Part shown: positions 1-64,000 of the stretch, piece after piece
Numbering within the stretch: position 1 is the first letter of the stretch
How the letters are laid out: each line of letters opens with the position of its first letter
Source of the DNA: an uncultured Prevotellaceae bacterium
GTDB taxonomy: Bacteria > Bacteroidota > Bacteroidia > Bacteroidales > Bacteroidaceae
NCBI GenBank assembly: GCA_900319225.1
Contig: ONNV01000007.1
Span: forward strand, 112,888 to 176,887
Length of the DNA: 64,000 bases
Direction of reading: 5' to 3'
The notes under the pieces: model-generated
Databases searched by the model: none
The model's input: the letters and a program-made list of their open reading frames with translations, nothing else
Told to the model about the DNA's origin: nothing
Translations under genes and position numbers: made by a program

Positions 1-478
1 TCCGCTTGTGGGGCGTGCACAGTGTTACAAGACAGCCGGTGACATGCTCAGGATAAACATATCGGGCAAGGTCCCGCTGGTACGCGTGCTCAACAACCGC
101 GGTCAGGATTTCTATGTGGACAGCCGCGGCGAGATCCTTACCCAGCACTCCCTGGCAGTTCAGCTGCCTGTGGCTACGGGATATATCGACCGTAAGTTTG
201 CATCGGACGATCTTCTGGATGTGGTGAACGCCATAGACCGTTCGGAGTTCTGGAAGGCTCAGGTGGAGCAGATAAACGTGACACGTGAGGGTCAGATAGA
301 GCTGGTACCCCGTGTGGGTGACCACCTGCTAATACTGGGAACTGCCCAGGATGTGGAGAACAAGCTGAAACGTCTGGAGAACTTCTACCGTAAGGGCCTG
401 GACAATGTAGGCTGGAACAAGTACCGCTCCATAAGCGTGGCTTATGAGAATCAGGTAGTATGTAAGAAACGAAAATAA
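1..478 (+). CDS. ftsQ: Cell division protein FtsQ, C-terminal part (5' end outside window)
   Basis: This is the last about 158 residues of an open frame that enters from the left edge; codons before position 8 are also open, so no start is visible. The sequence fits the periplasmic beta domain of FtsQ/DivIB: a segment reading PLVRVLNNRGQDFYVDSRGE, then the stretch around LLILGTAQDVENKLKRLENF that is typical of the end of the beta domain in Bacteroidota FtsQ. FtsQ is a bitopic inner-membrane protein that links early and late divisome proteins. It stops 5 bases before ftsA, in the order ftsQ-ftsA-ftsZ found at the end of the dcw cluster, which supports the call as much as the sequence does. Confidence 0.88.
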   Translation, partial: PLVGRAQCYKTAGDMLRINISGKVPLVRVLNNRGQDFYVDSRGEILTQHSLAVQLPVATGYIDRKFASDDLLDVVNAIDRSEFWKAQVEQINVTREGQIELVPRVGDHLLILGTAQDVENKLKRLENFYRKGLDNVGWNKYRSISVAYENQVVCKKRK

Positions 479-483
479 GATAG

Positions 484-1935
484 ATGGAAAACGAAAAAAC
501 AATTGTTGCCATTGAGCTTGGTTCATCCAAGATCTCAGGTGTGGCCGGTCAGATACTGACGGGCGGCTCTCTCAAGGTGTTGGCTTACGCCCAAGTGCCG
601 TCATCATCATGTATCAGACATGGTGCCGTATATAATCTGGACAAGACTGCCAATGCCATTGCCGAGGTTGTGGGCCGTCTGGACAACATCCTTTCCACAC
701 GTATAGAGAAGGTATACGTGGGTTACAACGCCAAGGGACTGCGCTCAGTGATAAGCCGTGTGGAGCATAAGTTTGAGGAGGAGACGGTGGTCAGCCAGGA
801 GGTGATTGACGACATGTTCCAGCAGTGCAGCGAGATTGAGTACAACGGTTACGTCAATCTGTTCCAGGAGTCTCAGGAGTATGTCGTGGACAGCAAACGC
901 GGAATGGAGACCGATCCCATGGGCGTGGCCTGCCGCTCTCTTGAGGGCAACTATCTGAATATACTGCTCAAGAAACAGGTTACCGATTATATAGCACAGT
1001 GTTTCCGTACCGCACAGGTGCAGATTCTGGACGGTTATGTGGCTCCTATGGCCCAGGCCGATGCAGTCCTGACCGATGACGACCGCCAGCAGGGTTGCGC
1101 CCTGGTGGATTACGGTGCAGACACTACCACCGTATCGGTCTACAAGAACGGTATGCTGCGTTACCTGCGTGTCATTCCGTTGGGCAGTGCACTGATAACC
1201 CGTGACCTGTCGGCCATACTCAAGATAGAGACCGAACAGGCCGAGCAGATAAAGTGCACCTACGGTCTGTGCAACCTGATAGGCAGTCAGGATAATGAGG
1301 AGACCATCATGCTGAATCAGCGTAAGGTGTCACTCAATGAGATCGGTGAGATAATTGAGGCCCGTAATGAGGAGATTATCCGTAATGTGGCCGCCCAGAT
1401 AAAGGCATCGGGTTACAGTGAGGTGCTCTATGCCGGAATAGTGCTGACCGGAGGCGGATCGCAGCTGCGCCAGCTTGACCAGGTATTCATGAAGATCATG
1501 GAGACCAACCGCAAGCCCCGTGTGATTGCCGAGCCTATCTGCGGTGTGGTATGGAACGAGCAGAGCTGGAAACGCGGTGACGGATCACAGCTGTCACTTC
1601 TTTCAGTCATGGCCAAGGGTGACGAGAACTGCTGCGAGTTGCCCAAGATGGATGAGATAGACAACCTGGCACCCGAGAATCAGGATAAGGTGATACAGCA
1701 GAGCCTGTTTACCGAGGAGGGTGAGAGCGCCCAGGAGGAGCGTGACCGCAAAGAGGAGGAGGAACGCCGTAAGGCTGCAGAGGCTGCAGAGAAGGAGATT
1801 CAGGAGAAGGAACCCGAAGATACCAATACCGGCGGAAAGAAGAAGATAAACTTCTTTAAGCGTGCCCTGGACAGTTTCCTCAACTACAGCGAGGATTTCT
1901 TTGATGACAGCGATGACAAGAACACTGAAAACTGA
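484..1935 (+). CDS. ftsA: Cell division protein FtsA
   Basis: Actin-like ATPase of 483 residues that anchors FtsZ filaments to the inner membrane. Visible: the phosphate-1 motif near residues 8-20 (VAIELGSSKISG), the phosphate-2 region ALVDYGADTTTVSVY near residue 206, and the adenosine motif GIVLTGGGSQLRQL near 319. The C-terminus is longer than in enterobacterial FtsA. A charged, E/R/K-rich linker (about 405-445) leads to a lysine-rich amphipathic stretch, KKKINFFKRALDSFL (about 452-466), which I infer to be the membrane-targeting helix, and then to an acidic tail. It starts 5 bases after the ftsQ stop and is followed by ftsZ, so the three genes are probably one transcript. Confidence 0.96.
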   Translation: MENEKTIVAIELGSSKISGVAGQILTGGSLKVLAYAQVPSSSCIRHGAVYNLDKTANAIAEVVGRLDNILSTRIEKVYVGYNAKGLRSVISRVEHKFEEETVVSQEVIDDMFQQCSEIEYNGYVNLFQESQEYVVDSKRGMETDPMGVACRSLEGNYLNILLKKQVTDYIAQCFRTAQVQILDGYVAPMAQADAVLTDDDRQQGCALVDYGADTTTVSVYKNGMLRYLRVIPLGSALITRDLSAILKIETEQAEQIKCTYGLCNLIGSQDNEETIMLNQRKVSLNEIGEIIEARNEEIIRNVAAQIKASGYSEVLYAGIVLTGGGSQLRQLDQVFMKIMETNRKPRVIAEPICGVVWNEQSWKRGDGSQLSLLSVMAKGDENCCELPKMDEIDNLAPENQDKVIQQSLFTEEGESAQEERDRKEEEERRKAAEAAEKEIQEKEPEDTNTGGKKKINFFKRALDSFLNYSEDFFDDSDDKNTEN

Positions 1936-1953
1936 CCTTAATTGATTACGACT

Positions 1954-3165
1954 ATGAATCAGGAGATAAAAGACTTTGAGGAGAACGAGATACTTCCGTT
2001 TGACTTTCCTACCGAGGCACGTAAGATAATAAAGGTTGTCGGTGTGGGCGGCGGTGGCGGCAATGCCGTCAAGAACATGTACCGTGAAGGCATCCATGAT
2101 GTGGTATTCGTGATTGCCAATACAGACCAGCAGGCTCTGGCCGACTCGGATATACCTATCAAGCTGCAGCTGGGACGTCAGACCACCAACGGACTTGGCG
2201 CAGGTAACGACCCCGATGTAGCCCGTAAGGCTGCCGAGGAGAGCATTGAGGAGATAAAGGCACAGTTTAAGGATGACACCCAGATGGTGTTCATTACCGC
2301 AGGTATGGGTGGCGGTACCGGAACCGGTGCAGCCCCTGTCATTGCCCGTTGTGCCAAGGAGTGCGGTATGCTTACCGTGGGTATCGTGACCATCCCGTTC
2401 AAGTTTGAGATGCGCCCCAAGATCAAGCAGGCCCTTAAGGGTGTGCGTGAGATGTCACAGCATGTGGATGCCCTGCTTGTAATAAGCAACGAGAAACTGC
2501 TTGAGATCTACCCGGACCAGAGTGTGGCTACCGGATTCAAGCATGTGGACGAGACTCTTACCACTGCCACCAAGAGCATAGCTGAGCTCATTACCTGCCG
2601 CGGAATAATAAACCTTGATTTCCGTGATGTAAAGAAGATACTGAGCAACGGCGGTGTGGCAATAATGAGTACCGGAATTGCCAGCGGCGAGAACCGTGTC
2701 AACCAGGCGTTTGACGCAGCCCTCAAGTCACCGCTGCTCTATAACAATGATATCCACAAGTCCAAGAAGATACTGTTCAACATCTATCAGAGCACCAAGG
2801 CCGAGTATCAGCTCATGCTCGATGAGATGAATGAGGTTCGCCATTTCATGGACAAGTTTGAGGATAAGAACATTGAGGTTATCTGGGGTCTTGCCAATGA
2901 CGATACCCTGAATGATGAGGTCAAGATTACGGTGCTGGCCACCGGATTTGGAATGGAGAGCATCCCGATGATGGAGGATGAGGAGGAGACTGACCGCGTT
3001 ATCGAGGATATTTACGGCGACCGCGTCAACAAGAAGCAGCTCTATCTCTATGAGATGAGTGATGCCGATCTGGACAATGACGCACTGATTGACGCGATTG
3101 AGTCATCACCCTCATATCTGCGCAACTCCGTTGGACTGGCCGAGATTAAGGCTCTGCGCGCTTAA
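1954..3165 (+). CDS. ftsZ: Cell division protein FtsZ
   Basis: Tubulin-like GTPase that forms the cytokinetic ring. The tubulin signature GGGTGTG lies near residues 119-125, preceded by the glycine-rich loop VGVGGGGGNAV near 28-38. The frame is open back to a TTG at 1942, but the first ATG, at 1954, is the natural start (protein MNQEIKDFEENE, 403 residues). The linker after the GTPase core is short (about residues 320-355), and the protein ends in a conserved Bacteroidota-type tail around DADLDNDALIDAIESSPSYL. The stop overlaps the convergent recO stop by 4 bases, leaving no room for a terminator between them. Confidence 0.97.
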   Translation: MNQEIKDFEENEILPFDFPTEARKIIKVVGVGGGGGNAVKNMYREGIHDVVFVIANTDQQALADSDIPIKLQLGRQTTNGLGAGNDPDVARKAAEESIEEIKAQFKDDTQMVFITAGMGGGTGTGAAPVIARCAKECGMLTVGIVTIPFKFEMRPKIKQALKGVREMSQHVDALLVISNEKLLEIYPDQSVATGFKHVDETLTTATKSIAELITCRGIINLDFRDVKKILSNGGVAIMSTGIASGENRVNQAFDAALKSPLLYNNDIHKSKKILFNIYQSTKAEYQLMLDEMNEVRHFMDKFEDKNIEVIWGLANDDTLNDEVKITVLATGFGMESIPMMEDEEETDRVIEDIYGDRVNKKQLYLYEMSDADLDNDALIDAIESSPSYLRNSVGLAEIKALRA

Positions 3166-3890
3166 CCGAACACGGTCTCAAGGATCTCAATGGATTTGAG
3201 TACCGGGAAAGCCGGTATGTGCAGACGGAAATAATTGTTCAAAGAATTAAGCAGTGTGACGCGTTCCTGACCTGTCAGGGGCGCGTCGTTTATCTCATCA
3301 TAGCTGCTGTTCATAAGCAGGTTCAGCTTGTATGAAAGCTCGGCCGGCATATAGTCGGAGTGTAGGGGCGTCAGGGGCGTGAAACAGCCGTCACGCATAT
3401 CCAGTACTGCACCGGGCGTGTATTCATCGGAATTGGGACATACGCCTATGTGGCTGGCCGTACCAATCATGAAGGCTATGTGAAAGTTGGCGTAACTGCC
3501 GTCCGGGGCATTGTCAAACCAGCGTAGTGACTCCGTAAGGAAGGTGTACAGGCCGGGGTTGTTCTGCTCCGAGCGCAGGGCATGGGTCAGGAACTCTGAC
3601 AGGAACAGCGCAATGGCGCTTTTCTGCGGGTTGAACGGAATCTCCCTGTAGGGCAGGGAGTTCTTGGCTTCCTTGATGTGATGCAGATTCTCGGTGGGTA
3701 CATACTCAGCCTGGAATTCCAGGTGTGTGAGCGGCTGCAGAAGGGTGTTGCGTGACGCGTTCCTGCCGCTCTTGGACATGAACCATATGAACGGGACCAT
3801 ACCGTGCGTGCGCGTGAATATACGGGCCACACTGCTGCGGTCATTATGCCTTACCGCACCTATAAGTATGCCTTGTTCTGCTATCCACAT
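3162..3890 (-). CDS. recO: DNA repair protein RecO
   Basis: RecO of 242 residues, the usual length. It helps RecR load RecA onto SSB-coated single-stranded DNA in RecF-pathway repair. The N-terminal OB-fold region is recognisable (GILIGAVRHNDRSSVARIFTRTHGMVPF), followed by the helical part. I see no CxxC zinc pair. It is transcribed towards ftsZ, and the two stop codons overlap by 4 bases. A good TAnnTTTG box sits 22 bases upstream of its ATG on the minus strand, so it has its own promoter. Confidence 0.93.
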   Translation of the reverse strand: MWIAEQGILIGAVRHNDRSSVARIFTRTHGMVPFIWFMSKSGRNASRNTLLQPLTHLEFQAEYVPTENLHHIKEAKNSLPYREIPFNPQKSAIALFLSEFLTHALRSEQNNPGLYTFLTESLRWFDNAPDGSYANFHIAFMIGTASHIGVCPNSDEYTPGAVLDMRDGCFTPLTPLHSDYMPAELSYKLNLLMNSSYDEINDAPLTGQERVTLLNSLNNYFRLHIPAFPVLKSIEILETVFG

Positions 3891-3912
3891 GGAGGTTCTC
3901 TTTAGTCTGTAG

Positions 3913-3920
3913 CAAAATTA
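3913..3920 (-). promoter_or_regulatory. recO promoter, -7 box
   Basis: On the minus strand the bases read TAATTTTG, a match to the Bacteroidota -7 consensus TAnnTTTG, 22 bases before the recO ATG at 3890. No clear -33 TTTG is seen. Confidence 0.55.
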
Positions 3921-3979
3921 GACAATTATAATCAGAACTGCGCTAGGCTCTTAAGATTCTAAAAAATTTGGGGAGATTG

Positions 3980-4010
3980 TTTGCCGTTTGGAAAAATGTA
4001 ACTACTTTTG
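3980..4010 (+). promoter_or_regulatory. Promoter of tRNA-Glu and rpsT
   Basis: This is the most complete promoter in the window: TTTG at 3980-3983, 19 bases, then TACTTTTG at 4003-4010. It matches the primary sigma factor consensus TTTG-N19-21-TAnnTTTG. It is followed by a short leader that can form a small hairpin (about 4025-4050) and then tRNA-Glu. Confidence 0.75.
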
Positions 4011-4054
4011 CATCCGCTTTATAGGGCAGCCTCTGGGGGCTTCCCGGAAAGGAT

Positions 4055-4126
4055 GGCGCGTTCGTATATCGGCTAGTACTCAAGATTTTCATTCTTGCAA
4101 GATGAGTTCGACTCTCATACGCGCTA
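4055..4126 (+). tRNA. tRNA-Glu (UUC)
   Basis: Cloverleaf of 72 bases. The acceptor strands GGCGCGT (4055-4061) and ACGCGCT (4119-4125) pair with a G-U at the first position, and A4126 is the discriminator. The anticodon stem is CAAGA/TCTTG, the loop is TTTTCAT and the anticodon TTC is at 4088-4090. The T arm is TGAG-TTCGACT-CTCA. No CCA is encoded (the next bases are CAAA). It lies 35 bases before rpsT with no terminator between, so the two are probably co-transcribed. Confidence 0.95.
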
Positions 4127-4161
4127 CAAACAGAAAAAATTAAAATTTAAAAGTTGTTATA

Positions 4162-4416
4162 ATGGCAAACCACAAATCAGCCTTGAAGGCTATCAGAAAG
4201 AGCGAGAAGAGAAGACTTCACAACCGTTATTATGCAAAGACCATGCGTAATGCAGTTCGTCAGCTTCGCGCTATGACCAACAAGGAGGAGGCAGTAGCAA
4301 CCTATCCCAAGGTTCAGAAGATGCTTGACAAGCTGGCCAAGACCAATCTTATCCACAAGAACAAGGCCGCTAACCTCAAGTCAAAGCTCTGCGCTCACAT
4401 CGCTAAGCTCGCGTAA
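4162..4416 (+). CDS. rpsT: 30S ribosomal protein S20
   Basis: Basic protein of 84 residues, rich in K, R and A, starting [19 protein letters not shown]20 is a primary binding protein of the 16S rRNA body. Length and composition match the family. An AT-rich leader with no Shine-Dalgarno precedes the ATG, as is normal for ribosomal genes in this phylum. It follows tRNA-Glu without a visible terminator. Its TAA is followed immediately by a 31-base inverted repeat of the GGGACAGTCCC family whose loop contains a terminator hairpin. Confidence 0.97.
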
Positions 4417-4524
4417 CACATTAGGGACAGTCCCCTTTGTGTGCATTGGTCAAAAAAATAGGTTGGTTCTCACGAACCAACCTTTAATTTTTTAATGCAC
4501 ACAAAGGGGACTGTCCCTAATGTG
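4417..4524. repeat. GGGACAGTCCC-family inverted repeat, copy A
   Basis: Perfect 31-base inverted repeat: left arm 4417-4447, right arm 4494-4524. Each arm carries the core AGGGACAGTCCCC. The left arm starts on the first base after the rpsT stop codon. The 46-base loop holds a terminator-like hairpin. Related copies, with the same core but different outer and inner arm sequence, lie at 34330-34458, 38364-38436 and 40859-40925. Confidence 0.9.
4452..4493 (+). terminator. rpsT terminator nested in the repeat
   Basis: Hairpin GGTTGGTT (4461-4468) / AACCAACC (4475-4482) with a 6-base loop. An A run lies before it and TTTAATTTTTT after it. The A/T symmetry means it could end transcription in either direction. 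Confidence 0.75.
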
Positions 4525-4532
4525 CCACCGAA

Positions 4533-4552
4533 AAATACCATCGCACCTGCGT
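4533..4552 (-). repeat. Dispersed 20-base repeat (ACGCAGGTGCG type)
   Basis: On the minus strand this reads ACGCAGGTGCGATGGTATTT. Near-identical copies on the plus strand lie at 11686-11705 and 11729-11748, downstream of gyrB. Confidence 0.6.
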
Positions 4553-4580
4553 TTTCCCGTGCGTGATCCTAACCTGCACG

Positions 4581-4728
4581 AGGTTTCCAGATGCACCCAG
4601 TAAAACGGAACCCCGACAGCAAAGCGTTGTCGGGGTTTCGTTTTACCCGGCCTGGAAGGCCGGCAGAGTGGAATGGAACGTAGTGGAATGAAACGGGTTT
4701 GGGGCGTCGCCGCCCCAAACTAAAAAAA
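4581..4728 (+). repeat. Variable-stem hairpin element, copy 1
   Basis: Begins AGGTTTCCAG. Hairpin A: arms 4600-4618 and 4628-4646 (19 bases, one G-T wobble), stem sequence built on CCCCGACA, loop GCAAAGCGT. Hairpin B: CCGGCC-tgga-aGGCCGG, 4647-4663. Then GCAGAGTGGAATGG, and hairpin C: GTTTGGGGCG-tcgc-CGCCCCAAAC, 4697-4720, followed by TAAAAAAA. Copies 2 and 3 keep the plan but have entirely different hairpin A stems. Confidence 0.85.
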
Positions 4729-4738
4729 GGTAAAATGC

Positions 4739-4887
4739 AGGTTTCCAGCTGCAGTCAGTAAAAATGAATCCAAACAGCAAAGCGTTGTTTGGATTCATTT
4801 TTACCCGGCCTGGAAGGCCGGCAGAGTGGAGCGGGATATATCCCGCGGAACGGGTTTGGGGGCGTCGCCGCCCCCAAACTAAAAAAA
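4739..4887 (+). repeat. Variable-stem hairpin element, copy 2
   Basis: Tandem neighbour of copy 1. Hairpin A: arms 4758-4776 and 4786-4804, perfect 19-base pairing, stem built on ATCCAAACA, with the same loop GCAAAGCGT as copy 1. Hairpin B is identical to copy 1. A short palindrome, GCGGGATATATCCCGC (about 4831-4846), replaces the GGAATGG segment. Hairpin C (4854-4879) has one extra G and a matching extra C, a compensated change against copy 1. Confidence 0.85.
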
Positions 4888-4910
4888 TGTCGTGTATCTA
4901 ATACGTAGAT

Positions 4911-4989
4911 AGGTTTCCAGCCTGACGCTTAAGGCCTTCAGGCCGTAAAGCGAAAACCACCGAGCGTAGTGAAGCAGCGAGAACCCGCC
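4911..4989. repeat. Third, divergent repeat unit next to the CoA ligase stop
   Basis: Starts with AGGTTTCCAG like the two preceding units, then a hairpin CGCTT-aa-GGCC-ttca-GGCC-gt-aAAGCG (about 4926-4952). It ends with a 19-mer at 4971-4989 whose reverse complement, GGCGGGTTCTCGCTGCTTC, recurs with one change after the transporter stop at 63448-63466. Both copies have the same orientation relative to the stop codon they follow. Confidence 0.6.
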
Positions 4990-5002
4990 GCAAGGCCAAA
5001 AC

Positions 5003-6670
5003 CTACTTCTTAGCCTCAGCGTCCTTATTACGAATCTCCACGCGTTTGATCTTACCGCTGATAGTCTTAGGCAACTCCTCCACGAACTCCACCACACGCG
5101 GATACTTATAAGGAGCCGAAACCTTCTTGACATGATCCTGGATCTCCTTGATAAGAGCCTCCTTATCGGGATAATCCTTATACTCCTTAGCCAGAATGAT
5201 GGTAGCCTTGACTACCTGACCGCGAACCTCATCAGGGACGCCGGTAACGGCGCACTCCACAACTGCGGGGTGTGTCATCAGGGCGCTCTCAACCTCGAAC
5301 GGTCCTATGCGGTAACCGGAGCTCTTGATAACGTCATCAGTGCGGCCTACGAACCAGTAGTAACCGTCACCGTCACGCCATGCAACATCGCCGGTATGGT
5401 AGATTCCGTTGTTGTGTACGGTCTTGGTGAGTTCGGGATTGTGGTAATACTCCTCAAACAGACCAAGCGGCAGGCGCTTATCGGTATGCAGGATTATCTC
5501 ACCGCTCTCACCGTCCTCGGCGGAACGGCCGTCATTGGTGAGCAGGTCCATGTCATATGCGGGGTTGGGCACACCCAGTGAACCGGGTTTGGGAGTCATC
5601 CAGGGGAATGTGCCGATGGTCATGGCAGTCTCGGTCTGGCCGAATCCCTCATGGATATCCAGGCCTGTATGCTCTTTCCAGAACTCAAATACGCTGGGGT
5701 TGAGCGGCTCACCTGCAGTGGTGCAGTACTTGAGTGCGCTCAGGTCATACTGGCTCAGGTCCTCACGAATCAGATAACGGTAGATTGTGGGGGGAGCGCA
5801 GAATGATGTAACGCGGTACTTGGCCATTGCAGCCAGTATGTTGGCGGGAGTGAACTTCTCGTGGTCATAAACGAACACTGCTGCACCTGACAGCCACTGT
5901 CCGTAGAGCTTGCCCCATACGGCCTTGCCCCAACCGGTATCGGCTACGGTAAGATGCAGGCTCTGCTCATTTACGTTGTGCCAGTACTTGGCGGTAACGA
6001 TATGTCCCAGAGGATAGAGAAAATTGTGTGCCACCATCTTGGGGTTACCGCTTGAACCGGAAGTGAAGTATAGCAGTGATATGTCATGATTGTCATTTAC
6101 ATGCTCGGGGCGATGGAACTCAGGTGCGTTTTTCATACCCTCATCCATGCTGTACCACCCGTCCTTGTTGTATGAACCGGTGGCAACGCGGATCTTTACC
6201 GACGGAGCATCCTTGAGACAGTCATTCACATGCTGTATCATGATGGGCTCATCGGCACTTACAATCATCTTGATCTGGGCTGAGTTGGCGCGGTAGATGA
6301 GGTCCTTGGGGGTGAGCAGGTGGGTTGCGGGGATTGCCACGGCACCCAGCTTGTGCAGAGCCACGATTGAGAACCAGAACTCGGCGCGGCGCTTGAGCAT
6401 CATCATGACGCAGTCACCCTTGCCAATACCCAGTGACTGGTAGAATGCGGCCACCTGGTCTGATTTGCGCTTTATGTCGGCAAATGTATAACGGACCTCG
6501 GCGCCCTCGTCATTGGTCCACAGAAGGGCAAGCTTGTCGGGGTTGGTACGGGCCCACTCATCGACTACGTCGTAGCCGAAATTGAAGTTGTCCGGTACTA
6601 TTATCTCAAAATTCTTCTGGAAATCCTCCAGTGAGTCAAAATTGACTTTCTTCAGGTATTTCTCTAACAT
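5003..6670 (-). CDS. AMP-forming acyl-CoA synthetase (medium-chain / ACSM-like)
   Basis: Adenylate-forming enzyme of 555 residues: activates a carboxylic acid with ATP to the acyl-AMP and then transfers it to CoA. The P-loop-like motif YFTSGSSGNPK is at 201-211, GFGQTETAMT near 345, the YHTGDVAWRD hinge region near 425, and the C-terminal catalytic lysine is in KTISGKIKR near 539. Substrate cannot be read from sequence; the family contains medium-chain and aryl acid ligases. It is the last gene of an operon in which two ligases alternate with two XRE-cupin regulators, 5 bases after the regulator at 6676. The gene ends at repeat unit 4911-4989. Confidence 0.88.
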   Translation of the reverse strand: MLEKYLKKVNFDSLEDFQKNFEIIVPDNFNFGYDVVDEWARTNPDKLALLWTNDEGAEVRYTFADIKRKSDQVAAFYQSLGIGKGDCVMMMLKRRAEFWFSIVALHKLGAVAIPATHLLTPKDLIYRANSAQIKMIVSADEPIMIQHVNDCLKDAPSVKIRVATGSYNKDGWYSMDEGMKNAPEFHRPEHVNDNHDISLLYFTSGSSGNPKMVAHNFLYPLGHIVTAKYWHNVNEQSLHLTVADTGWGKAVWGKLYGQWLSGAAVFVYDHEKFTPANILAAMAKYRVTSFCAPPTIYRYLIREDLSQYDLSALKYCTTAGEPLNPSVFEFWKEHTGLDIHEGFGQTETAMTIGTFPWMTPKPGSLGVPNPAYDMDLLTNDGRSAEDGESGEIILHTDKRLPLGLFEEYYHNPELTKTVHNNGIYHTGDVAWRDGDGYYWFVGRTDDVIKSSGYRIGPFEVESALMTHPAVVECAVTGVPDEVRGQVVKATIILAKEYKDYPDKEALIKEIQDHVKKVSAPYKYPRVVEFVEELPKTISGKIKRVEIRNKDAEAKK

Positions 6671-6675
6671 GCTTA

Positions 6676-7233
6676 TCAGAATATGATGGCAAGGAACCTT
6701 GCGGGCTCGCCGTTAAGTGCCCTCATGCCATGGGGCTGTGTTGAATCAAAGTATATGCTGTCTCCGGGGTTGAGTGTGAGTTCCTTGCCGCCGATGCTCA
6801 GGAGCAGTGTGCCTTTGAGTACCAGGTTGAACTCCTGACCCTCATGTGAGTTCAGGTGCATCACATTCTCCATCTTGGGATCTACCGTTACGATAAAGGG
6901 TGATGCCTTGGCATGCTTGAATCCCATGGCCAGAGCCTGATACTTATATGCTTTCTGACGCTCTATTACTGGACCTTTGCCCTTGCGTACCAGCCAGTAG
7001 CTGCTCATGTTAGGGGCGTCGCCTGCAAAGAGTTCAAGAGGCTCCACACCGTACACACCGGCTGCGTTGCAGAGGAAATTCATCGGAATATCCGATTCAC
7101 CTGACTCATAGCGTTTCAACTCATCGGGGGTGATGCCGCACTTCTGTGCCACCTCCTCAACGGTCATTTCCAGATCCTCGCGCAGTCCGCGAAGACGCAT
7201 GGCCATCTGTTTGATCTGTTCGTTTATCTCCAT
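6676..7233 (-). CDS. XRE-family regulator with C-terminal cupin domain
   Basis: Protein of 185 residues. An N-terminal helix-turn-helix (about residues 8-62, with MTVEEVAQKCGITPDELKRYESG) is followed by a cupin_2 barrel (about 110-185, with HEGQEFNLVLKGTLLLSIGG and the second motif PGDSIYFDSTQPHGMRAL). Such proteins usually repress or activate adjacent catabolic genes and may bind a small ligand in the cupin. It lies 1 base from the upstream ligase and 5 from the downstream one, so regulator and ligases are translated together. The ligand is unknown; an acyl-CoA or free acid related to the ligases is my inference. Confidence 0.88.
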   Translation of the reverse strand: MEINEQIKQMAMRLRGLREDLEMTVEEVAQKCGITPDELKRYESGESDIPMNFLCNAAGVYGVEPLELFAGDAPNMSSYWLVRKGKGPVIERQKAYKYQALAMGFKHAKASPFIVTVDPKMENVMHLNSHEGQEFNLVLKGTLLLSIGGKELTLNPGDSIYFDSTQPHGMRALNGEPARFLAIIF

Positions 7234-7234
7234 A

Positions 7235-8887
7235 TCAAATAACCTCTATTCCTTTCTCCTCGCAAAGCTTCAGACTGAGCTCACGAAGTTTGAATTTCTG
7301 AATCTTGCCGCTACCTGTCAGCGGGTATTCCTTAACAAAGAATACGTATTTAGGTATCTTGTATCGGGCTATCTTGCCGCGGCACCAGTCACGAACCTCC
7401 TCCTCGGTGAGTTTTGCGCCCTCATCCAGTATGATGAATGCGCCAACCTCCTCGCCGTATTTCTTGGAGGGAACGCCGGCAACCTGTACGTCACGTACGC
7501 CGGGCAGGTGGTAGAGGAACTCCTCAATCTCACGCGGGTAGATGTTCTCACCGCCGCGGATGATCATATCCTTGATACGGCCGGTTATGCGGTAGTTGCC
7601 GTTCTCGTCCATGACACCCAGGTCTCCTGAGTGCAGGTATCCGTTCTCATCGATAACCTCGGCTGTGGCCTCGGGGTTCTTGTAGTAACCCTTCATCACG
7701 TTGAATCCCTTGCAGCACATCTCTCCCTGAGTACCTACGGGAACCTCCTTATTGGTCTCGGGATCCAGTACCTTGACGTCAACGAACTCATAGTCACGTC
7801 CTACGGTGGTGTAACGTACCTCATCGGGATCGTCTATGCGGGTCTGGCTCATACCGGGTGATGACTCGGTCAAGCCGTATACGCTGGTTACATGCAGGAA
7901 CATCTTCTCTTCAACCTTGCGCATCAGCTCGATAGGGCAGAGTGAACCGGCCATGATACCTGTGCGCAGGCATGAGAGGTCAAACATATCGAACATGGGG
8001 TGGTTGAGCTCGGCTATGAACATGGTAGGCACGCCGTACAGGGCTGTGCAGCGCTCCTTGTGGACCGATGCCAGCGTAACCAGCGGGTCAAAACGCTCAA
8101 CCAGGACCTCGGTGCAACCGTGTGTGAGGCAGTTCATTGTGGCAAGTACCACACCGAAACAGTGGAACAGGGGCACGCATACGCAGAGCTTGTCATCCTG
8201 CGTGAATTTCATGTGCTCTCCTGTAAGGAAACCATCGTTTGCTATATTGTAATGGGTAAGCATGACTCCCTTGGGGAATCCTGTGGTACCCGATGTATAC
8301 TGCATGTTCACTACGTCATGGCAGGTCACAGACTTGCGCAGACGCTGGAACTCATCATCCTCAGTGTTCTCACCCAGCAGCAGGATCTCGGCTGTGTTGT
8401 ACATGCCGCGGTATTTCTCCTGGCCTATGTAAACCACATTCTTGAGTCTGGGGAACCTTTTGCTCTCCAGGTGTCCGCGCTCGCACTCACGCAGCTCAGG
8501 CAGCATGGTGTAGGCCATGTCCACGTAGTTGCTCTCCCAAGTACCGTCTGTAAGGCAGAGGGTGTGCATATCGGAGTTCTCAACCAGATACTCAAGCTCG
8601 TTCTGCTTGTAGTTGGTGTTTACTGTGATGCATACGGCTCCTATCTTGGCGCATGCATAAAGGAATGTGAGCCAATCGGGCACGTTCTGAGCCCACAGAC
8701 CCACGTGGCTGCCCTTGGTAACACCTATCGCAATCAGGCCGCGGGCCATATCGTCAACCCTTTCGTTGAACTGTTTCCAGGTAAAACGCAGGTCGCGGTC
8801 AGAATATACTATGTATTCCTTATCGGGAGTAACCTGAGCCCAATGCTCAAGCCAGTCTCCAAGTGTTCTTTCTGATAACTGGTACAT
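7235..8887 (-). CDS. AMP-forming acyl-CoA synthetase (FadD-like)
   Basis: Protein of 550 residues with the full AMP-binding plan: [18 protein letters not shown] at about 195-212, [10 protein letters not shown] in the middle, [25 protein letters not shown] near 420-445, and the terminal lysine in [13 protein letters not shown] near 525. It is more like the FadD/medium-chain group than the neighbour at 5003, to which it is only distantly similar, so the pair is not a recent duplication. It sits between the two XRE-cupin genes with gaps of 9 and 1 bases. The acid substrate is not predictable from sequence. Confidence 0.88.
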
Positions 8888-8896
8888 ACGCTTTTA

Positions 8897-9472
8897 TCAG
8901 ATGGGAGTGTAAACGACTGCAAGGATACGTGCTTTCTGGCCGTTGTAGCCATGCACGTGATGCTTTACGATTGAATCGTAGTAGATGCTGTCACCTTTCT
9001 TGAGAACGTAGTTGTTCTTACCGTAGTTGATCTCAACCTCACCCTCAAGGACGTAGATGAACTCCTCGCCCTCATGGGTTGAGAGGTCGAACTTGGGATC
9101 CTGCTGCGGGAGGATGTCAATTACGAACGGCTCCAAATGACGGTTGTCCTTACCCTCTGAGAGAGAGTGATAAATCATGTTTTCATGACCTTCTGAACCG
9201 TGGTTGGAGAACCTTACGCTCTCGTGCTCCTCATTGGCACGGCTTACAACGGCACCAACGCTCTGCTGGTCATCCAGGAAAGTACCCAGACGGACACCTA
9301 GTACGCGGGCAATCTTGATTAGAGGAGCCAGGCCCGGCAGGGGACCGTCATTCTCAATTGCCTTGACTTGTTCTACTGAGAGCTGCGCACGCTCGGCCAG
9401 CACCTCAATCTCCATCTGTTTTGACTCCCTCAGGGAGCGGATTTTCTTACCTACAGGTACTTTTGAATTCAT
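8897..9472 (-). CDS. XRE-family regulator with C-terminal cupin domain (operon head)
   Basis: First gene of the CoA ligase operon, 191 residues from the ATG at 9472 (MNSKVPVGKKIRSLRESK). The frame stays open to 9610, but a promoter box at 9514-9521 lies inside that stretch, so the later ATG is the start. Helix-turn-helix at about 9-62 (EIEVLAERAQLSVEQVKAIE), cupin at about 115-191 (HEGEEFIYVLEGEVEINYGK, then KGDSIYYDSIVKHHVHGYNG). It is a paralogue of the regulator at 6676. Placed first and divergent from gyrB, it probably controls its own operon. Confidence 0.87.
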   Translation of the reverse strand: MNSKVPVGKKIRSLRESKQMEIEVLAERAQLSVEQVKAIENDGPLPGLAPLIKIARVLGVRLGTFLDDQQSVGAVVSRANEEHESVRFSNHGSEGHENMIYHSLSEGKDNRHLEPFVIDILPQQDPKFDLSTHEGEEFIYVLEGEVEINYGKNNYVLKKGDSIYYDSIVKHHVHGYNGQKARILAVVYTPI

Positions 9473-9513
9473 GATTTCTGTATTTTTATGCGGAATGTTC
9501 CTATTTTTCGCGG

Positions 9514-9521
9514 CAAAATTA
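9514..9521 (-). promoter_or_regulatory. Promoter -7 box of the ligase/regulator operon
   Basis: Minus strand TAATTTTG, matching TAnnTTTG, 41 bases upstream of the ATG at 9472. It decides against the earlier in-frame starts of the XRE-cupin gene. Confidence 0.55.
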
Positions 9522-9548
9522 CAAAAAGCATCCGATATGCGCGCGTAA

Positions 9549-11606
<2,058 letters not shown>

Positions 11607-11622
11607 TCAAGTTCGCAGCAAA

Positions 11623-11652
11623 TAGAGAATTGAGAATTGAAAATTGAGAATT
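11623..11652 (+). repeat. Short direct repeats of GAGAATTGA/GAAAATTGA
   Basis: About four degenerate 9-10 base units (AGAGAATTGAGAATTGAAAA and TTGAGAATT) lie directly before the gyrB terminator. Their function is unknown; this looks like slippage-prone AT-rich filler. Confidence 0.5.
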
Positions 11653-11653
11653 A

Positions 11654-11685
11654 GAAAACCTTGCCTTTCGCAAGGTTTTCTTTTT
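11654..11685 (+). terminator. gyrB rho-independent terminator
   Basis: Perfect 10-base stem GAAAACCTTG / CAAGGTTTTC with loop CCTTTCG, followed by TTTTT. Confidence 0.9.
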
Positions 11686-11748
11686 ACGCAGGTGCGATAG
11701 TATTTTTTATTACCGTGTGCAAGTTGATACGCAGGTGCGGTTGTATTT
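11686..11748 (+). repeat. Two copies of a dispersed 20-base repeat
   Basis: ACGCAGGTGCGATAGTATTT at 11686-11705 and ACGCAGGTGCGGTTGTATTT at 11729-11748. A third copy lies inverted at 4533-4552. Confidence 0.6.
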
Positions 11749-11786
11749 AAAATACCATCCATCCTGTTGAGCACCGCTAGGTGCAC

Positions 11787-11915
11787 AAATTTTTGGGGGA
11801 TTTGGCAGGCAAAACCATGGCCGCCCGTGGGCATGTGAACGGGAGGGGCCCGCTCCGTAGGAGTGGGAGGGATAGCGCGAAGCGCGTAGTTTTGACGTCA
11901 AACCCCCAAAAATTT
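11787..11915. repeat. Multi-branched palindromic region downstream of gyrB
   Basis: A perfect 13-base outer stem (AAATTTTTGGGGG at 11787-11799, CCCCCAAAAATTT at 11903-11915) encloses three local hairpins: CCCGT/ACGGG (about 11825-11845), CCCgCTCC-gta-GGAGtGGG (about 11848-11868) and AGCGC-gaa-GCGCG (about 11873-11886). It has the outline of a cloverleaf but is not a tRNA. No open frame is convincing here. It may be a structured RNA, a repeat element, or both. Confidence 0.55.
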
Positions 11916-11926
11916 CCCTTTAAAAA

Positions 11927-11958
11927 GAAAAAAAGGTTGGACAAACGTCCAACCTTTT
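11927..11958 (-). terminator. Terminator of the oxidoreductase operon
   Basis: Stem GGTTGGAC (11935-11942) / GTCCAACC (11947-11954) with loop AAAC. On the minus strand it is followed by a T-rich run (TTTTTTTCTTTTT), 25 bases after the gamma-subunit stop. Confidence 0.85.
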
Positions 11959-11978
11959 GATAATGAATTATTTCCGCA

Positions 11979-12518
11979 TTATTCCTTTACCAATTCCATA
12001 CCAGCTTTTATAGCCTTCTCGTTGAGGGGGAGGTATTTCCAGTTACGCTCTGATACGGAGTGCTTGATGCCTTCCATTACGTAATCTACCTGGAGGATGG
12101 GGCGGATCTTCATGAACGCTCCAAGCAGGAACATGTTAGCTACCTTGGAGGCATTGATCTTGGCAGCCTCCTCGATGGCCTTGATGGGGTAGATTGTGAT
12201 ATCAGTACGTGTGGGCTTGCGGGTGATGGTGCTGGGGGTGTAGATGAGTACGCCACCGGGCTTTACCATCGGCTCAAACTTGTCCATTGACTGCTGGTTC
12301 AGGATGATAGCGGTGCTGAACTTCTGCAGGATAGGTGAGCTGATACGGCTGTCGCTAAGGATAACCGTAACGTTTGCTGTACCTCCACGGATCTCAGGAC
12401 CGTATGACGGCATCCATGATACCTCCAGACCCTGCATGAGGCCTGAATAAGCTATTATCTTACCCATTGAGAGGACACCCTGTCCTCCGAATCCGGCTAT
12501 GATTATCTCTTCTGTCAT
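11979..12518 (-). CDS. 2-oxoacid:ferredoxin oxidoreductase, gamma subunit
   Basis: Protein of 179 residues with the gamma-domain start MTEEIIIAGFGGQGVLSMGK, a glycine-rich motif common to this subunit in KOR, VOR and POR enzymes. The enzyme oxidatively decarboxylates a 2-oxoacid to its acyl-CoA and reduces ferredoxin; the reverse reaction is possible in anaerobes. It is the last gene of a four-gene set (ferredoxin, alpha, beta, gamma), all on the minus strand. Whether the substrate is 2-oxoglutarate or a branched-chain 2-oxoacid cannot be decided here. Confidence 0.9.
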   Translation of the reverse strand: MTEEIIIAGFGGQGVLSMGKIIAYSGLMQGLEVSWMPSYGPEIRGGTANVTVILSDSRISSPILQKFSTAIILNQQSMDKFEPMVKPGGVLIYTPSTITRKPTRTDITIYPIKAIEEAAKINASKVANMFLLGAFMKIRPILQVDYVMEGIKHSVSERNWKYLPLNEKAIKAGMELVKE

Positions 12519-12534
12519 GATTCCTACTCCTTTA

Positions 12535-13341
12535 TTATCTGGGTGCGTTCATATCCATGACAAGCTTGCCATCGACCTTGATGTCGCCCAGAGGATATTT
12601 CTTGAACATGTTCTCTACCATCCAGTCGTTGGCGGCCTTAGGAGTCAGACCCCAGCCTGAGTTGCAGTTTGATACAACCTCAACGATTGATGTTCCCTTC
12701 TTGTCACGCTGGTTCTCAAATGCCTGACGCAGTGCCTTCTTGAGCTTACGTACGTTGGCGGGGGTGTGTACTGAGTGACGTGTCACATAGCATACACCGT
12801 CCAGCTGTGCCAGCAGCGGGGTGATATTGAGGGGGTAACCCATGGTCTTTACGTCACGTCCGCGGGGGCAAGTTGTGGTCTTCATACCCTCAAGTGTGGT
12901 AGGAGCCATCTGACCGCCGGTCATACCGTATATACCGTTGTTGATGAACACGATTACGATGTTCTCACCACGGTTGCAGGCGTGCATTGTCTCACCTGTA
13001 CCGATGGCGGCCAGGTCGCCGTCACCCTGATAGGTGAATACGAACTTATCGGGCTGAACGCGCTTGATACCGGTTGCAACGGCGCAGGCACGTCCGTGAG
13101 CTGCCTCAACTACATCGAACTTATAGAAATCATAGAGGAACACGGAACAACCTACAGGTGAGATACCTATTACGTCATGCTCTATGCCCATCTCCTCAAT
13201 TACCTCGGCAATGGTGCGTACAACAACACCGTGGCCGCAGCCGGGGCAGAAGTTGAACTGCTTATCGGCCATCAGACGGCTTTTCTGATAGACCAGATTT
13301 TCAGGTTTGATTATATCGTTTACTTCCATTGCTGTGCTCAT
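12535..13341 (-). CDS. 2-oxoacid:ferredoxin oxidoreductase, beta (TPP-binding) subunit
   Basis: Protein of 268 residues. It carries FCPGCGHGVV near residue 32 (a CxxC pair typical of the beta subunit) and the thiamine diphosphate motif GDGDLAAIGTGETMH, followed by INNGIYGMTGGQ. The start ATG overlaps the alpha-subunit stop as ATGA, which indicates translational coupling; an in-frame ATG four codons later is also possible. Family members of this type pair with VorB-like alpha subunits. Confidence 0.92.
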   Translation of the reverse strand: MSTAMEVNDIIKPENLVYQKSRLMADKQFNFCPGCGHGVVVRTIAEVIEEMGIEHDVIGISPVGCSVFLYDFYKFDVVEAAHGRACAVATGIKRVQPDKFVFTYQGDGDLAAIGTGETMHACNRGENIVIVFINNGIYGMTGGQMAPTTLEGMKTTTCPRGRDVKTMGYPLNITPLLAQLDGVCYVTRHSVHTPANVRKLKKALRQAFENQRDKKGTSIVEVVSNCNSGWGLTPKAANDWMVENMFKKYPLGDIKVDGKLVMDMNAPR

Positions 13342-14417
13342 TTGATATTAAAGTAATTGTAAAGAGCTGTCTCAATCTCCTCAGGTGTGGGAACCATACC
13401 GCCCAGACGGCCAAAGAAGCCTACGGGCTTGCGGCCCTCTACAGCCAGACGGATATCCTCAATCATCTGACCGGCGCTGAGCTCTACAGACATGAGGCCC
13501 TTGATACGCGGGTTGTCAGCCAGCTCGCGGATCTGGTCATAGGGGAAAGGATAGAGTGAGATGGGGCGGAACAGACCGATCTTGTGGCCTTTGGCGCGTG
13601 CCAGCTCAATACTCTTCTGTGCTATACGGGCAATGATACCGAAAGCAACGATAACGTACTCGGCGTCATCGCACTGTATCATCTCATAACGGATCTCATT
13701 CTGCTCCATCTCGCGGTATTTCTTCTGCAGACGGATGTTTACCAGCTCGTGCTCCTGCGGCAGCAGGTTCAGGGAGGTTACAAAACGACGCTCCTTACCT
13801 ACGGGAGTACCGTTGGTGGCCCAGTCAGGATACTCGGTCATACGGGGACGCTGTGCGGGCAGATAGATCTTCTCCATCATCTGTCCCAGAGCACCGTCGG
13901 CCAGGATCATTGTGGGGTTACGGTATTTGAATGCAAGGTCAAAACCAAGTGCGATGAAGTCTGCCAGCTCCTGGACCGATGAGGGAGCCAGAGTGAGCAG
14001 CTTGTAGTCACCGTGGCCACCGCCCTTTACAGTCTGGAAATAGTCAGCCTGGCTGGGCTGGATGGTGCCCAGTCCGGGACCTCCACGTGATACGTTGATA
14101 AGCAGACAGGGCAGCTCGGCACCTGCCAGATATGAAATTCCCTCGGCCATAAGGCTGATACCGGGGCTTGATGATGATGTCATCACTCTGTGTCCTGTTG
14201 ATGCACCGCCGTATACCATGTTGATGGCGGACACCTCACTCTCTGCCTGGAGTACGGCCATACCTGTACGGGCAGTGGCATCGGTCTCCATCAGATACTC
14301 CATTACCTCCGTCTGCGGAGTGATGGGGTAACCGTAAAAGGCATCGGCGCCGGCGCGGATAGCGGCCTCGGCAATTGCCTCGTTGCCTTTCATAAGTCTC
14401 ATTTCTCTTTCTTCCAT
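13338..14417 (-). CDS. 2-oxoacid:ferredoxin oxidoreductase, alpha subunit (VorB/KorA-like)
   Basis: Protein of 359 residues: pyrimidine-binding domain beginning MKGNEAIAEAAIRAGADAFY, with GYPITPQTEVMEYL, then the transketolase C-terminal-like domain. The start region fits proteins annotated as 3-methyl-2-oxobutanoate dehydrogenase subunit VorB in Bacteroidota, but 2-oxoglutarate enzymes look alike, so I leave the symbol empty. It lies 2 bases after the ferredoxin gene and overlaps the beta subunit by 4 bases. In a fermentative anaerobe this complex can supply reduced ferredoxin and branched-chain acyl-CoA or succinyl-CoA. Confidence 0.9.
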   Translation of the reverse strand: MEEREMRLMKGNEAIAEAAIRAGADAFYGYPITPQTEVMEYLMETDATARTGMAVLQAESEVSAINMVYGGASTGHRVMTSSSSPGISLMAEGISYLAGAELPCLLINVSRGGPGLGTIQPSQADYFQTVKGGGHGDYKLLTLAPSSVQELADFIALGFDLAFKYRNPTMILADGALGQMMEKIYLPAQRPRMTEYPDWATNGTPVGKERRFVTSLNLLPQEHELVNIRLQKKYREMEQNEIRYEMIQCDDAEYVIVAFGIIARIAQKSIELARAKGHKIGLFRPISLYPFPYDQIRELADNPRIKGLMSVELSAGQMIEDIRLAVEGRKPVGFFGRLGGMVPTPEEIETALYNYFNIK

Positions 14418-14419
14418 AA

Positions 14420-14650
14420 TTACTCCTCTACTTTTACCCTATAGACTGAAATAACTCCGTCAGGGCAGATAATGCCGCAGTTGGTACAACCTATGCATGC
14501 CTCAGGGTTTGCCATGTAGGCATAGTGGTAACCCTTGCTGTTGACGGCCACGGACATGCCCAGAACCTGCTTGTCGCAGGTGTGAACGCACAGTTCACAG
14601 CCTTTGCAACGCTCGGCATCAACTGTTACAGCACCTCTAATTTTTGCCAT
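14420..14650 (-). CDS. 2 x [4Fe-4S] ferredoxin subunit of the 2-oxoacid oxidoreductase
   Basis: Small protein of 76 residues with two cluster motifs, CKGCELCVHTC (about 15-25) and CIGCTNCGIICP (about 52-63). It transfers electrons from the TPP subunits to soluble ferredoxin. It is the first of the four subunit genes; the spacing to alpha is 2 bases. No TAnnTTTG box is visible in the 35 bases upstream, so it may be transcribed from the glyS promoter through the FKBP gene. Confidence 0.92.
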   Translation of the reverse strand: MAKIRGAVTVDAERCKGCELCVHTCDKQVLGMSVAVNSKGYHYAYMANPEACIGCTNCGIICPDGVISVYRVKVEE

Positions 14651-14685
14651 GATAAATAATTGTTATTTGTGTGGTTATTGGTATG

Positions 14686-15303
14686 TTATCTTGGTGGAAG
14701 CATTCGTCCTGTCTTGGATATCTCAGTGAGATTGATCTCATAGACCAGGGTCGAATAGGCCGGGATGGAACCTTTCTTCTGGTTGTCATATCCCAGCTGG
14801 TACGGAATGTATATCCTCCAGTAGTCACCCTTATGCATGTACATAAGAGCGGTTGAAACTCCCTGAATAAGGGCTGACACCTTGAATGATGACGGAATGT
14901 TGACGGCGGGGTCAAGGGTGGGGGTCTTGAAAGACTGGTCTACCACCTGACCTTCGGGGTAGCTGTCCGTCGGCATTAGGCGTACGCGGTAATTGATGCG
15001 GATGCTGTCTGTGTAGCAGGGTGCAACCGTGTCATTACCCTTTTCCAGTACCTGACAGTAAACGTATGAGCCGTTACCCCATTTTGCCTCAGGGTCAAGA
15101 GCATAGTGCAGAATCCTGAATGACTCTCCCTCTGATGCAGTCTCAGGGGTGAGGTCACCAATACCGGATGCAATCTTTGCGATATAATCCCGGTTGCGCT
15201 GCTTCCAGTTCTCATAGTCGCCGGTCTCTTTTGTCTCACTGCATGAGAAGCAGAGCATGACGGCTGTGAAAAGGATGGGGAATATGGCAAGTATACGTTT
15301 CAT
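14686..15303 (-). CDS. FKBP-type peptidyl-prolyl cis-trans isomerase, lipoprotein
   Basis: Protein of 205 residues. A lipoprotein signal with the lipobox LCFSC (Cys21) is followed by a short helical linker and a C-terminal FKBP domain (about 85-205). Recognisable features are IRINYRVRLMPTDSYPEGQV, the segment SALIQGVSTALMYMHKGDYW and the end YSTLVYEINLTEI. It would act on prolyl bonds of proteins in the periplasm or at the outer membrane. It starts 2 bases after the glyS stop, so the two are one transcript. The FKBP active-site aromatic residues are only partly kept, so catalytic strength is uncertain. Confidence 0.85.
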   Translation of the reverse strand: MKRILAIFPILFTAVMLCFSCSETKETGDYENWKQRNRDYIAKIASGIGDLTPETASEGESFRILHYALDPEAKWGNGSYVYCQVLEKGNDTVAPCYTDSIRINYRVRLMPTDSYPEGQVVDQSFKTPTLDPAVNIPSSFKVSALIQGVSTALMYMHKGDYWRIYIPYQLGYDNQKKGSIPAYSTLVYEINLTEISKTGRMLPPR

Positions 15304-15305
15304 AC

Positions 15306-16844
15306 TCAGAGTGTCTTGAGCACGCTTGTAATTGATACAGTGTCAGAGAGTATGTTGCAGAGGTCTGCAATCTTTACGCGCTGCTGCTCCATGGTGTCAC
15401 GGTTACGCAGGGTAACGGTCTTGTCCTCAAGTGACTGATGGTCAACTGTTACGCAGAACGGGGTGCCGATGGCATCCTGACGGCGGTAACGCTTACCTAT
15501 TGAATCCTTCTCGTCATACTGGCAGTTGAAGTGGAACTTGAGGTCGTTCTGGATGGAACGTGCCAGTTCGGGCAGTCCGTCTTTCTTGACCAGCGGCAGG
15601 ATAGCCAGCTTGATAGGTGCCAGAGGTGCGGGCAGATGCAGAACTGTGCGGGTCTCGCCGTTCTCCAACTGCTGCTCCTCATATGAAGCGCACATAACGC
15701 TCAGGAACATACGGTCAACACCGATTGATGTCTCTATTACGTACGGAGTGTAGCTCTCGTTTGTCTCGGGATCAAAGTACTTGATGCTCTTGCCGCTGAA
15801 TTTCTCATGCTGTGAGAGGTCAAAGTTGGTGCGGCTGTGGATACCCTCAACCTCCTTGAAACCAAAGGGCATGAGGAACTCGATATCTGTAGCTGCGTTT
15901 GCGTAGTGAGCCAGCTTGTCGTGGTCGTGGAAACGGTAGTGGTCTGCACCGAATCCCAGGGCCTGATGCCATTTCATACGGGTCTCCTTCCACTTGGCGA
16001 ACCAGTCAAGCTCTGTGCCGGGCTTGATGAAGAACTGCATCTCCATCTGCTCGAACTCACGCATACGGAATATGAACTGACGGGCTACGATCTCATTACG
16101 GAAAGCCTTACCTATCTGGGCAATACCGAAGGGGATCTTCATGCGGCCGGTCTTCTGTACGTTCAGGTAGTTTACGAATATACCCTGTGCGGTCTCAGGA
16201 CGCAGGTAGATCTTCATGGCGCCGTCGGCGGTCGATCCCATCTCGGTCTGGAACATCAGGTTGAACTGACGTACATCGGTCCAGTTGCGGGTTCCGCTTA
16301 TGGGGCAGACGATGCCCTCATCCAGGATGATCTGCTTGAGCTCGTCAAGGTTTCCGTCATTCATGGCCTTCTTGTAACGGTCATGCAGGGCGTCGCGCTT
16401 GGCAACGTGCTCCAGTACGTTGGCGCTGGTGGCGCGGTACTTGGCCTCATCGAAAGAGTCGCCGAAACGCTTGGCGGCCTTGGCTACCTCCTTCTCTATC
16501 TTCTCGTCATATTTGGCAATCTGGTCCTCAATCAGGACGTCTGCACGGTAGCGCTTCTTTGAGTCGCGGTTGTCTATGAGGGGATCATTGAATGCATCAA
16601 CGTGGCCCGATGCCTTCCAGATAGTGGGGTGCATGAATATTGCGGAGTCAATACCCACAATGTTGTCATGCAGCAGAACCATGCTCTGCCACCAATAGGT
16701 CTTGATGTTATTCTTCATCTCAACTCCCAGCTGTCCGTAATCGTAAACAGCGCCGAGTCCGTCATAAATCTCGCTTGAGGGGAATACAAAACCGTACTCC
16801 TTGCAGTGTGCTACAATCTTTTTGAAAACGTCTTCTTGAGCCAT
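15306..16844 (-). CDS. glyS: Glycyl-tRNA synthetase (alpha2 type)
   Basis: Class II synthetase of 512 residues from the ATG at 16844 (MAQEDVFKKIVAHCKEYGFV). Motif 2 region FRNEIVARQFIFRMREFEQMEMQFF, motif 3 near IETSIGVDRMFLSVM, and a C-terminal anticodon-binding domain (IKLAILPLVKKDGL). The single-chain alpha2 form, as in archaea and eukaryotes, is normal for Bacteroidota. A frame open to 16874 was rejected because the promoter box at 16872-16879 overlaps it. It heads a minus-strand unit with the FKBP lipoprotein and perhaps the oxidoreductase genes. Confidence 0.96.
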   Translation of the reverse strand: MAQEDVFKKIVAHCKEYGFVFPSSEIYDGLGAVYDYGQLGVEMKNNIKTYWWQSMVLLHDNIVGIDSAIFMHPTIWKASGHVDAFNDPLIDNRDSKKRYRADVLIEDQIAKYDEKIEKEVAKAAKRFGDSFDEAKYRATSANVLEHVAKRDALHDRYKKAMNDGNLDELKQIILDEGIVCPISGTRNWTDVRQFNLMFQTEMGSTADGAMKIYLRPETAQGIFVNYLNVQKTGRMKIPFGIAQIGKAFRNEIVARQFIFRMREFEQMEMQFFIKPGTELDWFAKWKETRMKWHQALGFGADHYRFHDHDKLAHYANAATDIEFLMPFGFKEVEGIHSRTNFDLSQHEKFSGKSIKYFDPETNESYTPYVIETSIGVDRMFLSVMCASYEEQQLENGETRTVLHLPAPLAPIKLAILPLVKKDGLPELARSIQNDLKFHFNCQYDEKDSIGKRYRRQDAIGTPFCVTVDHQSLEDKTVTLRNRDTMEQQRVKIADLCNILSDTVSITSVLKTL

Positions 16845-16871
16845 ATTCAGCAATTTTTCAGAAAATTTCCG

Positions 16872-16879
16872 CAAAGGTA
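16872..16879 (-). promoter_or_regulatory. glyS promoter, -7 box
   Basis: Minus strand TACCTTTG, matching TAnnTTTG, 27 bases before the ATG at 16844. It excludes the longer in-frame start. Confidence 0.65.
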
Positions 16880-17061
16880 CTCCTTTTATTTAATAAAAAG
16901 AGGGGCGTGCAATTAAAATAACCTAATTCACTGCACATTGAGCGTAAGATGTGCGGCTGTTGAAAAGTCTGCCGAAAAAATAGGGGCAAGTTTGGGCTGT
17001 GGATTGGGATTTGTCATTGAAAAGCAGTAAATTCGCGTCCAATCATATTGCATAAAGGGTA

Positions 17062-19755
17062 ATGAGTGACGAGATAGAGAACATTGATGACGATCTCCGC
17101 GACAAGAGTGCGGAGGGTGCCGATGACAGTCTGCAGGCGGGACATTCAAACTACCAGCCTGTAACTGATGACAATGGAATGATACGCCATCAGCTGTCGG
17201 GCATGTACCAGGGCTGGTTCCTGGACTATGCGTCATATGTTATCCTGGAGCGTGCCGTACCCCACTTTGTGGATGGCCTCAAGCCTGTTCAGAGACGTAT
17301 CCTTCACTCCATGAAACGTCTGGATGACGGCCGTTTCAATAAGGTGGCCAATATTGTGGGCCATACCATGCAGTTCCATCCTCACGGAGATGCGTCCATA
17401 GGTGACGCCCTGGTTCAGATGGGCCAGAAGGACCTGCTTATAGAGTGCCAGGGTAACTGGGGAAATATCCTTACAGGTCACCGCGCTGCCGCACCCCGTT
17501 ACATTGAGGCACGTCTCTCAAAGTTCGCCCTTGAGACCCTGTTCAATCCCAAGACTACAGAGTGGAAGGCATCATATGACGGACGTAATAAGGAGCCGGT
17601 CACACTGCCGGTAAAGTTCCCGCTACTGCTGGCTCAGGGTGCTGAGGGTATTGCGGTAGGGCTATCCTGTAAGATACTTCCGCATAACTTCAACGAGTTG
17701 TGTGACGCTGCTGTCTCATACCTGAGCGGAGATGAGTTCCACCTCTATCCCGATTTCCAGACAGGCGGTGCCATAGATGTGTCCCGTTATAATGACGGTG
17801 AGCGCGGAGGTATGGTACGTATCCGTGCCAAGATATCAAAAGAAGCTGACAACAAGACTCTGGTCATAAATGAGATTCCGTACGGCGAGAATGTGATGAC
17901 GCTGTGCGAGTCAATAGTCAAGGCCGGAGAGAAAGGCAAGATAAAGATCCGTAAGGTTGAGAACCTTACCGCCGATAAGGTTGAGATCCGCATATCGCTT
18001 GCTCCGGGTGTGTCATCGGACAAGACCATAGACGCCCTGTATGCATTCACCAACTGTGAGGTGAGTATGTCGCCCAACTGCTGCGTGATTGATGAGAACA
18101 AGCCTCACTTCCTTACCGTAAGTGACGTGCTGCGTAAATCAGTTGACAACACCAAGGAGCTGCTGCGCCGTGAGTTGGAGATAGAGCGGGGCGAGATCCT
18201 GGAACAGCTGCATTTTGCGTCACTTGAAAAGATTTTCATAGAGGAGCGTATATATAAGGACCGCGAGTTTGAAGAGGCCCCCACGATGGATGCCGCCTGC
18301 GAGCATATCGATGACCGCCTGACTCCGTATTATCCGCAGATGATACGTGAGGTGACCAAGGATGATATCCTCCGTCTGATGGAGATAAAGATGGCCCGTA
18401 TCCTCAAGTTCAACAAGGAGAAGGCCGAGGAGGCTATAGCCCGCATGAAAGAGGATATAGCCCGTATTGACAAGGACCTGTCAAACATGGTGGCCGTGAC
18501 CATCCGCTGGTTCCGTATGCTTAAGGACAAATACGGAGCACAGTACCCGCGCCGCACTGAGATCAAGAATTTTGATACCATCGTGGCCACTAAGGTGGTT
18601 GAGGCCAACCAGAAGCTCTATATCAACCGTGCCGACGGATTCATCGGCATGGAACTCAAGAAGGATGAGTACGTATGCAACTGCTCTGACCTGGATGACA
18701 TAATACTATTCTACAAGGACGGTAAGTTCAAGGTGGTCAAGGTGGCCGATAAGCTGTTCGTGGGCCAGAACGTGCTCTACCTGAACGTGTTCAAGAAGAA
18801 TGACAAGCGCACCATATACAATGTGGTTTACCGTGACGGCCGTAACGGAGCCTACTTTATAAAGAGGTTTGCCGCTACCGGTCTGACACGAGACAAGGAG
18901 TATGACCTGACCCAGGGTAAGGCAGGCTCCAAGATCATGTATTTCAGTGCCAACCCCAACGGTGAGGCCGAGGTTATAAAGATCACGCTCAAGCCCAACC
19001 CCAAGCTCAAGAAACCTGTATTTGACAAGGATTTCAGCGAGATGCTCATCAAGGGCCGTCAGTCAATGGGTAACCTCCTGACCCGTAATGAGGTGCTGCG
19101 CATAGGTCTCAAGGCACACGGATCGTCCACGCTGGGTGGCCGCAAGGTCTGGTTTGACAAGGATATCCTGCGTCTGGACTTTGACGGACACGGTGATTTC
19201 CTGGGTGAGTTCAACAGCGGTGACCAGCTGCTTGTAATCAACTCAAACGGAGAGTACTACACAACTCCTGTTGATCCCAACTGTCACTTTGATCCGGACC
19301 TGCTGCGTCTGGAGAAATATAACCAGAACAAGGTCTGGACCGCTGTGTTGTTTGATGCATCCCAGAAGGGCTATCTCTATCTGAAGCGTTTCAATCTGGA
19401 TCCCACATCCAAGCGAATCAACATACTGGGTGATGAGAAGGGCAGCCGTCTGGTACTGCTTACAGATACACCTTATCCGCGTCTGCTGGTAACCCTGGGC
19501 GGAGCCGACAGCTTCCGTGAGCCTCTGGAGGTGGATGCCGAGCAGTTTGTAGGCGTTAAGGGTGTCAAGGCTCGCGGCCGCAGGGTGACTGCATACGCAG
19601 TCCAGGATGTTGAGGAGATGGTGCCTCTGCGTCAGCCTGAACCGGAACCGGTAGATGTTCAGGAGAACATGGATCCCGATAATCCTGATGATTTGTCCCA
19701 GACAGATGATGAAAACATTGAGACTGTCGATGACGGACAGCTGTCGCTGTTCTAG
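17062..19755 (+). CDS. parC: DNA topoisomerase IV subunit A
   Basis: Type IIA topoisomerase A subunit of 897 residues. The breakage-reunion domain starts near YQGWFLDYASYVILERAVPH; the active-site tyrosine is in RAAAPRYIEARLS. The quinolone pocket reads HPHGDASIGDALV, with alanine at the place of the serine that is Ser83 in E. coli GyrA. The C-terminal part is a beta-propeller-like region ending in an acidic tail. I call it ParC rather than GyrA from overall similarity to Bacteroidota ParC and the absence of a clear GyrA box. The last 26 bases overlap the next gene in another frame. Confidence 0.9.
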   Translation: MSDEIENIDDDLRDKSAEGADDSLQAGHSNYQPVTDDNGMIRHQLSGMYQGWFLDYASYVILERAVPHFVDGLKPVQRRILHSMKRLDDGRFNKVANIVGHTMQFHPHGDASIGDALVQMGQKDLLIECQGNWGNILTGHRAAAPRYIEARLSKFALETLFNPKTTEWKASYDGRNKEPVTLPVKFPLLLAQGAEGIAVGLSCKILPHNFNELCDAAVSYLSGDEFHLYPDFQTGGAIDVSRYNDGERGGMVRIRAKISKEADNKTLVINEIPYGENVMTLCESIVKAGEKGKIKIRKVENLTADKVEIRISLAPGVSSDKTIDALYAFTNCEVSMSPNCCVIDENKPHFLTVSDVLRKSVDNTKELLRRELEIERGEILEQLHFASLEKIFIEERIYKDREFEEAPTMDAACEHIDDRLTPYYPQMIREVTKDDILRLMEIKMARILKFNKEKAEEAIARMKEDIARIDKDLSNMVAVTIRWFRMLKDKYGAQYPRRTEIKNFDTIVATKVVEANQKLYINRADGFIGMELKKDEYVCNCSDLDDIILFYKDGKFKVVKVADKLFVGQNVLYLNVFKKNDKRTIYNVVYRDGRNGAYFIKRFAATGLTRDKEYDLTQGKAGSKIMYFSANPNGEAEVIKITLKPNPKLKKPVFDKDFSEMLIKGRQSMGNLLTRNEVLRIGLKAHGSSTLGGRKVWFDKDILRLDFDGHGDFLGEFNSGDQLLVINSNGEYYTTPVDPNCHFDPDLLRLEKYNQNKVWTAVLFDASQKGYLYLKRFNLDPTSKRINILGDEKGSRLVLLTDTPYPRLLVTLGGADSFREPLEVDAEQFVGVKGVKARGRRVTAYAVQDVEEMVPLRQPEPEPVDVQENMDPDNPDDLSQTDDENIETVDDGQLSLF

Positions 19756-20575
19756 GGTAGGGAGTATACTGCTGTTGCTGCTCCTGGCTCTGCTCCCGTT
19801 GTCTGCTGCGGGTCAGCGTAACTCGTGGTCTCTGCCCGGGTACAGGGAGACCGTCCGGCTAGGTTCATTCAAATTCGGTTCTGCATTTGCTCGCGATACA
19901 TACCTCTCTGCCTCAAGTTATGACGGTTGGGCATTAGGATTGGAGTCCGACAGTTGGAGCGGTTACAAGCCTTCCAGGCTGTTCAGATATGGACGTCTGC
20001 ACTCAAGCCTTGTTTTCAGTTCAATGAAAAACAGTATCAACGGCGGCAGCACCCTTGAACTCATGTCATCCGTTCATTACGGGTTCATGTGGCCTGCGGT
20101 GGAGAGTGATGCCGATGACCTGCTTATCGGCCCGGCCGTGTTGTTTGAACTGGGAGTTCTGTACAATAGACAGAACGGTAACAATCCTGCAAATGCAGAG
20201 GGTTATCTGGGTGCAGGGTTATGCGTTGACAACACTTGCCGTTTCAGATTGTCCGGCCACGAACTGGCACTTCTTACTACACTCTATGTGCCGTTTGCCG
20301 GAATGGGATTTGCTCCTGACTATGACCAGCCCTACTGGTATATTTACCGTTATAATGAATACGGAAAGGCTCTCCATTTTATAACTCCGTTCAATAATCC
20401 TGCTTTTACATTTCAGCTTGCATTAGCTGTGCCGATGGGCAAAAGTCGGTTTACGATAGGTTCTTCGTTTGATTTTATGACAAACCGATTGGGCGGACAC
20501 AGCAGGAGAATAGATAACAATATGATTTCTGTGGGGTTTGTTCGCAGATTTCAGGTTAAGGATTGGAACAGATGA
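19730..20575 (+). CDS. DUF3316-like exported protein
   Basis: Protein of 281 residues if started at the ATG at 19730, inside the parC tail; the frame is open further upstream, but only as a parC shadow. A signal peptide is clear (VGSILLLLLLALLPLSAAGQ). The mature part contains ARDTYLSASSYDGW, resembling the start of DUF3316 proteins, and alternating hydrophobic strands with a C-terminal end typical of an outer-membrane barrel (NNMISVGFVRRFQVKDW). Its role is unknown. It overlaps the next start by 4 bases (ATGA), so it is coupled to the S41 peptidase. Confidence 0.7.
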   Translation: MTDSCRCSRVGSILLLLLLALLPLSAAGQRNSWSLPGYRETVRLGSFKFGSAFARDTYLSASSYDGWALGLESDSWSGYKPSRLFRYGRLHSSLVFSSMKNSINGGSTLELMSSVHYGFMWPAVESDADDLLIGPAVLFELGVLYNRQNGNNPANAEGYLGAGLCVDNTCRFRLSGHELALLTTLYVPFAGMGFAPDYDQPYWYIYRYNEYGKALHFITPFNNPAFTFQLALAVPMGKSRFTIGSSFDFMTNRLGGHSRRIDNNMISVGFVRRFQVKDWNR

Positions 20576-21633
20576 GAAAGAGCCTGTTAAATAGAGTATG
20601 CGTATTGGCCGTTCTGTCGGCGGCATTGATACCGGTCTCCTGTTCCTGGAATGAGGAGAACCGGGACAATGAGTTTGCCAATACTACAAAAGGTAACTTC
20701 ATGGCTCTCTGGACCATCATGGATGAGCATTACTGCTACTTTGACCTTAAGAAGGAGAAGCTTGGCGTTGACTGGAATGAGGTAAAGGAGAGATATTCAG
20801 TCAGCATATCGGACAAAATGACGCCAAGGGCCCAGTTTGAGGTGCTCTGCAAGATGTTGGGTGAGCTGCGTGACGGTCATGTGAACCTTTACAGTATATA
20901 TGACGTGGGTCGCAACTGGAGCTGGAAGACCGATTATCGGACCAACTTCTCAAAAGACCTGAGGGACAAGTACCTGGGCAATGATTACGTGATATGCGGA
21001 AGCGGCTATTATTACCGCATCCTTGATGACAATATCGGCTATCTGGTTGTTGAGGGGTTTGACGGTGGTACTACAAGCGGACGTCTGGATGCCATGTTCA
21101 ACAGCATGGCGTTGTGTAACGGACTGATAATCGATATCCGTGACAATGGCGGAGGCAATCAGAGTGACGGTGAGTTCCTGGCATCTCATTTTACAGAGAG
21201 AAAGGTTACATGGGGCTACTCCCGATATAAATCAGGACCCGGACATAATGATTTCTCTAAACTGTATGCCAATACCATCAGTCCGGCCAGCGGTGATGTA
21301 AGGTGGATAAAGCCGGTGGTGCTGCTGGTTAACCGTGGCTGTTACAGCACTGCAAATGATTTTGCGGCTACCATGAAGGCTCTGGACAATGTCACTCTTC
21401 TGGGTGATACCACCGGTGGCGGAGGCGGATTGCCCATGACATCGGAGTTGCCCAACGGTTGGGTGGTCAGATACTCGTCGGCCCCCACTTTTGATGCCGA
21501 TACATGTCATATCGAGTTCGGCGTGGCTCCCGATATCCGTCTGGATATGGATGATGCCGACGTACTGAACGGAGTTGATACATACATCGAGGCAGCCCGT
21601 GATTTCATAAATGCCAGGATTGTCAATCCCTGA
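20572..21633 (+). CDS. S41-family peptidase, lipoprotein
   Basis: Protein of 353 residues from the ATG at 20572, which overlaps the preceding stop as ATGA. The lipobox LIPVSC places the lipidated Cys at about residue 24. The S41 (C-terminal processing peptidase/TSP) core has IGYLVVEGFDGG, LIIDIRDNGGGN and the catalytic serine segment NRGCYSTANDFAA, followed by GDTTGGGGG. No PDZ domain is evident, as in tricorn-like short S41 lipoproteins of Bacteroidota. The likely site is the periplasmic face of the outer membrane; the substrate is unknown. Confidence 0.88.
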   Translation: MRKSLLNRVCVLAVLSAALIPVSCSWNEENRDNEFANTTKGNFMALWTIMDEHYCYFDLKKEKLGVDWNEVKERYSVSISDKMTPRAQFEVLCKMLGELRDGHVNLYSIYDVGRNWSWKTDYRTNFSKDLRDKYLGNDYVICGSGYYYRILDDNIGYLVVEGFDGGTTSGRLDAMFNSMALCNGLIIDIRDNGGGNQSDGEFLASHFTERKVTWGYSRYKSGPGHNDFSKLYANTISPASGDVRWIKPVVLLVNRGCYSTANDFAATMKALDNVTLLGDTTGGGGGLPMTSELPNGWVVRYSSAPTFDADTCHIEFGVAPDIRLDMDDADVLNGVDTYIEAARDFINARIVNP

Positions 21634-21650
21634 ACGGCATTGAGATAAAC

Positions 21651-21681
21651 TTGGTAGTTACGTCTAAAAGGATTAATTTTG
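21651..21681 (+). promoter_or_regulatory. Promoter of tRNA-Leu
   Basis: TTGG at 21651 and TAATTTTG at 21674-21681, separated by about 19 bases, fit the Bacteroidota consensus. Transcription would start about 29 bases before the tRNA. Confidence 0.6.
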
Positions 21682-21713
21682 CAGCGCGTTCCGGGTTGGA
21701 GCGCGTTTTGATT

Positions 21714-21794
21714 GCGGGCGTGGCGGAATTGGTAGACGCGCTAGACTTAGGATCTAGTATCTTAGATGTGTAGGTTCGAGTCCTATCGCCCGTA
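21714..21794 (+). tRNA. tRNA-Leu (UAG)
   Basis: Class II tRNA with acceptor GCGGGCG / CGCCCGT (a G-U closes it) and discriminator A21794. The anticodon stem is CTAGA/TCTAG, the loop CTTAGGA and the anticodon TAG. The variable arm is short (about TATCTTAGATGTG). CCA is not encoded. The 3' strand of the T arm and acceptor is repeated in inverted orientation just downstream (see the repeat at 21775-21848). Confidence 0.95.
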
Positions 21795-21848
21795 CGAATA
21801 AAGGTGACCGAAAGGCCACCTTTATTCGTACGGGCGATAGGACTCGGG
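21775..21848. repeat. Inverted duplication of the tRNA-Leu 3' end
   Basis: Arms 21775-21809 and 21814-21848 pair over 35 positions with one A-C mismatch and two wobbles near the base; the loop is GAAA. The left arm includes about 20 bases of the tRNA itself (T-arm 3' strand, acceptor 3' strand, discriminator) plus 15 bases downstream. It is followed by GGGCC-tataa-GGCCC (21847-21861) and a T7 run at about 21871. Confidence 0.9.
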
Positions 21849-21969
21849 GCCTATAAGGCCCTCATCCACCTTTTTTTAGTTCGCTAATGCGAACGGGCGG
21901 CCTGCCCGGCCGCTCTCGCTCGCATACTCGCTTCGCCCCAATACGTTTTTACCTGCGTTTATTACCTAA

Positions 21970-24900
21970 TTATTCTACTACGTTGAGGATTGTATTGGGA
22001 GTGATGGCGTGGTAGGCGGGAGCGTAGAAGCAGCGAACGGTGGCCAGGCCCATGCTGTAGGTGCCGGCCTTCTGCGCGTAGAGGTCATACTCTATGGTGT
22101 AGGTGCCTGGTTCCAGACGATCTATGTAGAGGTTATCGGAAGTGTTTGTGGGCGCGCGGTAGTATAGGATGTCATGCGTAAGGTTGTAGGTGTAGCCGGC
22201 ATCGGTAGATACGGGCTCCAGTGATGCGGCACGCTCACTCTTAAGCTCCAGACACTCAAAGGTGCGGTCAAGGGTAAGTTCCAGCCTTACCTTTATGCGG
22301 TCACCCTTTTGCAGTATGGTGGTGGGAGTAATCTCCTCAAGACGCTCACCCCGGGTGTCTGATGCCACACGCCACAGAGTACGTCTTAGCTGCATGCCGT
22401 TGCCGTTGTTCTCCACATCATCCAGATTCTGGGTGAAGGTATGGTAGAGCGCTCCCCAGCTTATGCCCTCATGAGTGCTTGATACGGTTAATACGCTTTT
22501 ATCAGGTGTTACCGGACCGTTCCATGTGCGGCTCATGTAGCCGTCTTCATTGCCGTCAGTCCCGGACTCAATCCGGTCATTGCCTATGGTGACGGTAACA
22601 GCAGACCGGTTATCGGGTAGTGAACCGCTTGAGGTTTCAATCAGTGCCATTATTGCGGCGGCAGTGGCGGGAGTTGACTCCCATGCTGTGGTCTCTTTCT
22701 GTTTGAGCAGCCAGCGGGCGGCCTCACTTGCCTCGCGCTCATAACCGGCGGCCTTGAGGGCGCGAATCAGTATGGCCTGTGTCTCAATGGGGGCCTCATG
22801 CCACAGGTATCCGCCACGGTTCTCATCCCACCATCGGCCCATCTCATCACTGTACTTAGACTCCTGGAGCAGTTTTTTTGCCAGGTTATTTGCAATATCG
22901 GTCTTACCTATGTTCATGAATAACTGTACGAGAAGTCCGCGGTAGTACAGGTTCTCATGATTGTAATTGTATTTCTCTGCCTCTGCAAGCAGTCTGTCAA
23001 ATGTCTCTTTGACACTAGTGCTATAGCCTTTCTGCAGTTTCTGTTGGGCCGAAAAGAGATAGAGGAACATGATGTCGGAGTGAGACGGACGTGAAATGTT
23101 CTCAGGTATCCGGGAGGCTAGGAACCGTAAGCCCTCGTCATAAGAGTAATCCATTGTAGCTTCCATGAATTCATAGACATAGAGTATCAGTGAGGTGACG
23201 TAGACGCTGGATTCTCCACCCGGCATCCATGACCAGCCTCCGTCCTTGTTCTGGCGGTCCGTAATAAGTTCATCGTATTGCTCTATATTCTGTTTCATCA
23301 GATTCAAATCATACTGCTCTTTTTTGAGTCTGCCTTTAGCTGCAGGATAGAGGTCGGTTATCATGTATGTCATGACCTGGGCTGCAAAGGCGTATGCCAG
23401 GCTGAGATTGTCGGGAGTGTTGATCTCAGTGAGTGCTGGCAGGGCATCAAGGGCATACCAGATGGGCTGAGAATGATACTGGAGTGTAAGTGTCTCATCA
23501 AAAACCTTTCCTGAGGCCGATGTCTGAGGAGCATCGGAGCGGAATGTCCGGGTCTCATTGCCGTTATTGAAGAGTGACATGCTCCTGGTTACCTGAACGC
23601 GGTTGGAGAGGACGGGAATGGTCTCCTGCTGTCCGTCAGAGAATCCCTGGGCTGTGGCAATGGCAGTATAAGTGAGTGAATGGACTCCGTCGGGGATAGT
23701 CAGCCTGAACGGTATGGTGACACTGCCTCCGGCCTTTACGGTTATTGTCCTGATACTGTCACCGGCAGTCAGGTCAAGCTGTTTACCGCTCTCTGAATCC
23801 TTGAATCGCAACAATACCGTCACTTCAAGGTCATCAGTGTGGGTATTGGTTATCTTCTGGGCAAAATCGGTTACATCACCCTGACGGAAGAATCGGAGTG
23901 CGGCAGGCTCAATCATAAGAGATCTTGATGTGGTTACATATCCTCTGAATCCGGTTGTCAGCAGGTCATCAGTATATGCTATTACCTGTAGGTTCCAGCG
24001 TGTTAGAAGCTCCGGAGCACGGAACTTTATTGTCACAACGCCGTTTTCATCGGTTTGGGGGTTGGTAAGAAAGAGTCCGGTATGGCTCAGGTTCTTTCTG
24101 ATTGACTGCTCTGAAATCTGACTGATCCTGTCTGATGAGGCTATCAAACTGTTGTTGTCATTGAGTGACGGTATGTCATTGATAACGTATACGCTCGAAC
24201 TCATCTCTCTTACCGGTATGGGCAATTTGTGTTCATCAAAGGGCGACAATAAGGGATTGGCTATTCCCAGACCTATAGTCCTGAGACCATTATAGATTGT
24301 AGCCTTTATGGCGGGTGTTACATTCTTGTAAACCTGCTCTATGCGGATTGGCTCCTGTTGGGAAAAAGTCATATACTGCCATGGGTAAAATACCCAACTG
24401 TTGTAACGCAGCTTATCCAGCACTGAATCATACATGTCAACCAGTACCGATGCCCGTACGGGATTACCCGTTTTGTCAGTGAACCTGAAAGTCCAGCTCT
24501 CCTCACTCCCGCTTGTAAGGTTACTGCGGAACGTGGTGAGTTCATAATTGAGGTGTTTGGTGTAATAGGGTATGTATTGGACATTAAATGATTTGGCCTT
24601 GATGCCATCCTTGAAGGCGGTTGCCACAACCAGTATACTGCCGCAAAGGTCTTCATCCACAGGGAGAGACAGGGTGTGCAGAAATCCGTCAGATACCATA
24701 GTGCCATGCATCAGGCTGCCGTTACGGTTAATGATGTCATATCGGATGACAGTGCCGGGATAGGGGCTTCCGATGCGAACCTTTGCAGTATCGCCCTCCT
24801 GCAGGATTATCTTACGGCTATCCAGATAGAGAAGCCCGTTTGTGGAGAGTGTATCATCTGCATAGCCTACAGAGACAAACAGATCCTGTGTCCTGCAGTC

Positions 24901-27774
24901 TGAATTGCCTTTTGCTCCATAAAATGACTTGCCGGCAAGATTACTGATGAATGCATCATCTGATGTGACGGTGATCCTGTAACGTCCGGTCTTTATGCCG
25001 GGCACGCGTATCTGTGTGGTATCATTGGTGTGGAACGCAAACAGACTGTCCAGGATGGTGCATGAGACCTGAGGCTCTGACGGGAGTCCGAATTCATACG
25101 CGGGGAACATGGTGGAGAGTGTACCTTGTGACAGTGCATTCTCTGACATCTCGGCCCGTTCATACTCTTTGATATCAAATGTATTATAAATTTCCATCCC
25201 TTCTCCCCAATGTGGTTTCAAAGCCTCTACCTTAATGCGGTACTGACCTGAATCAGGGTAGCCATTGTATGAACGGACAGTCAGGAACACATTATCAGGG
25301 CTATCGATTATATTATCTGCCCCTATTTCCAGATTGGTTCTGGCGGACATGGAGTAATAGTTTCTGTACTCGTGGGTTTCTCCGTTACGGTCTGTCACCC
25401 GGAGTTTTATTTTAATATCGTCGCTGCCCTGTGCATCGGCCTTGAAAAGGATACGGAAAGTGCCGTCAGGCAAGGTTTCAGTCTCTCCGGTCTCCAGAAT
25501 CAGGTCCCGGTAGGTTGTAGTGAAGGATTGTTCATCCTTGCTCGATATACTTGTTTCCCATTGGATACGTGCTCCCCATACGGGATTGCCAAGCGGGGTG
25601 AGAACCGTACCGGTGCATTCGGCCTCAGTTCCCTGGACGGGCGGAGTGAGCAGCTTGTCAAATTTGAGTTCCAGAAGGTTCCTGGAGTAAGATTCTATTT
25701 CTATCTCACATGTATATCCCGGCAGACGAAGAGAGACATCATCAAGGTTTATTATTGAATCAGGGTCCTGACCCTTGGGGTATGTGATTGCATTCAGTTC
25801 AATCCATCCCGGACGGTAATCGGCCGGAACGGGCCAGATGCCTTCAAACAGGCCGTGAGCATCCGATACGGTTTCCTGTATAAGGAAGTCATCTCTTCCT
25901 GAAACAAAAACTGCAACCGGTATGCCGGCTTTTACATGACCGTCCATATCAGCGGGAGTCTCTGACACTATTCCGCAATAACGTACGGTGTCGCCCGGGC
26001 GGTATATGGCCCTGTCGGTATTGATTTTGACGTGAACCGGTCCCTTGGAGTATTGGCGACGGGAATAATGGTTTACGTTTCTTGGTTCAAACATCAGGGT
26101 GTCAGTTACTCCTTCATAATCTATGCAGAAGATGAAATCAAAGTCTGACCTTCTGGGGTAATACAAACTCAGGAAACCGTCAGCCTCGGTTCTTCCGTTT
26201 AAGATATAGGCGTTGTCATCTTCATCGTAACAAGTAAAGGTATAGCTGCATCCGGATGCGGCATTGCCTGTGGCTGCATCATAGATGTATCCCGTCAGGC
26301 TGCATAGAGTGTCGTTGTCGGTCAGGTAAGTGGGGGCATACATCAGGCGGCTGCTGGTAAGCAGGCGGCAGCTGTAACAGACGTCGTCGGCAAAGTCCTT
26401 ATCGGTCGATGCATAGATGATGTAATCTCCTTTCCTGAGTGCAGGCAGAGAGATCCACATGGCATGTTCTATATGGTCACCATGGTTGTTTGTAGCTACG
26501 CTCCAACGTACCTCTTCCTGCAAATCGGGAGCATCCCGGAACTCTTCCATAAACTTGCTGTCATAGAGATGATAGGAGCGGATTAAATGCTTGTCCGGAT
26601 CATATTTTACGGCCTTGAACCAGACGGAGTCCGTATTTGAGAATCTGAGGACAGCCAGATTGGGCATGTCGGCACGTTGGGTCCTGTCAAATGAAATGCT
26701 AACTGATTCTCTTTCAATCTGAGCAAGGAGCTCACGGCAATCATGCTCGGTCTGGCTGTCAGGCCAGATTCCAATAGCGGTTTCAAGAAGTTCATATGCG
26801 TGGACTGACAGCCGGCTGCGCAGTCCTTTATCAATGGATGTATCATTAATGACATGTTCAATCAGCACCTTGGCGGAAAGCGCGTATATTCCGGCCGAAT
26901 AGATACTCTTGCCGCGGTATGAGTCAGCCAGTTCCTCCACCTTTTCTGATACGGATATCCAATCATTGGTTAAAAAGCATTCATAAATGGTTGTAAGGCG
27001 CTTAAGGTCAATACTGGCACGTATATCGGCGTTGGAATTGAGGTTTCTTTCAGTGAGCAGACGTAGCACATACAGTTTCCATTCGCTTATCTTGCCGGGA
27101 CCGGCTTGGCAGGTTGCTTCTACAAACTCTTTTGAGGTGCCTAACAGATGATTATCATAATACAGATGATTGCTGCCCCAGTCATCAGCGCCCAGGTTTA
27201 TGCATGCACTCTCCAGTAACACGTCTTTTAACGCCGGACGCACCTTTATGTAACTTTCATTGCAGTCAGGGATGAATGCGGTGTAGTCTTTCGTGTGCTT
27301 GCGGCCGGCCAGTTTGAAGGCTTGCTCAAAGTGAAAGAAAAGCTTGTCTCTCAGCTGGTCAATGTCCATGTCAAGTCTGTTATCGGCAGGAATCCTGAAG
27401 TTGTTGGCTCTGGCATATTCATCCAGGCAGAAAGCCTGCAGATAATGGCAGATTGCCTTAAGGCCGTCATCATCCATCACTGTTGCAAATGAGTCAAACA
27501 GTAGGTATGATTCAACTTTATAACCGCTCTTGCTCCGGTTTGGAGCATCCAGACGGTTTATCATAAGGGCGCAACGCAGTATCTCATGACTGTTGCCATC
27601 AGACTGTGCCATATCCATGATCTGACGAACGGCATCTATTGCCTTTTTTTGGTCATACCTGCTGATGAGTGAATCAACCTTGTTCCACTCTTTATCATAA
27701 TTGTGTGCATTGACGGAAAAGGTGGCACCAAGGAGCAGTGCTGACAATAAAACGTATCGGATAATTTTGTGCAT
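21970..27774 (-). CDS. Alpha-2-macroglobulin family protein without thioester
   Basis: Very large exported protein of 1934 residues. Signal peptide MHKIIRYVLLSALLLGATFSVNA. An N-terminal helical region of about 350 residues precedes macroglobulin domains, including the MG2 motif TDRAIYRPGDTVRYCG near 600. The alpha-2-macroglobulin domain has NPQTDENGVVTIKFRAPELLTRWNLQ near 1215, followed by an alpha-toroid with repeated helices (DRQNKDGGWSWMPGGESSVY). The thioester motif CxEQ expected at the start of the toroid is absent: the segment reads INTPDNLSLAYAFAAQ. So it cannot trap proteases covalently; a structural or lipoprotein-partner role is inferred. Own promoter at 27794. Confidence 0.9.
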   Translation of the reverse strand: MHKIIRYVLLSALLLGATFSVNAHNYDKEWNKVDSLISRYDQKKAIDAVRQIMDMAQSDGNSHEILRCALMINRLDAPNRSKSGYKVESYLLFDSFATVMDDDGLKAICHYLQAFCLDEYARANNFRIPADNRLDMDIDQLRDKLFFHFEQAFKLAGRKHTKDYTAFIPDCNESYIKVRPALKDVLLESACINLGADDWGSNHLYYDNHLLGTSKEFVEATCQAGPGKISEWKLYVLRLLTERNLNSNADIRASIDLKRLTTIYECFLTNDWISVSEKVEELADSYRGKSIYSAGIYALSAKVLIEHVINDTSIDKGLRSRLSVHAYELLETAIGIWPDSQTEHDCRELLAQIERESVSISFDRTQRADMPNLAVLRFSNTDSVWFKAVKYDPDKHLIRSYHLYDSKFMEEFRDAPDLQEEVRWSVATNNHGDHIEHAMWISLPALRKGDYIIYASTDKDFADDVCYSCRLLTSSRLMYAPTYLTDNDTLCSLTGYIYDAATGNAASGCSYTFTCYDEDDNAYILNGRTEADGFLSLYYPRRSDFDFIFCIDYEGVTDTLMFEPRNVNHYSRRQYSKGPVHVKINTDRAIYRPGDTVRYCGIVSETPADMDGHVKAGIPVAVFVSGRDDFLIQETVSDAHGLFEGIWPVPADYRPGWIELNAITYPKGQDPDSIINLDDVSLRLPGYTCEIEIESYSRNLLELKFDKLLTPPVQGTEAECTGTVLTPLGNPVWGARIQWETSISSKDEQSFTTTYRDLILETGETETLPDGTFRILFKADAQGSDDIKIKLRVTDRNGETHEYRNYYSMSARTNLEIGADNIIDSPDNVFLTVRSYNGYPDSGQYRIKVEALKPHWGEGMEIYNTFDIKEYERAEMSENALSQGTLSTMFPAYEFGLPSEPQVSCTILDSLFAFHTNDTTQIRVPGIKTGRYRITVTSDDAFISNLAGKSFYGAKGNSDCRTQDLFVSVGYADDTLSTNGLLYLDSRKIILQEGDTAKVRIGSPYPGTVIRYDIINRNGSLMHGTMVSDGFLHTLSLPVDEDLCGSILVVATAFKDGIKAKSFNVQYIPYYTKHLNYELTTFRSNLTSGSEESWTFRFTDKTGNPVRASVLVDMYDSVLDKLRYNSWVFYPWQYMTFSQQEPIRIEQVYKNVTPAIKATIYNGLRTIGLGIANPLLSPFDEHKLPIPVREMSSSVYVINDIPSLNDNNSLIASSDRISQISEQSIRKNLSHTGLFLTNPQTDENGVVTIKFRAPELLTRWNLQVIAYTDDLLTTGFRGYVTTSRSLMIEPAALRFFRQGDVTDFAQKITNTHTDDLEVTVLLRFKDSESGKQLDLTAGDSIRTITVKAGGSVTIPFRLTIPDGVHSLTYTAIATAQGFSDGQQETIPVLSNRVQVTRSMSLFNNGNETRTFRSDAPQTSASGKVFDETLTLQYHSQPIWYALDALPALTEINTPDNLSLAYAFAAQVMTYMITDLYPAAKGRLKKEQYDLNLMKQNIEQYDELITDRQNKDGGWSWMPGGESSVYVTSLILYVYEFMEATMDYSYDEGLRFLASRIPENISRPSHSDIMFLYLFSAQQKLQKGYSTSVKETFDRLLAEAEKYNYNHENLYYRGLLVQLFMNIGKTDIANNLAKKLLQESKYSDEMGRWWDENRGGYLWHEAPIETQAILIRALKAAGYEREASEAARWLLKQKETTAWESTPATAAAIMALIETSSGSLPDNRSAVTVTIGNDRIESGTDGNEDGYMSRTWNGPVTPDKSVLTVSSTHEGISWGALYHTFTQNLDDVENNGNGMQLRRTLWRVASDTRGERLEEITPTTILQKGDRIKVRLELTLDRTFECLELKSERAASLEPVSTDAGYTYNLTHDILYYRAPTNTSDNLYIDRLEPGTYTIEYDLYAQKAGTYSMGLATVRCFYAPAYHAITPNTILNVVE

Positions 27775-27793
27775 AGCTTTGTGATGTTTTGCA

Positions 27794-27801
27794 CAAAAGT
27801 A
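27794..27801 (-). promoter_or_regulatory. Promoter -7 box of the macroglobulin gene
   Basis: Minus strand TACTTTTG, matching TAnnTTTG, 19 bases before the ATG at 27774. Confidence 0.6.
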
Positions 27802-27865
27802 GGGTTGTTATGGTATGTAATGGTTAAAAATAGCGCTGCAAAACTGTCGCATTTGAGTTTAGGCA

Positions 27866-27897
27866 CAAAAAAACAGCCGACCTTGCGGCCGGCTGTC
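27866..27897 (-). terminator. Terminator of the outer-membrane barrel gene
   Basis: Minus-strand stem ACAGCCG / CGGCTGT around GCCGCAAGGT, followed by TTTTTTTG, 20 bases after the stop at 27917. Confidence 0.85.
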
Positions 27898-27916
27898 CAT
27901 TTATTATGAGTTTAAA

Positions 27917-28465
27917 TCAGAACTCGTATACAAGGCTAATCTGAAGATCTTCAAAGTTAAAGCCTAAGCCTGCGTTGTTCTTGTAAGTTGGATAACGGGG
28001 CTGTGAGTCAGGATTGTTCTGGTGCTCATAGTAGAGGCCCCAGAATAATGCCTCAAGTCTGAAGTGGTCTGACATGGCGTATTTGATACCGGGAGATGCA
28101 AATGCACCTACATGCCACCAGTTATAACCTGAAGGTGAGCAGATGCCATACTCGAATCCACCATCTACGAACATGCTGAAATTACCCTCATTGAAGAAAG
28201 TGTAGCGGAGGAACGGAGCAAATTTAAAGGAGAATTCCTTCTGACCGTCTGAGTATTTGAGATCCTGAACGGTGAACTGTAAACCTAAGTCAAGGTTATC
28301 CTCAATTGCCATACCGACCATGGGGCTGAACTCAAACTGGTGATACTTATTGTCATTGTAATAATATGACTCGGTGTCGAATCCTATTGATCCACCAAAC
28401 CAGTACTTAGCACTTACGGTCATGCATGAAGCGAGAGCTGCGATAATGAATAAAGCTTTTTTCAT
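27917..28465 (-). CDS. Small outer-membrane beta-barrel protein
   Basis: Protein of 182 residues with the signal peptide MKKALFIIAALASCMTVSA, then alternating aromatic/polar strands and the C-terminal end LQISLVYEF, whose final phenylalanine is typical of proteins inserted by the BAM complex. Size and strand pattern fit an 8-stranded barrel of the OmpX/OmpW-like kind. The function is not recognised. It has its own promoter with a leader of roughly 85-90 bases and a strong terminator, so it is a single-gene unit and may be well expressed. Confidence 0.8.
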   Translation of the reverse strand: MKKALFIIAALASCMTVSAKYWFGGSIGFDTESYYYNDNKYHQFEFSPMVGMAIEDNLDLGLQFTVQDLKYSDGQKEFSFKFAPFLRYTFFNEGNFSMFVDGGFEYGICSPSGYNWWHVGAFASPGIKYAMSDHFRLEALFWGLYYEHQNNPDSQPRYPTYKNNAGLGFNFEDLQISLVYEF

Positions 28466-28556
28466 AATTGTGATTTTTGTTTAAATGTTAATTAATAGTC
28501 TCTTTTTAAGTGTAATTAAGGTCAATAATTAAGGCTCGGGACCTTTATCGTTGGGT

Positions 28557-28564
28557 CAAAAGTA
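28557..28564 (-). promoter_or_regulatory. Promoter -7 box of the outer-membrane barrel gene
   Basis: Minus strand TACTTTTG. The distance to the ATG at 28465 is 91 bases, giving one of the longer leaders of the window. Confidence 0.5.
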
Positions 28565-28702
28565 TGCAATATTTGTTAAAGCGACAAAAAAAATGAGAAA
28601 AAATCAGTTCCAGGCGCATTTTTTTTGGTCATTGGATGTTTTTGATGCAACGTTACGGGACAAAGTAGGGCTGCTTAATGTACATTGTTCTCCTTAAATT
28701 AT

Positions 28703-28710
28703 TACTTTTG
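28703..28710 (+). promoter_or_regulatory. murF promoter, -7 box
   Basis: TACTTTTG ending 7 bases before the ATG at 28718. The expected transcript start falls 1-4 bases before or at the ATG, so the mRNA would be nearly leaderless. Confidence 0.6.
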
Positions 28711-28717
28711 CGGTACT

Positions 28718-30022
28718 ATGACGGTAGAGGAATTATACAGCAGACTGAGTGAGTGCGCCGGTGTTACGACCGATAGCCGTAAGTGCGGCCCGGGGCTTAT
28801 GTTCTTTGCCCTTAAGGGAGAGCGTTTTGACGGTAATGAGTTTGTGCGCGGAGCACTTGAGCAGGGGTGCAGCTATGCCGTTATGGATGATGCTGCGCGG
28901 TATGATGCAGCTGACGGCAGGATGATCCTGGTGGATAATACCCTCACAGCATTGCAGCAACTGGCCGCCTATCACCGCAGACAGCTTGGAACAACCATAA
29001 TAGGTATTACCGGAACCAACGGCAAGACAACCACAAAAGAACTTACCAGCGCAGTGTTGCGCTCTACCTATAATATACTGTGCACTCAGGGAAACCTGAA
29101 CAATTCCATAGGTGTTCCTCTTACGGTACTTGGCCTTAAGCCGGAACATGAGTATGCCATTGTGGAGATGGGTGCCAGCCATCCCGGTGACATAAAGGAA
29201 CTTGTAGAGATAAGCCAGCCTGATTACGGCCTTATTACAAATGTGGGTAAGGCACATCTGCTGGGATTCGGCTCATTTGAGGGGGTAAAAAAGACCAAGG
29301 GAGAGTTGTATGACTGGATACGTGAGCATGGCGGTGCTGTATTCGTAAACCGTGACAACGAGCACCTGCAGCAGATGGCATCCGGACTAAAGCTTATAGA
29401 ATATGGTAAACCGGGACAGGACGGACTTCTGGTTGAAGGTGAGGTCCTGGAGTGCAACCCGTTCGTGAAGTTCCGCTGGCGCACCGGCGTAGGTGAGTGG
29501 CATACGGTACAGACAAACCTTATCGGCGCATATAATGTTGACAATGCTTTGGCTGCCATAACCATCGGCCTTAAGTTGGGCGTAACAGAGGATAAGGCAT
29601 CGGCCGCGGTTGCAGGATATCAGCCACAGAACAACCGTTCACAGCTTACCGACACCGGCCGTAACCGTCTTGTCGTGGATGCATATAACGCAAATCCCAC
29701 CAGCATGGCGGCTGCCATAGAGAATTTCAGTATGATTGAGGCACCAGAGAAGATGCTGATTCTGGGCGATATGCGTGAGCTTGGAGAGGTGTCTCTGTCA
29801 GAACACAGGCAGATTGTGCAGCTGCTCAATGCTAAGGGCTTTACACGGGTCTGGCTGGTAGGCAGTGAGTTTGCAGAGGCTGCAAAGGGTACTGACTTCC
29901 GTCTGTTTGCCGATGTGGATGCAGTGAATAAAGAGCTTGAGATTGAACCTTTGAGCGGTTTCACTATACTAATTAAAGGTTCAAACAGTATAGGATTGAC
30001 CAAAACCATAACCAATTTATAA
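28718..30022 (+). CDS. murF: UDP-N-acetylmuramoyl-tripeptide:D-Ala-D-Ala ligase
   Basis: Mur ligase of 434 residues from the ATG at 28718 (MTVEELYSRLSECAGVTTDS); the frame is open to 28685, but a promoter box lies in between. The ATP-binding motif GITGTNGKTTTKE is near 96-108, with NLNNSIGVPLTVLGL after it, and the C-terminal domain contains VVDAYNANPTSM and LGDMRELG. It adds D-Ala-D-Ala to the muropeptide in the cytoplasm. A second MurF domain occurs in the fusion at 59487; this stand-alone copy has the more canonical motifs, so I take it as the main ligase. It heads the unit murF-SGNH-folP-cdaA. Confidence 0.94.
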   Translation: MTVEELYSRLSECAGVTTDSRKCGPGLMFFALKGERFDGNEFVRGALEQGCSYAVMDDAARYDAADGRMILVDNTLTALQQLAAYHRRQLGTTIIGITGTNGKTTTKELTSAVLRSTYNILCTQGNLNNSIGVPLTVLGLKPEHEYAIVEMGASHPGDIKELVEISQPDYGLITNVGKAHLLGFGSFEGVKKTKGELYDWIREHGGAVFVNRDNEHLQQMASGLKLIEYGKPGQDGLLVEGEVLECNPFVKFRWRTGVGEWHTVQTNLIGAYNVDNALAAITIGLKLGVTEDKASAAVAGYQPQNNRSQLTDTGRNRLVVDAYNANPTSMAAAIENFSMIEAPEKMLILGDMRELGEVSLSEHRQIVQLLNAKGFTRVWLVGSEFAEAAKGTDFRLFADVDAVNKELEIEPLSGFTILIKGSNSIGLTKTITNL

Positions 30023-30024
30023 TT

Positions 30025-30693
30025 ATGAAAAAATTAGCTTTTCTTTTTGCATTAGTTCTTGTTTGCGGCAGCATGTCCGCACAGTTGAAGGTTTCCATAA
30101 TGGGTGACTCCTACTCAACATTCACGGGTACAATGCCCAAGTATTATGACACATTCTATCCCAACCAGTTCTGCGGCGTTACAGAGCAGAGCCAGCAGTG
30201 GTGGGCTCAGGTTATAGAGAAGAACGGCTGGGTTCTTGAAAAGAATGATTCATACTCAGGCAGTACCGTTTGCTGCCGCGGATACAATCACGATGACTAC
30301 TCAGACCGTGCATTCGTAAGCCGTCTTAACCGTATTGGTGATCCCGATATCCTGTTCATATTCGGCGGTACCAATGATGACTGGACACACGAGCCTTTCG
30401 GTGACTACAAGTATTCAGGCTGGACCAAGGAGGACCTCTATTTCTATCGTCCGGCATTTGCATACCTGCTTGACAACCTCAAGAAGCTCTATCCCAAGAT
30501 GAAGATCTACTCTCTGCTGAATGACGGAATGAGTGAGAATCTGGGTGAGTCAATGAGAGAGATCTGCAAGCACTATGATGTACCCGTAATTGCTGTTGAG
30601 GGTATTGAGAAGCGCATGAATCACCCCACAGCTGCCGGTATGACCAAGATTGCCGAGCAGATCCAGGCCTTCCTTGACGCAGAGAAGAAGTAA
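30025..30693 (+). CDS. SGNH/GDSL-type hydrolase, exported
   Basis: Protein of 222 residues with a signal peptide (MKKLAFLFALVLVCGSMSAQ). The catalytic blocks of the SGNH fold are visible: GDS at 27-29 (nucleophile serine), GGTND near 112 (block III asparagine) and HPTAAG near 200 (catalytic His). Substrates of this family are esters such as acetylated polysaccharides or lipids; the target here is unknown. It starts 2 bases after murF and ends 2 bases before folP, so an envelope role tied to its neighbours is possible but not shown. Confidence 0.85.
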   Translation: MKKLAFLFALVLVCGSMSAQLKVSIMGDSYSTFTGTMPKYYDTFYPNQFCGVTEQSQQWWAQVIEKNGWVLEKNDSYSGSTVCCRGYNHDDYSDRAFVSRLNRIGDPDILFIFGGTNDDWTHEPFGDYKYSGWTKEDLYFYRPAFAYLLDNLKKLYPKMKIYSLLNDGMSENLGESMREICKHYDVPVIAVEGIEKRMNHPTAAGMTKIAEQIQAFLDAEKK

Positions 30694-30695
30694 GC

Positions 30696-31466
30696 ATGGC
30701 AAAAATAATGGGAATAATCAACGTGACCCCCGACTCCTTCTGGAGCGGGTCACGTGTGCAGGATAAGTCCACTCTGGTGGAGCGTGTGAGGATGATGATT
30801 TCCCAAGGAGCCGACGCCATAGACGTGGGCGGTTGCTCTACCCGTCCGGGTGCTGTCCAGGCCTCTGAGAAAGAGGAGATGGAGCGTCTGGAGTGGGGTC
30901 TTGAAGCAATCAGGGAGGAGTTCCCGGACGTATTGCTTTCAGTCGACACCTACCGGCCGCGTATTGCAGAGCGCTGCATTCGCGATTGGAAAGTTGACAT
31001 TATAAATGATGTGTACGGGGGTAATGACGACATGTACAAGGTACTGGCCGATACAGGCGTGCAGTACGTGCTCATGTGGTCAGAGGATATCAGGAAGGAT
31101 CCCATAGGTGAGATGATGGAATTCTTCAGGTACAGGTTGCAGTTGCTTGAGAAAGCCGGCGTGGATGTGAACCGTAAGGTGATACTTGATCCCGGATACG
31201 GTTTTGGAAAGACCGTGGAGCAGAACTATACCGTCCTGGCCAACCAGTCAAGGTTGTGTGAGTTCGGACTGCCGGTTCTGTCGGCACTTTCACGCAAATC
31301 CATGGCCTGGAAACTGCTTAAGATCACTCCAGATGACGCCCTGCCCGCTACAATCGCCCTGAATACGGTGGCAATAGAGCAGGGGGCGGAATGGATTCGC
31401 GTACATGACGTACAGGAGGCCGTTCATACAAACCTGATAGTACAAGCTTTAAGGGACAATAAATAA
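30696..31466 (+). CDS. folP: Dihydropteroate synthase
   Basis: TIM-barrel enzyme of 256 residues that joins 6-hydroxymethyl-dihydropterin diphosphate and p-aminobenzoate; target of sulfonamides. Signatures: MGIINVTPDSFWSGS at the start, GADAIDVGGCSTRPGA near 45, and DPGYGFGKTVEQN in the middle, with LSRKSM later. The order folP-cdaA is conserved in Bacteroidota. The start is 2 bases after the SGNH gene. Confidence 0.95.
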   Translation: MAKIMGIINVTPDSFWSGSRVQDKSTLVERVRMMISQGADAIDVGGCSTRPGAVQASEKEEMERLEWGLEAIREEFPDVLLSVDTYRPRIAERCIRDWKVDIINDVYGGNDDMYKVLADTGVQYVLMWSEDIRKDPIGEMMEFFRYRLQLLEKAGVDVNRKVILDPGYGFGKTVEQNYTVLANQSRLCEFGLPVLSALSRKSMAWKLLKITPDDALPATIALNTVAIEQGAEWIRVHDVQEAVHTNLIVQALRDNK

Positions 31467-31473
31467 GGAATCT

Positions 31474-32253
31474 ATGTTTGACAACATCTTTGCCTCATTC
31501 GGCGTAAAGGATATCATTGACGTGCTGAGCGTGTCTCTGCTCCTTTTCTATCTGTACAAACTGATGAGAAGGACCGGATCGCTCAATATGTTCATAGGCA
31601 TCCTGGTATTCATCTTTGTCTGGATGATAGTATCCCAAGTGCTCAAGATGCAGCTCCTGGGCGCCGTGATGGACAAGTTGGTCGATGTGGGAGTGATTGC
31701 CATCATCGTGCTGTTTGCCGATGACATTCGCCATTTCTTCCGCGACATAGGTACCTCAACCCGTACCAGGAAACTGTTCCGCTGGCTAATACGCAGGCAC
31801 CATGCCGACGGCGACACCAGCAAATGGGAACCTATTATCAGGGCATGCGAGAGCATGAGCCACCGCAAGGAGGGTGCCCTGATTGTGCTTGGCCAGAATG
31901 ATGAACTCCACGATGTGATTGCAAGCGGCGAGGAGGTTAACGCCAATCTGAACCAGCTGCTCATAGAGAACATATTCTTCAAGAACAGTCCCCTTCATGA
32001 CGGAGCCATGATCATAACCGGTGAGCGCATTGAGGCCGCCGCATGTATCCTGCCTCTTTCACAGTCAGAATCCCTGCCCAAGGAGTTCGGATTGCGTCAC
32101 CGTTCGGCCATGGGTATATCGGAAAAGACAAATGCCGTGGCCATTGTGGTATCCGAGGAGACCGGAAGGATATCGGTATTCCATAAGGGGTCGTTCCAGC
32201 GTAATCTGTCGGCCAATAGCCTGACCGCATATCTGGCAGAGAATGTCAGATAA
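31474..32253 (+). CDS. cdaA: Diadenylate cyclase (c-di-AMP synthase) CdaA
   Basis: Protein of 259 residues. Three N-terminal membrane helices (about 13-30, 38-55 and 62-80) precede the DAC domain, which has the catalytic DGA motif (SPLHDGAMIITG) and the ATP-binding RHR motif (FGLRHRSAMG). It makes c-di-AMP from two ATP at the inner membrane; c-di-AMP usually governs potassium and osmotic balance. A trkA-trkH potassium uptake pair lies in the same window (54583-57380), although nothing in the sequence proves a link. A long terminator hairpin follows. Confidence 0.95.
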   Translation: MFDNIFASFGVKDIIDVLSVSLLLFYLYKLMRRTGSLNMFIGILVFIFVWMIVSQVLKMQLLGAVMDKLVDVGVIAIIVLFADDIRHFFRDIGTSTRTRKLFRWLIRRHHADGDTSKWEPIIRACESMSHRKEGALIVLGQNDELHDVIASGEEVNANLNQLLIENIFFKNSPLHDGAMIITGERIEAAACILPLSQSESLPKEFGLRHRSAMGISEKTNAVAIVVSEETGRISVFHKGSFQRNLSANSLTAYLAENVR

Positions 32254-32276
32254 ACAGATACGGGAATATAAAGTTG

Positions 32277-32335
32277 TGCCAAACTGTCAGAAGGGATGTC
32301 ATGCAAGCATCCAGCTGGCAGTTTGGCATGTTTTA
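32277..32335 (+). terminator. Terminator of the murF-folP-cdaA unit
   Basis: Arms TGCCAAACTG (32277-32286) and CAGTTTGGCA (32319-32328) with an inner stem GGATG/CATCC, followed by TGTTTTA. The loop is long (32 bases) but itself paired. Confidence 0.65.
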
Positions 32336-32402
32336 TGCACTTACCCATTTGCCCGATAAGGGGCTTTGTGACAGAATTAAATAACTTAAAAACTATAAAA
32401 CT

Positions 32403-32678
32403 ATGAACATCAAACCGTTAGCAGACCGAGTTCTGATTCTTCCGGCAGCAGCCGAGGAGAAGACCATCGGTGGTATCATTATCCCCGACACAGCAAAGGA
32501 GAAACCTCTTAAGGGTGAGGTTATTGCAGTAGGAAACGGCACCAAGGATGAGGCAATGGTTCTCAAGAAGGGTGACCAGGTACTCTATGGCAAGTACTCA
32601 GGCACAGAGCTTGAAGTTGAGGGAACAAAATATCTGATTATGCGCCAGAGTGATGTTCTGGCCGTGGTTGAAAAATAA
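32403..32678 (+). CDS. groES: Co-chaperonin GroES
   Basis: Protein of 91 residues ([20 protein letters not shown]) forming the heptameric lid of GroEL; the mobile loop [14 protein letters not shown] is present. It is separated from groEL by 15 bases. I found no CIRCE operator and no clean TAnnTTTG box in the 150 bases upstream, so the heat-shock promoter is not identified. Confidence 0.97.
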
Positions 32679-32681
32679 TAA

Positions 32682-34329
<1,648 letters not shown>

Positions 34330-34331
<2 letters not shown>

Positions 34332-34458
34332 GGTGACATTGGGGACGGTTCTTTTTGGCACCTTTTGATAAAAAACGTCTGGATTGTCCAGACGTTTTTT
34401 GTTGGTTAAGGAGCTTATGTCAGAAGGTGCCAAAAAGAACCGTCCCCAGTGTCACCTT
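34330..34458. repeat. GGGACAGTCCC-family inverted repeat, copy B
   Basis: Arms 34330-34364 and 34424-34458 (35 bases, one mismatch). The core is the variant GGGGACGGTTCTTTTT. The left arm begins within the groEL stop codon. The loop carries a terminator (34368-34401). The purN promoter box follows 22 bases after the right arm. Confidence 0.9.
34368..34401 (+). terminator. groESL terminator nested in the repeat
   Basis: Stem AACGTCTGGA (34374-34383) / TCCAGACGTT (34387-34396) with loop TTG and flanking A and T runs, so it can work in both directions. Confidence 0.85.
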
Positions 34459-34480
34459 GCGCACTTGGCAAAATTTTCAC

Positions 34481-34488
34481 TATTTTTG
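34481..34488 (+). promoter_or_regulatory. purN promoter, -7 box
   Basis: TATTTTTG, matching TAnnTTTG, ending 6 bases before the ATG at 34495. It predicts a leaderless or almost leaderless mRNA and excludes the longer frame from 34384. Confidence 0.6.
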
Positions 34489-34494
34489 CAGAGT

Positions 34495-35166
34495 ATGATT
34501 AGATTAGCGATTTTGGCATCGGCCAATGGTACTAATGCGCAGGCTATTATTGAGGCTGTGCTTGCCGGTAAGTTGGATGCTGATGTAAAGGTGGTCCTGA
34601 CCAATAAGGAGGATGCGGGTGTGATTGAGAGTTCGCGGAGACTTGGTGTTCCTGTGGAGATAATACCTTCTAAGGGACATCGTAACAGGGCTGAGTATGA
34701 CGCTCTTGTGATTGAGGCTCTCAGTAAGTATCAGGTTGATACCATAGCTTTGGCAGGATGGATGAGGATTCTGAGTGATGTGTTCGTGAATGCGTACAAC
34801 GGCAGGATCCTGAATCTGCACCCGGCATTGCTGCCAAGTTTCAAGGGTGCCACCGCCATTGCCGATGCATACGAGCACGGCGTTAGGATAACGGGTTGCT
34901 CTGTACATCTGGTTACGCCTGAGCTTGATGCCGGTCCTGTGATCATTCAGGCTGCCGTTCCGGTAAACGGGACAGTTGAGGAGCTGGAGGCCCAGATACA
35001 CCGCATGGAGCACCGCATATTCCCGCAGGCTCTGCAGTGGTTTGCCCAGGGACGTATCAGCGTAAACGGTCATAAGATAACCGTCGCTCCGGCCCGGCAT
35101 GAGGTAAAGAAGACTAATTACATAGAGGGTTGCCTGGTATCACCGGCACTCGAGGAAAAAATATAA
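34495..35166 (+). CDS. purN: Phosphoribosylglycinamide formyltransferase
   Basis: Protein of 223 residues from the ATG at 34495 (MIRLAILASANGTNAQAI). It transfers a formyl group from 10-formyl-THF to GAR in purine synthesis. Catalytic signatures: NLHPALLPSFKGATAI (His in HPALLP) and the aspartate segment TPELDAGPVIIQ. The Asn of the triad is in the usual position before the HPALLP block. The frame is open to 34384, but that stretch lies within the palindromic repeat. It carries about 25 extra C-terminal residues (RHEVKKTNYIEG...). First gene of a six-gene unit that continues with deoD. Confidence 0.93.
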   Translation: MIRLAILASANGTNAQAIIEAVLAGKLDADVKVVLTNKEDAGVIESSRRLGVPVEIIPSKGHRNRAEYDALVIEALSKYQVDTIALAGWMRILSDVFVNAYNGRILNLHPALLPSFKGATAIADAYEHGVRITGCSVHLVTPELDAGPVIIQAAVPVNGTVEELEAQIHRMEHRIFPQALQWFAQGRISVNGHKITVAPARHEVKKTNYIEGCLVSPALEEKI

Positions 35167-35170
35167 GCTT

Positions 35171-35884
35171 ATGAGTAGAGAAGATACCCCCACGGCTCAT
35201 ATTGCAGCGCAGTATGATGATATAGCCAAGACAGTTATAATGTGCGGAGATCCGCTCCGTGCCAAATTCATTGCCGAGAAGTATCTCACTGATGCGGTTC
35301 TCTTTAATGAGGTCCGTGGCATGTTGGGATATACCGGTTTGTACAACGGCAAGCGTGTATCGGTCATGGGACATGGAATGGGTATCCCGTCAATAGGAAT
35401 CTATTCTTATGAGCTGTTCAACTTCTTTGATGTGGAGAATATCATCAGGGTGGGTACTGCAGGTGCCCTGAGCCCTGATATGCAGATTGGTGACATGCTG
35501 TTTGCGCAGGCCGCCTGCACCGATTCGGATTACGGTCACCAGTACGGTTTCCCCGCCAAGTTTGCCCCGATAGCCAGTTTTGAGCTGCTGGAGAAGGCTG
35601 TGAACGTGGCACGTGAGAAAGGCTTCACTTTCCAGGTGGGCAATATCTACAGTGCCGATGTATTCTATGATGAGTCAAATATCCAGATGGAGTGGGGTAA
35701 GTTCGGAGTCAAGGCCGTAGAGATGGAGGCTGCCGGACTCTATATCAATGCTGCTGCCGCCGGCAAGAGGGCCCTGACTATCTGTACCATTTCTGACCAG
35801 CTGATTCACCGCAAGTATGCATCAACTGAGGAACGTCGCACCAGCTTTACCAACATGATGCGCGTGGCTCTTGAAATTGCCTGA
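35171..35884 (+). CDS. deoD: Purine-nucleoside phosphorylase DeoD-type
   Basis: Protein of 237 residues of the hexameric bacterial type. Signatures: MCGDPLRAKFIAEKYL, SVMGHGMGIPSIGIYSYELF, IRVGTAGALSPDMQIGDM, and the nucleoside-binding VEMEAAGLY with a following SDQL aspartate segment. It splits purine nucleosides with phosphate in salvage. It starts 4 bases after purN, linking purine synthesis and salvage in one transcript. Confidence 0.95.
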   Translation: MSREDTPTAHIAAQYDDIAKTVIMCGDPLRAKFIAEKYLTDAVLFNEVRGMLGYTGLYNGKRVSVMGHGMGIPSIGIYSYELFNFFDVENIIRVGTAGALSPDMQIGDMLFAQAACTDSDYGHQYGFPAKFAPIASFELLEKAVNVAREKGFTFQVGNIYSADVFYDESNIQMEWGKFGVKAVEMEAAGLYINAAAAGKRALTICTISDQLIHRKYASTEERRTSFTNMMRVALEIA

Positions 35885-35887
35885 TAT

Positions 35888-36325
35888 ATGAACCGCCTTA
35901 CCCTTATACTGTCTCTAGCGGTGCTGTTGCTTACGGCTACCGGTTGTGAGAAGGAGGAGTACGCACGATATGCCTCTTATGGCAATATTGTGTATGTTCC
36001 GTCGGTTGCCAGGGTGGGTGATACCGTCACTTTTAAGGTTGAGGTGCTGGATGCAGGTAACCGTATTTATCATGCAGATTATCTGTGGAGTTGTAAGAAT
36101 AATCTTAATGGTGAGAAGGTGTTCAATGAAGAGGTTCGTGTTACGGCACCCGATGGCTCAAGAACAATTACCAAGATACCCACTTTCAAATGGGTATTTA
36201 CAAGCCCCGGTTCATATACTATCACCATGAGTGCTTATTTTAAGTATTCCATGCAGGATGAAAATGGCCAGATGAGGAGTGGAAACAGTGCATCGAGAAG
36301 ATTTGAGGTAAAGGCAAAATACTGA
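35888..36325 (+). CDS. Small lipoprotein with PKD-like fold, unknown function
   Basis: Protein of 145 residues. The lipobox TATGC gives Cys20; the mature part begins with a charged EKEEYARY stretch and then a single beta-sandwich-like domain (VARVGDTVTFKVEVLDAGN ... FTSPGSYTITMSAYFKYS) that resembles PKD-type folds. I do not recognise a family or function. It sits 3 bases after deoD and 6 before prmC, so it belongs to the same transcript. Confidence 0.75.
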   Translation: MNRLTLILSLAVLLLTATGCEKEEYARYASYGNIVYVPSVARVGDTVTFKVEVLDAGNRIYHADYLWSCKNNLNGEKVFNEEVRVTAPDGSRTITKIPTFKWVFTSPGSYTITMSAYFKYSMQDENGQMRSGNSASRRFEVKAKY

Positions 36326-36331
36326 TAGCTT

Positions 36332-37165
36332 ATGAAAGGGATTCTGCTGCGCATCGATGGCGCATTGGCTGGCCGTTATGCTGCGGCAGAACTTGAAACT
36401 GTAAAGAAGGCACTGTGTCTGGAGTATCTGGGCATAAGTGCCGTCTCTTTTTTTACAAAAGAACAACTGGCTCCCGATGTTGAGCGCGACGGTAAACTGG
36501 ACGCCGCCCTACAGCGTCTTGCCAATGGTGAGCCTCTGCAATATATAATAGGTTATACCCCGTTCTGCGGACTGCAGTTCTCAGTTGATGGCCGTGTGCT
36601 GATTCCGCGTCCCGAGACCGCCGAACTTGTGGAGTGGGTGGCAAGTGAGAATGCCGGGGCTGCCAGTATGCTTGATATCGGTACCGGAAGCGGATGCATT
36701 GCCGTTACGCTGGCCCGGAAACTGCCTGGCTGCAAGGTTCAGGGCTGGGATATCAGTGACGGCGCACTTGAGGTGGCACGTGAGAACAACCACCTGAACG
36801 GCACGTCGGCCCGGTTCAGTAAGGTGGATATCCTGTCGGCCCCATCGGTTGACAGCAGGTTTGACGTGATCGTGAGCAACCCTCCGTATGTGCTTGAATC
36901 GGAGAAGGCCAGTATGGAGGATACCGTCCTGGATTATGAGCCGCATACCGCGCTGTTTGTGCCGGATGATGATGCCCTGCTGTTTTACAGGGCTATTGCA
37001 GAGTTTGGAAAAACTTTATTGACACCTGGCGGCCGTCTCTATTTTGAAATCAACCCGCTTAAGGCACAGGATATGGAACTGATGCTGTCCGCTGCGGGAT
37101 ACCATAATGTTGAACTGCGCAGTGACATATTCGGCAAGCTGCGTTTTATAAAAGCTATACTATGA
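36332..37165 (+). CDS. prmC: Release factor glutamine methyltransferase
   Basis: Protein of 277 residues that methylates the GGQ glutamine of release factors RF1/RF2 with SAM. N-terminal helical domain, then LQYIIGYTPFCGLQFSVDGRVLIPRPET, the SAM motif LDIGTGSGCIAVTLA near 112, and the catalytic NPPYV segment. The stop overlaps the recX start (TATGACAG). Confidence 0.95.
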   Translation: MKGILLRIDGALAGRYAAAELETVKKALCLEYLGISAVSFFTKEQLAPDVERDGKLDAALQRLANGEPLQYIIGYTPFCGLQFSVDGRVLIPRPETAELVEWVASENAGAASMLDIGTGSGCIAVTLARKLPGCKVQGWDISDGALEVARENNHLNGTSARFSKVDILSAPSVDSRFDVIVSNPPYVLESEKASMEDTVLDYEPHTALFVPDDDALLFYRAIAEFGKTLLTPGGRLYFEINPLKAQDMELMLSAAGYHNVELRSDIFGKLRFIKAIL

Positions 37166-37623
37166 CAGAAACTGAGGGAAAGACACGGGCCGAGGCCTAC
37201 TGCTCCGCTGCCGAGCACTGCAGGAGCGAGGTCAGAGCCATGCTGGAGCGTCACGGTGCTGAGAAACCGGACATTGAGAGTATCATTAATAATCTGGTTA
37301 AGGAGGGTTTTATTGATGAATCCCGATATGCGCACGCCTTTGTGCATGACAAGGTGCGGTTTGCCAAATGGGGCAGGGTAAAGATTGCGCAGGCTCTGTG
37401 GCAGAAACGCATTCCGCAGGATATTACGGATGCAGCCCTGGAATCAATAGATTATGATGAATATCTGGCTGCTCTCAAGGATGTGGTTAAGGCTAAGTTC
37501 CGCACGGTAAAGGGCGCAACGGAATATGAGCGCAAGATGAAAACGATGCGGTCGGTCTGCTCGCGGGGGTATGAACCTGCGTTGGTACGTAAGGTCCTGA
37601 ACCTGTCTGATTTACCCGATTAA
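37162..37623 (+). CDS. recX: Regulatory protein RecX
   Basis: Protein of 153 residues, three-helix-repeat protein that inhibits RecA filaments. Signatures: SEVRAMLERHGAEKPDIESIINNLVKEGFIDESRYAHAFVHDK and the later GRVKIAQALWQKRIPQDIT. It overlaps prmC by 4 bases. recA is not in the window. Confidence 0.9.
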   Translation: MTETEGKTRAEAYCSAAEHCRSEVRAMLERHGAEKPDIESIINNLVKEGFIDESRYAHAFVHDKVRFAKWGRVKIAQALWQKRIPQDITDAALESIDYDEYLAALKDVVKAKFRTVKGATEYERKMKTMRSVCSRGYEPALVRKVLNLSDLPD

Positions 37624-37637
37624 ATACTTAAACCATT

Positions 37638-38366
37638 ATGAATAACCTTGTTTGCAAAGATCGTCAATACCGCCGTCCGGGTCTGGTACGGCTTCTGTTT
37701 GAATTTGTATTTCCGCACTACTGTAAGGTTTGCGGGCGCAGGCTTGATCCCACTGAGGAGGAACTCTGCATTAGCTGTTTCCTGGGCATGCCACGTCTGG
37801 ATTATGACATGAACGCCATCAACCCTACTGAGCGTATGCTGCTTACCGAGCGCAGCCTGGTACGTGCCGCCTCTATCCTGCATTACAGCAAGGAGAGTGA
37901 TTACCGTAACATCCTGTTCCATCTCAAGTACTGGCATCACCCTAAGGTGGGGCGGTGGCTGGCTGCGATTGGTGCCGCTGAACTCAAGGAAAAAGGGTTC
38001 TTTGAGGGTATTGACTGCATTGTGCCCCTGCCTCTTACACGGTGGAAAGAGCTGCGGCGCGGGTATAACCAGTGTGTGCATATTGCCAAGGGGGTTAGTA
38101 AGGTCACGGGGCTGCCCATACTGGATGGCGCGGTTATCCGTAATGTTAACAGCGGCAAGCAGGCGGGCCTGGGCAAGTATCAGCGGTGGCGCAATGCAGA
38201 GGGTCTTTTCCATGTGGCCGATGCTGCCGCCCTGCAAGGCCGGCACATCCTCATCATCGATGACGTCATCACCACCGGAGCCACCCTCTGCTCCATGATT
38301 GACACCATAGAGGCTGCCGTTCCGGACATCAGAATCTCCGTCTTTACGCTTGCACTCGCTAATTGA
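37638..38366 (+). CDS. comF: ComF family phosphoribosyltransferase-like protein
   Basis: Protein of 242 residues. An N-terminal zinc-ribbon (CKVCGRR then CISC, about residues 31-54) is followed by a phosphoribosyltransferase-type domain with the PRPP motif ILIIDDVITTGAT near 210. ComF proteins take part in DNA uptake in some bacteria; in Bacteroidota the role is not well defined. Last gene of the purN unit. Its TGA stop forms the first three bases of inverted repeat copy C. Confidence 0.88.
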   Translation: MNNLVCKDRQYRRPGLVRLLFEFVFPHYCKVCGRRLDPTEEELCISCFLGMPRLDYDMNAINPTERMLLTERSLVRAASILHYSKESDYRNILFHLKYWHHPKVGRWLAAIGAAELKEKGFFEGIDCIVPLPLTRWKELRRGYNQCVHIAKGVSKVTGLPILDGAVIRNVNSGKQAGLGKYQRWRNAEGLFHVADAAALQGRHILIIDDVITTGATLCSMIDTIEAAVPDIRISVFTLALAN

Positions 38367-38436
38367 CCCAATAGGGACAGTCCCCCTGTGCCACTTTTTT
38401 CAAAAATGGCACAGGGGGACTGTCCCTATTGGGTCA
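38364..38436. repeat. GGGACAGTCCC-family inverted repeat, copy C
   Basis: Perfect 30-base arms 38364-38393 and 38407-38436 around a 13-base T/A loop that is itself nearly self-complementary. The comF stop codon TGA is the first three bases of the left arm. The QueA promoter box begins 8 bases after the right arm. Confidence 0.92.
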
Positions 38437-38443
38437 TTTTAGC

Positions 38444-38451
38444 TAACTTTG
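38444..38451 (+). promoter_or_regulatory. Promoter -7 box of the QueA-like gene
   Basis: TAACTTTG ending 8 bases before the ATG at 38460; very short leader predicted. Confidence 0.6.
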
Positions 38452-38459
38452 CGGTCCGA

Positions 38460-39704
38460 ATGGAGGAGAGCGTTAAACATATCAGGATTGCGGAGTTCAA
38501 TTATGAGTTGCCCGATGAGCGGATCGCTAAGTTTCCGCTGGCTGAGAGGGACAGCTCAAAGCTGTTGCTTTACAGGCATGGCGAGGTGAGTGAGGATGTG
38601 TTCCGGAACCTGCCGCAGTATCTGCCGTCAGGGGCTCTGATGGTGTTCAATAACACCAAGGTGATTCAGGCTCGTCTGCATTTCCGTAAGGAGGCTACCG
38701 GTGGACCTAAGTCTACGGGGGCTCTGATTGAGATTTTCCTGCTGGAGCCGGCAGATCCGAGTGATTATCAGGTTATGTTTACGCAGACCCAGTCATGCAG
38801 CTGGTACTGCCTGGTGGGTAACCTCAAACGCTGGAAGGAGGATACTCCCATACTTAGCAACACCGTTCAGGTGGCCGGCAAGACGGTTACTCTTACCGCT
38901 CAGCGTGGGCCGATGCACGGAACCAGCCACAGGATTGACTTCAAGTGGGACGGCGGTGTAAGCTGGGCCGAGCTTCTTGAGGCTGTGGGTGAGATTCCCA
39001 TTCCTCCATACTTGAACCGTGAATCGCAGGAGAGTGACAAGACTACATATCAGACCGTATATTCCAAGATAAAGGGCAGCGTGGCTGCTCCTACTGCAGG
39101 ATTGCATTTTACGGAGCGTGTACTCAAGGACCTGGATGCACACGGGATTGACCGTGAGGAACTGACCCTGCATGTGGGTGCTGGTACTTTCCGTCCGGTC
39201 AAATCGGAGGAGATAAGCGGACATGAGATGCATACTGAGTTCATCGCAGTAAAACGCTCTACCATAGAGAAACTGATAGCCCACGGAGGTGAGACCATTG
39301 CGGTTGGTACTACATCGGTCCGCACCATAGAGAGCCTCTATTATATTGGTGTCTATCTTAGCACCCACCCTGATGCTACTGAGGATGAGATGCACGTAAA
39401 TCAGTGGACTCCGTATGAGACCGCTCCCACAATGAGTTCAGTTGAATCCCTGCAGCATATCCTGGATTACCTGAACCGTCACAGCCTGGATGTCCTCAAG
39501 ACCAGCACCCAGATAATCATTGCTCCGGGTTACAAGTACCACATCGTTAAGATGATGGTCACCAACTTCCATCAGCCGCAGAGCACATTGTTACTGCTTG
39601 TATCGGCTTTTGTAAACGGGGATTGGAAAAGGATATACAGTTATGCACTGAGTCATGATTTCCGTTTCCTTAGTTACGGAGACTCATCGCTGCTTATTCC
39701 TTGA
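38460..39704 (+). CDS. QueA-like S-adenosylmethionine:tRNA ribosyltransferase-isomerase
   Basis: Protein of 414 residues from the ATG at 38460 (MEESVKHIRIAEFNYELPDE); the longer frame from 38388 runs through the palindrome and is rejected. QueA family features: LPDERIAKFPLAERDSSKLL, MVFNNTKVIQARL, GSVAAPTAGLHFT, HVGAGTFRPV and TNFHQPQSTLLLLVSAF. QueA transfers the ribosyl part of SAM to preQ1 at position 34 of tRNA to give epoxyqueuosine. At 414 residues it is longer than classical QueA (about 350) and matches the second, QueA-like group of Bacteroidota, so the exact substrate is uncertain. Confidence 0.85.
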   Translation: MEESVKHIRIAEFNYELPDERIAKFPLAERDSSKLLLYRHGEVSEDVFRNLPQYLPSGALMVFNNTKVIQARLHFRKEATGGPKSTGALIEIFLLEPADPSDYQVMFTQTQSCSWYCLVGNLKRWKEDTPILSNTVQVAGKTVTLTAQRGPMHGTSHRIDFKWDGGVSWAELLEAVGEIPIPPYLNRESQESDKTTYQTVYSKIKGSVAAPTAGLHFTERVLKDLDAHGIDREELTLHVGAGTFRPVKSEEISGHEMHTEFIAVKRSTIEKLIAHGGETIAVGTTSVRTIESLYYIGVYLSTHPDATEDEMHVNQWTPYETAPTMSSVESLQHILDYLNRHSLDVLKTSTQIIIAPGYKYHIVKMMVTNFHQPQSTLLLLVSAFVNGDWKRIYSYALSHDFRFLSYGDSSLLIP

Positions 39705-39806
39705 ACATAGGACACAACTGTAAAAAGTTCTGAAGGATTGTTTGCAGTTTGATATATAATCGCTATAATTGCAAAAATTATTTAACTAACTAACCAACAT
39801 ATTATT

Positions 39807-40835
39807 ATGAAAAAGGACTTTTTTAAAGTGTTGTTTGTTGCAGCAGTCGCTTTGCTGACAGTTTCGTGTTCAGATGACAAGGATAAAGACAATGAGGTGA
39901 CAGTTGACCGTAGGGTAGCTGTTCTGCTTCCCGATGACTCCATGATTGAACGTTGGGGTATAGACAAGAAAAATCTTGAGAATGCAATGGACAGGTATGG
40001 CTTGGATGCCACCTTCTATACCGCCCCGGAGACGGCAGAAGGCGCTAATCAGCAGGTTGAGCAACTTGAAAAAGCCATTAACGACGGTATTAAGTATATA
40101 GTGATCACCGCCATTGATTATAAGAAGATAAACGAATCCCAACTTATTGAGAAGAATCCCGATGTCAAGGTGGTATGCCATGACAGGTTCCTGATTGACA
40201 ATCCCCATATCGCTTATATATCATCGGCCGATACAAAGGCTGTAGGACATATGCAGGCAACATTCCTGCTCACTTATTTCCGTGCTAGCGGAAAATCCTC
40301 AATGACATTGGAAATACTTGAAGGCCCTGAGACCGATGTGAATGCCAAGGATTATTATGACGGCGCAATGGAAAAGCTGAGACCATTAATCGAAAACGAT
40401 AAACTGATAGTAAAGAGCGGTAAGATAGAGTATGATCAGGTCAAGGCTAACAGTTGGTCTGTAGCCGACGGCAAGAGTGATATGCTGAACCGTCTTGGTT
40501 CCTATGAGCAGGGTGAGTGCCCGGACCTGATTCTCGCTGCCATTGACAATCAGGCTCAGGGTGCCATCCAGGCCCTGACCGAGAAAGGTATCAATGACAT
40601 GCCTATCATTACAGGTCAGGACAATGCTACTATCGCCAGGCAAAATATACTTGACGGTAAGCAGGCCATGACTATTGACAAGAGCCTTGAAGAGATGGCA
40701 TTCAATACAGCGCTGATCGTCAACGGACTCGTACATAATGTTCCCGTTCAGACCATAGATTACGTAACCGTAGGATCGACAAAGATTCCGGTTATGTACT
40801 CCAAGCTCATCACCATGGTTAAGGACAGCTATTGA
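39807..40835 (+). CDS. Periplasmic sugar-binding lipoprotein (LacI/RbsB fold), orphan
   Basis: Protein of 342 residues. The lipobox LLTVSC gives Cys21. It is a type I periplasmic binding protein with RRVAVLLPDDSMIERWGIDK at the start and the ligand-pocket segments GIKYIVITAIDYKKI, VVCHDRFL and IITGQDNATIARQ. It resembles xylose/ribose-type binders. No permease or ATPase gene is adjacent, so it may serve as a sensor subunit or act with a distant system. A possible promoter with TATAATTG lies at about 39762. Copy D of the inverted repeat follows 23 bases after the stop. Confidence 0.82.
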   Translation: MKKDFFKVLFVAAVALLTVSCSDDKDKDNEVTVDRRVAVLLPDDSMIERWGIDKKNLENAMDRYGLDATFYTAPETAEGANQQVEQLEKAINDGIKYIVITAIDYKKINESQLIEKNPDVKVVCHDRFLIDNPHIAYISSADTKAVGHMQATFLLTYFRASGKSSMTLEILEGPETDVNAKDYYDGAMEKLRPLIENDKLIVKSGKIEYDQVKANSWSVADGKSDMLNRLGSYEQGECPDLILAAIDNQAQGAIQALTEKGINDMPIITGQDNATIARQNILDGKQAMTIDKSLEEMAFNTALIVNGLVHNVPVQTIDYVTVGSTKIPVMYSKLITMVKDSY

Positions 40836-40858
40836 GATTCTGCTGACATCTGAAACAT

Positions 40859-40925
40859 TGACCCAAAAGGGACAGTCCCCCTGTGTCATCTTGCATGACA
40901 CAGGGGGACTGTCCCTTTGGGGTCA
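40859..40925. repeat. GGGACAGTCCC-family inverted repeat, copy D
   Basis: Arms 40859-40889 and 40895-40925 (31 bases, one mismatch), loop CTTGC. The last three bases of the right arm are the stop codon (TGA on the minus strand) of the peptidase gene at 40923. It lies between two convergent genes and could serve as their shared terminator. Confidence 0.92.
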
Positions 40926-43280
40926 CTCTTCAAGCGTTATCTCATAAAAGTTTCCATGGATTTTCTGCTCCTGGCACAGTATGGCAGAGTAAAAGACACG
41001 CATACTGAATTCCTGGGTAGAGTCTCTAAGGATATCGTTCTTAATAACCACAAATTGTCCGATGGTGTTTGACGTACCTAAAGCTACTTGTTGGCCTGTA
41101 GTATCCACAACCATGACTACAGCATCCTGGACAGGGTTACCTTCAACGTCTTTTATTGTTCCGGTGATATAAGTGAAGGGGGCGTTGAAAAGGTCCTTAT
41201 TCTCACCCAATATCCTGCCGGAATGATACTGCTGATACTGGAACGGCATATGTATCTTTGACTTGGCAGGCTTGTCATAATCCAGATTGGGATAGACATT
41301 TTCGGTAATGGCATGCTCATAAGTATTGTCGGTAAAGAAATTGAATCCCAAACCGTTTCCAAAGTTTATGTGACCTATTTCTCCGTTATCGGCCCAGATA
41401 AGAACCTGTGCAGTGAAGGGCTGGGCAATCTTGACCTCCTCCTTTTCATTGTCATATGGATATGTAACCAGGAAGTATCTGCGGCCTTCCTGCTCAATAT
41501 ACATCTGTCCACCTGTCTCTTTCCAGGAAAAAGTGAAAGGTCCGGTTATTACAGGGACTGTATCTTCTCTATAGTAGTCAGAGCCTACCTCAAGGATTGC
41601 ATCACTTGCTATTTTAGTGAGCTTCCTGTCTCTTTTCTTCCGGCTCATAAACTCGAGGTTTCCTTTTTTTGTCACTCTCTTATAGCCGGCTTTTACAGGT
41701 CTGATGGAGAGACCGGCATATCTGTAATCACTGGCCATGGTGAGATTGATGCTGTCAAAAATGACCATTGTGGCTTTGTCATCGGGCAGAGCTTTCTCTC
41801 TACGGCTCTCACGCAGACGGCTCATGGCGTTGCTGCACCATTGCATGGTACCGTTCCAGTTTTTTTGGTTTATACCCACAACAATCTCATCAACGGCGGT
41901 GTTGGTCCAATAAGCTCCTACTTTGTTACTTAGGTCTTTATTTTCCAGATGGCAGTCGGCGGCAGGCAGGAACAGGGTGTTTCCGTTACTCCTGCTTTTG
42001 AGCAGAAGTCCTTTTGTGCCGTTCATGCTGACCCAACTCCTGTCACAGCTGTTGAGCAGCTCCTCCCATTCAACATGGGTAGGTATGCGCCACTTCTTTC
42101 CAAGTTTTTTTGTAGCCGCATCAAACCGGGGCTCAAGCGGAATACGGGCCGATGAATCCTTCCATGCGTAGTTGTCAAGTGAGTAGAGGTCCTTTGCCTC
42201 AGTCTCTCCCCACGCATAATAATTACCAAGTTCATCCGGGCTGTCAGCTCCCAGATTGCATGTTGCCCACAAGACTCCGGTTCCCATATCCACATAATCG
42301 GTTTTTCTGGCCCACAGCAGAATGGCAACCAATGCAATGAGCGGGACATATATGATCCTGGCTATCCTGCGGGCCGATGATGCCGGCCTGTTCATCATCT
42401 TGATACGGTCCTGAAGGCTGTTCAGACGGAATCCGCATGCTATGGCTATAGCCTTAAGGCCTACAGCGTGATAGAGCAGTGAGTATTGGTATCCTTTGCG
42501 GTCATATCCTTTGCCTATGACATCGGCATCAACCTGGAACTCATGTACGGCGCAAAGGTCACGGCGCATCATCCAGATGGCGGGGTTGAACCACTGTGGG
42601 AATGTGATAATGTCAAATATGAGCAGCTCATATGAGTGTCCGAATGCTATGTGCGCTTTCTCATGCTCAACAATGACGGGGTCATTCAGGACTGTGGGGT
42701 CATCGGGCAATACAATGTCTTTCATCCAGTTGAACGGCTGGATATCGGACTCTGACACAATTATGTTCCACTTGCCGTTATTTTCAATGCTGCGTCCGTT
42801 CCTTATAATTCTCCTTACATTGATTATAGATTCAAAGCGCGTTACCAGAATGAATATGACGCCGGCGGTATATACTATTCCCAAAATGAGCAGAACCCAG
42901 TTTCTCTGTCCCTCCTCCTGATACTCTACTGCCGGCACGTTCAGCTCTTGGGGGGCGGCTGTCTCAACCGGATTAGCCTGGCTCTGAACACTGGCAGTGG
43001 TGTAATCAATCTGAGATGGCTGCGTAGGACCGCTGAACCACTCATAATCCTGAGTGTTGGAATATTTCTGATACTCATCCTCTGCCAGTTTCCTGCCGGA
43101 CCAGCTTACGGATATCACAAAGAAGGGGAGGATATATGCCAACAGGAGAGAAGCGGCCAGTACCATGCGGTTAAAGCGGTGGAAGGTCTCTTTCTTGAGC
43201 AGATAGTGATACAGTATTCCAAAAGCGGCGGTAAGTACAGCCACCTTCAGTATATATATAAAGAATGCCTCCATAATCAT
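40923..43280 (-). CDS. BlaR1/MecR1-type M56 peptidase fused to a FISUMP domain
   Basis: Protein of 785 residues, much longer than classical BlaR1 (about 600). Order: membrane helices at about 5-27, 37-58, 127-147 and 308-324; a cytoplasm-facing zinc peptidase loop with HEKAH at 206-210 and a downstream Glu in GHSYE. After the fourth helix comes a domain of about 200 residues of the Fib_succ_major (FISUMP) type (GVLWATCNLGADSPDELGNY, KWRIPTHVEWEELL, YAGLSIRPV), then a region of unknown type and a C-terminal carboxypeptidase-regulatory-like domain (TGTIKDVEGNPVQDAVVMV). BlaR1 relatives sense an outside signal and cleave the BlaI repressor; here the sensor part is replaced. It overlaps the blaI-like gene by 4 bases (ATGA). 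Confidence 0.85.
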   Translation of the reverse strand: MIMEAFFIYILKVAVLTAAFGILYHYLLKKETFHRFNRMVLAASLLLAYILPFFVISVSWSGRKLAEDEYQKYSNTQDYEWFSGPTQPSQIDYTTASVQSQANPVETAAPQELNVPAVEYQEEGQRNWVLLILGIVYTAGVIFILVTRFESIINVRRIIRNGRSIENNGKWNIIVSESDIQPFNWMKDIVLPDDPTVLNDPVIVEHEKAHIAFGHSYELLIFDIITFPQWFNPAIWMMRRDLCAVHEFQVDADVIGKGYDRKGYQYSLLYHAVGLKAIAIACGFRLNSLQDRIKMMNRPASSARRIARIIYVPLIALVAILLWARKTDYVDMGTGVLWATCNLGADSPDELGNYYAWGETEAKDLYSLDNYAWKDSSARIPLEPRFDAATKKLGKKWRIPTHVEWEELLNSCDRSWVSMNGTKGLLLKSRSNGNTLFLPAADCHLENKDLSNKVGAYWTNTAVDEIVVGINQKNWNGTMQWCSNAMSRLRESRREKALPDDKATMVIFDSINLTMASDYRYAGLSIRPVKAGYKRVTKKGNLEFMSRKKRDRKLTKIASDAILEVGSDYYREDTVPVITGPFTFSWKETGGQMYIEQEGRRYFLVTYPYDNEKEEVKIAQPFTAQVLIWADNGEIGHINFGNGLGFNFFTDNTYEHAITENVYPNLDYDKPAKSKIHMPFQYQQYHSGRILGENKDLFNAPFTYITGTIKDVEGNPVQDAVVMVVDTTGQQVALGTSNTIGQFVVIKNDILRDSTQEFSMRVFYSAILCQEQKIHGNFYEITLEE

Positions 43281-43636
43281 TTGCCTGATTCAATCTGATC
43301 GATAATGTCCTTAAGTTCATCGACGGATAGTTTATCCTCCTTAAGGAATGTCATAACCACGTTCTTGTATGAACTGCTGAAAAACTCATCCACCAGTCCG
43401 CCCAGGCCCGATGCCCGGTACTCCTCCTTGCTTACTGCCGCAAAATAGCGGTAGTTGCTGCCAAAAGCCTCGTGGTCAATGAACCCGTCGGCCTGCAGAG
43501 TGCGAACCTGTGTGGATAGTGTGCTGAAACTAGGTTTGGGGTCCGGATAAAGCTCCTGCAACTCCCTTACAAACATAGGACCATGAGCCCAATAATGCTC
43601 CATAATGACCTTTTCTTTAGATGTCAGTTTTCTCAT
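43277..43636 (-). CDS. BlaI/MecI-family transcriptional repressor
   Basis: Protein of 119 residues from the ATG at 43636 (MRKLTSKEKVIMEHYWAHGP); a TTG at 43648 in the same frame is unlikely. The winged helix covers about residues 5-70 (MFVRELQELYPDPKPSFSTLSTQVRTLQADGFI), followed by the dimerisation region. Repressors of this family are cut by the partner M56 peptidase. Two dyads that overlap and follow its promoter box (43668-43706) are probable operators, so it would repress itself and perhaps the divergent HAD gene. Translationally coupled to the peptidase. Confidence 0.92.
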   Translation of the reverse strand: MRKLTSKEKVIMEHYWAHGPMFVRELQELYPDPKPSFSTLSTQVRTLQADGFIDHEAFGSNYRYFAAVSKEEYRASGLGGLVDEFFSSSYKNVVMTFLKEDKLSVDELKDIIDQIESGK

Positions 43637-43664
43637 AAGACACGTCAACTAATGATTTTCACTG

Positions 43665-43672
43665 CAAAGCTA
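43665..43672 (-). promoter_or_regulatory. Promoter -7 box of the blaI-like operon
   Basis: Minus strand TAGCTTTG, matching TAnnTTTG, 28 bases before the ATG at 43636. It overlaps the first operator dyad by five bases. Confidence 0.6.
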
Positions 43673-43706
43673 AAACATTTAGCTAGACCAGCCAAATTTT
43701 TTAGCT
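43668..43706. promoter_or_regulatory. Tandem operator dyads for the BlaI-like repressor
   Basis: Dyad 1: AGCTAAA (43668-43674), ACA, TTTAGCT (43678-43684), perfect. Dyad 2: AGCCAAA (43690-43696), TTT, TTTAGCT (43700-43706), one mismatch. Centres are 22 bases apart, about two helix turns, which would allow dimers to bind on the same face. The placement over the promoter fits repression. Confidence 0.75.
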
Positions 43707-43763
43707 GAAATTTTTCATTTTCCCTTTTTATCCATAGAGAATAGTACTTTGGGGATGTTTTTT

Positions 43764-43771
43764 TATCTTTG
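43764..43771 (+). promoter_or_regulatory. Promoter -7 box of the HAD gene
   Basis: TATCTTTG, matching TAnnTTTG, 22 bases before the ATG at 43794. Confidence 0.6.
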
Positions 43772-43793
43772 AAACCAGTAAAAACGGAACAGT

Positions 43794-44651
43794 ATGGAAA
43801 GACCCACGGTAGCTCTGATGTATGATTTTGACGGAACGCTCTCTCCGTCATATATGCAGGAGTATGACTTTATGGATGCCATAGGGCTCACGGATAAGGA
43901 GTCATTCTGGAAGGCATCGCATGGACTGGCCGAGAAACAGCAGTCCAGTACAATCCTTGCCTACATGAAGCTGATGGTGGATAAGGCCCAGGAGAACGGA
44001 ATAAGCATCCGCCGCCAGCAGTTTGTGGAGTTTGGGCGTGGAATAGGATTCTTTCCCGGTGTGGAGCAGTGGTTTGAGCTGATAAACCGTAAGGGTGAGG
44101 AGATGGGCGTGAACGTGGAGCACTACATAATATCATCGGGCCTTAAGGAACTTATAGAGGGTACAAGCATAGCCAAATATTTCAAGCAGATATACGCCTG
44201 CTCATTCATGTATGAGAAAGACAAGGCCGTCTGGCCCGCCGTGGCAGTGGACTTTACATCCAAGACACAGTTCATATTCATGATTAACAAGGGTATCTAT
44301 GATATATGGCGTAATGCGCAGATCAATGATTCCATGCCCGATGAAGGCCGTCCCGTGCCGTTCCACAACATGATTTACTTTGGTGACGGTGAGACCGATA
44401 TCCCCAGCATGCGTATAGTAAAGGGTGAGGGAGGCCACTCCATAGCCATTTACAAGCCCGGCAACGATTCCAGCCGTGCTCAGGCCCGCAACCTGGTACA
44501 GAGAGGCCGCGTAAACTTTGCCTGTCCGGGTGATTACCGTGAGGGCAGCGAACTCTACAACGCCGTAATAGCCACCATCGCCAAGGTAAAGACAGGCTCC
44601 GATTTCCACAAGCTGGAGCGCCAGAACCAAAAGTCCATGCTTGAGGAGTAA
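43794..44651 (+). CDS. HAD-family phosphatase
   Basis: Protein of 285 residues with HAD motif I DFDGTL at about 11-16, the motif II region with YIISSGLKELIEG near 105, and motif IV FGDGETDIPSM near 200. The aspartate pair needed for phosphotransfer is present. The substrate is unknown; the layout resembles phosphoserine-phosphatase-like HAD proteins. It is divergent from the BlaI-like operon and shares a 157-base control region with it. It is followed 52 bases later by the DUF4424-like gene. Confidence 0.85.
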   Translation: MERPTVALMYDFDGTLSPSYMQEYDFMDAIGLTDKESFWKASHGLAEKQQSSTILAYMKLMVDKAQENGISIRRQQFVEFGRGIGFFPGVEQWFELINRKGEEMGVNVEHYIISSGLKELIEGTSIAKYFKQIYACSFMYEKDKAVWPAVAVDFTSKTQFIFMINKGIYDIWRNAQINDSMPDEGRPVPFHNMIYFGDGETDIPSMRIVKGEGGHSIAIYKPGNDSSRAQARNLVQRGRVNFACPGDYREGSELYNAVIATIAKVKTGSDFHKLERQNQKSMLEE

Positions 44652-44703
44652 TTTCCCGATATACTTTAGTATATTCGCCGAACAACCCTATAATTAACCT
44701 GTT

Positions 44704-45906
44704 ATGAGAAAAGTCCTTGCTCTTATTGTTTGCCTGATTTCAGTAGTCGTTGCGTACGCTAATGACGGTGCATTCTATGCCTCAGGTACCCATCTGATTC
44801 CCGTTACCGAGACCGATATCCGCGTCCAGAAGGAGGTGCTCACGCTGAACCGTGTGAATGACAGGATTGAGGTTACAGTCTATTACGAGTTCTTTAATCC
44901 TGTAGGAGAGAAGGAGGTGCTGGTAGGATTTGAGGCTAGAGAGCCGGATGTGTATTTCAATAAAGAATCAGTAAGGGCTTTTCCGAATCATCCGTATATG
45001 CGTAATTTCAAGGTGGTGATGAACGGCGAGCCCCTTAATTATGAGGTTGCACATGTATCCCGTTACGATGAAAACTGGAAATATATAAGCAATCCGCAGT
45101 ATTATGTTGACGGAATGATTCAGAGTGCATCAGTTGAGGAGTTGGATTTGGAAGATTGGTTGAATGAAGTTGAAGGTTTTGAAGAGGCAGTCTCACATCC
45201 TTTATACGTCTATCATTTCAATGCCAGGTTCCGTCCGGGACTGAATATCATTCAGCATACATATGAGTATGACATGTCTTATTCCTATAATGGTGAATTA
45301 CCCGAGTTCATATACGTCCTGACCGCTGCAAACCGTTGGGCAAATAACGGTATTGATGACTTTACCCTGTACATCAATATGGGAGAGCACACCTCATTCA
45401 ACATCTCACCGACCTTCTTTAATAGTGCACAGGACTGGGAAATACTGGGTAAAGGCAAGGATGTGAAAGCAGCTTCATATATGCAGCGCGACAGTATCAG
45501 ATTCCATATGCAGCAGGGCAGCATCAGATTCCATAAGGACCAGTTCCATCCGGACGGGAATATTTATATCAGCCAGGACTATAGCAAAAGCCACTTCTAT
45601 TATAAATCCCCATATCATGATTTCAAATACAATGCAGCCGGAGTGATGGATGCCATAAAAGACCGGTATCTCCCATCTCTGGAAATAAAACAGAAAAAGG
45701 AGGATTCCTATTACAACGAATTCACCCCGGACCAGCGTCGGATCCTAAAGAACCTGCCCTTTGCCTATAGAGGCTACATCTTCAACTCCAAAGAACTGCA
45801 GGACTTCTACGAATCCACCTCTTGGTACATCCCCAACCCCGATTACAAGCCCGATATGCAGCAACTCCCTGAGGAAGAGCAGAACTGGGTAGAGTTCTGG
45901 AAATAA
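44704..45906 (+). CDS. Exported protein with DUF4424-like and YARHG-like domains
   Basis: Protein of 400 residues. Signal peptide MRKVLALIVCLISVVVAYA; the mature start NDGAFYASGTHLIPVTETDI and the following strands VTVYYEFFNPVGEKEVLVGFEAREP resemble DUF4424. The C-terminal 60 residues (LPFAYRGYIFNSKELQDFYE ... SWYIPNPDYKP) resemble the YARHG domain, which is thought to bind cell-wall components. No enzyme motif is visible. A periplasmic or surface role is likely; a specific function is not. Codon use looks like its neighbours. Confidence 0.65.
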   Translation: MRKVLALIVCLISVVVAYANDGAFYASGTHLIPVTETDIRVQKEVLTLNRVNDRIEVTVYYEFFNPVGEKEVLVGFEAREPDVYFNKESVRAFPNHPYMRNFKVVMNGEPLNYEVAHVSRYDENWKYISNPQYYVDGMIQSASVEELDLEDWLNEVEGFEEAVSHPLYVYHFNARFRPGLNIIQHTYEYDMSYSYNGELPEFIYVLTAANRWANNGIDDFTLYINMGEHTSFNISPTFFNSAQDWEILGKGKDVKAASYMQRDSIRFHMQQGSIRFHKDQFHPDGNIYISQDYSKSHFYYKSPYHDFKYNAAGVMDAIKDRYLPSLEIKQKKEDSYYNEFTPDQRRILKNLPFAYRGYIFNSKELQDFYESTSWYIPNPDYKPDMQQLPEEEQNWVEFWK

Positions 45907-45939
45907 TTCCACAAATTATTAGCCCCGTCTCCCTTTGCA

Positions 45940-46177
45940 GGAGCCGGACATCCGGTTGGGGGACCATCAGTGCAGCGACGTTAAGCGAGTGCCCTGGAAA
46001 GGCCGTTAAGAACATCGTGGCGTTCAACGAAGGTTAGGCCCCGAAGGGGACTAAGACGGAGGCGATCGATGTTTAGGCCTTGGAGGGAGCGCGAGTAGTC
46101 GCGGAACGTTGCGTCCCAAAACCGGATGTCCGGCGGAGCCTCGGAACGTTGCGTCCCGGAAACGGATGTCCGGCGGA
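45940..46177. repeat. GC-rich palindromic region with two 36-base direct repeats
   Basis: No gene is seen from 45907 to 46270. The region has palindromes (CCGGACATCCGG near 45944; GGCCCCgaaGGGG near 46038; CGCGAgtagTCGCG near 46091) and two direct repeats, 46102-46137 and 46142-46177 (33 of 36 identical, period 40), each ending CGGATGTCCGGCGGA. The start of the region (45940-45965) carries the same CCGGATGTCCGG part inverted. Confidence 0.75.
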
Positions 46178-46253
46178 CTTTACAAAATAGAAGAGACTGT
46201 GCAAAACGCCCCGTTTTGTCATAACCCCAAAAGGCCAGCGGACCGTTAATCCG

Positions 46254-46261
46254 TATCTTTG
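46254..46261 (+). promoter_or_regulatory. Promoter -7 box of the etf operon
   Basis: TATCTTTG, matching TAnnTTTG, 9 bases before the ATG at 46271. It excludes the in-frame TTG at 46259. Confidence 0.65.
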
Positions 46262-46270
46262 CATCCATCT

Positions 46271-47077
46271 ATGGATAAGTTCAATATAATAGTTTTGGCA
46301 AAGCAGGTGCCCGATACCCGTCAGGTGGGTAAGGACGCCATGAATGCCGACGGCACCATAAACCGTGCCGCACTTCCGGCAGTGTTCAACCCGGAGGACC
46401 TGAACGCCCTGGAGCAGGCCCTTGCCATCAAGGACCGTTTCCCCGGCAGCAAAGTGACAATGCTCACTATGGGTCCTGAGAGAGCAAAAGAGATAGTGAT
46501 GGAGGGTGTATACCGCGGTGCCGATGACGGATATCTGCTTTCAGACCGTCTGTTTGCAGGTGCCGATACACTTGCCACATCATATGCCCTGTCAACCGCA
46601 ATCCGCAAGATAGGTAAGTTCGATATAATAATAGGTGGCCGTCAGGCCATTGACGGTGATACCGCACAGGTAGGCCCGCAGGTAGCTGAGAAACTGGGCC
46701 TGAACCAGATAACCTACGTTGAGGAGGTGCTGGAGATGGATGCCAAGAGCGTAACCGTAAAGCGAGTGATCACAGGTGGTGTGGAGACCGTGAAGGCTCC
46801 GCTGCCCTGCCTGCTTACCGTGAACGGAAGCGCCGCCCCCTGCCGCCCCCGCAACGCCAAGCTGCTCATGAGCCGCAAGCGTTATGAGGTACCCACATGG
46901 GCCGTGGCCGATGTGAACGCCGATCCCGCCAAGTGCGGACTGTCAGGTTCACCCACCAAGGTAAAGAAGATAGAGAACATAGTATTCCAGGCCAAGGAGA
47001 GCAAGCGCTTTGGTGCAGCCGATGCCGATATCGCAGCTCTGATTGATGAACTGGCCGTTAACCACATAATAGGATAA
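46271..47077 (+). CDS. etfB: Electron transfer flavoprotein, beta subunit
   Basis: Protein of 268 residues from the ATG at 46271 (MDKFNIIVLAKQVPDTRQVG). ETF beta signatures: LNALEQALAIKDRFPGSKVT, then GGRQAIDGDTAQVGPQVAEK, and the conserved VKRVITGGVETVKAPLPCLL. It carries electrons between the acyl-CoA dehydrogenase encoded two genes later and another acceptor; whether the ETF is of the bifurcating kind cannot be read reliably. First gene of the etfB-etfA-acd operon. Confidence 0.93.
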   Translation: MDKFNIIVLAKQVPDTRQVGKDAMNADGTINRAALPAVFNPEDLNALEQALAIKDRFPGSKVTMLTMGPERAKEIVMEGVYRGADDGYLLSDRLFAGADTLATSYALSTAIRKIGKFDIIIGGRQAIDGDTAQVGPQVAEKLGLNQITYVEEVLEMDAKSVTVKRVITGGVETVKAPLPCLLTVNGSAAPCRPRNAKLLMSRKRYEVPTWAVADVNADPAKCGLSGSPTKVKKIENIVFQAKESKRFGAADADIAALIDELAVNHIIG

Positions 47078-47080
47078 GCC

Positions 47081-48100
47081 ATGAACAGCGTATTCGTATA
47101 TTGTGAGCTTGAGGGCAACCAGGTTGCTCCGGTCAGTCAGGAACTGCTTACCAAGGGCCGTTCTCTGGCATCACAGCTTGGAGTAAAACTTGAGGCAATT
47201 GCCATAGGCAGTGAGCTCAAGGGAATAGAGAATCAGATACTTCCTTACGGTGTCGATGTGCTGCATCTGTTTGATGACAAGGCACTGGCACCTTACACCA
47301 CAGCACCCCATTCAGCAATTCTGGTAAAGCTGTTCCAGGAGGAGAAGCCGCAGATTGCACTCATGGGCGCAACCGTCATTGGCCGTGACCTGGGTCCCAG
47401 GGTATCATCGGCACTGGGTAGCGGACTTACTGCCGATTGCACCAACCTTGAGATTGGTGAGTATGAGGACAAGAAGACAGGCAAGGTCTATGAGAACCTG
47501 CTCTATCAGATCCGTCCCGCATTCGGCGGTAACATCATTGCAACCATCGTAAACCCCGACCACCGTCCCCAGATGGCAACCGTACGTCAGGGCGTGATGA
47601 AGAATGAGCCCCTTAAGGATGTTGCAAAAGGAACCATAGTAAACCATAAGGTTGCGGATTATGTAAGCCAGGCTGACCTGGCAGTAAGCGTGATTGAGCG
47701 CCACATGCAGAAACCCTCACACCATCTGGACAGCGCCAGCATAGTAGTTGCCGGCGGTTACGGAATGGGCAGCCGCGAGGGCTTTGACATGCTGTTCAAG
47801 CTGGCTGACCTGTTGCATGCAGAGGTTGGCGCCAGCCGTGCCGCAGTAGATGCCGGTATGGTTGACCATGACCGTCAGATAGGTCAGACCGGTCTTACCG
47901 TACGCCCCAAGCTCTATATCGCCTGCGGTATATCTGGCCAGATACAGCACATAGCAGGTATGCGTGAGAGCAGCCTCATCATGTCAATCAACCAGGATCC
48001 CGATGCTCCCATCAACGCCATTGCCGATTATGTGGTAACCGGCCGCGTTGAGGATGTGATTCCCAAAATGATCCGTAACTTAAAGGAGATTTCAAAATGA
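47081..48100 (+). CDS. etfA: Electron transfer flavoprotein, alpha subunit
   Basis: Protein of 339 residues. The FAD-binding C-terminal domain is seen in VAGGYGMGSREGFDMLFKLA, VGASRAAVDAGMVDHDRQIG, and YIACGISGQIQHIAGM with NQDPDAPI. It starts 3 bases after etfB and overlaps the dehydrogenase start by 4 bases (ATGA), so the three proteins are made in step. Confidence 0.95.
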   Translation: MNSVFVYCELEGNQVAPVSQELLTKGRSLASQLGVKLEAIAIGSELKGIENQILPYGVDVLHLFDDKALAPYTTAPHSAILVKLFQEEKPQIALMGATVIGRDLGPRVSSALGSGLTADCTNLEIGEYEDKKTGKVYENLLYQIRPAFGGNIIATIVNPDHRPQMATVRQGVMKNEPLKDVAKGTIVNHKVADYVSQADLAVSVIERHMQKPSHHLDSASIVVAGGYGMGSREGFDMLFKLADLLHAEVGASRAAVDAGMVDHDRQIGQTGLTVRPKLYIACGISGQIQHIAGMRESSLIMSINQDPDAPINAIADYVVTGRVEDVIPKMIRNLKEISK

Positions 48101-49788
48101 ACAGATATAAAGATACCCCTGAACTTGAAGCCCGCATGCACTCTCCGCTTATGGAGCGTATCGTGGAACTTAAGGAGAACTTCTATGCAGAGGCCGGCAA
48201 GTATGATTATGCACCGCAGGATTTTGCCGATGCAATGGACAACTACAGCCGCGTGCTGGAACTGACCGGCAGCGTATGCGAGGATGTGATTGCTCCCAAT
48301 GCAGAGCGTGTGGACCGCGAAGGTTCACACTGCAGCGGCGGTCGCGTGCAGTATTCTGAGGGTACTGCCCAGAACCTCAAGGTGATGCATCAGGCCGGAA
48401 TGTCCGGATTCGGTCTTCCACGTCAGTACGGCGGTCTGAACATGCCTGTAACAGTGTTCAGCGCAGTATGTGAGATGATATCACGTGCCGATGCCTCATT
48501 CCAGAACGTATGGGGCCTGCAGTCATGCGCCGATACCATCAATGAGTTTGGCAGCGCAGAGCAGAAAGAGAAATACCTGACCATGGCAAGCAACGGCGCC
48601 ACCATGTCAATGGACCTTACTGAGCCCGATGCCGGCAGTGACCTGCAGAGCGTGATGCTCAAGGCAACAGAAGACGTGGAGAACGGCTGCTGGAGACTGA
48701 ACGGTGTAAAGCGTTTCATCACCAACGGTGACAGCGATATCCACCTGGTGCTGGCCCGTAGTGAGGAGGGTACCACCGATGGCCGCGGCCTGTCACTCTT
48801 TATCTATGACAAGCGTAACGGTGGCGTGAACGTACGCCGTATCGAGGATAAGATGGGTATCCACGGATCACCCACTTGCGAGCTGGTGTTCAACAACGCC
48901 AAGGCAGAGCTTTGCGGTGACCGCCGTCTGGGACTTATCAAGTATGTGATGGCTCTTATGAACGGAGCCCGTCTGGGTATCGCCACACAGAGCGTAGGTA
49001 TTCAGGATGCCGCATGGCGTGAGGCTGTAGCTTATGCTGCAGAGCGCCGTCAGTTTGGCCGTAACATCGATACATTCCCCGCTGTCTACCAGATGCTGGC
49101 AGTGATGAAGGCCAAGGTTGAGGCTTCACGCTCACTCCTGTATGAGACATCACGTTACGTTGATATCTACAAGTCACTTGATGCAATAGCTAAGGTACGC
49201 ACACTCACCCCTGAGGAGCGTCAGGAGAGCAAGCGTTACAGCCGTCTGGCCGATGCGCTCACTCCCATATCAAAGGGTATGACCAGTGAGTTCGCCAACC
49301 AGAACACATATGACAGCATACAGATACACGGAGGTTCAGGCTTTATGCGTGATTATGCCTGCGAGCGTCTGTACCGCGATGCCCGTATCACCTCAATCTA
49401 TGAGGGTACCACACAGCTGCAGGTTGTAGCCGCCCTGCGTTACGTGACCAGCGGCGTATACTCACAGTTCGTGAAGGATATGCTGGCCACACTGCCTGAC
49501 TCAGATAGCAAGGCAGCAATCAGCGCCCTGGTAGAGAAGCTGGATGCCATGACCGCTCATGTGCTGGACCAGAAGGAGACTGAGGTCAATGATTTCTGCG
49601 GACGCCGCCTCATGGAGAGCGCCGCCTACTGCGTAATGAGCACCCTGCTGCTGCGTGACTCAGTAGAGACACCGGATCTGTTTGACAAGTCACTCAAGGT
49701 GTTCCTGGACTATGCACTCTCACAGGTGGAAGGTCATTACAGCGTAGTGATGACCTGGACCGCCCAGAGCATGGAATATTATAAATAA
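48097..49788 (+). CDS. Acyl-CoA dehydrogenase with C-terminal extension
   Basis: Flavoenzyme of 563 residues, larger than the classical 380-residue type. Standard middle and C-terminal domains: TMSMDLTEPDAGSDLQSVML, GRGLSLFIYDKR, IHGSPTCELVFNNAK, RRQFGRNIDTFPAVYQML, and QIHGGSGFMRDYACERLYRDARI with ITSIYEGTTQLQ; the glutamate base is probably in the YEGT segment or nearby. An extra helical domain of about 130 residues follows. Together with the ETF it either oxidises acyl-CoA or, in a fermenter, reduces enoyl-CoA. The chain-length preference is unknown. Link with the CoA ligases at 5003-8887 is possible but not shown. Confidence 0.92.
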   Translation: MNRYKDTPELEARMHSPLMERIVELKENFYAEAGKYDYAPQDFADAMDNYSRVLELTGSVCEDVIAPNAERVDREGSHCSGGRVQYSEGTAQNLKVMHQAGMSGFGLPRQYGGLNMPVTVFSAVCEMISRADASFQNVWGLQSCADTINEFGSAEQKEKYLTMASNGATMSMDLTEPDAGSDLQSVMLKATEDVENGCWRLNGVKRFITNGDSDIHLVLARSEEGTTDGRGLSLFIYDKRNGGVNVRRIEDKMGIHGSPTCELVFNNAKAELCGDRRLGLIKYVMALMNGARLGIATQSVGIQDAAWREAVAYAAERRQFGRNIDTFPAVYQMLAVMKAKVEASRSLLYETSRYVDIYKSLDAIAKVRTLTPEERQESKRYSRLADALTPISKGMTSEFANQNTYDSIQIHGGSGFMRDYACERLYRDARITSIYEGTTQLQVVAALRYVTSGVYSQFVKDMLATLPDSDSKAAISALVEKLDAMTAHVLDQKETEVNDFCGRRLMESAAYCVMSTLLLRDSVETPDLFDKSLKVFLDYALSQVEGHYSVVMTWTAQSMEYYK

Positions 49789-49802
49789 AAAGAATCTATT
49801 AT

Positions 49803-49942
49803 AATTTGTTCCATAAACAATCTTTCTGACTCTTTTTCCCTTTGTTCCCATCGTTCCTCGGTCAAAATGGACCTCCATTATTCCCTCAAAACGATAAAAA
49901 CAAAGGAAAAAACAGTCAATAATCTTATTCATGGAACAAATT
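49803..49942. repeat. Long imperfect palindrome before the MATE gene
   Basis: Over 140 bases the sequence pairs with itself in a single register (positions summing to 99745). AATTTGTTCCAT (49803-49814) pairs with 49931-49942; TTTTT-CCTTTGTT with AACAAAGG-AAAAA; ATCGTT with AACGAT. About 40 of the outer 53 positions pair. A small hairpin GGTC/GACC caps the centre. The right end contains the first in-frame ATG (49931) of the MATE frame. Confidence 0.75.
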
Positions 49943-49955
49943 AAAACAGATTCTG

Positions 49956-49963
49956 TACTTTTG
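49956..49963 (+). promoter_or_regulatory. Promoter -7 box of the MATE gene
   Basis: TACTTTTG, matching TAnnTTTG, lies inside the longest possible MATE frame; a GTG start follows 25 bases later at 49988. Confidence 0.5.
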
Positions 49964-49987
49964 TGCCAGGTTTTTAAACAGACTCTG

Positions 49988-51385
49988 GTGCACAGCGATA
50001 ATGTTGACATACTGAAGAGTGAGGCCCGCTACAGGCGGCTCACGGAGACACCGGTTCCAAGGCTGGTACTTAGCCTGGCGGTGCCCACGGTAATAAGCAT
50101 GTCCATATCGGCCATCTACAATATTGTAGATTCATGGTTTGTAGGCCACATCAGCACCGTCGCTACGGCGGGTGTCGGTGTGGCTTTCGCGTACCAGTCA
50201 CTCATACAGGCTACCGGTTTCTTCTTTGGACACGGATCCGGCAACTACATGTCACGTGCGCTGGGTGCGCGTGATGCAGAGGGTGCCGGCAAGATGGCCG
50301 CTACCGGATTCCTGTCCTCATTCCTGATGGGACTGGTGTTCATGGTGCTGGGACTCTGTTTCATGACACCTCTGTCCAGGCTGCTGGGTGCTACCCCTGA
50401 TGTGGTGCCGTACTCAAACGCCTATCTAAGGTGGATACTGATAGCCACACCGTTCCTGGTATCACAGATGACCCTGAACAACCAGCTGCGCCTGCAGGGT
50501 AATGCCATGCTGGCCATGATAGGTATTGCGGCGGGAGCGGTGCTGAACATATTCTTTGACTGGCTGCTTATAGACCGTCTGGATCTGGGTGTGCAGGGTG
50601 CATCAATGGCTACGCTCATAAGCCAGTTCATATCATGGTGCCTGCTGCTGTGGGCTACTACGCTTGACGGAAACGTCCATATACGGCTGCGTAACTTTGC
50701 ACCTACGTTTGACCGTCTGCGTGAGATTGGGGCTGGCGGACTGCCGTCACTTATGCGCCAGTCACTCTCCAGCATATCGGCCATATGTATGAACTGGGCA
50801 GCTGCAAGTTATGCGCTGCAGGGGCAGGAGGCATCGACCATAGCGGCCTTTACCGTGGTGGCCAGAGTGATGCAGACCGCCATGGCGGTGATACTGGGCG
50901 TGGGCCAGGGATTCCAGCCGGTATGCGGATTCAACTGGGGTGCCCGTCTGTACGGCCGCGTAAGGCAGTCTTACCAGTTTACTATAAGCATGTGCGTGGT
51001 GATACTGCTGGTTACATCCACGCTGGGTTGGGTGTTCGCGCCCCAGATCATCAGCTTTTTCCGTGATGAGGATCCCGAGCTTATTAGAATAGGCACTACG
51101 GTGCTGCGCTGGCAGTGCGTGGCATTCCCGCTGGTGGGCCTGACCACTCCTACCAACATGCTGTTGCAGAACATACGCCGTACAGGCAGGGCCACTCTGC
51201 TGGCCATGAGCCGTCACGGTTTCGCATTCTATCCCACGCTCTTTATACTGCCTGCCATCTGGGGCTTGCAGGGGCTGGAGGCCACCATGGCTACGGCCGA
51301 TGTCATAACATTCTCCATCGCACTGCCTTTTGCAATAGGCATGATACGTGAGCTTTCGGCCCGTGAGAGAGGAGAATTTGCCTAA
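49988..51385 (+). CDS. MATE-family efflux transporter
   Basis: Membrane protein of 465 residues if started at the GTG at 49988 (HSDNVDILKSEARYRRLTET); the frame is open to an ATG at 49931, but that ATG is part of a palindrome and precedes a promoter box, so I prefer the later start (not certain). Twelve membrane helices in two halves are visible, with the MATE-type N-terminal motif PRLVLSLAVPTVISMSISAIYNIVD and GHGSGNYMSRALGARD. It exports cationic drugs or metabolites using Na+ or H+. It is followed 20 bases later by an M20 hydrolase with its own promoter. Confidence 0.85.
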   Translation: MHSDNVDILKSEARYRRLTETPVPRLVLSLAVPTVISMSISAIYNIVDSWFVGHISTVATAGVGVAFAYQSLIQATGFFFGHGSGNYMSRALGARDAEGAGKMAATGFLSSFLMGLVFMVLGLCFMTPLSRLLGATPDVVPYSNAYLRWILIATPFLVSQMTLNNQLRLQGNAMLAMIGIAAGAVLNIFFDWLLIDRLDLGVQGASMATLISQFISWCLLLWATTLDGNVHIRLRNFAPTFDRLREIGAGGLPSLMRQSLSSISAICMNWAAASYALQGQEASTIAAFTVVARVMQTAMAVILGVGQGFQPVCGFNWGARLYGRVRQSYQFTISMCVVILLVTSTLGWVFAPQIISFFRDEDPELIRIGTTVLRWQCVAFPLVGLTTPTNMLLQNIRRTGRATLLAMSRHGFAFYPTLFILPAIWGLQGLEATMATADVITFSIALPFAIGMIRELSARERGEFA

Positions 51386-51393
51386 GATTTGTA

Positions 51394-51401
51394 TATCTTT
51401 G
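51394..51401 (+). promoter_or_regulatory. Promoter -7 box of the M20 hydrolase gene
   Basis: TATCTTTG ending only 4 bases before the ATG at 51406, so the mRNA should start at or next to the A of the start codon. Confidence 0.65.
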
Positions 51402-51405
51402 CCGC

Positions 51406-52467
51406 ATGGAACATTCATTCAGTGACATGCTTGCGCTGCTTAAGCAGCTTATTGCCACTCCGTCAGTGACACGTCAGGAGCAGGAGGTATCGGCCATAAT
51501 GAAGGCCGATATGGTTCGTCATGGCTATACCCCTAAGGAGATAGGTCTCAACCTGCTGCTTTACGGACACTCTTATGATCCCGCCAAGCCTACGCTGCTG
51601 CTTAACAGCCATATGGATACCGTAAAGCCGGTGGCAGGCTGGACTAAGGACCCCTTTACACCTACTGTTGAGGATGGTAAATTGTACGGTCTGGGCAGTA
51701 ATGATGATGGTGCCGGCCTGGTGTCACTGCTCTATACGTTCTACCAGCTGGACAGCAAACCGCAGGCCTATAATCCCATTTTCCTGGCTACGGTCGAGGA
51801 GGAGGTGAACGGTACGGGCGGCATGAAACTGGCCGTGAATGAGCTGCCTAAGATTGATGTGGCACTGATAGGCGAGCCTACCGGTATGCAGCCCGCAGTG
51901 GCCGAGAAGGGCCTTATGGTGCTGGACTTTACCGTACACGGTAAGGCCGGTCATGCAGCACGCAATGAGGGCATCAACGCACTTTACCGCGCCATGGATG
52001 TGATAGCCATGCTGCGTGATTTCAAGTTCACTGAGCAGTCTGACCTGCTGGGGCCCGTCAAGATGACCGTGACCATGATCAATGCCGGCACACAGCATAA
52101 CGTGATACCCGACACCTGCACTTTCACTGCCGATATCCGCAGCAACGAGTTCTACTCAAACCACAGGATATTTGATATGATAAGCGCAGCTCTGCCTGAG
52201 TGGTGTGAGATAAAGGCCAGGTCTTTCAATCTCAACTCATCAAGGATAGATGTCAATCATCCTCTCATACGGAAGGCTGCAGGTATGGGCATGGTACCGT
52301 ACGGATCACCCACTTTGTCCGATCAGGCCATACTGGATTGCCCGTCATTCAAGCTGGGTCCGGGCCAGTCAAGCCGCTCTCATACGGCCGATGAATATGT
52401 GACACTGGATGAGCTGGAGCAGGCTGTTCCCGTATATCTGGATTTGTTGGACGGAATGGAGCTTTAG
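51406..52467 (+). CDS. M20-family metallohydrolase (ArgE/DapE-like)
   Basis: Protein of 353 residues with the zinc ligands of M20 amidohydrolases: LLNSHMDTVKP (His and catalytic Asp), GSNDDGAGL (bridging Asp), ATVEEEVNGTGG (catalytic Glu pair), the dimerisation-domain GKAGHAARNEG, and the late SRSHTADEY His. Members remove acetyl or succinyl groups from ornithine or diaminopimelate. Bacteroides species use N-succinyl ornithine for arginine synthesis, so ArgE-like activity is a fair guess, but no arg genes are adjacent. Confidence 0.85.
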   Translation: MEHSFSDMLALLKQLIATPSVTRQEQEVSAIMKADMVRHGYTPKEIGLNLLLYGHSYDPAKPTLLLNSHMDTVKPVAGWTKDPFTPTVEDGKLYGLGSNDDGAGLVSLLYTFYQLDSKPQAYNPIFLATVEEEVNGTGGMKLAVNELPKIDVALIGEPTGMQPAVAEKGLMVLDFTVHGKAGHAARNEGINALYRAMDVIAMLRDFKFTEQSDLLGPVKMTVTMINAGTQHNVIPDTCTFTADIRSNEFYSNHRIFDMISAALPEWCEIKARSFNLNSSRIDVNHPLIRKAAGMGMVPYGSPTLSDQAILDCPSFKLGPGQSSRSHTADEYVTLDELEQAVPVYLDLLDGMEL

Positions 52468-52572
52468 TGTATAAATATACCTTAAAAATAGGATTATGAC
52501 CCGTAAAAGTGTTATAATCTGTAAATTTCACTTAAATACATCTCAAAAATTATAGAGATAAAAATAAAAGAA

Positions 52573-52580
52573 TAACTTTG
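52573..52580 (+). promoter_or_regulatory. Promoter -7 box of the candidate small RNA
   Basis: TAACTTTG, matching TAnnTTTG, in an AT-rich stretch about 100 bases after the M20 stop. No good -33 element is seen. Confidence 0.55.
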
Positions 52581-52584
52581 TAGC

Positions 52585-52731
52585 GCAATTACGAAAACGG
52601 CTATGCCGTTGAGTAACATACACACTTGGTTAGATAGTCCTTTTTATAAATATCATTGGGTATCGTTTGATGTGAATCACGCGCCGCCAAAAAAAGAGAA
52701 GAGTATGCGTAAGCAGACTCTTCTTTTTTTT
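52585..52731 (+). ncRNA. Candidate small RNA of about 147 bases
   Basis: A non-coding stretch starts just after a promoter box and ends in a strong terminator. It contains a hairpin AACGGC-tat-GCCGTT (52596-52610), a pyrimidine-rich middle and a GC-rich 3' part (CACGCGCCGCC), but no open frame with a start. The terminator lies 38 bases before the ATPase start, so the RNA could be independent or an attenuator-like leader. I do not recognise the family; 6S RNA is one possibility I could not confirm. Confidence 0.5.
52697..52731 (+). terminator. Terminator of the candidate small RNA
   Basis: Stem AGAAGAGT (52697-52704) / ACTCTTCT (52717-52724) with an inner TGC-gtaa-GCA, followed by TTTTTTT. 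Confidence 0.85.
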
Positions 52732-52769
52732 ATACTTTTACCGGAAAGAAACCATAAACCTGAATAGTT

Positions 52770-53591
52770 ATGGATAGCAGTTACGCCGATGGCATTAGCC
52801 GTATAGAGATCAATTCCCTGTGGGGAAGAAAGCATATCGTATGGGAGCTACGCCCTGATGTCAACATACTAAGCGGTGTGAACGGCACCGGTAAGAGCAC
52901 TATACTGAACAAGACGGTGGCTCGTCTGGATTATCTGTCGGGTGACAGCAAGGATGAGACCCCGGAGGTATCCATAGACTTCTATCCTGACGGTTGCAAG
53001 AAACTGCGATATGACGTGATCCGCAGTATAGACCGTCCGCTCATGCACAGCAACCTGCTTGAGAAGATGAGTGACAAGAGCGTGGTGTCAGAACTTGATT
53101 GGCAGCTCTATAAACTGCAGCGCCGTTATCTGGATTATCAGGTGAACATAGGTAACCGTACAATCCAGTTGCTTACATCGGGTGATCCGTCCAAGATAAC
53201 TGAGGCTCAGGATATAGCGGCGCCCAGAATCAGGTTTATGGACTTTATGGACGAACTGTTTGCTGATACCGGCAAGAAGATTGTACGTACCAGCAACGAG
53301 ATACTGTTTGATCAGTTCGGTTCCACGCTGTTGCCGTACAGTCTCTCATCGGGCGAAAAACAGCTGCTTGTAATCATGCTCACCACACTGGTTCAGGATA
53401 TGGCACCTTGCGTTCTGCTTATGGATGAGCCTGAGATATCACTCCATATAGAGTGGCAGCAGCAGCTAATTCAGCGCGTACGCTCACTTAATCCCAACGT
53501 ACAGATCATCATGACCACCCATTCTCCGGCCCTTATCATGGACGGCTGGATGGATAACGTATTTGATGTGGACGATATTACCGTGAAGTGA
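52770..53591 (+). CDS. ABC-type ATPase of the AAA_21/AAA_15 kind, partner of a DUF4435 protein
   Basis: Protein of 273 residues. Walker A GVNGTGKST at 36-44, ABC signature SSGEKQ near 193-198, Walker B LLMDEPE with Asp219 and Glu220, H-loop MTTHSP near 251. The inserted region between Walker A and the signature is short (about 150 residues, no long coiled coil), unlike SMC or Rad50. Similar ATPases pair with TOPRIM proteins in OLD-type and PARIS (AriA-AriB) anti-phage systems. The DUF4435 partner starts 10 bases downstream. The candidate RNA and terminator lie just upstream. Confidence 0.85.
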   Translation: MDSSYADGISRIEINSLWGRKHIVWELRPDVNILSGVNGTGKSTILNKTVARLDYLSGDSKDETPEVSIDFYPDGCKKLRYDVIRSIDRPLMHSNLLEKMSDKSVVSELDWQLYKLQRRYLDYQVNIGNRTIQLLTSGDPSKITEAQDIAAPRIRFMDFMDELFADTGKKIVRTSNEILFDQFGSTLLPYSLSSGEKQLLVIMLTTLVQDMAPCVLLMDEPEISLHIEWQQQLIQRVRSLNPNVQIIMTTHSPALIMDGWMDNVFDVDDITVK

Positions 53592-53601
53592 GGCGTGTGT
53601 C

Positions 53602-54666
53602 ATGAAGAGACTCACCGATAACATAAACTCCCGTTATTTTGAGGCGGCTGACAGGCTGCTGCCAGGCAAGCGGCGCGGCCGTATCATTGCCTTTGTGGAG
53701 AGTTATGACGATGTCTCTTTCTGGCGTCTGCTGCTTGATGAGTTTGAGACCGATGACCATTATTTCCAGATAATGCTGCCCAACAGGGGCGGTCTGACAA
53801 AAGGAAAGAAATCAGCCTTGCGTTCATGCATTGAGCATGACGGTCTGGGAAAGAGCCTCATAGCTTGTGTTGACAGTGATTATGACTGGCTCCTGCAGGG
53901 GATAACCCAGACATCACGTGATATAATATCCAATCCGTTCGTCATACAGACATATGCATACGCCATAGAGAACTATCAGTGCTGGGCGGGCAGCCTGCAT
54001 CAGATTTGTGTGCAGTGCACCCTGAATGACCACCGTCTGATAGATTTCCCTGCATTCATGGAACTCTACTCCAAGGCGGTCTATCCGCTGTTTGTGTGGA
54101 ACGTCTGGTTCTACCGCAAGAAAAAGCATAATGAGTTCAGCATGCAGGACCTTAACATTGACATCCGGCTCAAGAGCGTGGATGTACGCCGTCCGCAGGG
54201 TGCAATTGTGGGTGTACAGGAGAGGGTGCAGCGTAAGGTTCGATGGCTTGAGAACCATTATCCGGATGCGATACCGGAGGTGGCGCTCTTGCGTGAGGAG
54301 CTGACTGCCATGGGCGTGACAGAGGATAACACCTATCTTTTCCTGCAGGGACATCACCTGGTTGAGAATGTAATACTCAAGCTGCTGCTACCGGTTTGTA
54401 CTGTGTTAAGGCAGGAGCGTGAGGCTGAAATCCGCCGGTTTGCCGTCCATGACCAGCAGTACCGCAATGAGATAAGCGCATACCAGCACAGCCAGATGAG
54501 CCTGACGGAGGCAATACGCAAGAACACCCATTACCGCGAGTGTTACCTGTACCAGCGTATGCGTGATGACGTGAGTCACCTTTTATCTATGCTTCCAGAA
54601 AGCGGGGGTGAGAATAAGCAGGACACTGAAAATCTCGAGTCGTCCAACCAGCATCAGGAAAGTTGA
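53602..54666 (+). CDS. DUF4435 protein with TOPRIM-type motifs (AriB-like)
   Basis: Protein of 354 residues. IIAFVESYDDVSFWRLLLDE (Glu33, Asp36/37) and LIACVDSDYDWLL (Asp91, Asp93, Asp95) give the Glu plus DxD layout of a TOPRIM domain; DUF4435 is the domain of the PARIS effector AriB. The middle and C-terminal helical regions have no motif I recognise. A nuclease function is possible because the acidic residues are kept. The last 84 bases overlap the convergent trkH gene, so its C-terminal tail (ESGGENKQDTENLESSNQHQ) is encoded antisense to trkH. Confidence 0.82.
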   Translation: MKRLTDNINSRYFEAADRLLPGKRRGRIIAFVESYDDVSFWRLLLDEFETDDHYFQIMLPNRGGLTKGKKSALRSCIEHDGLGKSLIACVDSDYDWLLQGITQTSRDIISNPFVIQTYAYAIENYQCWAGSLHQICVQCTLNDHRLIDFPAFMELYSKAVYPLFVWNVWFYRKKKHNEFSMQDLNIDIRLKSVDVRRPQGAIVGVQERVQRKVRWLENHYPDAIPEVALLREELTAMGVTEDNTYLFLQGHHLVENVILKLLLPVCTVLRQEREAEIRRFAVHDQQYRNEISAYQHSQMSLTEAIRKNTHYRECYLYQRMRDDVSHLLSMLPESGGENKQDTENLESSNQHQES

Positions 54667-56046
54667 GAACCACTTGCCTATAGTGGGCATGTCACTCCAC
54701 GGGATGTTGCATCCGTGATCACCTATCGTAAGACCTATATTACTAAGGCATGACAGCGATATGCCGTATGCCTCGGCTATGTCAATGCCTATGGCCAGAT
54801 AGAAGAACCAGCCCACGAACATGAGTGCAAAGAAGAATATGCTGAACGTGAGTACGCTCTGTTTTGTGGCACCCGATACCACCTTACCGCTTACACGTAC
54901 CGGCAGGACTGCATTGGGATGCAGTATGCGGTTGAACTCGTTACGCATGGATTTGAGCAGGATGGCAATACGTATGGATTTCATTCCTCCCGATGTGGAA
55001 CCGGCGCAGGCTCCAAAGTAGAAGCACAATCCCAGCAGCATCCATATGAACGGAGGCCACAGCGTATAGTCTGTAGTGGTGAATCCTGTCGTGGTGATGA
55101 TGGCCGTGACATGGAACAGTGCATTACGGAACGATGCCGATGCATTGTAGGGGGTGGATATGTAGAGACTGACCGTGACAATCAGCGTGAACAGCAGGAC
55201 TATCCCCACAAACCACTTGAACTCGGTATCGTTGGCCAGCTTATGCAGACGGCCACGGAATATCACAAAGAACAGCAGTCCGTAGTTGATTCCGGACAGG
55301 AACATGAAGAAGGTTATCACATACTCGATGGTGTGTGAGTTGAAATAACCTATGCTGGCGTTCTTGGTGGAGAATCCGCCTGTAGCCGCAGTGCAGAGGG
55401 CATGGTTCACACTGTCAAATATACCCATGCCGCATAACCTGAGCGCTATGGCGCACAGCACTGTGATAAGCAGATAGACGGTGATGATCCAACGGCCGCT
55501 TACGCTGATTCTGGGGTGCAGCTTGCCGTGGGTGGGGCCGATGGCCTCGGCGGCAAAAAGCTGAACCTCACCTACGCCGAATATAGGCAATACGGCTACC
55601 GTGAAGAATACAATACCCAAACCTCCTATCCACTGGGTGAGGCTGCGCCAGAACAGCAGTCCGTGCGGCATGGCCTCAATGTCATCTATGATGGTGGCAC
55701 CTGTCGTGGTGAAACCGGACATGGTCTCAAAATAGGCATCGGCATATGAGGGGATGTATCCGCTCACATAATAGGGCAGGGAGCCGAATATGGAGAACAG
55801 CACCCAGCTCACGGCTACCACGATATAACCGTCACGGCGTGTCATGGCGCTCTCTTTGTTTTTGGTGCTCTTGCCTATCATCATGAATGTCATGCCGAAA
55901 CAGGCTGATACGAGTGCGGCCATGACGAACCCAAACAGGTCATTCTCACCATAAAATATGGGGAGTAGGGCGCACAGAAGCATGATTCCTGATTCAATCA
56001 GAAGCAGGACCCCCAATATACGGTGTATGATCTTGACGTGTATCAA
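54583..56046 (-). CDS. trkH: Trk potassium uptake protein, membrane subunit TrkH
   Basis: Protein of 487 residues with ten or so membrane helices and four pore-loop repeats; filter-like segments FETMSGFTTTGATI, LCTAATGGFSTKN, ITTTGFTTTDY and LSNIGLTIGD are visible. It imports K+ with TrkA as its cytoplasmic gate. It overlaps trkA by 4 bases and ends in a tail-to-tail overlap of 84 bases with the DUF4435 gene. No terminator fits between them. Confidence 0.95.
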   Translation of the reverse strand: MIHVKIIHRILGVLLLIESGIMLLCALLPIFYGENDLFGFVMAALVSACFGMTFMMIGKSTKNKESAMTRRDGYIVVAVSWVLFSIFGSLPYYVSGYIPSYADAYFETMSGFTTTGATIIDDIEAMPHGLLFWRSLTQWIGGLGIVFFTVAVLPIFGVGEVQLFAAEAIGPTHGKLHPRISVSGRWIITVYLLITVLCAIALRLCGMGIFDSVNHALCTAATGGFSTKNASIGYFNSHTIEYVITFFMFLSGINYGLLFFVIFRGRLHKLANDTEFKWFVGIVLLFTLIVTVSLYISTPYNASASFRNALFHVTAIITTTGFTTTDYTLWPPFIWMLLGLCFYFGACAGSTSGGMKSIRIAILLKSMRNEFNRILHPNAVLPVRVSGKVVSGATKQSVLTFSIFFFALMFVGWFFYLAIGIDIAEAYGISLSCLSNIGLTIGDHGCNIPWSDMPTIGKWFSTFLMLVGRLEIFSVLLILTPAFWKHR

Positions 56047-57380
56047 TTGAAATACTTCTCGATGGTTTTAATCATGCCCTCCAGACAGAATACCACCACG
56101 TGGTCGCCCGGCTGGATCTGGGTGTTACCGGTTACAATCAGAGCCTCCTTGTCACGGATTAGACCGCCGATGGTCACTCCGCGGGGCAGTGAGATATCCT
56201 TGATGAGACTGCGGGTGATCTTGGCACCCTCCATCACGTTGAACTCAGCTACGTCGGCATTGGCGAATGTCAGGCACTTGACATTGGTGACGTCTGCATC
56301 CAGCATCATCTGGTAGATATGGCTGGCGGCAATCTTCTTCTTGTTTATGACGGTGCCGATATCCAGCTTTTCGGCCATGTTGATGTAGTCTATGTTCTCA
56401 ACCTCGGCAATGGTCTTGGTCACGCCAAAGCGCTTGGCGGCAAGACAGGCCAGGATGTTTGTCTCGGAGTTGTCCGTAAGGGCTACGAATGCCTCAGTGT
56501 GCTGTATGCCCTCGCTCAGGAGCAGGCTGGGGTCGCGGCCGTCACCGTTAATTATCATGACCTTGTCATCACAGAGCTCGGTAAGACGGTTGCAACGGGC
56601 CATGTCGCTCTCAATGATCTTGAGGTTCATGTAATCCGGCACAAGCTGTGCGGCGCGGACCGCGATACGGCTTCCGCCCATGATGATGACGTCACGTACA
56701 TCGGGCAGCTCCTCCTTTCCGGCAATCTTGCGGATATGGGGGATATGCTTCTTCATGGTCATGAAGTAGACCAGGTCACCTGCACGCATGGTGTCGTTGC
56801 CGCTCGGGATGATGGTCTCACCCTCACGCAGTATGGCCACGATATGATAGGGGAGCTCGCGTCCCAACTCTGCAAGGGGCTTGTCCAGGATCTGCGCGTT
56901 GTTACGCAGTTTGATACCCATCATTACAAGGGCACCGCCGGCAAACTCCCACCACTGACGTATCCAGCTCAGTTTCATGCCGTCCACGATATCCTTGGCG
57001 GCAAGCATCTCTGGATATATAAGCGAGTCGACTCCTATGCTGGTGAAATATTCCTTGTTCTTGGGTTGCAGATACTCGTAGTTGTCAATGCGGGCAACAG
57101 TCTTCTTGGCACCAAGGTAATGGGCCAGCTGGCAGGATATGAGGTTGCGGCTCTCATCGGGAGTGACGGCAACGAAAAGGTCGGCACTGCCGGCTCCTGC
57201 CTCCTTAAGACCGTGAAGTGATACGGGTGATTCCTGTATGGTGAGCAGGTCAAAGCTTGAGTCCAGACGGCTAAGCTTGTGCTCGCTCTCATCTATGAGT
57301 ATAATGTCCTGACTCTCATCTGACAGGAGTTTGGCCAGATGGATTCCTACATTTCCTGCTCCTGCAATTACAATTCTCAT
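56043..57380 (-). CDS. trkA: Trk potassium uptake regulator TrkA
   Basis: Protein of 445 residues with two RCK units. The first begins [20 protein letters not shown] with IDESEHKL; the second begins [18 protein letters not shown] with IIESDMARC. Each is followed by a C-terminal ligand domain (TrkA_C). The first glycine motif GAGNVG is intact, whereas the second, GGSRIA, is degenerate, as is common in duplicated TrkA. It controls TrkH by binding nucleotides. It overlaps dxs by 4 bases and trkH by 4 bases, giving a coupled dxs-trkA-trkH operon. Confidence 0.94.
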
Positions 57381-59314
57381 TCTGTTTTCTGCTTTGGTTC
57401 TGATGTCAGCTCACGCAGTGCAGCTATTACGGCATCGTGGTCTATGTTGCACAGATGCAGCAGCTGCGGGGTGGAGCCGTGCTCGATGAAACGGTCGGGG
57501 AGTCCCAGACGTTTTATAACCGGAGAGTAGCCGTTCTCCATCATGTATTCCATCACTGCGGTACCCAGACCACCGGTCACGGTGCCGTTCTCAATGGTTA
57601 TGATGCGGCTGAATCTTTGCCCAACCTCCTTAAGTATGGCGGTATCGATGGGCTTGAGGAAACGCATATCGTACAGAGCGGCGGTTTGTCCGCTCTCTTT
57701 CTCCCAATTGTTGATGGCATGTTCTGCCAGATTGCCTATGGGGCCGATGGACAGTACTGCCACATCCCGGCCATCCTTAAGTTTGCGTCCTGTACCTACC
57801 ACTATGGGTTCAAGCGGCTTGCGCCAGTCGGTCAGGATGCCGCGGCCACGCGGGTATCGGATTATGAATGGTCCCTGGTCAGGCAGCTGTGCGGTATACA
57901 TGAGGTTGCGCAGCTCTATCTCATCATAGGGGGATGCTATGGTCAGGTTGGGTATGGGACGCAGGAACGCCAGGTCAAACGCACCGTGATGGGTGGGGCC
58001 GTCCTCGCCTACCAGTCCGGCGCGGTCAAGACAGATCACCACGTTGAGTTTCTGGATGGCCACGTCATGTATCACATTGTCATAGGCGCGCTGCATGAAA
58101 GACGAGTAGATGTTGCAGAACGGCATCATGCCCTCCTTGGCCAGTCCGCCGGAGAATGTAACGGCATGACCCTCGGCAATACCTACGTCAAAGCAACGGT
58201 CCGGGTATACTTTCATGGGTATATCCATGCTGCATCCTATGGGCATGGCGGGTGTGATGCCCATGATCCTGGGGTTCTCCTTCATGAGTTCCAGCAGGGT
58301 CTCGCCAAACACATCCTGGAACAGAGGGGGCTGGCCGGTGCCGTTGCCTATGATGCGCTCTCCGGTAACCTTGTCAAACAGGCCCGGAGCATGCCATATG
58401 GCGGAGTCTCTCTCGGCGGGTTCATATCCCTTACCTTTTACTGTCTTAATGTGGAGCAGCTTGGGACCGTGCATGTTCTTGATGTTGCTCAGGATACGTA
58501 CCAGATTCAGGACGTTATGTCCGTCCACCGGACCGAAATAACGGATATCCATACCCTCAAACACGTTGTTCTGGTGGGTGAACTTTATCTTGATATGGTT
58601 GTTGCGGCGTATTATGTTACGGCGGCGCTGGTCAGTCATGAGTCCCAGAGTGTCAAGCACACGGGATACGTAGTAACGGAACTTGTTGTATGAACGTGAT
58701 GTCTGCAGCTGGGTCAGATAGCTGCGCATGCCGCCCACGCTCTGTGATATGCTCATGTCATTGTCATTGAGAATGATGAGCAGGTCATTGTCAGTGATCG
58801 AGGCGTTGTTTATTCCCTCAAAGGCAAGACCGCCGCTCATGGCACCGTCACCTATAACGGCTACCACACGGCGGGATGCGTGACCGTTGCGCTTATCGGC
58901 AACAGCCATACCCAATGCGGCCGATATGGAGTTTGATGCGTGACCGGCGGTGAAGGTGTCATACTCACTCTCGTCGGGTGATGGGAAGGGTCTCAGACCG
59001 CCGAACTTGCGGTTGGTTGAGAACCGGTCACGGCGTCCGGTAAGTATCTTGTGCCCGTATGCCTGATGGCCTACGTCCCAGACTATGCGGTCATCAGGGG
59101 TATTGAATACGTAATGGAGGGCTACAGTAAGTTCCACAGTACCCAGACTTGAACCAAAATGGCCGGGGTTGTGTGACAACTCATCAATAATCATCTGTCT
59201 GAGTTCACTGCAAACCTGGGGTAATTGGCCCGGACTGAGTTTCTTCAGGTCATCGGGTGAGTCTATCTTCTTGAGAAGACTGCCTGACGGTTGTTCCTCT
59301 TCTACTTTCTGCAT
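57377..59314 (-). CDS. dxs: 1-deoxy-D-xylulose-5-phosphate synthase
   Basis: Thiamine-dependent enzyme of 645 residues from the ATG at 59314 ([20 protein letters not shown]); the TTG at 59335 in frame is unlikely. It makes DXP from pyruvate and glyceraldehyde 3-phosphate, the first step of the MEP isoprenoid pathway. Signatures: [40 protein letters not shown], the TPP motif [14 protein letters not shown] with INDND, and [16 protein letters not shown]-like segment [15 protein letters not shown]. Head of an operon with trkA and trkH; the functional link is not obvious. Confidence 0.96.
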
Positions 59315-59339
59315 CCTCTGTTGTTTCTCTTTCAAACGG

Positions 59340-59347
59340 CAAATGTA
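59340..59347 (-). promoter_or_regulatory. Promoter -7 box of the dxs-trkA-trkH operon
   Basis: Minus strand TACATTTG, matching TAnnTTTG, 25 bases before the ATG at 59314. It is divergent from the murF-alr promoter. Confidence 0.6.
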
Positions 59348-59453
59348 CCAAAAATCGTATGAATATTCCTTCTATTGGTGCAGATATTGGTATTTTTTAA
59401 TATGGTGACTCAACGTTGATGCCAAACGTGTGACAAATAAACGGAATAATGGT

Positions 59454-59461
59454 TACCTTTG
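59454..59461 (+). promoter_or_regulatory. Promoter -7 box of murF-alr
   Basis: TACCTTTG, matching TAnnTTTG, 25 bases before the ATG at 59487. Confidence 0.6.
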
Positions 59462-59486
59462 GCAAGTTGGAAACTAACCCATCAAA

Positions 59487-61955
59487 ATGACATATTCCAT
59501 TGATGATATTGTGCTCATGACAGGAGCTGAAAGGCGTGGTTTCTGCCCGGCCAGGATATCCTGGCTCCTTACGGACAGCCGCTCACTCTGTTTTCCTGCC
59601 GAGACCCTTTTCTTTGCCCTGGTGAGCAAGAGGAATGACGGTCACAACTATATCCAGGAGCTCTATAAGCGTGGTGTAAGGAATTTTGTTGTGAGCCGCC
59701 TGCCGGACAATATGGAGAACTACAAGGAGTCAAATTTCCTTCTTGTAAGGGATACCCTGGCTGCATTGCAGCTGCTGGCAGCTGAGCACAGGAAGAATTT
59801 TGACATTCCTGTAATAGGAGTTACGGGCAGTAACGGCAAGACCATGATAAAGGAATGGCTTTACCAGCTGCTGGAACCGGATTATGCGGTTACCCGCTCA
59901 CCCAAGAGCTATAACTCACAGATAGGCGTTCCGCTCTCTGTATGGCTGCTTAACAAACAGTCTGAGATAGGAATATTTGAGGCCGGCATCTCCAAGAAGG
60001 ATGAGATGCCCCAGCTCTGGAAGATAATCAAACCTACCATAGGCGTACTCTCCAACATAGGTCTTGCACATCAGGAGAATTTCCAGTCACTCCAGGACAA
60101 GTGCGTGGAGAAACTGAATCTGTTCAGGGACTGTGACGTGGTTATCTACAACGGTGACAATGACCTGATACAGAGCTGTGTTGACAAGACTGTCATTACG
60201 GCCCGTGAGATTGCATGGTCACGAAGGGATCAGGACAAGCCGCTGTACATATCATCTGTGGTAAAGGGTACTGACTCAACTGAGATCACATACCGCTACA
60301 TAGGTCTTGAGAGCAAGTTCACCATCCCGTTCATTGATGATGCATCGATAGAGGATGTGCTGCACTGCCTGGCCGTATGCATCTATCTCATGGTTCCGCC
60401 GGAGAAGATTACCGAGCGGATGGCCCGTCTGGAGCCGCTGGCCATGCGTTTGGAGGTTAAGGACGCCAAGCAGGGCTGCATAATCATCAATGACAGCTAC
60501 AACTCCGATATCTCATCACTCGGCATAGCACTTGATTTCATGGCACGCCGTCAGGACGGCAAGTCAAAGAATAGGACGCTTATACTTTCAGACATACTCC
60601 AGTCCGGATGGTCCGTACACGAGCTGTACCGTAAGGTGGCGCAGCTGGTTGAGAGCCGCGGCATCACAAAGCTGATAGGAATAGGTGAGGACATATCATC
60701 AGAGTCCAAACGTTTTGACGTTCAGCAGAAATACTTCTTTGAGAACACCAAGGAGTTCCTCAAGTCCGATGTGTTCAAGAGCCTGCACAATGAACTCATA
60801 CTGATAAAGGGCGCCCGTGTATTTGAGTTCGAGAAGATAGTGGAGCGCCTGGAACTCAAGGTGCATGAGACCATCCTTGAGGTTAACCTGCAGGCTATTG
60901 CCGATAACCTGAACCGTTACCGCAGTATGCTCAAACCCGGAACGGGTATTGTATGCATGGTTAAGGCATCGGCCTACGGATCAGGTGCCATAGAGGTGGC
61001 CAAGACGCTGCAGGACCGTCAGGTGGATTATCTGGCTGTGGCTGTGGCCGATGAGGGCGCCGAGCTGCGCAAGGCCGGCATCACCACCAATATCATGGTC
61101 ATGAACCCGGAGAGGACATCGTTCAACACCATGTTTGACCATAAGCTGGAGCCCGAGGTCTACAGCTTCCACCTGTTGGATATGATTATCCGTGCCGCCG
61201 AGCATAACGGCGTCACCAATTTCCCCATACATATCAAGATTGATACCGGCATGCACCGTCTGGGATTCGCCCCTGATGACGTGCCGGAACTGGTACACCG
61301 TCTGCAGAGGCAGACTGCCGTAATTCCCTGCTCCGTGTTCTCCCATTTTGTGGGCAGTGACAGCAGTGAATTTGATGATTTCAGCAAACTCCAGATTGAG
61401 CGTTTCAATCAGGCTGCCGATGCATTGCAGGCTGCTTTCAAGCATCATATACTGCGTCATATCTGCAACTCGGCAGGTATAGAGAGGTTCCCCGATGTAC
61501 ATTATGATATGGTTCGTCTGGGTCTGGGCCTTTACGGTATCAACCCGCTGGATAACCAGCCTCTGGAGACTGTATGCACGCTCAAGACCACCATACTGCA
61601 GATACGTGAACTGGACAAGGGCGAGACCGTGGGTTACAGCCGTAAGGGTAAGATAACCAAGCATTCACGCATAGCAGCCATACCTATCGGTTATGCCGAC
61701 GGTCTGGACCGCCATCTGGGTAACGGCAATGCCTACTGTCTGGTAAACGGTCAGAAGGCCTACTATGTGGGTAACATATGCATGGATGTCTGCATGATTG
61801 ACGTTACCGATATAGAGTGCCAGGAGGGTGACAGCGTCGAGATATTCGGTCCCAACCTGCCGGTACATGTGCTGTCGGATATCCTGGGCACCATCCCGTA
61901 TGAGATCATATCCACTGTCTCAATACGCGTAAAACGCGTCTATTACACTGAATAA
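59487..61955 (+). CDS. Bifunctional MurF-like ligase / alanine racemase
   Basis: Fusion of 822 residues. Residues 1-450 form a Mur ligase (GVTGSNGKT at 111-119, SYNSQIGVPLSVW, and INDSYNSDISSLG); residues about 455-822 form alanine racemase, with the PLP lysine in VKASAYGSG (Lys493), the second-face tyrosine in VGYSRKG (about Tyr717) and PIGYADGLDR. The racemase supplies D-alanine for the cell wall. The fusion is typical of Bacteroidota. Because a separate murF is at 28718, the ligase half may be secondary or inactive; its P-loop is intact but its later motifs are less typical. Confidence 0.92.
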   Translation: MTYSIDDIVLMTGAERRGFCPARISWLLTDSRSLCFPAETLFFALVSKRNDGHNYIQELYKRGVRNFVVSRLPDNMENYKESNFLLVRDTLAALQLLAAEHRKNFDIPVIGVTGSNGKTMIKEWLYQLLEPDYAVTRSPKSYNSQIGVPLSVWLLNKQSEIGIFEAGISKKDEMPQLWKIIKPTIGVLSNIGLAHQENFQSLQDKCVEKLNLFRDCDVVIYNGDNDLIQSCVDKTVITAREIAWSRRDQDKPLYISSVVKGTDSTEITYRYIGLESKFTIPFIDDASIEDVLHCLAVCIYLMVPPEKITERMARLEPLAMRLEVKDAKQGCIIINDSYNSDISSLGIALDFMARRQDGKSKNRTLILSDILQSGWSVHELYRKVAQLVESRGITKLIGIGEDISSESKRFDVQQKYFFENTKEFLKSDVFKSLHNELILIKGARVFEFEKIVERLELKVHETILEVNLQAIADNLNRYRSMLKPGTGIVCMVKASAYGSGAIEVAKTLQDRQVDYLAVAVADEGAELRKAGITTNIMVMNPERTSFNTMFDHKLEPEVYSFHLLDMIIRAAEHNGVTNFPIHIKIDTGMHRLGFAPDDVPELVHRLQRQTAVIPCSVFSHFVGSDSSEFDDFSKLQIERFNQAADALQAAFKHHILRHICNSAGIERFPDVHYDMVRLGLGLYGINPLDNQPLETVCTLKTTILQIRELDKGETVGYSRKGKITKHSRIAAIPIGYADGLDRHLGNGNAYCLVNGQKAYYVGNICMDVCMIDVTDIECQEGDSVEIFGPNLPVHVLSDILGTIPYEIISTVSIRVKRVYYTE

Positions 61956-61973
61956 CTAACCTATAAATACAAA

Positions 61974-63434
61974 ATGACAACTTCAAACACAAACTCAAAC
62001 GCCCAGCGTATGACAAATTTCCGCTGGGTATTGTGCGCCCTCCTTTTTGTGGCCACAACAGTCAATTACCTGGACCGTCAGGTGCTTTCACTTACCTGGA
62101 AGGATTTTATCTCAGCTGATTTCGGTTGGAGTGACAGCCAGTATGGTACCATTACCGGTTTCTTTTCCATTTTCTATGCCGTAGCCTGCCTGTTCAGCGG
62201 CAAGTTCATTGACAAGCTGGGTACCCGCAAGGGTTATCTGTGGGCCATATTCATCTGGTCAATAGGTGCCTGCATGCATGCTGCCTGCGGATGGGGCGCC
62301 CTCAAATGGGCCGGAGCCGAGTCAATGGAGGCTGCCAAGAATTCGGCCGATATCATGCTGCTTGTTACAACGGCATCTGTCTACATGTTCATATTCTGCC
62401 GTGCGGTGCTGGCACTTGGTGAATCCGGAAACTTCCCGGCTGCCATCAAGGTTACAGCCGAGTATTTCCCCAAGAAGGACCGCGCGTTCGCAACATCGAT
62501 ATTCAATGCCGGAGCATCGGTAGGTGCGCTGGCAGCTCCCGCCATGATTCCGCCTCTGGCTGCCAAGTGGGGCTGGGAGATGGCATTCATTATCATCGGT
62601 GCTCTGGGCTTTGTATGGATGTTCTTCTGGTTCGGACTTTACCGCAAGCCGGAGCAGTCCAGGTTCGTGAACCAGGCTGAGCTGGAGTATATACATCAGG
62701 ATGATGCCGCCGAGCTGGCTGCCGCCAAGGCTGCCGAGCCGGTCAAGGAGGAGAAATCAATTCCCTTCTTCAAATGCTTCACATTCCGTCAGACATGGGC
62801 TTTCATCTGCGGTAAGTTCTTTACTGACGGTGTCTGGTGGTTCTTCCTGTTCTGGGCTCCTGCATATTTCAGTGACCAGTATGGTTACCGCTCGGATTCA
62901 GCAATGGCAATCAAGCTGATATTCGTGCTCTATCTGATTGTTACCGTGGTAAGTATAGGCGGTGGTTACCTGCCCAAGTTCTTTGTTGAGAAGAAGGGTA
63001 TGGAACCTTACTCAGGCCGTATGAAGGCTATGCTCATATTCGCCTTCTTCCCGCTGCTGGCCCTGTTCGCACAGCCTCTGGGTAAGTACAGTGCATGGTT
63101 CCCCGCAATCATCATCGGTCTGGCCGGTGCCGGACATCAGGCTTGGTCTGCCAACCTCTACTCAACAATCGGTGACATGTTCCCCAAGTCAACTATCGGA
63201 ACCATTACCGGCGTAGGTACCACCATGGGTGGTCTGGCATCATTCATGATCAACAAGGGTGCAGGTATGCTCTTTACCAAGAGTGACGCTATGGGCTCCG
63301 CCTTCTCATTCCTTGGCTTTGAGGGCAAGGAGGCTGGATATATGATTGTGTTCTGCATTTGCGCCGTGGCGTATTTGGTGGGATGGACGGTTATGAAACT
63401 GCTGGTTCCTAGGTATAAACCTATCGAAGCTTGA
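61974..63434 (+). CDS. MFS transporter of the anion:cation symporter type (hexuronate-like)
   Basis: Protein of 486 residues with about 12 helices. The start FRWVLCALLFVATTVNYLDRQVLSLTWKDF and GKFIDKLGTRKGYLWAIFIWSIG, then ALGESGNFPAAIKVTAEYFPKKDRAFATSIFNAG, match ExuT-like transporters for glucuronate/galacturonate. The substrate is inferred from the family only. No uronate catabolic gene is within the window, although the locus may continue beyond it. It starts 18 bases after murF-alr without a promoter box, so it may be co-transcribed. The stop is followed by repeats. Confidence 0.85.
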   Translation: MTTSNTNSNAQRMTNFRWVLCALLFVATTVNYLDRQVLSLTWKDFISADFGWSDSQYGTITGFFSIFYAVACLFSGKFIDKLGTRKGYLWAIFIWSIGACMHAACGWGALKWAGAESMEAAKNSADIMLLVTTASVYMFIFCRAVLALGESGNFPAAIKVTAEYFPKKDRAFATSIFNAGASVGALAAPAMIPPLAAKWGWEMAFIIIGALGFVWMFFWFGLYRKPEQSRFVNQAELEYIHQDDAAELAAAKAAEPVKEEKSIPFFKCFTFRQTWAFICGKFFTDGVWWFFLFWAPAYFSDQYGYRSDSAMAIKLIFVLYLIVTVVSIGGGYLPKFFVEKKGMEPYSGRMKAMLIFAFFPLLALFAQPLGKYSAWFPAIIIGLAGAGHQAWSANLYSTIGDMFPKSTIGTITGVGTTMGGLASFMINKGAGMLFTKSDAMGSAFSFLGFEGKEAGYMIVFCICAVAYLVGWTVMKLLVPRYKPIEA

Positions 63435-63447
63435 TAGTGAAGCCTCC

Positions 63448-63466
63448 GGCGGGCTCTCGCTGCTTC
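63448..63466 (+). repeat. Post-stop 19-mer shared with the CoA ligase 3' end
   Basis: GGCGGGCTCTCGCTGCTTC; the same sequence with one change follows the CoA ligase gene at 4971-4989 on the minus strand. Both stand shortly after a stop codon, in the sense direction. Confidence 0.6.
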
Positions 63467-63485
63467 GCGGCTCTCGTTTTTTTTT

Positions 63486-63605
63486 GTTTACGTATCCGTA
63501 AACATCCAGCCAATAAATTGGCTGGCTACCATTATCCAATGCCTACGGCATTAGTTGTGCCGTTAGGCACATAATAGGGGTAGCCAGCCGTTTCAACGGC
63601 TGGAT
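63486..63605. repeat. Palindrome cluster with two alternative foldings
   Basis: Four local hairpins: GTTTACG/CGTAAAC (63486-63503); CCAGCCAAT-aa-ATTGGCTGG (63506-63525); GCCTA-CGGCA/TGCCG-TAGGC (63541-63568); CCAGCCGTT-tc-AACGGCTGG (63584-63603). The second and fourth are related, so GGCTGGCTACC (63520-63530) can also pair with GGTAGCCAGCC (63579-63589), and ATCCAGCC (63504) with GGCTGGAT (63598), closing a larger structure. Confidence 0.75.
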
Positions 63606-63678
63606 CTTTCCAAATATAAATACGTTTCCTTGTGCGTGTGCCTAATTCGCACAAGGTTTCCACCTGCACACACCAACA

Positions 63679-63900
63679 AGGTTTCCAGTTGCAGTTCAGT
63701 AAAACAATACCCTCGCGAGCGAAGCTAGCGAGGGTATTGTTTTACCCGGCCTGGAAGGCCGGCAGAGTGGAATGGAACGAAGTGGAATTTTTACATTAAG
63801 CCAAACGAATAAAGGAAACTTGTTTACTTTATCGTGGCGTGTAAAAATGGGCTAAGCCAATGAAACGGGTTTGGGGCGTCGCCGCCCCAAACTAAAAAAA
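63679..63900 (+). repeat. Variable-stem hairpin element, copy 3, with insertion
   Basis: Starts AGGTTTCCAG. Hairpin A: arms 63699-63716 and 63728-63745, perfect 18-base pairing, stem built on ATACCCTCGC, loop GAGCGAAGCTA. Hairpin B is identical to copies 1 and 2. After GTGGAAT there is a 73-base insertion (63789-63861) absent from copy 1. Hairpin C follows at 63869-63892, then TAAAAAAA. Confidence 0.85.
63789..63861. mobile_element. 73-base palindromic insertion in copy 3
   Basis: Comparison with copy 1 (GTGGAATGAAACGGG) shows an insert flanked by AAT on both sides. It has TTTTTACA/TGTAAAAA near its ends (63788-63795, 63840-63847) and an inner hairpin ATAAAGGAAAC-tt-GTTTACTTTAT (63809-63832). 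It could be a miniature mobile palindrome, or alternatively copy 1 could have lost it. Confidence 0.5.
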
Positions 63901-64000
63901 TGTTGTTCCTAATACGCAGACTAACCCATCTGGAAGATGGGTGTTTCCGAAGGAAACTAAAATGAGGTCAAGGAATGTCTTGACATTCCAGCTAGCGACT

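Follow-up and report, generated by a model that had tools for sequence, protein, structure and literature searches.

A modular intergenic repeat in an uncultured Prevotellaceae bacterium carries a hairpin whose stem varies while its arms stay matched

How long hairpin stems keep their pairing as their sequence evolves has long been asked, and the question is raised here by a repeat whose copies carry different, still complementary stems between constant parts. The window, the whole stretch of 64,000 nucleotides that we analysed, corresponds to bases 112888-176887 of one contig of a draft genome (2.53 Mb, 17 contigs). Two repeat copies lie in tandem at 4581-4728 and 4739-4886, with a period of 158 nt, downstream of the ORF at 4162-4416, which from its reading frame we take to be rpsT. 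The third, at 63679-63900, belongs to a long form that spans ~63446-64000 and is truncated at the contig end. An initial annotation, made from the letters of the window, had described three copies with shared constant parts, and we confirmed this: with up to three mismatches permitted, CCGGCCTGGAAGGCCGGCAGAGTGGA occurs three times in the window, always exactly, compared with 0.00 expected in shuffles. The loops are of the GC(A/G)AAGC type, as described there, and the stems of hairpin A differ yet pair, with 19 of 19 positions complementary in copy 2, 95% over 19 in copy 1 (one G.T), and 95% over a 22-nt pair in copy 3. The extra compensated pair reported for hairpin C is also present, as a G-C pair in copy 2. 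The parts of the three copies are listed here by window position.

4535-4580, + strand: 5´ linker module of copy 1 (ATACCATCGCACCTGCG...GTGCGTGATCCTAACCTGCACG); a like module precedes many genome copies
4581-4728, + strand: core of repeat copy 1
4600-4646, + strand: hairpin A of copy 1, with basal GTAAAA/TTTTAC, inner stem CGGAACCCCGACA and tip GCAAAGC
4647-4663, + strand: hairpin B1 of copy 1, CCGGCC-TGGAA-GGCCGG, almost invariant among aligned copies
4697-4720, + strand: hairpin C of copy 1, GTTTGGGGCG-TCGC-CGCCCCAAAC, then TAAAAAAA, without a T run
4739-4886, + strand: core of repeat copy 2, in tandem with copy 1
4758-4804, + strand: hairpin A of copy 2, inner stem ATGAATCCAAACA
4831-4846, + strand: hairpin B2 of copy 2, GCGGGATATATCCCGC; copy 1 has a TGGAA-rich stretch at that place
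4854-4879, + strand: hairpin C of copy 2, longer by one G-C pair
4888-4995, + strand: 3´ module with TTTCCAG linker, hairpin D (CGCTTAAGGCC..GGCCGTAAAGCG), hairpin E (CGAGC..GCGAG) and end CCCGCCGCAAGG; similar modules occur at other copies
63446-63476, + strand: 5´ end of the long form of copy 3, an inverted 3´ end module (CCGGCGGGCTCTCGC-TGCTTCGCGG-CTCTCG), similar in L005, L010, L020 and L022
63506-63603, + strand: 5´ branched palindrome of copy 3, CCAGCC..GGCTGGCTACC...GGTAGCCAGCC..GGCTGG
63679-63900, + strand: core of copy 3, including a nested insertion
63699-63745, + strand: hairpin A of copy 3, inner stem on CAATACCCTCGC, tip GCGAAGC
63789-63859, + strand: nested insertion of ~71 nt in slot B2 of copy 3, with its own inverted ends TTTTTAC..GTAAAAA
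63869-63892, + strand: hairpin C of copy 3
63900-64000, + strand: 3´ module of copy 3, truncated by the contig end and carrying an alternative hairpin insert (AACCCATCTGGAAGATGGGT...)

The same architecture extends beyond the window. Constant linkers (TTTCCAG..., TTTTACCCGGCC..., TAATACGCAGATA...) stand between hairpin slots, and some forty copies of the repeat are present in the same genome. The earlier proposal of a modular repeat is supported. On their 5´ side, long forms carry, in order, an inverted 3´-end module, the branched palindrome and TTTCCAG linkers, then hairpin A, which is followed by hairpin B1, slot B2 and hairpin C. Slot B2 holds either a TGGAA-rich stretch or a hairpin (arms, for example, GCGGGAC, GCGGTAT or GCGACAT), at times with a nested insertion of ~71 nt; inserts similar to that of copy 3 are found in L026, L036, L043, L108 and L171. 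Downstream of hairpin C come a linker (TAATACGCAGATA or TAATACAATAATACG), TTTCCAG, hairpins D and E, and an end such as CCCGCCGGATGG. Unrelated hairpins (GTAAAAATTAAGGCGCC..GGCGCCATAATTTTTAC or AAAAAAAGGTGACCC..GGGCCACCTTTTTTTGA) may occupy slot A in other species, where slot C may also have the alternative GTTTCC-AGAA-GGAAAC. Parts at one end or the other are missing in many copies. A MITE with fixed ends seems unlikely, because the ends vary between copies: long forms have inverted end modules, but many copies are without one or both. Two further observations concern length variation. A second nested insert of ~70 nt (TTCGACCTTTTCTCGCCACGACAGAGTG...) lies within the element in L184 and L205 and is absent from the near-identical ortholog L190, and in L050 (reverse strand, ~924-961) the inner part of hairpin A is gone, leaving GTAAAAC joined to TTTTAC, as expected of replication slippage across the hairpin.

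The family is far larger than the three copies in the window, and its hairpins A are diverse. A blastn search of the same genome with copy 1 gave 49 matching pieces, with 40 of 55 candidates scored, and the 41 extracted copies with a readable hairpin A contained 28 distinct hairpins. Over 11 genomes we collected 120 hairpins A, 93 of them distinct and 66 with a copy at the orthologous site in another species, so stem A is not constant elsewhere. This set was reduced from 128 to 123 by removal of four false matches (in L150, L177, L189 and L049) and of L050, where the inner hairpin is deleted, and then to 120 by removal of three further false matches. Matches by blastn were obtained in 14 of 61 genomes, all within the genus (37 genomes) and a few of them weak; none of the 24 genomes outside the genus matched. 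A covariance model that left stem A paired but variable, close to the check suggested at the outset, was built on an alignment selected for distinct hairpins. It detected the element in 19 of the 37 genus genomes at E 0.01, several weakly, and in a 149-genome sample of the order (E 0.001, stricter filters) its sole match was the window's own genome. From these searches, the repeat family appears confined to one genus. The exact core pattern also matched MAGs titled Bacteroidales or Bacteroidaceae, two of which come from water buffalo and yak reticulum; the host genus is known from ruminant stomachs. A phage or plasmid origin was rejected: window positions 4575-4890 had no match in plasmid and phage records, and viral contigs had no exact match to one 21-base pattern. 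In the open-licence PMC literature we found no description of this repeat. Contig ends fall less than 1 kb from repeat copies at window position 64000 and in contigs C2, C4, C7, C8 and C9 of the same genome, so the repeat probably breaks assemblies in the genus.

For 40 copies in the window's genome, the gene setting was convergent in 24, divergent in none, and between same-strand pairs in 7 + 4, with 5 lacking a downstream ORF; the rule is crude, since it counts ORFs of at least 90 aa and misses rpsT (84 aa), so that the two window copies there were scored as non-convergent. Most copies thus seem to lie between convergent genes, where tolerated parasites would be expected. The rpsT gene is present in 37 of 37 genus genomes, and the 30 loci that we judged by eye comprised 7 occupied, 19 empty and 4 undecided sites (L228, L248 and L250 are truncated by contig ends, and L247 was not read in the gene's frame). 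Presence of the element therefore varies among congeners at this one site, where filled and empty loci, compared by eye, display no clear target duplication; the window's genome has the two tandem copies and a different downstream gene. The same locus holds another palindrome. At 4417-4525 the inverted arms CACATTAGGGACAGTCCCCTTTGTGTGC / GCACACAAAGGGGACTGTCCCTAATGTG enclose a terminator-like hairpin downstream of rpsT, and several congeners have, at the same place, other arm sequences (CGCATTAGGGTCTGACCCC..., CACAATAGGGACGGTTCC..., CAGTACCACTGGGGACGGTTCC...) that are still paired. These arms are a second palindrome family with changing, matching arms.

In slot A the base of the hairpin does not vary and the tip hardly does, while the inner stem is highly variable and its pairs covary. 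The GTAAAA...TTTTAC sequences, previously read as constant ends, are indeed unvarying (0.00 bits/site in the 40 main-length-class copies of the window's genome), but they form the six basal pairs of the stem itself. Among the same 40 copies, undeduplicated, the inner arms have an entropy of 1.08 bits/site, CCGGCC of hairpin B1 has 0.06, and the 17 bases upstream of hairpin A have 0.81, with a one-base indel left unaligned. We calculated these values without deduplication because our covariation alignment, A1, is biased for the contrast of hairpin A with the rest: its rows were selected for distinct hairpins A, a GTAAAA base and one type of hairpin C (GTTTGGGG). A1 contains 47 of 48 proposed rows, L057 having been omitted as a near copy of L055. 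The tips (n=120) are GCAAAGC in 63, GCGAAGC in 32, GCGTAGC in 5 and others in 20; GCGAAGC is an extraordinarily stable DNA mini-hairpin. Pairing was tested on 79 distinct main-class hairpins of 44-48 nt, excluding the GGCGCC and GGTGACC types. In these, Watson-Crick pairs make up 808 of the 862 inner cells, with 27 cells of the G.T type, 15 of the A.C type and 12 other, and 30 of the 79 hairpins are perfect. Hairpins of length 47 (n=51) have Watson-Crick pairs in 528 of 561 inner cells, compared with 326 ± 12 after the arms were re-dealt. Both-sided changes occur at 12 of 12 inner pairs of A1, with the observed values reached by 0 of 500 shuffles, and the covariation score is 0.240 compared with at most 0.048 when partners were slid.

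These stems change in both ways, by single-pair steps and by abrupt rewriting. A minimum spanning tree of the 71 distinct 17-bp stems has 70 links, of which 41 are one-pair changes, 18 two, 2 three and 9 four. The three stems in the window are fully changed, as first reported, but this does not hold for the family, where single-pair steps are common. With such intermediates in existence, the three window stems are far points of a network, and because one-pair intermediates are abundant, the argument that stepwise mutation would hardly replace whole stems finds no support in that form. Stem pairs that differ by exactly one base pair fall into changes of one arm to or from G.T (17, the largest class), double transitions (12), double transversions (9), changes to A.C (7) and others (4). 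On links of 1-2 pairs, one-arm changes were to or from G.T 14 times, A.C 6 times and other mismatches 11 times, and the 40 paired Watson-Crick changes were 20 transitions and 20 transversions. Linker changes, from 27 A1 haplotypes, comprised 15 transitions and 18 transversions, a similar proportion (Fisher p 0.81); the counts are not independent events. A route through G-U would favor transitions and so does not fit paired changes of which half are transversions, as in the linkers. Inner and outer stem blocks also recur in differing combinations: CTAAG+CCCCGACA, CGGAA+CCCCGACA and CTAAG+GCCTCGC are all found within one genome.

Where copies from different species occupy orthologous sites, their surroundings may be alike although the hairpin in slot A has been altered or replaced outright. 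In 78 cross-species copy pairs with matching DNA on both sides, hairpin identity and flank identity had a Spearman correlation of 0.16 (p 0.17), and in the 13 pairs, partly non-independent, with flanks of at least 88%, the hairpin was at least 95% identical in 3 and below 70% in 6. The swapping of stem cassettes, one of two processes proposed in the initial annotation, is well illustrated by L179/L192 (flanks 97%), where identity is 0.50 for hairpin A and 1.00 for both B-C and D: hairpin A has been replaced between the edges GTTTCCAG and TTTTACCCGG, with near-identity from TTTTACCCGG on for ~250 bases. A replacement with the same edges is seen in L181/L189, where TTTCCAG stands at the left edge and TTTTACCCGG at the right. 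The best non-orthologous matches of the L179 and L192 hairpins are 0.98 and 0.93 identical, both in other genomes, and neither is proved as a donor. The other proposed process, fold-back copying, is favored by the loop, which is inverted in L038 and not in its ortholog L008 (flanks 85.3%), and likewise in L211 and not in L006 (flanks 80.9%), an inversion that the cited part of one study gives as a mark of template switching (PMC8604942). Smaller changes are found in L003/L077, where three adjacent outer pairs differ (two on both arms, one as G.T versus A-T), the inner 5´ arm is unchanged and there is a small difference 3´ of the tip. Of the changed pairs in orthologs of the same length, 86 are Watson-Crick on both sides, and a mismatch is involved in 31. 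Some ortholog pairs are kept nearly throughout, such as L055/L057 and L183/L196. The closest hairpin was at a non-orthologous copy in 48 of 66 cases, a comparison of the best of many with the best of few. In a matched control, the fraction of draws in which the ortholog was better than a random copy from the same other genome was 0.69 for A, 0.64 for B-C and 0.68 for D, which indicates some weak vertical signal everywhere and exchange that is not special to slot A.

We suggest, with a probability of roughly 0.6, that the element is a genus-restricted, non-coding mosaic repeat of the BOX/BIME kind, with hairpin cassettes exchanged between copies and arms kept matched by template switching and/or selection for structure. 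In this model, dispersed copies would swap cassettes at their shared linkers through homologous recombination or template switching, and, going by the control, other modules would be exchanged too. Since cassettes would move as whole hairpins, both arms would travel together, and we take such exchange to be the main source of the abrupt stem changes. A mutation in one arm would likely be copied onto the other by fold-back (template-switch, quasipalindrome) replication, perhaps aided by a stable GCRAAGC tip. Alternatively, one-arm mutations could be removed by selection for the hairpin, and structure selection, at the DNA or RNA level, may act alongside template switching. Given one assembly per species and contigs that often end at these repeats, part of the sequence joined across a copy could be chimeric. 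A more exotic version, to which we assign little credence, is that an unknown activity recognizes the invariant base and tip and replaces or rewrites both inner arms, making hairpin A a hypervariable self-complementary barcode; copies would then receive different stems while base, tip and neighboring hairpins stay constant.

The strongest case for a different origin can be made for a structured RNA, either a 3´ UTR element or a small RNA, in which the fold is selected and stem A drifts by ordinary compensatory substitutions, mostly of single pairs. The strong covariation in hairpin A, the 41 of 70 single-pair links, the position of copies behind genes and the prevalence of G.T among one-arm changes on short links (14 versus 6 A.C and 11 other) all agree with it. 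G.T-type mismatches also outnumber those of A.C type (27 versus 15), but this excess is not significant (p 0.09), and the transversion half of the paired changes, as in the linkers, speaks against stepwise compensation, as do cassette replacement and loop inversion, which are not stepwise. The presence or absence of the element at the same site in congeners is a further point against this reading, as is the lack of an Rfam family at gathering score. In the window, the Rfam search at gathering threshold found two tRNAs only, and the 20 weak matches in 4400-5050 were all below gathering scores, many of them to long hairpins such as microRNA precursors. On balance we regard the RNA reading as improbable, though deserving of serious consideration. 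An intrinsic terminator remnant would share the G+C-rich hairpins and the location chiefly between convergent genes, yet inspection of the three window copies by eye, on both strands, revealed no T run behind any of the hairpins A, B1 and C, with TAAAAAAA standing after hairpin C. At the rpsT site, moreover, distinct terminator-like hairpins with T runs separate that gene from the element. This origin, one of those that the initial annotation named as able to refute its reading, is scarcely credible. Short-read assembly might also create mosaics, by joining contigs of different copies within the repeat, and six contigs of the window's genome (G000) end less than 1 kb from a core copy, as those broken by repeats do. 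Such joining is very unlikely to explain the data, since hairpin A lies tens of bases from unique gene sequence in orthologs with different stems (L021/L034/L031, L003/L077), the arms within a copy agree (808 of 862 inner cells), the same picture is seen in several species, and the ortholog pairs L055/L057 and L183/L196 are conserved nearly throughout.

The initial annotation had also raised the possibility of a target for a hairpin-acting enzyme. A Y1/HUH transposase, recombinase or reverse transcriptase could write or insert the cassettes, and the constant base and tip with a free inner stem do resemble a structure-recognized substrate. Neither of the two enzyme families searched tracks the element. 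Y1_Tnp was found in 23 of 37 genus genomes and not in G007, G008, G019 and G026, four MAGs of 78-97% completeness (G007 97%), each with 7 to 15 blastn matches. RVT_1 was not found in eight element-rich genomes (G000, G007, G008, G015, G019, G022, G025 and G026), while G021 has two, and a reverse transcriptase or retron was rejected on that ground; these absences cover two families in incomplete MAGs. Transposition through single strands of the IS200/IS605 type is expected to give a replication-strand bias. Of 39 placed copies, 7 were excluded for weak skew and 16 of the remaining 32 were on the G-rich strand, a lack of leading or lagging bias on which lagging-strand transposition was rejected. 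RAYTs, in the part of the literature cited, work on hairpins in other bacteria (PMC6006769), but the window's own genome has its RAYT gene flanked by two copies of a different palindrome. As the sole Y1 transposase found in this genome (L082) sits between its own GGGGACGGTTCTG palindromes and Y1 presence does not follow the element, RAYT was rejected as a mobilizer, and an enzyme of any of these kinds seems to us an unlikely author of the stems. The L082 locus (contig C11, ~94382-94744) is of interest in itself: the RAYT-like Y1 gene lies between 77-nt palindromes (GGGGACGGTTCTRTTTGGCCCC...) at 1020-1099 and 1961-2037, the two copies of which differ by a compensated stem change, A-T versus G-C. 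The GGGACNGTCCC-type palindromes probably derive from this pair of gene and palindrome.

The repeat is well suited to asking how the two arms of a DNA hairpin come to change in concert. The 120 hairpins from 11 genomes amount to replicated comparisons, with compensated single-pair steps, paired transversions for which a G.U intermediate is impossible, cassette swaps whose edges are defined, and loop inversions. The relative contributions of template switching, inter-copy recombination and selection thus become measurable in bacteria.

Several known systems share parts of this behavior. BOX elements of Streptococcus pneumoniae and S. suis are, in the part of the study cited here, modular, stem-loop, non-autonomous interspersed repeats that are enriched between convergent genes, a setting shared with other small repeats, and that insert into one another (PMC3049150). 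Our repeat is likewise modular, stem-loop forming, intergenic, multicopy and non-coding, mostly between convergent genes and with nested insertions; the ORF rule used here is a crude one, and the likeness is one of architecture. Unlike BOX as described in that part (PMC3049150), it combines an invariant base and tip with a hypervariable stem whose pairs covary, and its cassettes are replaced at orthologous sites. With REP/BIME/REPIN sequences it shares, going by the cited portions of two reports, numerous intergenic palindromes, subfamilies with alternative complementary stem residues, and mosaics (PMC6006769, PMC3733652). It differs from REP/BIME in being a long multi-hairpin unit, from GTAG/GTGG-type REPs in the GTAA foot of hairpin A (GTAAAA base in 40 main-class copies of the window's genome), and from RAYT-associated REP/BIME in that no Y1_Tnp was found in the element-rich G007, G008, G019 and G026. 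MITEs are small, non-coding and foldable (PMC3049150). The repeat resembles them in these respects, and its long forms have inverted-repeat-like ends, but unlike MITEs its ends differ among copies and no target duplication was recognized at the rpsT site. For template switching in inverted repeats, the cited parts of two studies give homogenization of the arms and inversion of the spacer as the signature (PMC8604942; PMC8794818). Arm homogenization, multi-base compensated changes and loop inversion are features that the repeat has in common with such quasipalindrome mutation (PMC8794818, PMC8604942). The published cases, to the extent that these sources are cited here, are RNA genes and yeast coding DNA (PMC8794818, PMC8604942), unlike the dispersed bacterial repeat described here, in which template switching seems to be supplemented by the exchange of cassettes among copies.
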